Part shown: positions 1 to 32,634 of the stretch, in pieces
Layout: every line of letters starts with the position of its first letter
How positions within the stretch are numbered: position 1 is the first letter of the stretch
NCBI GenBank assembly: GCA_029060065.1
Contig: JAIDUT010000038.1
Span: 1 to 32,634 of the forward strand
DNA: 32,634 nucleotides
Source: Clostridia bacterium
GTDB taxonomy: Bacteria; Bacillota; Clostridia; Christensenellales; UBA3700
Reading direction: 5' to 3'
Program-made: the position numbers and the translations under genes
The notes under the pieces: model-generated
Database searches by the model: none
The model's input: only the letters and a program-made list of their open reading frames with translations
Told to the model about the DNA's origin: nothing

Positions 1-522
1 GCAAGAAAGTTGGGCAGAACAGCCGAAGAAAGAATGGCCATAATTAGAAATCAAGCCTCAGAACTATTGTGGTACGGTTCAATCGAGACCACTGTTGATA
101 GAGCAAAAGAGGTAAGAAGTTATGCCGAGAGCATGTTAACTCTCGCTATAAATACTTATGAAGATACTGTAAAGGTTCAAAAGACCGTAACCAACGACAA
201 GGGTGAAAAGGTCGTTATGGAGTTCGTAAACGACGGTCCTAGAAAGTTGGCTGCAAGAAGAAAACTTATGGCAAGCCTTAGAGATCTTCAAGAAATCAAG
301 GGCGACGGCGAAAGCAAGTCGGCTTACAAGGAGAGAACTAAAGACGTTAAGCATCCGCTTATCGAGAAGATTTTCAGAGAGCACGCAGTATTCTACGCAG
401 ACAGAGCTAACAAGCTCGGTCAAAAAGGCGGATATACTCGCATAATCAGACTTGGTCAAAGACGTGGCGACGGCGCTGAAATGGCAAAGTTGGAGCTTGT
501 AAGAAATACCGAAAAGAAGTAA
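1..522 (+). CDS. rplQ: 50S ribosomal protein L17, 5'-truncated by window start
   Basis: Reading frame open from base 1 (A-R-K-L-G-R-T-AEERMAIIRNQASELLWYGSIETT...), matching the L17 N-terminal pattern RKLGRTxxHRxAxLRN and C-terminal GGYTRIIRLGQRRGDGAEMA. The TTG at 10 is probably not the true start. Confidence 0.96.
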   Translation, partial: ARKLGRTAEERMAIIRNQASELLWYGSIETTVDRAKEVRSYAESMLTLAINTYEDTVKVQKTVTNDKGEKVVMEFVNDGPRKLAARRKLMASLRDLQEIKGDGESKSAYKERTKDVKHPLIEKIFREHAVFYADRANKLGQKGGYTRIIRLGQRRGDGAEMAKLELVRNTEKK

Positions 523-543
523 AATATCGGATAAACAATTTAT

Positions 544-578
544 ATAAAGCGTTTCGTCAGGAACGCTTTATTTTTTTC
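544..578 (+). terminator. Rho-independent terminator after rplQ
   Basis: Inverted repeat ataaagcgtt/aacgctttat with loop tcgtcagg followed by a T-run. Confidence 0.85.
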
Positions 579-586
579 TTTTACTA

Positions 587-615
587 TTGAAATTATTAAA
601 TGCGTATGATATAAT
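587..615 (+). promoter_or_regulatory. sigma70/SigA-type promoter for the 622 lipoprotein
   Basis: TTGAAA (587-592), 17-nt spacer, TATAAT (610-615), then 6 nt to ATG at 622. Confidence 0.75.
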
Positions 616-621
616 AACTAT

Positions 622-1092
622 ATGAAAAAAGTTATTATATTACTTTCAAGCGTAATTTTAATATTTTCAATTTTTTTAATGGGATGCAGTGGCGTTGATA
701 TAGCGTTTACATCGTATTCTTTGAAACCAATTGAGGATTTTAATTCTAATAATTTAGGTATAGACTTTGGTAATATAGTTAGTTCAAGAGAAGAGCTAAT
801 TGGGTTTTACAACAAAGCAATTTTTGTTAGTGTTGATAAGCAAAGTGAATTAGATAAATATGATGATAGCTATTTTGAGAATAAGTCATTATTAATTGTT
901 ATATTTGCAAGTGATAAAAATAGTAATAAAAGTATCAAATCCGTTTCAAGAAAAGACGACAATTTATGGATAACGCTAGAAACCACTAGCATGAAAGAAT
1001 TAAATGAAATTAGCAGATTTTTTATTGAGGTAAATAAAGAAGATGTATCTAATATAAAGGATATAAATTATAAGCAAATAACTATTATATAG
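622..1092 (+). CDS. small putative lipoprotein, unknown function
   Basis: 156 aa ORF; signal peptide MKKVIILLSSVILIFSIFLMGCSG with lipobox LMGC. Confidence 0.75.
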   Translation: MKKVIILLSSVILIFSIFLMGCSGVDIAFTSYSLKPIEDFNSNNLGIDFGNIVSSREELIGFYNKAIFVSVDKQSELDKYDDSYFENKSLLIVIFASDKNSNKSIKSVSRKDDNLWITLETTSMKELNEISRFFIEVNKEDVSNIKDINYKQITII

Positions 1093-1130
1093 TTTCTTCG
1101 TTTTTTGTTAAGTAAATATTTGCTTTGCTA

Positions 1131-1160
1131 TTGTCATTTAGAAAAATCGTGTGCTATAAT
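1131..1160 (+). promoter_or_regulatory. promoter for the alpha/beta hydrolase
   Basis: TTGTCA (1131-1136), 18-nt spacer, TATAAT (1155-1160), then 6 nt to ATG at 1167. Confidence 0.7.
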
Positions 1161-1166
1161 GAATAT

Positions 1167-2237
1167 ATGAAGAAGAATAATAAGTTTTTGGAATTTTTGA
1201 TAATACTAGTCTACGGAGTCTTTGCGATAACTATCGTAATACCTATGATAGCTACTGCAGTAATCTTCAAGTTTGTATTCGGTAGACGCGTCAACAAGAC
1301 GATACACCATTTGACGCTTGACGATTACCCAAACCTCAAGACGTATCCCGTCAAGTTTAAGAGCGGGAAGAATAATCTTGCATCGTACTTTGTCGTCGAT
1401 AAAGACGTCAAAGAGTATAAGGCAGTACTAATAGTTGCGCATGGCATAGGCTGTTCAAGAGCCGGATATCTCAATAGATACGATTATTTTGCAAGAAAGG
1501 GATATCTTGTATTTGCTTTTGACTGCACGGGTACTTTCGAAAGCGAGGGGAAGGGCTTGAAAGGACTTACGCAATCTCAAGTCGATTTGGATAACGCTAT
1601 AAAATATCTCGACAGCCTGCCGGAACTTAAAAAGTATAAATTATTGGCGTACGGACACAGCTGGGGAGGCTACGGATTGGCAAGCGAACTCAATAGCAAG
1701 ACTGCTCAGAAGTTGTGCGGAGCTGCTACGCTGTCGGGCTTTAACGATATTTGGGGCATTTGCAAATTCCAAATGTCTAGATTTGCAGGCAAAGCCGTAG
1801 TATTGGCAAAGCCGTGGGCTTATCTGCATTATTTCTTGCTCTACGGCAAGAGAGGACTTTATAAGGGCATTGACGGAGTAAATAAGTACAAGGGACCTGT
1901 ACTCGTTATGCACAGTACGGATGACAAGACGGTGCCGTACGACAGTTCTGTAGCTATACACTATAAGAAGAATACCAATCCACAGGCTAAATTCGTAATT
2001 TTGGACGATAGAGGACATACGCTTTCGCGTCCGCCTGAGGTCGAGCAGGAAATCAAAAGGCTTCATAAGGGTAAAAAGACCCAACTTTCGCTTGGCAAGA
2101 GCAATATATTTGAGTATAACGTCAACGTAGGATATGAATACTGCGAAAGAATGACTGTATTTGCCATTGACGAAGAGTTTATGGACCAAATCGACGAGTT
2201 CTTTATGGGCGTACTTAGCGAAAGCGCCTCTAATTAA
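1167..2237 (+). CDS. alpha/beta hydrolase with N-terminal membrane anchor
   Basis: Oxyanion region VAHGIGCSRAGY, nucleophile elbow GHSWGG, C-terminal VMHSTDDKTVPYDSS and DRGHTLSRP; N-terminal hydrophobic helix. Start moved from ORF-track 1125 to ATG 1167, as the promoter -10 lies inside the longer ORF. Confidence 0.85.
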   Translation: MKKNNKFLEFLIILVYGVFAITIVIPMIATAVIFKFVFGRRVNKTIHHLTLDDYPNLKTYPVKFKSGKNNLASYFVVDKDVKEYKAVLIVAHGIGCSRAGYLNRYDYFARKGYLVFAFDCTGTFESEGKGLKGLTQSQVDLDNAIKYLDSLPELKKYKLLAYGHSWGGYGLASELNSKTAQKLCGAATLSGFNDIWGICKFQMSRFAGKAVVLAKPWAYLHYFLLYGKRGLYKGIDGVNKYKGPVLVMHSTDDKTVPYDSSVAIHYKKNTNPQAKFVILDDRGHTLSRPPEVEQEIKRLHKGKKTQLSLGKSNIFEYNVNVGYEYCERMTVFAIDEEFMDQIDEFFMGVLSESASN

Positions 2238-2296
2238 GTCTTATAATTTTGTCTACGTCACTTAATACGGTTTCTTAAAGCGGAGGATAAATTAGC

Positions 2297-2737
2297 TTGA
2301 TAAACGTATATCTTATCAAATATACCGACTTGCAAGAAGCCAAAGAGCGAATTTTATTTGAGTACTCTAAGGTCAAAGGCAATACTTATACGATTGAATA
2401 TTTGCCTAACGGCGCTCCGCGGTTGGTTGTAAATTCCATTACCAAAGGATACGTTTCAATTAGTCACACGGACGGCTTGCTCGCAATGGCATTTTGCGAC
2501 GATAAGGTTGGAATAGATATCGAGCGAGCAGACAGAGCGATATCTTCAAAGATAGCCAAAAGCATTGAGGATTGGACTAGAATCGAAGCGTATGCTAAAT
2601 GGATAGGGAAGGGACTTTCAAAAGACATTCTTTACGGAAAGATATCCGATGATATTATATCTACGATAAAATGGCAGGAATACGTGATAAGCGTCTGCTC
2701 GCAATGTCAAAGCGTAGAGATAATACAATTATGTTGA
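2297..2737 (+). CDS. small Sfp-type 4'-phosphopantetheinyl transferase superfamily protein
   Basis: Motifs SISHTDGLLAMAF, VGIDIE and WTRIEAYAKWIGKGL; TTG start with upstream GGAGGA (2282-2287); lies directly upstream of an acyl carrier protein. Confidence 0.8.
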   Translation: MINVYLIKYTDLQEAKERILFEYSKVKGNTYTIEYLPNGAPRLVVNSITKGYVSISHTDGLLAMAFCDDKVGIDIERADRAISSKIAKSIEDWTRIEAYAKWIGKGLSKDILYGKISDDIISTIKWQEYVISVCSQCQSVEIIQLC

Positions 2738-2762
2738 CAAAGTTTACATATAATGATATAAT
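2734..2762 (+). promoter_or_regulatory. consensus promoter for acyl carrier protein
   Basis: TTGACA (2734-2739), 17-nt spacer, TATAAT (2757-2762). The -35 overlaps the PPTase stop codon. Confidence 0.85.
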
Positions 2763-2794
2763 ATGAACGTATTAAAACATCGAGGGAGAATATT

Positions 2795-3022
2795 ATGGTA
2801 CTTAACAAATTAAGTAAAATTATAGCAGATCAACTCAGCATGGAGCAAAGCCAAATTACTAACGATACTTCGCTTAGAGAAGATTTGCAGGCAGACTCTC
2901 TTGATATAGTTGAGATTATTATGTCAATAGAAGAAGAATTCGGTATTCAAGTTGATGACGACGACGCCTTAACTTTCAAGACAGTCGGCGACGTAGTTAA
3001 GTATATCGAAAAATTGATGTAA
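2795..3022 (+). CDS. acpP: acyl carrier protein
   Basis: 75 aa with phosphopantetheine site LQADSLDIVEIIMSIEEEFGIQVDDDDA; RBS gggag. Confidence 0.95.
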   Translation: MVLNKLSKIIADQLSMEQSQITNDTSLREDLQADSLDIVEIIMSIEEEFGIQVDDDDALTFKTVGDVVKYIEKLM

Positions 3023-3043
3023 GACAATTGAAATGCAATAAAT

Positions 3044-3076
3044 AAAAAACGCGAGTTTGGCAACTCCGTTTTTTTA
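3044..3076 (+). terminator. Rho-independent terminator after acp
   Basis: aaaaacg-c-gagtt/aactc-cgttttt stem with T-run. Confidence 0.75.
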
Positions 3077-3101
3077 TTATGCCTAAAGTTGAAAGAGAAT
3101 T

Positions 3102-3890
3102 ATGAAACAGTATATCGTTGACGTTTTTGCGGATAAAAATTTTAGAGGGAATCAAGCTGCAGTATGCGTATTAGACAAGTGGCTATCTGAAGAACTCATG
3201 CAGAATATAGCAAAAGAAAACAATTTTTCCGAAACATCGTTTGCAGTAAAGAAAGGTCATGATTATGAATTGCGTTGGTTTACTCCCGGCGGAGAAATTG
3301 ACTTTTGCGGACATGCGACGTTGGGAACAGCGTATGTCATAAATAGATTTTACGATACAAATCGAGATACCATCAAGTTTATGACGGCGCATGGAGAATT
3401 GCTACTTAAGATAAAAGACGGAATAGTAAATATGACGGCTACTGCATACCCGCTCAACAAGATTGCGATTACGTCCGATATGATAAAGGCAATAGGAGTG
3501 ACACCTAAATTAGCGTATAAAGCAAGAGATTTGATGTTTGTATTGAATTCGCAGTATGAAGTGGAAAATCTCAACATCGATATTCAACAGTTGAAAAAAC
3601 TTGATGCGGTATGCGTGGCAGTTACTGCAAAAGGGGAGGAGTATGACTGCGTATCCAGAGTCTTTGCTCCTCAATTAGACGTCATCGAGGATTCGGTTAC
3701 CGGTTCTACGCACTGTATGATTGCGCCCTATTGGGCTAAGGTGTTGAATAAAAAACAATTGATAGCTTATCAGGCCTCGGAGAGAAGCGGAATAATATAT
3801 GCAAATGTAGAGGGTAAAATCGTCAATATAGCGGGAAAAGTCGTAATGTATAGTATTGCCGATATATTGTCGGACTGCAAGTTATTTTGA
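3102..3890 (+). CDS. PhzF-family phenazine biosynthesis-like protein/isomerase
   Basis: MKQYIVDVFADKNFRGNQAAVCVL, NNFSETSF, LRWFTPGGEIDFCGHATLGTAYV, DSVTGSTHCMIAPYW are PhzF family motifs. Confidence 0.9.
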   Translation: MKQYIVDVFADKNFRGNQAAVCVLDKWLSEELMQNIAKENNFSETSFAVKKGHDYELRWFTPGGEIDFCGHATLGTAYVINRFYDTNRDTIKFMTAHGELLLKIKDGIVNMTATAYPLNKIAITSDMIKAIGVTPKLAYKARDLMFVLNSQYEVENLNIDIQQLKKLDAVCVAVTAKGEEYDCVSRVFAPQLDVIEDSVTGSTHCMIAPYWAKVLNKKQLIAYQASERSGIIYANVEGKIVNIAGKVVMYSIADILSDCKLF

Positions 3891-3960
3891 CGTCGTATAA
3901 TCTAATTATATATAAAATATGCCTAAGGTTTAATTAAGCGGAAAGGCTCCTTTACCCGTA

Positions 3961-3995
3961 TCTGCGCCGTTGAAAACTCAACGGCGCAGTTTTTG
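3961..3995 (+). terminator. Rho-independent terminator after the PhzF gene
   Basis: ctgcgccgttga/tcaacggcgcag perfect stem followed by ttttt. Confidence 0.85.
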
Positions 3996-3999
3996 TAAT

Positions 4000-5064
4000 T
4001 TAGATATTCTTGATTATTAAGTCGGTCATTTCTCTTGTGCCAAGCACTTCGCGACCTTCTTCTCTCAAGTCTGCCGTTCTAGCTCCGCTGTTGAGAGTTT
4101 TTTCGACGGCTTTTTCTATAGCGTCGCCCTCTTCCATGAGGTTAAAAGCATATTTAAGCATCATTGACGCAGAGAGTATAGTAGCAATAGGATTGGCGAT
4201 ATTCTTGCCTGCAATAGTCGGCGCAGAGCCGTGTATAGGCTCGTAAAGTCCTCTCGTGGTTTCGTTTATCGAAGCCGAGGCAAGTATGCCTATACTGCCC
4301 ACACATTGCGACGCAAGGTCGGAGAGAATATCTCCGAATAGATTGCCCGTAACTACTACGTCGAATTGAGACGGTTCTCTTACGAGTTGCATAGCCATAT
4401 TGTCTACCAGTACGTCTTCAAGAATTACGTCGGGGTAATCCTCATGAATTTCGTGTACAACTTTTCTCCATACGCCTGAAGTCTTGAGTACGTTTGCTTT
4501 GTCTACGGAAGACACCTTACCGCGTCTTTTTTGGGCAAGCTCAAATGCCGTACGGCAGATTCTCTCTATTTCCAACTCGCCGTAAGCCATCACGTCGTAG
4601 CCTTCTCTTCCCATCTTGCCTTCTCTCACGCCCTTTTCGCCGAAGTAAATACCGCCGATAAGTTCTCTTACCACCATGATATCAATGTTCTTCGGATTCT
4701 TAAGAGGGCATACGCTCTTGAGCGCGTCAAACATCTTTGCGGGACGCAAGTTAGCGTAGAGTTCCATTGCCTTTCTTACGCCAAGCAAAGCTCTTTCAGG
4801 GCGAAGTTCATAGGGGAGATTGTCGTATTGCGGACCGCCTACTGCGCCAAGAAGCACGCTATCGCTGTTAAGGCAGATTTCAAGACTTTCTTTTGGCAAA
4901 GGCTCGCCGTATTTGTCGTACGCGCAACCGCCACATATACTTTCGGTAAAGTTAAATTTGTGATTATATCTCTCTCCGATTTTTGTCAAAACGTTCATTG
5001 CTGAGGCGGTAACTTCCGGACCTATTCCGTCGCCTTTGATTACCGCTATATTAAAGGTACTCAT
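4000..5064 (-). CDS. leuB: 3-isopropylmalate dehydrogenase
   Basis: MSTFNIAVIKGDGIGPEV, LLGAVGGPQYD, RPERALLGVRK, DNMAMQLV, GNLFGDILSDLASQ, YEPIHGSAPTIAGKNIANP. Confidence 0.97.
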   Translation of the reverse strand: MSTFNIAVIKGDGIGPEVTASAMNVLTKIGERYNHKFNFTESICGGCAYDKYGEPLPKESLEICLNSDSVLLGAVGGPQYDNLPYELRPERALLGVRKAMELYANLRPAKMFDALKSVCPLKNPKNIDIMVVRELIGGIYFGEKGVREGKMGREGYDVMAYGELEIERICRTAFELAQKRRGKVSSVDKANVLKTSGVWRKVVHEIHEDYPDVILEDVLVDNMAMQLVREPSQFDVVVTGNLFGDILSDLASQCVGSIGILASASINETTRGLYEPIHGSAPTIAGKNIANPIATILSASMMLKYAFNLMEEGDAIEKAVEKTLNSGARTADLREEGREVLGTREMTDLIIKNI

Positions 5065-5078
5065 ATAATTATTTACTC

Positions 5079-5567
5079 CTAAATCTTTTTAGCTTTTATT
5101 GCGTTGATAAGTCCACCGCACTCAATTATGTTTTGAATGAACTTAGGAAAGGGTTGAGCTTGATACGTCTTACCGCTAGTCAAATTGGTAATTACGCCGG
5201 TGTCTACGTCCACACTCACTTCGTCTCCTTTGTTTATGCCGTCAACTGCTTCGGGACATTCAAGAATATATAGACCGATGTTGAGCGCGTTTCTATAGAA
5301 TATTCTTGCAAATGACTTAGCTATTACTATCGACACTCCGCAACCTTTGATTGCGATCGGAGCGTGTTCTCTTGAAGAACCGCAACCGAAGTTCTTTCCG
5401 GCAACAACTATATCTCCCTCTTTTACTTCCTTGTAAAATTCAGGATTGGTATATTCCATACAGTGTTTTGCCAGTTCTTTTGGGTCAAAAGTCGAGAGAT
5501 ACGTAGCTGGTACTATTATATCGGTATCTATGTCATCACCGAACTTAAAAACTTTTCCTTTCAACAT
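5079..5567 (-). CDS. leuD: 3-isopropylmalate dehydratase small subunit
   Basis: [48 protein letters not shown] overlaps the leuC stop. Confidence 0.96.
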
Positions 5568-5569
5568 AA

Positions 5570-6859
5570 TTACACCTCCAATTTGCTTTCGCAGGTAAGT
5601 TTGCCAGCAATCGCGCTTGCCATTGCGGTAGCGGGGGAAGCAAGATAAATATAACTGTCTTTAGCGCCCATTCTGCCTATGAAGTTACGGTTGGTAGTCG
5701 TCACAGCCACTTCACCGCTTGCGAGAATTCCCATATGTCCGCCAAGACAAGGACCGCAGGTCGGGGTAGATACGATTGCTCCGCCCTCGATAAATGTCTT
5801 GATATAGCCCTTTTTCATAGCGTCAAGATAAATCTTGTTGGTAGCGGGAATAATTATAGTACGCACGTTAGGATTGACCTTTTTGCCTTTAAGAACTCGC
5901 GCCGCAGAAGCAAGGTCTGAAAGTCTGCCGTTGGTACAAGATCCTATTATCACTTGGTCGATGACGATATCTTCTTTGACATCTTCTACAGCTTTGGTAT
6001 TTGACGGCAAGTGCGGGAAAGCTACGGTTGGCTTAATACTCGACAGGTCGATATCTATTATTTGCTCATACGCTTCGTCGTCGCCAGATTCCATTGGTTC
6101 AAAAGTCTTACCGCAAGTAGCTTTGACGTATTTTTGCGTAATCTCATCGACGGGGAATACTCCGTTCTTTGCTCCGCATTCGATAGCCATATTACAGATT
6201 GTGAATCTGTCGTCCATTGTCATATACTTAACGCCTTCGCCTGCAAATTCAATAGATTTATATAGAGCGCCGTCTACTCCGATCATACCTATGATATGAA
6301 GTATAACGTCTTTACCGGATATATACTTGCTTGGTTTGCCAATTAAATTGAACTTAATAGCAGAGGGTACTTTAAGCCATACCTTGCCGGAAAGCATTAT
6401 GCCTGCGATGTCGGTACTGCCGACGCCGGTAGAAAAAGCGCCGAGCGCGCCGTATGTACATGTGTGCGAATCTGCGCCAATAACTATAGACCAAGGCTTT
6501 GCAATGCCTTTTTCGGGTAGCAAAGCATGTTCAATGCCCATAGTGCCTACATCAAAGAAGTTCTTGACACCTTCAGCTCTTGCAAAAGCTCTTACGCACT
6601 TACATTGCTCGGCAGATTGAATATCTCTGTTGGGAGTAAAGTGGTCAAGTACGAACGTAACTTTATCCGCGTCGTAAAGTTTCCCGTCCGCCTTGTTAAA
6701 TACGTCGATAGCCACCGGCGCAGTAACGTCGTTGGAGAGAGCAGTGTCTACTTCCACTAAAGTAAGAGTTCCTGCGGAGAGAGCAGTTACTGCCTCTTCA
6801 AAAGGCATACCGAGTTTTTTAGCCAGAATTTTTTGAGTCATTGTCAATTTCATAGCCAA
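5570..6859 (-). CDS. leuC: 3-isopropylmalate dehydratase large subunit
   Basis: [61 protein letters not shown] aconitase-family motifs; SD AGGAGG upstream. Confidence 0.97.
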
Positions 6860-6883
6860 ACCTCCTTAGACTAAAATATAGAT

Positions 6884-8629
6884 TTAATAATTGTATACGT
6901 GTTTTTTCTTCTTCGCGACGACGATTAATGTCACCGCAATAGCTATCGCTATTACCACACACGGGATAGTGATTACCAAAACAAGTTGCCACGACGTAAG
7001 GCCAGAAGCCTTAACGTTGGCAGTCCTAACGTATGCAGTTTTGCCCTCATAGTATACAGCCGTCCACTGGCTTTTTTTGTTGAATTTTTCTTTGAGATAT
7101 ACTTGAGTGCCCTCGGCTAGTTGAGCCACTTCTATAGCGTCTTCTTCGTTTTCAAAAGGCAATGCGTAAAGAGTTATATACTGTCCTAATTTTTTTGAAG
7201 TTAGTTTTACTGACTTTGATAGCGACGGCGCATAAAGCTCTGTATATTTCGAAACATCAACTGTTTGTATATATCCGTATATCGTCTTGCCCTTGTCTAC
7301 AAAGCCGACTTTATACCAACCCCAGGAGAAGTTGCCGTCCTGTCCGACATTGTCAATGAATACAAGTTGCATATTTATTGGAGCATCGAGGAGTTTCTCG
7401 CTTCCTGCGCCAACGAACGGATATTTGTATATAGCCGTATTTGGGTGAAGAGGTTGTAAAAACGAGCCGTGCTGACATTCTTCTTTAGCAGGACATAAAG
7501 TAATGTTTGCCGTCTTCTTGATATAACCGTATTGAGTTTTTCCCTCTTGAGCGTCATTATAGTATACATAAAGATAGTCGTCTCTTTCGCTCAAAGCAAT
7601 AAAATAGCTACTGCTTGGAATAATTCCCATTCTCTGCAAATGTCTTGGGGAAGAGTATAGCGTAACGTCAGCTCCGGCCTTGTATAGTTTGACAATATCG
7701 TATTCGGTTGGATGAGTATACACGTTGTTGTCAAAACATCCGTAGTATTCGAGATTGCCACCCGAATAGACGTACACATTGACGGCGTTGATATTGGATT
7801 TCGTGTAGACGTAATTAATATCGTTTACGCTGTCGTATGCCGAGCAAATTCTGCCGTTTGCATTAAGTCCGTCTGTTGTCAAGGTAGAAATCGAAGATGT
7901 GGATTTATCGTAATGATACACGCCGTTTGCGTTCAGAAGCAATATTTGACCGTTACTTACGCTTATGTCTATATAATCTCCCGTTCTTTTGTGGAAACTT
8001 GACAAGTCCGGGTAATCAAAGTTTTGTTCGTCTATTACGTAGAGGTCTCCGTCGATAATGCAATATAATACATTGTCATCAATGACAAAATCTTTGACGT
8101 CTTTATATAAACCGTCGATTAGACCTGTATTGGAAATAAAGAACGCGGAATTGCTTACATTGGGGTCTAGGGAAATAGAATTGACCTTATTGGTTTCCAT
8201 TGCGAAAAACTCGCCGTTTTGGTTGGCGTAAATACTTACGACGTAATTGAGAAATATATCCGTGGGGGTATAGCTGGTTACTTTTGCTATGCGCATATCG
8301 TTATACTCATACGCCCAAAGATATTTTTCATCTCCATTCTGGGCAAGCGCCAGTATATGCGTAGAGTTCATAGCAATATCCAAAAAGCCGTCGAATTGGC
8401 TTTTCTCTTCAAAACCCAACAATTTATTATCCTTGGCAAGATAAACACTTTTGCCGTTGGTGTAGGCAAAATAATCGCCGTAAGCCGTAAGCAAACTATC
8501 GTCTGCCAATGATACCAGTACGTCTACGTTTTCAGCGTTTGCCACGTCTTTCGCAGTAAATACGCCTACAAAACACAAGACTAAAGTCAAGCACAATATT
8601 ACGTATAAGCCAAAGATTTTTATTTTCAT
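6884..8629 (-). CDS. surface-anchored protein of unknown function: signal peptide, propeller-like beta-repeats, SH3b-like modules, C-terminal TM
   Basis: N-terminal signal; repeats such as YLWAYEYNDMRIAKV and LYCIIDGDLYVIDEQ; SH3b-like VYLKEKFNKKSQWTAVYYEGKTAYVRTANVK; TM WQLVLVITIPCVVIAIAIAVTLIVV then KKKKH. Confidence 0.7.
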   Translation of the reverse strand: MKIKIFGLYVILCLTLVLCFVGVFTAKDVANAENVDVLVSLADDSLLTAYGDYFAYTNGKSVYLAKDNKLLGFEEKSQFDGFLDIAMNSTHILALAQNGDEKYLWAYEYNDMRIAKVTSYTPTDIFLNYVVSIYANQNGEFFAMETNKVNSISLDPNVSNSAFFISNTGLIDGLYKDVKDFVIDDNVLYCIIDGDLYVIDEQNFDYPDLSSFHKRTGDYIDISVSNGQILLLNANGVYHYDKSTSSISTLTTDGLNANGRICSAYDSVNDINYVYTKSNINAVNVYVYSGGNLEYYGCFDNNVYTHPTEYDIVKLYKAGADVTLYSSPRHLQRMGIIPSSSYFIALSERDDYLYVYYNDAQEGKTQYGYIKKTANITLCPAKEECQHGSFLQPLHPNTAIYKYPFVGAGSEKLLDAPINMQLVFIDNVGQDGNFSWGWYKVGFVDKGKTIYGYIQTVDVSKYTELYAPSLSKSVKLTSKKLGQYITLYALPFENEEDAIEVAQLAEGTQVYLKEKFNKKSQWTAVYYEGKTAYVRTANVKASGLTSWQLVLVITIPCVVIAIAIAVTLIVVAKKKKHVYNY

Positions 8630-8635
8630 AAAAGT

Positions 8636-8664
8636 ATTATAACATACTTTAATTAAAAATTAAA
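8636..8664 (-). promoter_or_regulatory. promoter for the SH3/propeller surface protein
   Basis: Minus-strand TATAAT (8636-8641), 6 nt upstream of the ATG (8627-8629); the -35 is weak (TTTAAT-like). Confidence 0.5.
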
Positions 8665-8787
8665 ACAAAAAAATACATCATAATAAAGAAATATAATAAA
8701 GAAAGATTGAAAATCGGTGATAATTATGCTAAACTGTATTTGGAAATTAATGACCATGCGAGAATTATAGATATATATAAGGAATTT

Positions 8788-9735
8788 ATGTCGAAGAACA
8801 AGTTTTATCACAACAATAATAATAAGAAAAAGTTCGACGCGCAAGTCGAGGCGAAAAAGGTATTGGAAGCCAACAAAGGAAAGAGTCAAGACCTAATGAA
8901 ACCCATTGAGGAGCTTGGTCTTTCCGAAGCGACTTACAATGCGCTCAAAGCTGGCAGGATTAATATTGTGGCAGATCTTGCGTGCAGGACTTTTCAGCAG
9001 ATGTACAAGATACAAAATATCGGCAAAAAGAATTGCATAGAGATATCCAAAGCTATGTCCAAGTTGGGCGTGAATTTCGCGCAGGACGACGCGCAACAAT
9101 CTCAACCTACAAAGAATAATAATCAAAATTCTAAGAATTCTCAACAGAATTTATCTCGAGATAGGTCGCAAAACAATTTCGCTAAGGACCGCAGGGACAA
9201 CAATAACAAAGGGAAAAAACAAAGGAGCGAAAGTGATTCTCTCAACGAATATTTGAGCAGACAATACGCAGGTATGACAATGTCTGAGATAATTATGGGC
9301 AAGCGTCAGCGTCCTGCAGTGGAGAAGATTGAGAGACCTCCTCTCACGGAAAAGAGCCTAATCAAATTTTGCCGTAAAGGCAAATGGGGTTACAAAGATT
9401 GGAAGGGCAATGTCGTCGTGCCTCCTTCATATGAAGAAGCGTTCGGTTTTTTTGAAGAGAGAGCTTGCGTAGAAAAAGACGGGAAGTTAGGCTATATCGA
9501 CAGGGAAAATAATCTGATAATAGATTATAAGTATGACTGCGCTACTTCATTTAGCGAGGGACTTGCTTCGGTTACAGTTGGAGAGAAAAGCGGTTATATA
9601 GATTTAGAAGGCAATCTAATCGTGGACTTTATTTACGACATTGCCACACCGTTTTCAGACGGAAAAGCTATTGTAAGACAAAACGAACGTTGGGGAGTTT
9701 TGAGCAGAGAAAACCTCAGCGTATTTTGGAGATAA
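8788..9735 (+). CDS. RNA polymerase alpha-CTD-like (HhH) domain fused to WG-repeat domain
   Basis: PIEELGLSEATYNALKAGRINIVADLACRTFQQMYKIQNIGKKNCIEISKAMSKLGVNF resembles RpoA CTD; C-terminal WG repeats KWGYKDWKGNVVVPPSYEEAFGF / LGYIDRENNLIIDYKYDCATSF / SGYIDLEGNLIVDFIYDIATPF / RWGVL. ATG 8788 (RBS aagga) preferred over the TTG at 8707. Confidence 0.8.
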   Translation: MSKNKFYHNNNNKKKFDAQVEAKKVLEANKGKSQDLMKPIEELGLSEATYNALKAGRINIVADLACRTFQQMYKIQNIGKKNCIEISKAMSKLGVNFAQDDAQQSQPTKNNNQNSKNSQQNLSRDRSQNNFAKDRRDNNNKGKKQRSESDSLNEYLSRQYAGMTMSEIIMGKRQRPAVEKIERPPLTEKSLIKFCRKGKWGYKDWKGNVVVPPSYEEAFGFFEERACVEKDGKLGYIDRENNLIIDYKYDCATSFSEGLASVTVGEKSGYIDLEGNLIVDFIYDIATPFSDGKAIVRQNERWGVLSRENLSVFWR

Positions 9736-9750
9736 AAGGAGAATACTACT

Positions 9751-10137
9751 ATGATGCAAAAACAAAGGCTACTTGAGAATGCGTTGCTCGTAATGAAGAA
9801 TGCGCACGCTCCGTATTCGGGATATAAGATAGGTTGCGCTGTTATGGGTGAGAGCGGTAAGATTTACGTTGGTTGCAATATAGAGAACGTCAGCTACGGC
9901 GCGACGATATGCGCGGAACAAGTTGCGATGGGTACGGCTATTGCCGGTAGTGAAAAGGGGTTTTTAGCAATGGCAATCGTCAGCTCGGGAGAGAGTATGC
10001 CTTATCCTTGCGGAATAGTAAGACAGTTCATCAAAGAGTTTTGCAATGACCTCGTTATTTTCGTATCTAATAATAAAGGCGAAGTAGTTACTACCAATAT
10101 CAGCGAACTCTATCCCGACAGTTTCGATTTGAAATAA
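9751..10137 (+). CDS. cdd: cytidine deaminase family protein
   Basis: AHAPYSGYKIGCAV, GCNIENVSYGATICAEQVAMG, SGESMPYPCGIVRQFIKEFC; RBS aaaggag. Confidence 0.88.
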   Translation: MMQKQRLLENALLVMKNAHAPYSGYKIGCAVMGESGKIYVGCNIENVSYGATICAEQVAMGTAIAGSEKGFLAMAIVSSGESMPYPCGIVRQFIKEFCNDLVIFVSNNKGEVVTTNISELYPDSFDLK

Positions 10138-10156
10138 GTTATATTAAATATTACTG

Positions 10157-10191
10157 TAAAAAACAAGTCGCTTTTAAGCGACTTGTTTTTA
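10157..10191. terminator. bidirectional Rho-independent terminator between convergent genes
   Basis: aaaaacaagtcgctt/aagcgacttgttttt: perfect stem with A-run on one side and T-run on the other. Confidence 0.85.
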
Positions 10192-10206
10192 TTAGTTATT
10201 TATCGA

Positions 10207-11268
10207 TTACTTCATTAAAGCGTCCTTCAAACTTTGGTCTATATTCATTTTATCCAACTTGGATTTGTCGTACGAAAACCACTGTTCGTATATATTATCG
10301 CTTGAGCCTTTAATAGTTCCAAGAATAGTGGCTTCCCATTTATTTTTGTTGATATACGTTCTGATAAGTCCGCACTCCCAAATCTCTATTTTTACGCGCT
10401 TTTGCGCATATCTGAATTTATTGATAGCTCCGTTTTCCAGCATATCGTCGTTGGAATACTTCAAAGTTTCGTCGTTGCAGTTGATTTCTGCTTCGAGATA
10501 GTATATGCCTGTTTCCGCATCGTATTTCAAAAGTCCCGCCGTGATTGGCTTTTCAGTATCATAATCGTCGGAAGTAAAGCCTTTATAGCTAAATCTAGAA
10601 TATGTCATTTTCATATATTCGTCGTAAGACATTTTGGTTGATTTAGGATTATTGAAGACGATGGCGTTTTGATCAGGGAATTTTAGTAAAGAGTCTTGGT
10701 TGCTTTTTCCGTTTTTGGAAAAGTAGAAATCTTGATTATTAGGGGAATAGACTCTTTTTGTAAAGTTAAGCGCTTTAGCGAGTATCGTAAAAGTAGCTTC
10801 GTTTACGTCTTTGCCTCTTTGCCCGTTTTTATTTAGTATGTACCCGTCTACGACAAGACCGTACGTATCGAAATAATATGTGTTATTGTCGAATATGCGG
10901 ATATCGCGCGTTTGCATAGAACCGACTATCGGTTCGCCGGCTATTACCATTTGCGCAACTCCCGAACCGTAAGCTCCGCCGGCAAAAAAATCGCAGTCGA
11001 TAAGATTTTGGTTGGCAAGTCTAATAATATATTCTATAGAATCGAGCACCGCTTGATCAGTCGTGTCGGTATCGCTTAGACTGATTTTAGTTTTATCTAC
11101 AGGGATTGCTTTCGCCATCGCTTCTTGCGTAGGCGCTTCAGCTAATCCGTCGAAGTTAAGATCTGCCTCGGCATAGTTGGCTTTTCCGGCACATCCGGAA
11201 AGTAAGACAACTATCAACGTCAATATAACGAGCATTGACGTTATAATAAGCGTCTTAATTTTTTTCAT
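10207..11268 (-). CDS. putative lipoprotein, unknown function
   Basis: Signal peptide MKKIKTLIITSMLVILTLIVVLLSGCAG with lipobox; 353 aa. Confidence 0.75.
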   Translation of the reverse strand: MKKIKTLIITSMLVILTLIVVLLSGCAGKANYAEADLNFDGLAEAPTQEAMAKAIPVDKTKISLSDTDTTDQAVLDSIEYIIRLANQNLIDCDFFAGGAYGSGVAQMVIAGEPIVGSMQTRDIRIFDNNTYYFDTYGLVVDGYILNKNGQRGKDVNEATFTILAKALNFTKRVYSPNNQDFYFSKNGKSNQDSLLKFPDQNAIVFNNPKSTKMSYDEYMKMTYSRFSYKGFTSDDYDTEKPITAGLLKYDAETGIYYLEAEINCNDETLKYSNDDMLENGAINKFRYAQKRVKIEIWECGLIRTYINKNKWEATILGTIKGSSDNIYEQWFSYDKSKLDKMNIDQSLKDALMK

Positions 11269-11465
11269 AATTAATCCCCCGCATATACGTTTTGCAGTAT
11301 ATTATATATTAAATTATACTGAAATTTCTGCGCTATGTCAATATTAAAAAACTTTTCGCGAGTTTTGGCGATACTTAACCCAATAACTCTACTCAAAAAG
11401 TTGTATAAATTTATTATTTATGTTAAAATAATGGCAAAGAAAAACTTTTTGGAGATAAAATCGAT

Positions 11466-12227
11466 TTGGAAATTGTTTGGAAAATAATCGCAACACTATC
11501 CGCATACTTTGTGGGCGCGATTAACATGGCGACCATAATAGGGGCTATAAAAGGTAGGAATATCAAGAATCTCGGAAGCGGTAACCCCGGCACTATGAAC
11601 GTGATGAGAAGCATAGGCAAGGGATGGGGAGCGTTGACGTTTGCTTTCGACTGCGCCAAGGGCGTAGCATTTGCTCTCATTGGCAGATATGCTATTGACG
11701 GCGGGTCGGCAGATTGGATGTTTATACTTGGCGCGGTAGCAGTGATAGGACATATTTTCCCGATATATACCAAATTTAAGGGCGGTAAAGGCGTTGCGAC
11801 AACGCTGGGCGTATTCTTGGTAGCGTCGCCTATAGTCGGGCCTTGCGTGCTACTGGGACTTGTGATATATTTATTGTTTTGCAAAATTGGATTTATCGGA
11901 TCGTATCTTGCGGTAACCGCATTGACCGTATATAATTGCATAAAATACAGAGCCAGCATAGTTGCTATAGTATGTTGTTTGATTATATGGCTACTTGTGA
12001 TTGTAAGACATAAGGACAACGTCGTGAGATTTTTGAAAGGCAAGGAGAATACGCTTTCACTCGTTGGCAAGAACGAAGTCAAGGAAGTTAAAGAAAATTC
12101 CGATACGGTTACGGATAAAGAAGAGCAGACCGCTAAAAGTGAAAGCGAACCTAAAGAAGATTGTGATAATATGGAACATGATGTTATTCAAAACGAACAA
12201 AATCAAGACGATAGAGATAAAAAGTAA
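11466..12227 (+). CDS. plsY: acyl-phosphate glycerol-3-phosphate acyltransferase with acidic C-terminal tail
   Basis: NIKNLGSGNPGTMNVMRSIGKGWGALTFAFDCAKG, GHIFPIYTKFKGGKGVATTLG, VRHKDNVVRFLKGKE. TTG start, GGAG upstream. Confidence 0.92.
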   Translation: MEIVWKIIATLSAYFVGAINMATIIGAIKGRNIKNLGSGNPGTMNVMRSIGKGWGALTFAFDCAKGVAFALIGRYAIDGGSADWMFILGAVAVIGHIFPIYTKFKGGKGVATTLGVFLVASPIVGPCVLLGLVIYLLFCKIGFIGSYLAVTALTVYNCIKYRASIVAIVCCLIIWLLVIVRHKDNVVRFLKGKENTLSLVGKNEVKEVKENSDTVTDKEEQTAKSESEPKEDCDNMEHDVIQNEQNQDDRDKK

Positions 12228-12242
12228 TTAGTAGAGGTAGAT

Positions 12243-13334
12243 ATGAAACTAGGAGTTGTAGGACTTCCCAACGTGGGAAAAAGCACGTTATTTAATGCAA
12301 TTACGCAAGCCGGAGCAGAGAGCGCTAACTATCCTTTCTGCACTATAGAGCCGAACGTTGGCGTAGTAGCTGTGCCTGACGAAAGACTTGCGCTTTTAGC
12401 AAAACTTTACAACAGCAAAAAGATTACGCCTACGGCGCTTGAATTTGTAGACATAGCGGGGCTTGTCAAGGGCGCGTCCAAGGGCGAAGGACTTGGAAAT
12501 AAATTTCTTTCTCATATAAGAGAAGTCGATGCGATAGTACACGTTGTAAGATGTTTTGACGATGCAAATATAACTCACGTAGACGGCAACGTCAATCCGT
12601 TGAGAGATATAGAAACCATAGAATTTGAATTGATATTCGCCGATATGGAAAGCGTTCAAAAGCGAGCTAATAAGGCGAGGACTTCGGCAAAGGGCGGAGA
12701 TAAAAAGTATCTTGTCGAAGCCGAACTTATGGATAGAATATACGCCGAGTTGGAGAAAGGCACGCCGGCTAGATTGATAAATATGACGGACGATGAAAAG
12801 GAAATGGCACGAGATTTATTCTTGCTCACGTCCAAGCCCGTTATATACGCTACTAACGTAGGAGAGGACGATGTCGCCAACGGCGGTAACGAGTATGTGA
12901 GCAAAGTTCAAGAGTTTGCCAATACGCAAGGCGCAAAGACTATAATGATATGCGCAAAGCTCGAAGAAGAACTCGCGGGACTTGACGAAGAAGATAAACA
13001 ACTGTTCAGAGAAGAATACGGCATTAAGCAAAGCGGACTTGACCAACTTGTTTCGGCTTGCTACGATTTGCTGGGACTTATCAGTTATCTGACGGCAGGA
13101 GAGAAAGAAACGAGAGCTTGGACTATTACCAAAGGAACGAAAGCTCCGCAGGCGGCAGGTAAGATTCACAGCGATTTTGAAAGGGGATTTATAAGAGCCG
13201 AGATAGTCGACTGGAAAGTACTTTTGGAGTGCGGGTCTTACGTTATGGCAAAGGAAAAAGGTAAAGTTAGAAGCGAAGGCAAAGATTACGTAATCAAGGA
13301 CGGCGACGTAGTACTATTCCGTTTCAACGTATAA
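12243..13334 (+). CDS. ychF: redox-regulated ATPase/GTPase YchF
   Basis: MKLGVVGLPNVGKSTLFNAIT, NYPFCTIEPNVGVV, VDIAGLVKGASKGEGLGNKFLSHIREVDAIVHVVRCF, C-terminal GKVRSEGKDYVIKDGDVVLFRFNV. Confidence 0.97.
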   Translation: MKLGVVGLPNVGKSTLFNAITQAGAESANYPFCTIEPNVGVVAVPDERLALLAKLYNSKKITPTALEFVDIAGLVKGASKGEGLGNKFLSHIREVDAIVHVVRCFDDANITHVDGNVNPLRDIETIEFELIFADMESVQKRANKARTSAKGGDKKYLVEAELMDRIYAELEKGTPARLINMTDDEKEMARDLFLLTSKPVIYATNVGEDDVANGGNEYVSKVQEFANTQGAKTIMICAKLEEELAGLDEEDKQLFREEYGIKQSGLDQLVSACYDLLGLISYLTAGEKETRAWTITKGTKAPQAAGKIHSDFERGFIRAEIVDWKVLLECGSYVMAKEKGKVRSEGKDYVIKDGDVVLFRFNV

Positions 13335-13357
13335 TTATCAGTAAATTAAAGGAATAT

Positions 13358-15043
13358 ATGGATTATAAACAACTTATTATTGACAGCATAAAATTAGACG
13401 GCGTGAATAAGCAAGATATGCTTGCGCTTGTGACTACTCCCAAAGACAGTGCTATGGGCGACCTTTGTATACCTTGTTTCAAGATTGCAAAGGAGATGAA
13501 AAAGTCGCCAATCGTCATTGCCGAAGAGATAGCGAAATCTGTCGACAAAAAAGATATGATAGAAGAAGTCAACGCAGTCGCAGGATTTGTCAACTTCAAG
13601 TTCAACAACGTGAAATTTGCTAAGCAAGTGCTTGACGAAGTATTAGACAAGGGTAATGATTACGGTAAGAGCGACGAGGGAAAAGGCAAGACGATATGTA
13701 TCGACTATTCTTCTGTCAATATTGCCAAGCCTTTTCACATGGGGCATTTGCTCAATACTGCTCTTGGCGGAGCTATTTACCGCATATATACTGCGCTTGG
13801 ATATAACGTTGTGGGTATAAATCACTTGGGAGATTGGGGTACGCAATTCGGCAAACTTATCGTAGCCTACAAATTGTGGGGGGACAAAAAGGATATCGAC
13901 GAACGAGGTGTAAGAGCGCTTGTAGAGATATATGTCAAGTTCCACAAAGAAGAAGAGAAAAATCCCGCTTTGGCAGATGAAGCGAGGGCTTGGTTTAAGG
14001 CAATAGAGAGCGGAAATAAAGAAGCCTTAGAACTCTTTGAATTTTTCAAGGAGATTACGCTTAAGGAAGTCAACAGAATTTATGACAGATTGCATATTAA
14101 ATTCGACAGCTTTGCAGGCGAGTCTTTTTACAACGACAAGATGCAACCCGTACTTGACGAATTGACGGAGAAGGGACTCTTGCAAGAGAGCGAGGGCGCA
14201 AAGGTGGTTATGTTTGACGACGGTATGGCGCCTTGCTTGTTACAACGCTCCGACGGCGCAACGCTCTACGCGACAAGAGATATGGCTGCGGCTTTTTACA
14301 GAAAGAATATCTATAACTTTGACAAATGTCTGTATGTAGTGGCTTATCAGCAGAATTTGCACTTCCAACAGATATTCAAAGTACTTGAGATGATGGGGTG
14401 CGAATGGTCGAAAGATATGGTGCATGTGGCGCACGGTATGGTATCCTTGGAGAACGGCTCAATGTCTACGAGAGATGGCAACGTGGTATTCTTGGAAGAC
14501 GTACTCAATAGCGTAGTCGAAAAGGCTAAGAAGGTCATTGAAGAAAAGAATCCTAACCTCGAAGATAAGGATAAGATTGCCGAGCAAATAGGCGTGGGCG
14601 CAACGCTTTTCGGCGTGCTTTACAACAGCAGAATAAAGGATATGGTTTTCTCCTTTGACAAAGTTCTTAATTTTGAGGGAGAAACGGGACCGTACGTGCA
14701 GTATACCTACGCAAGGTGCAACAGCTTATTCGACAAGTGCGGGGATATAGGTCAAGAGATTGATTATACCGGACTTGACAACGCGTCGAGCAAAGCTATT
14801 GTAGCGCTTCTTGATAAGTATCCGCAAATACTTCAAGAGAGCGCAAAGAAATACGAGCCAAGCGTAGTTACGAGATATGCGATAGATTTGGCTCAGGCTT
14901 TCAACAAATTCTATTTTGAGTGTAAGATAAGTACCGAAAGAGAAGGGATTAAGAATTCGCGACTTTTATTGACCAAATCGGTGCGACAGGTTTTGGGCAA
15001 CGCTTTGGCTTTACTGGGTATTGAAACTCCGCAAAAGATGTGA
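13358..15043 (+). CDS. argS: arginyl-tRNA synthetase
   Basis: IDYSSVNIAKPFHMGHLLNTALGGAIYRIYTALGYNVVGINHLGDWGTQFGKL; C-terminal anticodon-binding region FNKFYFECKI...LLLTKSVRQVLGNALALLGIETPQKM. Confidence 0.96.
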   Translation: MDYKQLIIDSIKLDGVNKQDMLALVTTPKDSAMGDLCIPCFKIAKEMKKSPIVIAEEIAKSVDKKDMIEEVNAVAGFVNFKFNNVKFAKQVLDEVLDKGNDYGKSDEGKGKTICIDYSSVNIAKPFHMGHLLNTALGGAIYRIYTALGYNVVGINHLGDWGTQFGKLIVAYKLWGDKKDIDERGVRALVEIYVKFHKEEEKNPALADEARAWFKAIESGNKEALELFEFFKEITLKEVNRIYDRLHIKFDSFAGESFYNDKMQPVLDELTEKGLLQESEGAKVVMFDDGMAPCLLQRSDGATLYATRDMAAAFYRKNIYNFDKCLYVVAYQQNLHFQQIFKVLEMMGCEWSKDMVHVAHGMVSLENGSMSTRDGNVVFLEDVLNSVVEKAKKVIEEKNPNLEDKDKIAEQIGVGATLFGVLYNSRIKDMVFSFDKVLNFEGETGPYVQYTYARCNSLFDKCGDIGQEIDYTGLDNASSKAIVALLDKYPQILQESAKKYEPSVVTRYAIDLAQAFNKFYFECKISTEREGIKNSRLLLTKSVRQVLGNALALLGIETPQKM

Positions 15044-15068
15044 CATCTGTTATTCAATCAGATAATTT

Positions 15069-15095
15069 CCCTAACGCTACACAGTGGCGTTAGGG
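15069..15095. repeat. strong inverted repeat/hairpin downstream of argS
   Basis: ccctaacgc...gcgttaggg perfect 9-bp arms. Confidence 0.7.
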
Positions 15096-15101
15096 GTTTA
15101 G

Positions 15102-15128
15102 AAAAGTCTGATCGACTTTTATTTTTTT
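15102..15128 (+). terminator. Rho-independent terminator after argS
   Basis: aaaagtc/gactttt stem followed by atttttttt-like T-run. Confidence 0.75.
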
Positions 15129-15140
15129 GCCAAAATTGGT

Positions 15141-15168
15141 TTGACAATAAAAATTTAAGTGTTATAAT
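15141..15168 (+). promoter_or_regulatory. promoter of ABC exporter operon
   Basis: TTGACA (15141-15146), 16-nt spacer, TATAAT (15163-15168); RBS aaggagat before GTG start. Confidence 0.8.
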
Positions 15169-15214
15169 TACTATTAAATAATTAAATATACATAGATTAT
15201 ATAAGGAGATAAAA

Positions 15215-17008
15215 GTGAACGTAGTTAAGAAATTAATGAAGAGCATAAGACAGTTCAAAGGCGTTTCGATACTTTCGCCGGTGTTTGTAACGGTTGAAGT
15301 TGCTTTGGAATGTATTATACCGCTCTATATGATTGAAATGATTGAAAAGATAAAAGCTGATAATTCTATTAAGAATATTTTACTTTATGGTGCAATACTA
15401 TTGGTTCTTTCGGGTGTGTCATTGATTTTTGGCGTACTTGCAGGTAAGTTTGCCGCTACGGCGTCCACTGGTTTTGCTAAGAACTTACGGCAGGATATGT
15501 ATTACCGTATTCAAGGTTTTGCATTTTCCAACATAGACAAATTTTCCGCGCCGAGTTTGGTTACGAGAATGACGACGGATGTTTCCAACGTGCAACTTGC
15601 TTATATGATGATAGTAAGAGTAGCAGTGAGATCGCCTATAATGTTAGTTTTCTCACTGATAATGGCTTTTGTCATCAACTATAAAGTGGCGTTCATATTC
15701 TTGGCAATCATACCCATATTGGGCATAGGCTTGTTCGTGCTGTTTAGATTCGTAGACCCGATATTTACGAGGGTATTCAAGAAGTATGACGCTATGAATG
15801 AATCCATTCAAGAGAATATAAAGGGCATAAGAGTAGTCAAGTCTTACGTGAGAGGCGATTACGAGGAGAATAAGTTCCAAAAGACGTCTAACGACGTGCG
15901 TTATGACTTCTTGAAAGGTGAAAAAATTATAGCTTTTGCCAATCCGTTGATGCAATTTTCCATATGGTCGTCAATCACGCTTATATGCTTTTTAGTTCCG
16001 ATGTTTGGATTGAAAAACGGTGTGTCCGCCAATCCAGACGAAGCGTCGGCGACAATATCGGCAGAAATATCGTCGCTTATAGTTTACGCTACGCAAATAC
16101 TTTCTTCGCTAATGATGTTAAGCATGGTAATGATAATGATTTCTATGGCTAACACTTCGTCAAAGCGTATAGTGGAAGTATTGAGTGAAGAGAGTGATTT
16201 ACATAGTCCGGAAAATGCGATATATGAGGTCAAGAACGGTGACGTGCGCTTTGAAGACGTTGACTTCAAGTACGATATCAAAGCTGACAGACGCGCTCTT
16301 AAGGGCGTTAATCTCGATATCAAGTCTGGCGAAACGGTAGGTATTATCGGAGGTACTGGTAGCAGTAAGACTTCGCTTGTCAATCTAATCCCAAGGCTTT
16401 ATGACGCTACGAGCGGTCACGTTTATGTCGGAGGACTTAACGTCAAGGATTATGATTTGGAAACCTTGCGTAACCAAGTTGCCGTAGTATTGCAAAAGAA
16501 CGTGCTTTTCTCGGGTACTATAAAGGAGAACTTGCGTTGGGGTAATCCCGATGCCAGCGATGAAGAACTTGAGAGAGTGTGTAAGTTGGCTCAGGCTCAC
16601 GATTTTATAATGGGCTTCCCGGACAAATACGATACGTATATTGAGCAAGGCGGAACCAACGTATCGGGCGGACAAAAGCAAAGACTATGTATAGCGAGAG
16701 CGTTGCTCAAGAAGCCTAAGATACTTATTCTCGACGACTCGACAAGCGCGGTTGATACTAAGACTGACGCTCTTATTCGTAAGGCGTTTGCGGAAGAGAT
16801 ACCAAATACTACCAAGTTTATTATCGCGCAAAGAGTTGCGTCAGTGCAAGACGCAGACAAAATTATCGTAATGGACGGCGGAAGCATAGCCGATATGGGC
16901 ACGCACGAAGAATTGCTTTCCCGCAATGCAATATATCAAGAGGTGTACTACTCTCAAAACAAGACAAATAACGACGGGGAGGTAAAGATAAATGGCTCAA
17001 AGAACTAA
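15215..17008 (+). CDS. ABC exporter, fused permease/ATPase, degenerate-site half of heterodimer
   Basis: TM domain plus NBD with GGTGSSKT Walker A, VSGGQKQRLCIARAL signature, LILDDSTSAVD (Asp in place of catalytic Glu). Confidence 0.93.
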   Translation: MNVVKKLMKSIRQFKGVSILSPVFVTVEVALECIIPLYMIEMIEKIKADNSIKNILLYGAILLVLSGVSLIFGVLAGKFAATASTGFAKNLRQDMYYRIQGFAFSNIDKFSAPSLVTRMTTDVSNVQLAYMMIVRVAVRSPIMLVFSLIMAFVINYKVAFIFLAIIPILGIGLFVLFRFVDPIFTRVFKKYDAMNESIQENIKGIRVVKSYVRGDYEENKFQKTSNDVRYDFLKGEKIIAFANPLMQFSIWSSITLICFLVPMFGLKNGVSANPDEASATISAEISSLIVYATQILSSLMMLSMVMIMISMANTSSKRIVEVLSEESDLHSPENAIYEVKNGDVRFEDVDFKYDIKADRRALKGVNLDIKSGETVGIIGGTGSSKTSLVNLIPRLYDATSGHVYVGGLNVKDYDLETLRNQVAVVLQKNVLFSGTIKENLRWGNPDASDEELERVCKLAQAHDFIMGFPDKYDTYIEQGGTNVSGGQKQRLCIARALLKKPKILILDDSTSAVDTKTDALIRKAFAEEIPNTTKFIIAQRVASVQDADKIIVMDGGSIADMGTHEELLSRNAIYQEVYYSQNKTNNDGEVKINGSKN

Positions 17009-18905
17009 AAGCGGTAAAGGCGTAATGTCGATACTTGGCGCCCTTATAAAATACATGTTCAAGTATTATAGATTTCCATTGATAGTCGTGCTTATTTGCA
17101 TTACTTTTAACTCTATGGCGGCGATAAGTTCGTCAATATTCATTGAGAGAATTGTCGATGATGTAATCACCCCGGGTATCGCCAACGGTTGGGATAGTGT
17201 CAAAGATACTTTGCTTACAATGATCGGAATTATGATTGGCATATATATCGTCGGTCTTATTGCGTCATTTACATATAACAGAATTATGGCTCACGTAACG
17301 CAAGGCTTCCTGTATCATATACGTAACGATATGTTCAAAAAGATGCAATCGCTTCCTGTCAAGTTTTTTGATACGCATACGCACGGCGATATTATGAGTA
17401 TTTATACCAATGATACGGACGCTATTCGTCAGTTGATTTCGCAGAGTATTCCGCAGACGTACGCCGCATTCATAGCAGTTATTACGTTGCTTGTAATAAT
17501 GTTGTTATCAAGCGTTTGGCTAACGCTGGTGGTGCTTATAGGTGTGGGTATAATGGTTATGGTTATAAAGCTCATAGGCGGGAAGAGCGCAAAATACTTT
17601 ATGCTACAACAGCGCGAAATAGGTAAGACGGAAGGTTTTATTGAAGAAATGATGCACGGGCAAAAGGTCGTCAAAGTATTCTGTCACGAAGAGCAATCTA
17701 AGACGGATTTTGACGGTATCAACAATTCGCTTTTCAAAGCCAGTGAGAAAGCCAATAAGTACGCCAATATTCTTATGCCTACTCTTGGAAATATAGGTCA
17801 CGTGCTATACGTCGCAGTTGCAATCGTAGGCGGTATTCTAGTTCACTTTGAAGCTCGCAATCTCACATTGACGGGACTTGCTGTCGGCGGTATACAAATT
17901 GGCTCAATAATAGCATTTTTGAATATGAGCAGACAGTTTACGTTCAATATTTCTCAAGTATCCACTCAGCTCAACTCTGTCGTAATGGCAACAGCAGGCG
18001 CGGACAGAATATTCAACTTACTAGGTCAAACTTCAGAAGTTGACGAGGGATATGTTACGCTCGTCAATGCAAAGGAGGAAAACGGACAGCTTGTCGAGTG
18101 CGAAGAACGCACCGGCATATGGGCATGGAAGCATCCGCATAAAGCCGATGGAACTATTACCTTTGAAAGACTTACCGGAGATATAGAACTCAACGAAGTT
18201 GACTTTGGCTACGTGCCTGAAAAACTCGTATTGCATGACGTGACCATACACGCCAAGCCGGGACAAAAGTTTGCTTTCGTAGGCGCGACCGGCGCGGGTA
18301 AGACGACGATAACCAATCTTATCAACAGATTCTACGATATTGCCGACGGCAAAATTAGATATGACGGAATCAACATTAACAAGATAAAGAAAGGCGACTT
18401 GCGTAGGTCTTTGGGTATAGTTTTGCAAGATACCAATCTCTTTACCGGAACGATAATGGACAATATACGCTACGGCAGACTTGACGCAACCGACGAAGAG
18501 TGTATAGACGCGGCTAAACTTGCCAACGCTCACGATTTTATCACGCGTTTGCCAAACGGTTACGACACGGTACTTACAGGTGACGGCGCAAATCTATCGC
18601 AAGGACAAAAACAGTTGTTGTCAATTGCAAGAGCCGCTGTAGCGGACGCTCCCGTAATGATTTTGGACGAAGCGACGTCGTCAATCGACACACGTACAGA
18701 AGCGCTTGTCCAACAAGGTATGGATAGACTTATGGAGGGCAGAACTGTATTCGTTATTGCTCACAGGCTCTCGACGGTGCAGAACTCCGATATGATTATT
18801 GTACTTGACCACGGTCGTATTATTGAGAAAGGTAATCACGATGAGCTGATTGCGCAAGGCGGACAGTATTATCAGCTTTATACGGGAGCTTTCGAGTTGG
18901 AGTAA
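16992..18905 (+). CDS. ABC exporter, fused permease/ATPase, consensus-Walker-B half of heterodimer
   Basis: TM domain plus NBD with GATGAGKTT, LSQGQKQLLSIARA, MILDEATSSIDTRTE, AHRLSTVQ; start overlaps the upstream gene by 17 bp. Confidence 0.93.
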   Translation: MAQRTKSGKGVMSILGALIKYMFKYYRFPLIVVLICITFNSMAAISSSIFIERIVDDVITPGIANGWDSVKDTLLTMIGIMIGIYIVGLIASFTYNRIMAHVTQGFLYHIRNDMFKKMQSLPVKFFDTHTHGDIMSIYTNDTDAIRQLISQSIPQTYAAFIAVITLLVIMLLSSVWLTLVVLIGVGIMVMVIKLIGGKSAKYFMLQQREIGKTEGFIEEMMHGQKVVKVFCHEEQSKTDFDGINNSLFKASEKANKYANILMPTLGNIGHVLYVAVAIVGGILVHFEARNLTLTGLAVGGIQIGSIIAFLNMSRQFTFNISQVSTQLNSVVMATAGADRIFNLLGQTSEVDEGYVTLVNAKEENGQLVECEERTGIWAWKHPHKADGTITFERLTGDIELNEVDFGYVPEKLVLHDVTIHAKPGQKFAFVGATGAGKTTITNLINRFYDIADGKIRYDGININKIKKGDLRRSLGIVLQDTNLFTGTIMDNIRYGRLDATDEECIDAAKLANAHDFITRLPNGYDTVLTGDGANLSQGQKQLLSIARAAVADAPVMILDEATSSIDTRTEALVQQGMDRLMEGRTVFVIAHRLSTVQNSDMIIVLDHGRIIEKGNHDELIAQGGQYYQLYTGAFELE

Positions 18906-19035
18906 GCGTGTATATCAGCGCGCATTCCGTCCTAATGATATGTGACAATATAATGTCATTGACGCTTGCATAAGACTGCACCCCTTTCGCCACTACGTGC
19001 CTCTTTCCCCTCAAGGGGACAGCGAGAATACGGAA

Positions 19036-19063
19036 GAGATTTCTCGACTGCGCTCGAAATGAC
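19036..19063 (+). repeat. interspersed-repeat-like unit, copy 1
   Basis: gagatttctcgactgcgctcgaaatgac; imperfect reverse complement of 19114-19150. Confidence 0.7.
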
Positions 19064-19113
19064 AAATAAAAGTTGTAATGACAAAGTTAAGTGGTTATAA
19101 GCCCATATTATAT

Positions 19114-19150
19114 GTCATTTCGACTGAGCGAAGCGGAATGGAGAAATCTC
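19114..19150 (-). repeat. interspersed-repeat-like unit, copy 2 (inverted relative to copy 1)
   Basis: gtcatttcgactgagcgaagcggaatggagaaatctc; shares GAGATTTCTC and TCGAAATGAC ends with copy 1. Confidence 0.75.
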
Positions 19151-19159
19151 AACAAATTA

Positions 19160-19198
19160 AAAAAACGCAGTACATCAATTTGACGTACTGCGTTTTTT
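19160..19198. terminator. bidirectional terminator between ABC exporter and thiT
   Basis: aaaaaacgcagtac...gtactgcgtttttt stem with A/T runs on both sides. Confidence 0.85.
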
Positions 19199-19222
19199 AG
19201 TTTAGTATGAACTTTTAGTGTT

Positions 19223-20248
19223 TTATTTATTATCTTTATAAGCGATTTTGTCTTTAGAGGTTTCATTTTGTTGAGTACAGCATACTTCCTCGACGGCAAT
19301 ATTAACTTGATTTGCGACTATTTGATTCGCAACCGTTTTTGCTCTTTGTTTATACACTACCTCATTTATAAAGGCTTTAGAAGAGAATAGTATCATACCT
19401 ACGGCAAGTACTATTGCAATGTCCACGAATACGAAGGAATTGTAGGCAAGACTGTATATATAGATATTTTGTCCTGCGTCATTTGCGTACGCGCCGAAAG
19501 CAAACGCTCCTGATAAGAAGTGCGCTAAGAATCTCAAAACGCTTGCCAGTATTCCGCCTAGCAAGAGCGATACCTGAGGATATTTCTTAAATACCTTGAA
19601 GTTGGCAAAAGCTCCGCTCAGACCTATTGCGGAAAAGGCGATAGGGTAATCGAGTAGGAACTGTACAGGGTGAATAATATACGGGTCTTGTATTGCTTGC
19701 AAAACGCCGTAGATTAAGCCAACTAGCAAGCCTTTCTTTACTCCGAAAACATAAGAGAATATCATAAGTGGAAGTAGTGACGCCAACGTAACGCTACCGC
19801 CTTGTGGCAACTTAAAGAGTCTTACGTAAGATAAGGCAAAACTCATCGCTATACAGACCGCGCCGAAAGCAACTGAGCGTGAGTCGAATTTGAAGTTGGT
19901 ATTTTTGCCAAGTAAAAAGGTTAAGCCGATTATTACTCCAATCAACACGATAGCGCTTATATACATGGGAGCGTCTTTGAAGTAAGGAGAGTAGTAACCG
20001 TCGTTTTTGATATTATCGACGTAGTACTTTCCTATAAGCGCAATGCACACGATTGTGGCAATTATGCAAAGAACTATTGCGACATAGATACATATGCCGA
20101 TAGCCTTTGGTGCGCGCTTTCGCAAATACAGTAAGAACATTAGTGCAAAAAGCGCAACGAATAATGCAAAGATAGGCCAGAAGAGAAGCGAGGGCAGTTG
20201 TTCGCCGTCGGCGGTCTTGACAGCCATCATTACAATGATGTTGTTCAT
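19223..20248 (-). CDS. thiT: ECF thiamine transporter S component ThiT with N-terminal multi-TM extension
   Basis: AVCIAMSFALSYVRLFKLPQGGSVTLASLLPLMIFSYVFGVKKGLLVGLIYGVLQAIQDPYIIHPVQFLLDYPIAFSAIGLSG is ThiT-like; upstream TPP riboswitch supports it. Confidence 0.92.
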   Translation of the reverse strand: MNNIIVMMAVKTADGEQLPSLLFWPIFALFVALFALMFLLYLRKRAPKAIGICIYVAIVLCIIATIVCIALIGKYYVDNIKNDGYYSPYFKDAPMYISAIVLIGVIIGLTFLLGKNTNFKFDSRSVAFGAVCIAMSFALSYVRLFKLPQGGSVTLASLLPLMIFSYVFGVKKGLLVGLIYGVLQAIQDPYIIHPVQFLLDYPIAFSAIGLSGAFANFKVFKKYPQVSLLLGGILASVLRFLAHFLSGAFAFGAYANDAGQNIYIYSLAYNSFVFVDIAIVLAVGMILFSSKAFINEVVYKQRAKTVANQIVANQVNIAVEEVCCTQQNETSKDKIAYKDNK

Positions 20249-20275
20249 GGTTTGTCTCCTTTTTCGCCGACGAAT

Positions 20276-20309
20276 GAAAATAAAAGGCGCTCAATAAAAA
20301 TTGGGCGCC
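20276..20309 (-). terminator. riboswitch expression-platform terminator
   Basis: Minus strand GGCGCCCAATTTTTATTGAGCGCC followed by TTTTATTTT, between the TPP aptamer and thiT. Confidence 0.75.
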
Positions 20310-20332
20310 AATATACTTTACTTGCGTTTTAC

Positions 20333-20402
20333 GCTCTTTCGTTCAAGTATTACCTTGTCCGATTCAAGTGGTATAATCTCAGCCTTTTACAGCACCCACG
20401 GC
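20333..20402 (-). ncRNA. TPP riboswitch (THI element)
   Basis: Minus strand cgccgtgggtgctgtaaaaggCTGAGAttataccacTTGAATCggacaaGGTAATActtgaacgaaagag: THI-box CTGAGA and TGATCxGGxTAATxC-like core. Confidence 0.9.
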
Positions 20403-20463
20403 GAATATTTAATTTTTTACTATATTGATAATATATTATATATAATAAGATGTCAAGTAAATT

Positions 20464-20494
20464 GCATAAAAAACGGGTCGCATTTTCTGCGACC
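20464..20494 (-). terminator. Rho-independent terminator of the 20523-22616 lipoprotein
   Basis: Minus strand CGGGTCGCAGAAAATGCGACCCG followed by TTTTTTAT. Confidence 0.85.
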
Positions 20495-20522
20495 CGAGTG
20501 TTTTGTTGCTCTTTATGCCAAA

Positions 20523-22616
20523 TTATACGTTTTTAACAGTGCCGTAAGAGAATTTGGTCAATTTGAGTATCAAGTCAATCTTCAATGCAATGTCTTTGTT
20601 GAGATTGATTTCTTGAGCCGTACCGGTCAAAGTATCAGCAGATTTAGCAGTAACAGTTACACCGTTTTTGGTGATTTCGACTTTAGCCGCAATGTTACCG
20701 CTCTTGTCGTTATCCGTTTTAGCAGTAGTTCTGTCAACAACGGTTACGATGTTCTTAATTGTAGCGTCAATCGTAGCGCCGTTCTTGTTAGCAACTGCCT
20801 TAACAGATATGGTCGTGTCGCCCAAGTTTTTAGTCTTTTGCTTTCCATTGTCGTCCTTATCCGGTACATATTTAGGGTCACCATTCTCATCTACGCCGTC
20901 TTGCTTGAGAAGTCCGTATTCGTTGGTGTTAACAGTGTGGTTGTTTACCGTAACGTCAATGATATTGTTGTCGCAGTTTACAAGTAAAGTCATGCTCTTG
21001 ACAAGTTTAGCAACTTCAGCCAATATTTTATCTTTATCTACGCCGTTGTTACCCGAAGTAGTGTTACCGCTTCCGCTACCGCTAGGAGCGCCACTTGGCG
21101 TACCGCTAGGAGTTCCGCTTGGGGTGTTGTCATCTCCATCGTCACCGGAAGGCAAGAAGTCTTTGACAACGTCGAGAACCTTATCAATAGATATGTCAGT
21201 TTCGCCCAAGAAATTAAATGATGATGCAAGGGAGCCCAACAAAGAGATATCCGGTGCCTGAACCATTAATTTGCCTGCTACTCTATGGATTGTAATGATA
21301 AGGTTTTTACTGTCCGTAGCGCTGGTATCAGTATTTTTGATCTCTATATTGAGATAATTTACAGCGTTCAAAATGCCTGTGATTGAACCCATGATATCTT
21401 TTTTGAAGTCGAATTTTGCGCCTATAAGTTTAACAGGGTCTGCATCTATAGCAAACTTAAGAGAATAATTTCCCTTAGGAATACCTATTGATTCTTCGCT
21501 TTCTCCCAACTTAAAGTTAATTGCGATTGCTTCATTAAGAGTAAGTTCGCCTTCAGCTGAGAAATTGAGAGCGTTTGTGGTCTTATAAGAGCTACCGCCG
21601 ATTGGGTTAATTCCGTAATCTTTTGCGTCATCGCCGAATGTGAAGTCAAAAGCAATGTCTACTACTGAATTCTTAGAGATATTAACGCGAAGGAAATCGG
21701 TATTGTCAACTCTCTTAATTCTAAGATCTTTTTTGTCCGCGTTCAACTTTGCTTCAAAGCCTTCAAGTCTTGCCTCTTCGAAGTTACCGCCAACTACGCC
21801 ACTCATTTTGAATATAAGATCGATAGTCAAATTAGGAAGAATAGATTTAAGATTGGAAGCTGTCACATCAAGACCAAGATCTGCAGTATATTCGTCTACT
21901 ACTTTCAAAAGTTCAGCTGCGTTACCCAAAAGTCTATCGAGTTTAAGACGGAGTAGAAGCGTTTGGCAGTTCTCGGATTGATAGAGAGAAGAGCTTACAG
22001 GGGTACCGTTCTTGTCAAGCTTGTCAGCCATACCCTTTATAAGATCAAAGTAACTGAAGATATTTGATACTTCGCCGGTAACTTTGTCGTTGATTTTTCC
22101 TGCTTCTTCGTCAGTAAGATACTTATTCTGATCTTTCAAAGTATCGGAAACTTTCAAGGCGTTGAGAGTAAAGTGCTTTGCGTTAGCGCCACTGCCGAGA
22201 TCAACGAAAACCATCTTATCGTAGCTAGCATAGTTACTTCCATGGATTTTGCTATAACCTTCGTTATAGTAAATGTTCAAGATGTTTGCGTTAGCGGTAG
22301 CGTCGACGAAAGACAAACCAAAAGAATTTGATTCCGTGCTTTTGCCGTCCAATGCCAAGTTAGCGTTCAATTTGATGACGTACTTGTTATTGTTTACGCT
22401 TAGCGCCAATTGAGCGCCAACCTTGAAATCATTGAGATTGCCGTCTTCTGCAGAATTATAAATTGCAGAAGTCAATGCGTCTTCAAGTGAAATTGACGTT
22501 TGGTTGTAACCGTCGATGTCTTCTTTATCTTTATCACAACCGACTAAAGCGGTAAGAGCAAGAGAAAGAACCATAACAAGTACCAACATCATGATCACGA
22601 GTTTTTTCTTGTTCAT
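20523..22616 (-). CDS. large putative lipoprotein with PSGT-rich low-complexity linker
   Basis: Signal MNKKKLVIMMLVLVMVLSLALTALVGCDKDKED with lipobox; 697 aa; internal PSGTPSGTPSGAPSGSGSG; RBS AGGAGG. Confidence 0.8.
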   Translation of the reverse strand: MNKKKLVIMMLVLVMVLSLALTALVGCDKDKEDIDGYNQTSISLEDALTSAIYNSAEDGNLNDFKVGAQLALSVNNNKYVIKLNANLALDGKSTESNSFGLSFVDATANANILNIYYNEGYSKIHGSNYASYDKMVFVDLGSGANAKHFTLNALKVSDTLKDQNKYLTDEEAGKINDKVTGEVSNIFSYFDLIKGMADKLDKNGTPVSSSLYQSENCQTLLLRLKLDRLLGNAAELLKVVDEYTADLGLDVTASNLKSILPNLTIDLIFKMSGVVGGNFEEARLEGFEAKLNADKKDLRIKRVDNTDFLRVNISKNSVVDIAFDFTFGDDAKDYGINPIGGSSYKTTNALNFSAEGELTLNEAIAINFKLGESEESIGIPKGNYSLKFAIDADPVKLIGAKFDFKKDIMGSITGILNAVNYLNIEIKNTDTSATDSKNLIITIHRVAGKLMVQAPDISLLGSLASSFNFLGETDISIDKVLDVVKDFLPSGDDGDDNTPSGTPSGTPSGAPSGSGSGNTTSGNNGVDKDKILAEVAKLVKSMTLLVNCDNNIIDVTVNNHTVNTNEYGLLKQDGVDENGDPKYVPDKDDNGKQKTKNLGDTTISVKAVANKNGATIDATIKNIVTVVDRTTAKTDNDKSGNIAAKVEITKNGVTVTAKSADTLTGTAQEINLNKDIALKIDLILKLTKFSYGTVKNV
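21061..21126 (-). repeat. degenerate tandem repeat encoding PSGT/PSGA linker
   Basis: accgctaggag/accgctaggag/ttccgcttgggg-type units encoding TPSGTPSGTPSGAPSGSGSG. Confidence 0.7.
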
Positions 22617-22843
22617 AATAACCTCCTAGTTATTTATATAATTTTTACTAGCTTAATTATATAATATAAAAACGGTTGTGTCAATAAGTAACAAAAAAAA
22701 ATTCAAAATTTTTTGCGTCGCGTTGGGGAGAATACCAAATGTTCTAAATGGCTTAATAAAGGAGCTTGCGGTGAAGCAAAGACTTGATTTTAATTATTTA
22801 GTATGTTATAATCTAAACATTGAATTTAATTTGGAGAAAATTT

Positions 22844-23188
22844 ATGGAACAATTATGCGGAAGGACTATCGACTGGGTAAAGACAGGGAAGAATCTTGAG
22901 TATTTGAGAAGACATAACGTAAAACTTATTAAGAAAGTTTGCGCCTATTGCAGAAGCCAAGAAGATAGCAAGACTTATTGCGAGGGCGGAGCGAAATGCG
23001 CATCTTGCACCTTTGAAATGGACAATCATATTTCAAGAAGCGAACTAGCTCGCGCCGTAGTGGGCTGGTCGGATTCTCAAATAGCTAATTGGGAAGATGC
23101 GAGGTCGGTCATATCCATAGAGGACCTTTACGTTTATTGCCAACTTTGCGACATAACTCTGGAGGATATATTGGTATTCGATAAGTAA
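22844..23188 (+). CDS. XRE-like helix-turn-helix protein with inserted Cys cluster
   Basis: GKNLEYLRRHNVK ... CAYCRSQEDSKTYCEGGAKCASC ... ISRSELARAVVGWSDSQIANWEDARSVISIEDLYVYCQLCDITLEDILVF; ATG 22844 with GGAG (22833-22836). Confidence 0.75.
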   Translation: MEQLCGRTIDWVKTGKNLEYLRRHNVKLIKKVCAYCRSQEDSKTYCEGGAKCASCTFEMDNHISRSELARAVVGWSDSQIANWEDARSVISIEDLYVYCQLCDITLEDILVFDK

Positions 23189-23214
23189 TAATGCGATTTA
23201 ATATCATTATCACT

Positions 23215-24426
23215 TCATTGTCTGTCGCCTAAGACGGTGGGTGCTTCTTTTTTCTTGCTTTTCAGCAAAATCAGCGACGTAATTACGAATATTACTGCGA
23301 ATACGCTTGCCGAGGCTATTCCGCCTTTTAGACCGAGCGGTGACGCATCTGACACGTATCCTACTATACTCGGACCTACCGTACAGCCTATATCGCCTCC
23401 CAATGCCAGCAGAGCAAACATAGCCGTTCCGCCTTTTGGGATACTCTTTGAGGCTATATCCAAAGTGCATGGCCACGTGACGCTGACAGTAAGTCCGCAA
23501 AGAGCGCAAGCTATTAAGCTCAGCAGAGCGGATTTACTTGCTACGGCTGTAATATAACAAATCAGACACCCGATTCCTGCAATTGGAAGTATTCTTTTAA
23601 TATGAATTTTATATCCGAAAAGTCCATAAAATAATCTACCTAATCCCATTAGCAGAGCAAAACTGAAAGGCCCTACCAAATCTCCCACGTCCTTACTGAG
23701 TTTAAGTCCCTTTTCCGCGAAATACGATACCCATTGACTTATTGCTTGCTCCATAGCTCCGGCGCACAGTATTAACACCAAAAATAGGTAAAATGATTTA
23801 GTTTTTACCAAGTCTTTAAGACTTATGCTTTCACCGCGTTGTTCATTTAGAGTAGTACATGGCGCGAAGAAAAAGAATACGCCGTTAATTATCGGTATAA
23901 TCGCCACTGCGAACACTAAATATCTCCATTGTGATCTATCAAACACAAGAAAGTACAGTACGGTTATCAGTACTATCGATAGATAACCGAAGCTGTAAAA
24001 AGAGTGCATTAGGGATAATTTGCCCTCTTTTTGATTTGGTATAGCTTCGACTATCGGCGAAGTAATTACTTCAAGTAGACCGCCTCCCATTGCCATAATT
24101 ATTACGGATATAATAAGTCCGGTGTAAGGGGTAAGTATGTAGGGCAAGGTCCCCATCAAAATTGCGCCGGTTGCGACGAATACGTGCGACATAATCATAG
24201 TGGTGCGATAACCTATTTTGTCCATAATTTTGGCGCTCAGAGCGTCCATGAGAAGTTGGACTACAAAGGTCAATGTAATCAGCGCAGTAAGTCCGGTGAG
24301 AGAGATTGCAAATTCGTCTTGAAAACTGACGAATAGCAATGGAGGAAGATTTATTTCGATTGCTTGAATTGCTATAGCAACGCAACAAGAATTAAATGTG
24401 TGTTTATAGTTTTTCAGTCTGTTCAT
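23215..24426 (-). CDS. major facilitator superfamily transporter
   Basis: ~400 aa, 12-TM-like hydrophobicity, DALSAKIMDKIGYRTTMIMSHV motif-A-like loop. ATG at 24424-24426 preferred over the TTG one codon upstream. Confidence 0.88.
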   Translation of the reverse strand: MNRLKNYKHTFNSCCVAIAIQAIEINLPPLLFVSFQDEFAISLTGLTALITLTFVVQLLMDALSAKIMDKIGYRTTMIMSHVFVATGAILMGTLPYILTPYTGLIISVIIMAMGGGLLEVITSPIVEAIPNQKEGKLSLMHSFYSFGYLSIVLITVLYFLVFDRSQWRYLVFAVAIIPIINGVFFFFAPCTTLNEQRGESISLKDLVKTKSFYLFLVLILCAGAMEQAISQWVSYFAEKGLKLSKDVGDLVGPFSFALLMGLGRLFYGLFGYKIHIKRILPIAGIGCLICYITAVASKSALLSLIACALCGLTVSVTWPCTLDIASKSIPKGGTAMFALLALGGDIGCTVGPSIVGYVSDASPLGLKGGIASASVFAVIFVITSLILLKSKKKEAPTVLGDRQ

Positions 24427-24569
24427 CAATATGTATTTCTCTACGGGTTTTTTGACTTATTGTCGTTTTATAATATGAATTTATTTCTTGTTATAGTTAC
24501 TAAGGCAGAGAGATTATTTGACCTCGCTTTTCTCAAATGCTAAAGAATCGCAATATTACGCTTTCTTTT

Positions 24570-25301
24570 TTATATAATAAGTCCGCCGTTGACGGAAAGT
24601 ACTTGTCCGGTGACGTAACTTGCCTTTTCGCTTACAAGCCATGCTACGGCATTAGCCACGTCTTGGGGCGTTCCTGCGCGACCAAGCGGAACATCTGCAA
24701 TTATTGAGTCTATGTTATCTTTTGTGAGATTGGAATTTATATCAGTGTCGATAAAACCCGGAGCTACGCAGTTTACGCGCACTCCGTTAGGCGCAAATTC
24801 TTTTGCTAATGCCTTGCTGAATGCGATTATCCCTCCCTTGGTCGCGGAGTAGACGCTTTCGCAACTGCCTCCGACCTGTCCCCACATTGACGATAACGTA
24901 ACTATACTACCGTTTTTTTGCGAGAGCATAACTCTGCCTGCTTCTCGACATAGAGTTATACAGCCGACTAGATTGGTATTGACTACTTTCATAATAGTTT
25001 CGTCGCTGTGGTCTATGAGCATTCCGTAAGCTCCTATACCTGCGTTTGCAATAACCGCGTCGATTGTGGAGTATTTTGCCTTGACGTATTCTACCATAGC
25101 TTTGACGTCGTCGGCTATTGATACGTCGCATTTATACGCTTCAGCGATTCCGCCTTCTTTAATTATGAGGTCGCAAACCTCTTTTGACTTATCCTTGTTG
25201 TGACAATAACCTACAATTACCGCATATCCTTCTTTTGCCAATGATATTGCGATAGCTCTGCCGATGCCTCTCGATGCTCCCGATATAATTGCTGTTTTCA
25301 T
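24570..25301 (-). CDS. SDR-family 3-oxoacyl-ACP reductase-like protein
   Basis: GASRGIGRAIA, NAGIGAYG, S/Y/K site YSATKGG, PGFIDTDI, SYVTGQVLSVNGGLII. Confidence 0.92.
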   Translation of the reverse strand: MKTAIISGASRGIGRAIAISLAKEGYAVIVGYCHNKDKSKEVCDLIIKEGGIAEAYKCDVSIADDVKAMVEYVKAKYSTIDAVIANAGIGAYGMLIDHSDETIMKVVNTNLVGCITLCREAGRVMLSQKNGSIVTLSSMWGQVGGSCESVYSATKGGIIAFSKALAKEFAPNGVRVNCVAPGFIDTDINSNLTKDNIDSIIADVPLGRAGTPQDVANAVAWLVSEKASYVTGQVLSVNGGLII

Positions 25302-25307
25302 ACAACT

Positions 25308-25336
25308 ATTATATCCAATCAGTTGGAGAAAATCAA
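25308..25336 (-). promoter_or_regulatory. promoter of the SDR gene
   Basis: Minus TTGATT (25331-25336), 17-nt spacer, TATAAT (25308-25313), then 6 nt to ATG (25299-25301). Confidence 0.75.
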
Positions 25337-25351
25337 CTTTTGTTGTATACT
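25323..25351 (+). promoter_or_regulatory. promoter of the DECD-box helicase
   Basis: TTGGAG (25323-25328), 17-nt spacer, TATACT (25346-25351), then 6 nt to ATG at 25358. Confidence 0.65.
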
Positions 25352-25357
25352 TATATT

Positions 25358-27001
25358 ATGGATTTTCAAAGTATGGGCGTATTGCCCGAGATTATAAAGA
25401 GCCTGGAAGAACAGGGAATTACTTCTCCCACTGATATTCAAAGAGAAGTGATGCCTATTGCGCTCAACAATGCAGATATTGTGGCGCAAGCGCCTACCGG
25501 TACGGGTAAGACTCTGGCGTTCGTATTGCCTATTCTTGCAAAGATAGACAGGGATGCGTCATGCGTGCAAGCGCTTGTGCTTTGTCCTACGAGAGAACTT
25601 GTCATACAGATATGCGAAGTTATTCAAAGCGCTTGCAAGTACTATGAAAGAGTAAGAGTTGCGGGACTTTACGGCGGACAGAATATCCAAAGACAGCTCT
25701 TTTGTCTGAGAAAAAAACCTCAGATTGTCGTGGGTACTCCCGGAAGACTTCTCGACCATATCGACCGACGTACGCTAAAACTTGGCGACGTAGATTATTT
25801 TGTGTTGGACGAGTGCGACGAAATGCTTGACATGGGATTTAGAGGGGATATTGAGAAAATAGACGCAAAAGTAGGACAGGCGCAAAGACTGTGTTTTTCG
25901 GCTACGATACCGCAATCTATTAAGACGCTTATCGAGAAACTTTTGCATGATCCAACTTTCGTTAAAACGTCGGTAGACGGCGAAGAAACGCCTAAGATAG
26001 AGCAGTACTATTGCGTAGTTAAGGACGCGCAACGACTTGGAGCAATGCTTAAGATTATTGACGGACACAAGTATGATTTTGTTATAGCATTTTGCAATAC
26101 CAAGACGAGAGCGGACAAGCTCTTTTCAGCGTTGAAAAGCAAGGGCAGAGAGGTCGCGCTGTTGCACGGCGATTTAAGACAGAGCGAACGCACGCAGATA
26201 CTCAAAAGATTCAAGGCAAAGGAATTAAAAATTTTGGTAGCAACCGACGTTGCTTCACGCGGATTGGATATAGACGGCGTACAGGCGATAATAAACTTCG
26301 ACCCGCCGACTGATGAGGATTTTTACGTTCATCGCATAGGCAGAACTGCAAGAGCGAGTAAAGAAGGCGTGGCGTATACTTTCATTGATTCTAATCAAGT
26401 TGGATATATTCCGTCTTATCAACGCAAAGTTGATAATGCACTGAAATATATGGATATAGGCGTAATTGCCGATAGTTTCACTATGCCTAAGGACGGTTCA
26501 AATAAGCTCAAAGATTATCACGATAATCAAAGTAGATTTTTCCTAAATGTGGGCAAGAGAGATTTGCTTGACAAGGACAGCCTTACAAAGTTGCTTTTGA
26601 CTTCTACGCCGTTGAAGATATACGAAATAGCAGACTTAAAAATACGGGATACTTATTCTTTCGTATCGGTTATCAAAGGTTCGGAAGGTAAACTTTTCAA
26701 ACTCAAAGGCGTCACATTGGGCAAACGTCAAGTGACTATACAAGAGGCAAAAGAAGAAAAAACGCAAAAGGAAAATACTCTTTCGCAAAAGAAAAGCGGG
26801 AAGCCGTATTCAAATTATAAAAAGGACAAACTAGCCGATAAAAAGATTGTAAAGGGTAAATCTAAATCGTCAAATAAGAAATCAAAGTCAAATAGCAAGT
26901 CGGCAAATACGCAATCAAATAAGAGCAGACTTACCAAAATGTTTGAGGATGAATTAAATTATTCAGTCAAGTACGCCGGTAAGAATAATAAGAAAAAATA
27001 A
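25358..27001 (+). CDS. DEAD-box-family ATP-dependent RNA helicase with DbpA/CsdA-like C-terminal domain
   Basis: APTGTGKT, PTRELVIQI, GTPGRLLDH, VLDECDEMLDMGF, SAT, VATDVASRGLDI, HRIGRTARA; basic Lys/Ser-rich tail. Start moved from 25289 to ATG 25358. Confidence 0.95.
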   Translation: MDFQSMGVLPEIIKSLEEQGITSPTDIQREVMPIALNNADIVAQAPTGTGKTLAFVLPILAKIDRDASCVQALVLCPTRELVIQICEVIQSACKYYERVRVAGLYGGQNIQRQLFCLRKKPQIVVGTPGRLLDHIDRRTLKLGDVDYFVLDECDEMLDMGFRGDIEKIDAKVGQAQRLCFSATIPQSIKTLIEKLLHDPTFVKTSVDGEETPKIEQYYCVVKDAQRLGAMLKIIDGHKYDFVIAFCNTKTRADKLFSALKSKGREVALLHGDLRQSERTQILKRFKAKELKILVATDVASRGLDIDGVQAIINFDPPTDEDFYVHRIGRTARASKEGVAYTFIDSNQVGYIPSYQRKVDNALKYMDIGVIADSFTMPKDGSNKLKDYHDNQSRFFLNVGKRDLLDKDSLTKLLLTSTPLKIYEIADLKIRDTYSFVSVIKGSEGKLFKLKGVTLGKRQVTIQEAKEEKTQKENTLSQKKSGKPYSNYKKDKLADKKIVKGKSKSSNKKSKSNSKSANTQSNKSRLTKMFEDELNYSVKYAGKNNKKK

Positions 27002-27028
27002 ACACCTCTTTCGAGGTGTTTTTATTTT
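27001..27028 (+). terminator. Rho-independent terminator after helicase
   Basis: acacctc-tttc-gaggtgt stem then tttttatttt. Confidence 0.85.
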
Positions 27029-27060
27029 AATCGTAAAGAACTTTAACTAGGCTCAGAGGA

Positions 27061-28410
27061 CTATGCTTTTATGTTGCGCCACATTCTATTCATCGCTCGA
27101 GTTTGGTCGCCGTAGTCTTTCATTACCGCGCATCTTTGCACTATTTCAAGAGTAGGGAATTGCGCCTCGAATGCGTTATAATCTTCTTCAGCGACGTACA
27201 GAGTCGTGTCGAATCCGCAGTCCGCGCCAAAGAAGTAGGATAGGTCAACAAAATATCCCGATTCATCTTCGCTTGCCCAGTTTTCCACAATGTAATCGAA
27301 TACTTCTTGAGATACAACACCTGAAGTATATCCTATGTAGTCCATATTCTCAATGGCAATATCTCCTTTGCACATGAAGTTTATCCATAGGTTAGCGCCA
27401 AGCGTGTTTCTGCTGTACTTTGGTATGCACCAAGCGTCGCAGAAGATATTGGAGCCTTCATACGGTACGAAGTAGGACAAATCTTTTTCTTTCGACAACT
27501 CTTCTTGCAGAGAGTCCATAGCGTATACTGCGTCGCCTGCCCATTGCAAAGTCAGGTCTATATCGCCTGCGATTATAACTTCTTTGCCTTCGTCGTTTTC
27601 ATATCCGTTGAGTAGTTTCTTTTGAGCTAAAAGTTGTTTTTCTATCTTTGCCACATTCGTAGAATCTGTGGCATTAAGCGCCATAGACGGAGTAATGGTA
27701 GGCAAAAACTCGCCGGAGCGTTCGTTGAGAAGCGTGTAGATTGCGCCTATTGCGTACGTATCGCGCACGGAGTTTTTCATCATTATTCTTTGGTTAAAAG
27801 CCTTATCCCAAAGAACTGCCCATCCGTTGGCTTCGACATATTCTTGCATAGACGAATACGTCCCGTAATTTGAATTTTTGTACGCAGTAGCTTCATTCGA
27901 GTAGAGTATTCCGAGCGTACCCATAGTATAGACGCGAGAGTATAGATTATATTCTCCGCTTTCTTTGTCGTAATCATAGTCGAAATAATATCCGTCCTGC
28001 GTATTGCCAGATATCAGCAAAGGGGAAATATCGTTTCGATAGTCCTCGATTTCGCCGTAACCGAGGTCGTCCAGATTGGATTCCAACTTCAAAAGAAGAT
28101 TTTCCTTTATCATCTTTTCCACCATATAGTCGGAAGGGCATATTACGTCATAGTCGGCTTTCGTCGTCTTGATTTGCGAATACATAAGTTCGTTTTCGTC
28201 AAAAAGGTCGTATTTGACGGTTATTTTTTTACCTGTTATCTCGTAATAGTACTGCTCAAATTCTTCGATTACGTCCTCGCCAATATACTCCGACCAATTA
28301 TATACTTTGAGTATTTCGTCGCGCGGAGCGCAACCGCTCAAAATCAGTGGCAATGCAAGCGAGAGCGTCAACGTCAATAATATAGCAATTACAGTCAATC
28401 TTTTTTTCAT
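27061..28410 (-). CDS. potD: spermidine/putrescine ABC transporter substrate-binding lipoprotein
   Basis: Lipobox LSGCAP; LKVYNWSEYIGEDVIEEFEQYY, DYDVICPSDYMVEKM; operon context. Confidence 0.93.
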   Translation of the reverse strand: MKKRLTVIAILLTLTLSLALPLILSGCAPRDEILKVYNWSEYIGEDVIEEFEQYYYEITGKKITVKYDLFDENELMYSQIKTTKADYDVICPSDYMVEKMIKENLLLKLESNLDDLGYGEIEDYRNDISPLLISGNTQDGYYFDYDYDKESGEYNLYSRVYTMGTLGILYSNEATAYKNSNYGTYSSMQEYVEANGWAVLWDKAFNQRIMMKNSVRDTYAIGAIYTLLNERSGEFLPTITPSMALNATDSTNVAKIEKQLLAQKKLLNGYENDEGKEVIIAGDIDLTLQWAGDAVYAMDSLQEELSKEKDLSYFVPYEGSNIFCDAWCIPKYSRNTLGANLWINFMCKGDIAIENMDYIGYTSGVVSQEVFDYIVENWASEDESGYFVDLSYFFGADCGFDTTLYVAEEDYNAFEAQFPTLEIVQRCAVMKDYGDQTRAMNRMWRNIKA

Positions 28411-29234
28411 TTCTTGTCCTCTTGCTTCTTTCTCGGAGAGTATAAAATCATCATCAATGCGAATACGATAAAGAATATAATCGTAAACAACGCTCTTATG
28501 TCGGCAGGCAACGGGTGCTTACCGTTTTTAAGACCGTAAAGCAGGGTAGAAAGAGTCTCGAATGAAGTTACGTTTACCTTTGTGATTACAAAGTCGTCAA
28601 TCGAGAGCGTGAACGCTAACAAAGCGCCTACGACTATTCCCGGCAATATGTCGGGTATCACTACCTTAAACATTGCTTTAGCGGGCGTGCAACCTAGGTC
28701 GAGCGCCGCTTCGTATATCTTATTGTCGGATTTTTGCAATCTCGGGAGTACGTTTAGCAGTACGTACGGAGCGCAGAAAGTCGTCTGCGCAAGTATTAAC
28801 TTGAATGCCGTTATGCCCCAACTTCCGTCGCCGATTTTGAACATTGACGCAAAGAGATTGAATACCAAAGCCAAAGCTATAGCCGTGACTATTTCGCTGT
28901 TTATCATAGGTATTTGATTTACCGTGTTGTACGTAGCCTTAATTCGTTTGCTGTGTATTGCGTGCAGACCGATAGCGCCTAGCGTGCCCAACACCGTTGA
29001 AAGTAAGCTGACGAAAAAGCCTACGAATATAGTATTGATGAGCGCTTCTTGAATTTTTCCTGCGTTGGGTCCCGTTCCGTTAAAGAGGTTGATATAGTTG
29101 TTGAATGAAAATCCGCTCCAATCGCTAAACGACGGAGTTTCCGTAAAGGAGAATATTATCATCCATATTATGGGAAGATACAACATAATCAACACAAGAC
29201 CTATAAAGGTTCTGACAAGTATCTTTCTTACCAT
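28407..29234 (-). CDS. potC: spermidine/putrescine ABC transporter permease
   Basis: LPIIWMIIFSFTETPSFSDWSGFSFNNYINLF, EAALDLGCTPAKAMFKVVIPDILPGI EAA loop, LSIDDFVITKV. Confidence 0.93.
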   Translation of the reverse strand: MVRKILVRTFIGLVLIMLYLPIIWMIIFSFTETPSFSDWSGFSFNNYINLFNGTGPNAGKIQEALINTIFVGFFVSLLSTVLGTLGAIGLHAIHSKRIKATYNTVNQIPMINSEIVTAIALALVFNLFASMFKIGDGSWGITAFKLILAQTTFCAPYVLLNVLPRLQKSDNKIYEAALDLGCTPAKAMFKVVIPDILPGIVVGALLAFTLSIDDFVITKVNVTSFETLSTLLYGLKNGKHPLPADIRALFTIIFFIVFALMMILYSPRKKQEDKK

Positions 29235-30007
29235 AGTCCGCCTCCTTTGCTGGAATTGTCCGAGCTGTATTTATTGGATATAAACATAGATATACCCATA
29301 AATATCAACAATACGAAAGATATCGCGGCCGCCATATTCAGACTGTCGGATTTGAGCGAGTAGATGAAGTCGCCTAGGAGCATCATCTTGCCGTTGCTCA
29401 TTATCTCCGTCACGGCAAAGGTAGTGATAGATGGTATCATAACCATAGTCAGTCCGCTTACTATTCCCGGCATTGACAGCGGAACTGTAATCTTCCAAAA
29501 AGCTCTAATCGGCGTCGCGCCCAAGTCGCTTGCGCCCTCGATATAGCACTTGTCAATTTTGAGTAGAGTATTGTACAGGGGCATAATCATAAAAGGCAAG
29601 AACTCGTACGTCAAGCCGAATATAACTGCGCCCATACCCATTTTAATACCTATTACGTTGAATACGGCTTTGGTAGCCATCATTCTCAATAGGAAATTGA
29701 CCCACATAGGCGCAAGAAATAGTCCGATCATCACGCCCTTTTTGTTGAACTCGCGTTTTGTGAGATAATACGCGATAGGGTAGCCAATTAAAATACACAG
29801 CGCGCTTGTCGAAAGTCCTGCAATAAGCGAATTGCCTATTACTTTGCCCAGCGCTTTTTCTTTAGCAAGTTCCTTGAAGTTGGCAAGCAAATCGAAAGTG
29901 CCGTCGTTGACGTCTATAAAGGCGAATACCAATATCAAAACGAGCGGTAGCAGTACGAACAGTAGCATAAAGAGCGCGTAGGGGATAGCCAAAGATTTTT
30001 TGAACAT
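29228..30007 (-). CDS. potB: spermidine/putrescine ABC transporter permease
   Basis: [59 protein letters not shown] loop. Start moved from 30079 to ATG at 30005-30007. Confidence 0.92.
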   Translation of the reverse strand: MFKKSLAIPYALFMLLFVLLPLVLILVFAFIDVNDGTFDLLANFKELAKEKALGKVIGNSLIAGLSTSALCILIGYPIAYYLTKREFNKKGVMIGLFLAPMWVNFLLRMMATKAVFNVIGIKMGMGAVIFGLTYEFLPFMIMPLYNTLLKIDKCYIEGASDLGATPIRAFWKITVPLSMPGIVSGLTMVMIPSITTFAVTEIMSNGKMMLLGDFIYSLKSDSLNMAAAISFVLLIFMGISMFISNKYSSDNSSKGGGLW

Positions 30008-31692
30008 TACTCGCCCTCCTTGAATGCAATAAATTTGAAGTTGTCTACTTTTATTCCAACTCTGTCGCCTTTGTCCCAAAGGTATTGGGTATCTGCGTAA
30101 ATATGATGATTGTCATCGGTCTTTATATCGACTATATAGTTCTTGCCTTTGTATATCATGCTGTCGACATTGCCGGCAAGCGGAGCATCGTATTCGTCGT
30201 CCGTCATATCAATATCGGTAAAGGCAAAACGTACCGTCGCTTCCTTGCCTTTTAGGGTAATTTCTTCGCCTGCGATTTTTAATACGTCTTGCTCTTCGTC
30301 GTATTCGGCATTTTCAAATAGCGTAGTAGGGGTGAATTGATATTCTCCGCCGTACAAGTCGAAACTCGTATTTGACGTAAAAGTAACCAATGCGGTGTTG
30401 TCTACGTGCTCTTTTTTCATTATTTGGATATTTTTCGGAGCTACGTATAGACCTACTTCTTTACCTATAGGAGCTTCAACTGTGCTATGGATTGTAAATT
30501 CATAGCCGTTACATTCGCACACCATTTCATAATGTACGCCACGGAACATACTTGACTTAATAACACCTGTGAGTATGCCTTTCTCCGTACTTTTGATTTC
30601 AATATCTTCGGGACGAATGACTACGTCTACGGCGGTATTCTCTCCAAAGCCTGCGTCTACGCACTTAAATTCCGCGCCGACGATATTTACTTTATAGTCC
30701 TCGAGCATTACACCGTCGAGGATATTGCTTTCGCCTATAAAGTCGGCGACGTAAGCCGTCTGCGGTTCGTTGTATATATCGATAGGCGAGCCTTCTTGCA
30801 ATATTTCGCCGTCTTTCATTACGACGACGGTGTCGCTCATTGTCAAGGCTTCTTCTTGGTCATGAGTAACGTATATGAAAGTAATGCCGAGTTTTTTGTG
30901 CATTTCTTTTAATTCGATTTGCATTTCTTGACGCATTTTTAGGTCGAGAGCGCCGAGCGGTTCGTCAAGGAGGAGCACTTTTGGCTCATTGACTATAGCC
31001 CTAGCGATAGCCACTCTTTGCTGTTGACCGCCGGAGAGAGAGTCAACGTCTCTAGTTTCGTAATCGCTCAAACCTACGATTTTCAGCGCGCGACGGACCT
31101 TTTTGTCAATGTAAAACCTATATCCGTTTATTTCTTTCTCTACGCGACCCTTCTTTGTAGTTTTGTTGATTTTTTTCTTTACTTTGCGAAGAGGCACGTA
31201 ACCTTTATCAATATAAGAGTAATAATTGTCGTTAGCGATAGAAAAATCGGGTTCGCCGGTCGTCGGGTCTACTAAAAAATTCTTTAATTTTATTTGCTTG
31301 ACTGCATTTTCACCGTTTTTCTTGACGTAACCTACTTCAATCTTTTTTAGTTTTAAGCCGAAAGCGATGTTATTAAAAACGTTGAGATGCGGGAATAGCG
31401 CGTATTTTTGGAATACGGTATTGACAGGACGCTTGTGAGGCGGAAATTTTGCTATATCCATACCGTCGAAAAGCACTTTGCCTTGCGTGGGTATTTCAAA
31501 GCCCGCAATCATTCTCAAAGTCGTTGTCTTTCCGCAACCGCTTGGTCCGAGAAAAGTGACGAACTGTCCCTTTTCTATATTGAGATTGATATTGTTTACG
31601 ACAGTCTTGTTGCCGTATTGTTTAGTTAGTCCTTGAAGTTGAATGATATATTCTTTATCGTTTTCTATATTTTTGCTCATAAGTTTGCTCAT
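30007..31692 (-). CDS. potA: spermidine/putrescine ABC transporter ATPase with internal insertion and extended C-terminus
   Basis: [99 protein letters not shown] region. Confidence 0.93.
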
Positions 31693-31707
31693 AAGTCACT
31701 CCCGTTA

Positions 31708-32241
31708 TCAAAAAGTCGGAGGGCTGGAAACCCAAAGAATTTTTGCTATCTCTTTACTTTTGTTTTCTATATAATGTCTTTTTTTACTTGTGAAATAAAA
31801 CGAATTGCCTTGACATATATCGTACGACTTCTTACCGAGATGCAATACGGCCTTACCTTGCAGTACGTATCCGAACTCTTCTCCTTCGTGAGGCATATCT
31901 TCAGTAGTACTTACTCCCGATTGCAGAGTGAGAAGAATCGGTTCCATTTCGTTCTTAAGCGAATTCGGAACAAGCCAAGTTATGAGTTCGCCGTCGTCTT
32001 CCTTTTCAAAGAAATCTTGTTCTTGGAATACGATTTGTTCGTCTACTTCTTCATTGAAGAATGATTTAAGGTCGCTACCAAGTACGGCGAGTATGTCCAT
32101 AAGCGTAGCAATGGACGGAGAAGTGAGATTGTTTTCCAACTGGGATATGTATCCTTTAGTCAATTCGCACCTGTCGGCAAGCTCTTCTTGAGTAAGCCCG
32201 CACTGTAATCTCAACCGTTTTAATTTCACTCCGATATCCAT
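31708..32241 (-). CDS. XRE-family regulator with C-terminal cupin domain (PuuR-like architecture)
   Basis: IGVKLKRLRLQCGLTQEELADRCELTKGYISQLENNLTSPSIATLMDIL HTH; C-terminal HEGEEFGYVLQGKAVLHLGKKSYDICQGNSFYFTSKKRHYIEN cupin; upstream of potABCD. Confidence 0.9.
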   Translation of the reverse strand: MDIGVKLKRLRLQCGLTQEELADRCELTKGYISQLENNLTSPSIATLMDILAVLGSDLKSFFNEEVDEQIVFQEQDFFEKEDDGELITWLVPNSLKNEMEPILLTLQSGVSTTEDMPHEGEEFGYVLQGKAVLHLGKKSYDICQGNSFYFTSKKRHYIENKSKEIAKILWVSSPPTF

Positions 32242-32263
32242 ATTTTTTTCTCCTATAAATGCG

Positions 32264-32280
32264 GTTTAGTAATTCTAAAC
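32264..32280. promoter_or_regulatory. operator-like palindrome 1
   Basis: GTTTAG-TAATT-CTAAAC, perfect 6-bp arms, upstream of the XRE-cupin gene. Confidence 0.6.
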
Positions 32281-32316
32281 AAATTTTTTAGAAAGTTTTG
32301 TTATGATAAACAAAAA

Positions 32317-32333
32317 GTTTAGAATTATTAAAC
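32317..32333. promoter_or_regulatory. operator-like palindrome 2
   Basis: GTTTAG-AATTA-TTAAAC, near-perfect copy of the 32264 site (in inverse orientation). Confidence 0.6.
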
Positions 32334-32399
32334 AAGTCGATTATAGTGTACTATGGTGATATTGTCAACGATATTGATATAGTTTTTCAAATATTTTTA

Positions 32400-32428
32400 T
32401 AGACAAATTTATAAAGTCGTGGTAAAAT
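32400..32428 (+). promoter_or_regulatory. putative promoter of the truncated terminal gene
   Basis: TAGACA (32400-32405), 17-nt spacer, TAAAAT (32423-32428). Confidence 0.45.
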
Positions 32429-32456
32429 ATCGTAAAGGGAATAGTAGAATTTATTA

Positions 32457-32571
32457 TGAAAGAAGAAATCTTAAAAGAAAGTAAAACTAAAGAGAAGAAG
32501 GAAATCTACAAGTTTTCAAAAAAACCTGTTATAACGATTACGGCAATAAGTTTGCTTATCATATCTGTAAT
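32457..32571 (+). CDS. partial CDS, N-terminus of a membrane-anchored protein, truncated at true contig end
   Basis: ATG-initiated MKEEILKESKTKEKKEIYKFSKKPVITITAISLLIISVI with one TM helix; frame runs directly into adapter-like sequence at 32572. Confidence 0.5.
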
Positions 32572-32634
32572 CTGTCTCTAATACACATATGACGCTTCCG
32601 ACGATAAGGCTCATTTAGATCTCGGAGGTCGCCG
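32572..32634. other. Nextera/Illumina adapter read-through (non-biological)
   Basis: ctgtctctaatacacatatgacgcttccgacga matches CTGTCTCTTATACACATCTGACGCTGCCGACGA with 3 mismatches; then 8-nt index-like TAAGGCTC; then atttagatctcggaggtcgccg matches GTGTAGATCTCGGTGGTCGCCG with 3 mismatches. Confidence 0.97.

What the first reader, a model, noticed from the sequence alone, without database searches (positions are those of the whole stretch)
8788..9735. RpoA alpha-CTD-like domain fused to WG repeats
The N-terminal part (PIEELGLSEATYNALKAGRINIVADLACRTFQQMYKIQNIGKKNCIEISKAMSKLGVNF) closely follows the bacterial RNA polymerase alpha C-terminal domain pattern (IEELxLSxRxYNxLKRxGIxTVxELxxxTxxxxxxxxNxGxKSxxEIxxxLxxxGL). 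It is joined through an Asn/Gln/Lys-rich disordered linker to about four WG (KWG) repeats. alphaCTD contacts UP-element DNA and activators. A free-standing alphaCTD tethered to a repeat domain could compete with or decorate RNA polymerase, or bind DNA or another partner. I do not know of a described function for this architecture. rpoA normally lies next to rplQ, so the parental gene is probably just upstream of this window. This is my best candidate for something undescribed here.
Basis: partly seen in the sequence, partly recalled or inferred. Interest (0 to 1): 0.72.

Follow-up and report, generated by a model that had tools for sequence, protein, structure and literature searches.

The report
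RNA-polymerase-like domain on a WG protein
A group of uncultured gut Clostridia carries a conserved protein that joins a relative of RNA polymerase's DNA-touching tail domain, without that domain's key DNA-contact residues, to a small propeller-like repeat domain; its gene usually lies beside a gene for a membrane protein with a large outer part, and the job of the pair is not described in anything searched here.

Summary
ORF 8788-9735 encodes 315 residues: a basic tail, an RpoA alpha-CTD-type domain (PF03118, E=1.5e-13; predicted fold 0.9 A from B. subtilis alpha-CTD), a basic disordered linker and a WG-repeat domain (E=1.3e-29). It is no chance fusion: the architecture occurs in 75 of 247 sampled genomes of the order (7 families), under purifying selection (dN/dS about 0.05), and was not found outside the order. 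Its alpha-CTD is one lineage, separate from RpoA. The UP-element reading is weakened: R265, N268, C269 and S299 are invariant in the order's RpoA (28/28) but kept in 9, 15, 0 and 0 of 82 family members. New here: the gene lies next to one for an extracellular propeller/SH3 single-pass membrane protein (window 6884-8629), in three different gene orders in different families (47 of 75 genomes within 2 kb, 52 within 10 kb). Best guess: a cytoplasmic nucleic-acid- or transcription-binding adaptor working with that envelope protein. The linkage is shown; the biochemistry is inferred. The assembly breaks inside rplQ, so this genome's own RpoA could not be read. Undescribed family built from known domains.

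The parts
8788..9735 (+). alpha-CTD-like/WG fusion gene, 315 aa
   Evidence: orthologues
8788..8874 (+). basic N-terminal tail (residues 1-29), pI 9.8 here, median 10.3 in 82 orthologues
8875..9078 (+). RpoA alpha-CTD-type domain (residues 30-97); R265 position is Ala, N268 kept, S299 position is Asn
9079..9357 (+). basic disordered linker with a short helical motif (residues 98-190; helices 148-159 and 165-170)
9358..9732 (+). WG-repeat domain, open propeller-like, acidic (pI 5.1; residues 191-315)
8707..8735 (+). extended -10 promoter-like site TTGAAA-N17-TAAACT preceded by TGC; the pattern recurs in the 12 genus loci aligned
8630..8787 (.). 158-bp divergent intergenic region shared with the partner gene
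6884..8629 (-). conserved partner gene: signal peptide, extracellular beta-propeller, SH3-like domains, single C-terminal TM helix, basic tail, 581 aa
9751..10137 (+). cytidine deaminase (cdd), 15 nt downstream; found there in most of this genus, not next to the fusion gene elsewhere
10159..10190 (+). intrinsic-terminator-like hairpin after cdd

Best explanation
This is a conserved cytoplasmic protein family of one part of the order (by record titles, Christensenella-like uncultured Clostridia). Shown: an alpha-CTD-fold domain that has lost most classical DNA and sigma contact residues, set in a basic disordered N-half, is joined to an acidic WG propeller-like domain, and the gene is repeatedly next to a gene for a single-pass membrane protein with a large extracellular propeller/SH3 part. 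Inferred: the two proteins work together. The WG domain docks on a protein partner (most simply the short basic cytoplasmic tail of the membrane protein, or a complex around it), while the basic N-half with its modified alpha-CTD fold binds nucleic acid weakly or without sequence preference, or binds a protein of the transcription apparatus. The protein would be an adaptor between the cell envelope and DNA, RNA or the transcription machinery.
For: alpha-CTD fold: Pfam, PDB sequences, Foldseek to 1z3e_B rmsd 0.9, TM-score 0.93 by target. No signal peptide or TM segment is apparent in the sequence. N-tail, alpha-CTD and linker are basic (median pI 10.3, 9.4, 9.7) and WG acidic (5.2) in 82 orthologues; ten RpoA alpha-CTDs of the order have median pI 7.2. 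K or R at 297 and 298 in 82/82 although R265 is lost. Neighbour linkage in 47 of 75 genomes within 2 kb and 52 within 10 kb: family f1 15 divergent under 2 kb plus 5 at 2-10 kb, f3 21/21 divergent, f16 3 tandem-upstream, f23 8 tandem-downstream; gaps of 1-3 nt in tandem loci. Partner topology. In order families lacking the fusion gene the partner lies beside Ppx/GppA, Maf, MreB-like and MinD-like genes, and in f7 the fusion gene itself lies beside an MreB-like gene. Purifying selection.
Against: No physical interaction is shown; adjacency can reflect co-regulation. The partner also exists in families without the fusion gene and is on another contig, far away or not found in 23 of 75 genomes (14, 3 and 6). 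Further neighbours differ by family (cdd, subtilase, ABC transporter). No DNA or RNA binding was tested; basic, disordered sequence alone is weak evidence. The pair was not modelled together.
Confidence: 0.35

Rival explanations
1. RNA-polymerase decoy or accessory: the alpha-CTD-like domain imitates RpoA's own CTD, binds the same activators or sigma region 4, and tethers the WG domain to RNA polymerase or competes with it.
For: Same fold and 36-41% identity to RpoA alpha-CTDs of the order; D or E at 258-259 often kept.
Against: The E261 position is Gly in 46 of 82, the 285-288 surface is variable, and R265, N268, C269 and S299 are lost. The family domain is one separate lineage rather than tracking RpoA.
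Confidence: 0.15
2. RNA- or ribosome-associated protein: the basic, N/Q/R-rich disordered N-half and the helix-hairpin-helix fold bind RNA; the alpha-CTD resemblance is only ancestry and transcription is not involved.
For: Basic tail and linker, RG- or NQ-rich linkers in several relatives, loss of DNA minor-groove residues.
Against: Helix-hairpin-helix folds more often bind duplex DNA (general knowledge); the linkage to an envelope protein is not explained.
Confidence: 0.2
3. Protein scaffold of envelope or cell-shape assembly: the alpha-CTD-like domain is a protein-protein module and no nucleic acid is bound.
For: The partner is an extracytoplasmic propeller/SH3 protein; partner or fusion gene lies beside MreB-like, Maf and MinD-like genes in some families; a family-specific set of conserved residues (E264, T266, R284, Y290, Q293).
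Against: A strongly basic N-half in nearly all members is more than a pure scaffold needs.
Confidence: 0.22
4. Generic helix-hairpin-helix domain with chance similarity to RpoA.
For: DNA ligase LigA also scores weakly with PF03118 (25 bits).
Against: 50.7 bits, RpoA-only hits in the PDB apart from one at E=0.36, and a structure match across the whole domain at 0.8-1.1 A.
Confidence: 0.03

Closest known systems
RNA polymerase alpha subunit C-terminal domain (PF03118)
   Same: Sequence profile, full fold, basic residues at 297-298, E302 mostly kept
   Different: No alpha-NTD; R265, N268, C269, S299 and E261 not conserved; basic rather than near neutral; separate lineage
WG (KWG) repeat proteins (PF14903)
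   Same: Three Pfam stretches, about four predicted units; WG-only relatives are common in the class
   Different: WG proteins found outside the order matched only the WG half of this profile; no function of the repeat was found in the papers searched
PglW of BREX (NF033442, PDLC02512)
   Same: Contains a region that aligns to this alpha-CTD-like domain (E=1.4e-6 and 4.3e-5)
   Different: No kinase part, far below the full-length cut-off; similarity limited to residues 21-144
Stray alpha-CTD-like domains in other Clostridia (G280, G281, G284, G289)
   Same: PF03118 matches outside RpoA; one 144-aa protein was read (L185)
   Different: Sporadic; the one read has no WG domain; one of the G284 matches is DNA ligase LigA

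Membership tests
RpoA alpha-CTD domain (PF03118) | Profile score above the curated cut-off | tested here: met
   50.7 bits against 23.8
RpoA alpha-CTD domain (PF03118) | alpha-CTD fold | tested here: met
   AlphaFold model; Foldseek rmsd 0.8-1.1 A over 61-66 residues
RpoA alpha-CTD domain (PF03118) | DNA-contact residues R265, N268, C269, S299 | tested here: not met
   9/82, 15/82, 0/82, 0/82 in the family against 28/28 each in RpoA of the order
RpoA alpha subunit | Assembly domain (alpha-NTD) on the same chain | tested here: not met
   Only PF03118 and PF14903 above cut-off in the 315 aa; RpoA with its own CTD is a separate gene in relatives
RpoA alpha-CTD domain (PF03118) | Binds DNA or activators | not testable with these tools
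   needs biochemistry
WG repeat proteins (PF14903) | WG repeats above the cut-off | tested here: met
   102.3 bits against 25.6, three stretches
BREX PglW | Curated full-length cut-off | tested here: not met
   26.3 bits against 990
Generic HhH family | Better profile score than PF03118 | tested here: not met
   no other HhH family with E<1 in Pfam

The most novel reading that the evidence does not exclude
An undescribed two-protein system in which an extracellular propeller/SH3 membrane protein signals to, or anchors, a cytoplasmic adaptor that reuses the RNA polymerase alpha-CTD fold with a new binding surface, linking the cell envelope to transcription or the chromosome.
Probability: 0.2. 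Interest if true: 0.8.

Novelty: new variant of a known kind. Interest (0 to 1): 0.5.

Why it matters
It shows an alpha-CTD-type domain fixed outside RNA polymerase in a conserved protein of a large uncultured lineage, with the known DNA contacts replaced, and it names a conserved membrane partner. That turns two unannotated genes into a testable module and warns against annotating this protein as an RNA polymerase subunit.

Tried and rejected
Own RpoA for comparison: not in the assembly (no PF01000 match, contig starts inside rplQ), so RpoA of relatives was used. TTG 8707 start: rejected, it overlaps the -35 element. Viral origin: one WG-only relative in viral contigs and no PHROGs match. Plasmids: where annotated, the hits listed were RNA polymerase alpha subunits, plus unannotated Streptomyces records. 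BREX/PglW: only the local alpha-CTD-like stretch matches. Cytidine deaminase as functional partner: confined to this genus. Literature: no paper with alpha-CTD and WG repeats in the held library; most subscription papers are not covered. Foldseek on the partner gave only generic propellers. First ORF extraction on the wrong strand was redone.

Full report
What is there. The ORF at 8788-9735 (+) encodes 315 aa. Pfam finds RNA_pol_A_CTD at residues 30-91 (E=1.5e-13) and WG_beta_rep (E=1.3e-29, three stretches). The PDB sequence search returns RpoA chains from 8e-10 down and one glycosylase at 0.36. AlphaFold2 on a 25-sequence alignment gives pLDDT about 86-90 for most of the alpha-CTD region, about 95 for the WG region and about 40 for the linker. 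Foldseek aligns the first to alpha-CTD structures at 0.8-1.1 A and the second loosely to propellers of several kinds. A promoter-like site (TTGAAA-17-TGC-TAAACT) lies 53-81 nt upstream of the ATG and its pattern recurs in the genus; a terminator-like hairpin follows the downstream cdd gene.

It is a real, selected protein family. Against the nearest relative (dS 0.9) dN/dS is 0.056: alpha-CTD 0.044, WG 0.026, linker 0.20; dS is high or saturated in the other comparisons. The architecture occurs in 75 of 247 sampled genomes of the order, in seven of its families. Outside the order, 393 class genomes gave matches to the WG half only, and 399 phylum genomes gave no strong match. The 78 named relatives are uncultured Clostridia, many labelled Christensenella or Christensenellaceae. 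A tree of the alpha-CTD domains puts family members and RpoA on opposite sides of one branch (support 100/98, length 1.39); with 59 columns the inner order is largely unresolved.

Is it a working alpha-CTD? In E. coli numbering, RpoA of the same order is invariant (28/28) at R265, N268, C269, N294, G296, S299 and E302. The family has R265 in 9 of 82, N268 in 15, C269 in 0, N294 in 41, G296 in 52 (Asn in 26), S299 in 0, E302 in 70, and K or R at 297 and 298 in all 82. R265 and N268 are described as critical for DNA binding (PMC11434276). So the fold is kept and the known minor-groove contacts are not. The family has its own conserved positions (E264, T266, R284, Y290, Q293). What that surface binds is not known.

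Neighbourhood. The divergent gene 6884-8629 (581 aa) encodes a signal peptide, a propeller-rich extracellular part, SH3-like domains and one C-terminal TM helix with a basic tail. Homologues lie beside the fusion gene in three arrangements: divergent (f1, f3); tandem upstream, with 2-3 nt gaps (L118, L123, L127, L153); and tandem downstream, with 1-nt gaps and the protein reduced to SH3 plus TM (L148, L151, L154). In total 47 of 75 genomes have the two within 2 kb and 52 within 10 kb. Linkage kept through three gene orders is better evidence than one inherited block, though members within a family are not independent. Where the fusion gene is absent the partner still occurs, and in several such loci it lies beside Ppx/GppA, Maf, MreB-like and MinD-like genes. 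In f7 the fusion gene lies beside an MreB-like gene. A subtilase follows it in L137 and similar-sized secreted proteins in other f3 loci; in f16 an ABC transporter follows.

Mechanism. Shown: domain content, charge pattern, loss of contact residues, neighbour linkage. Predicted from sequence and model: fold and topology. Inferred: a cytoplasmic adaptor whose basic alpha-CTD half engages nucleic acid or a transcription-related protein and whose WG half docks to the envelope partner or its complex. I give that 0.35, a pure envelope scaffold 0.22, an RNA-associated role 0.2, the decoy model 0.15 and a chance HhH 0.03.

Limits. The RpoA of this very genome could not be examined. Partner detection in distant families rests on profile matches, some only to the SH3-TM end. 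Literature coverage is limited to the open library. Interaction and binding were not tested.

Noticed in passing
window 1-522: rplQ is cut at its 5' end by the contig start and carries an internal insertion of roughly 55 residues relative to the L17 profile (residues 15-167 cover profile positions 2-97).
   Followed up: partly
window 6884-8629: Extracellular propeller/SH3 single-pass membrane protein family, widespread in the order, with a nearly invariant GLT..Q motif at the start of the TM helix.
   Followed up: yes
L137 6126-7961: A subtilase-family secreted protein lies downstream of the fusion gene; similar-sized secreted proteins occupy the same place in other f3 loci.
   Followed up: partly
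L118, L122, L127, L153: Partner, fusion gene and an ABC-type transporter are codirectional and closely spaced.
   Followed up: partly
window 10207-11268: Putative lipoprotein (N-terminal signal ending in LLSGC) with no significant family match.
   Followed up: no
window 20523-22616: 697-aa ORF with no Pfam match at E<0.001.
   Followed up: no
L185: A free-standing 144-aa alpha-CTD-like protein in another clostridial family.
   Followed up: partly
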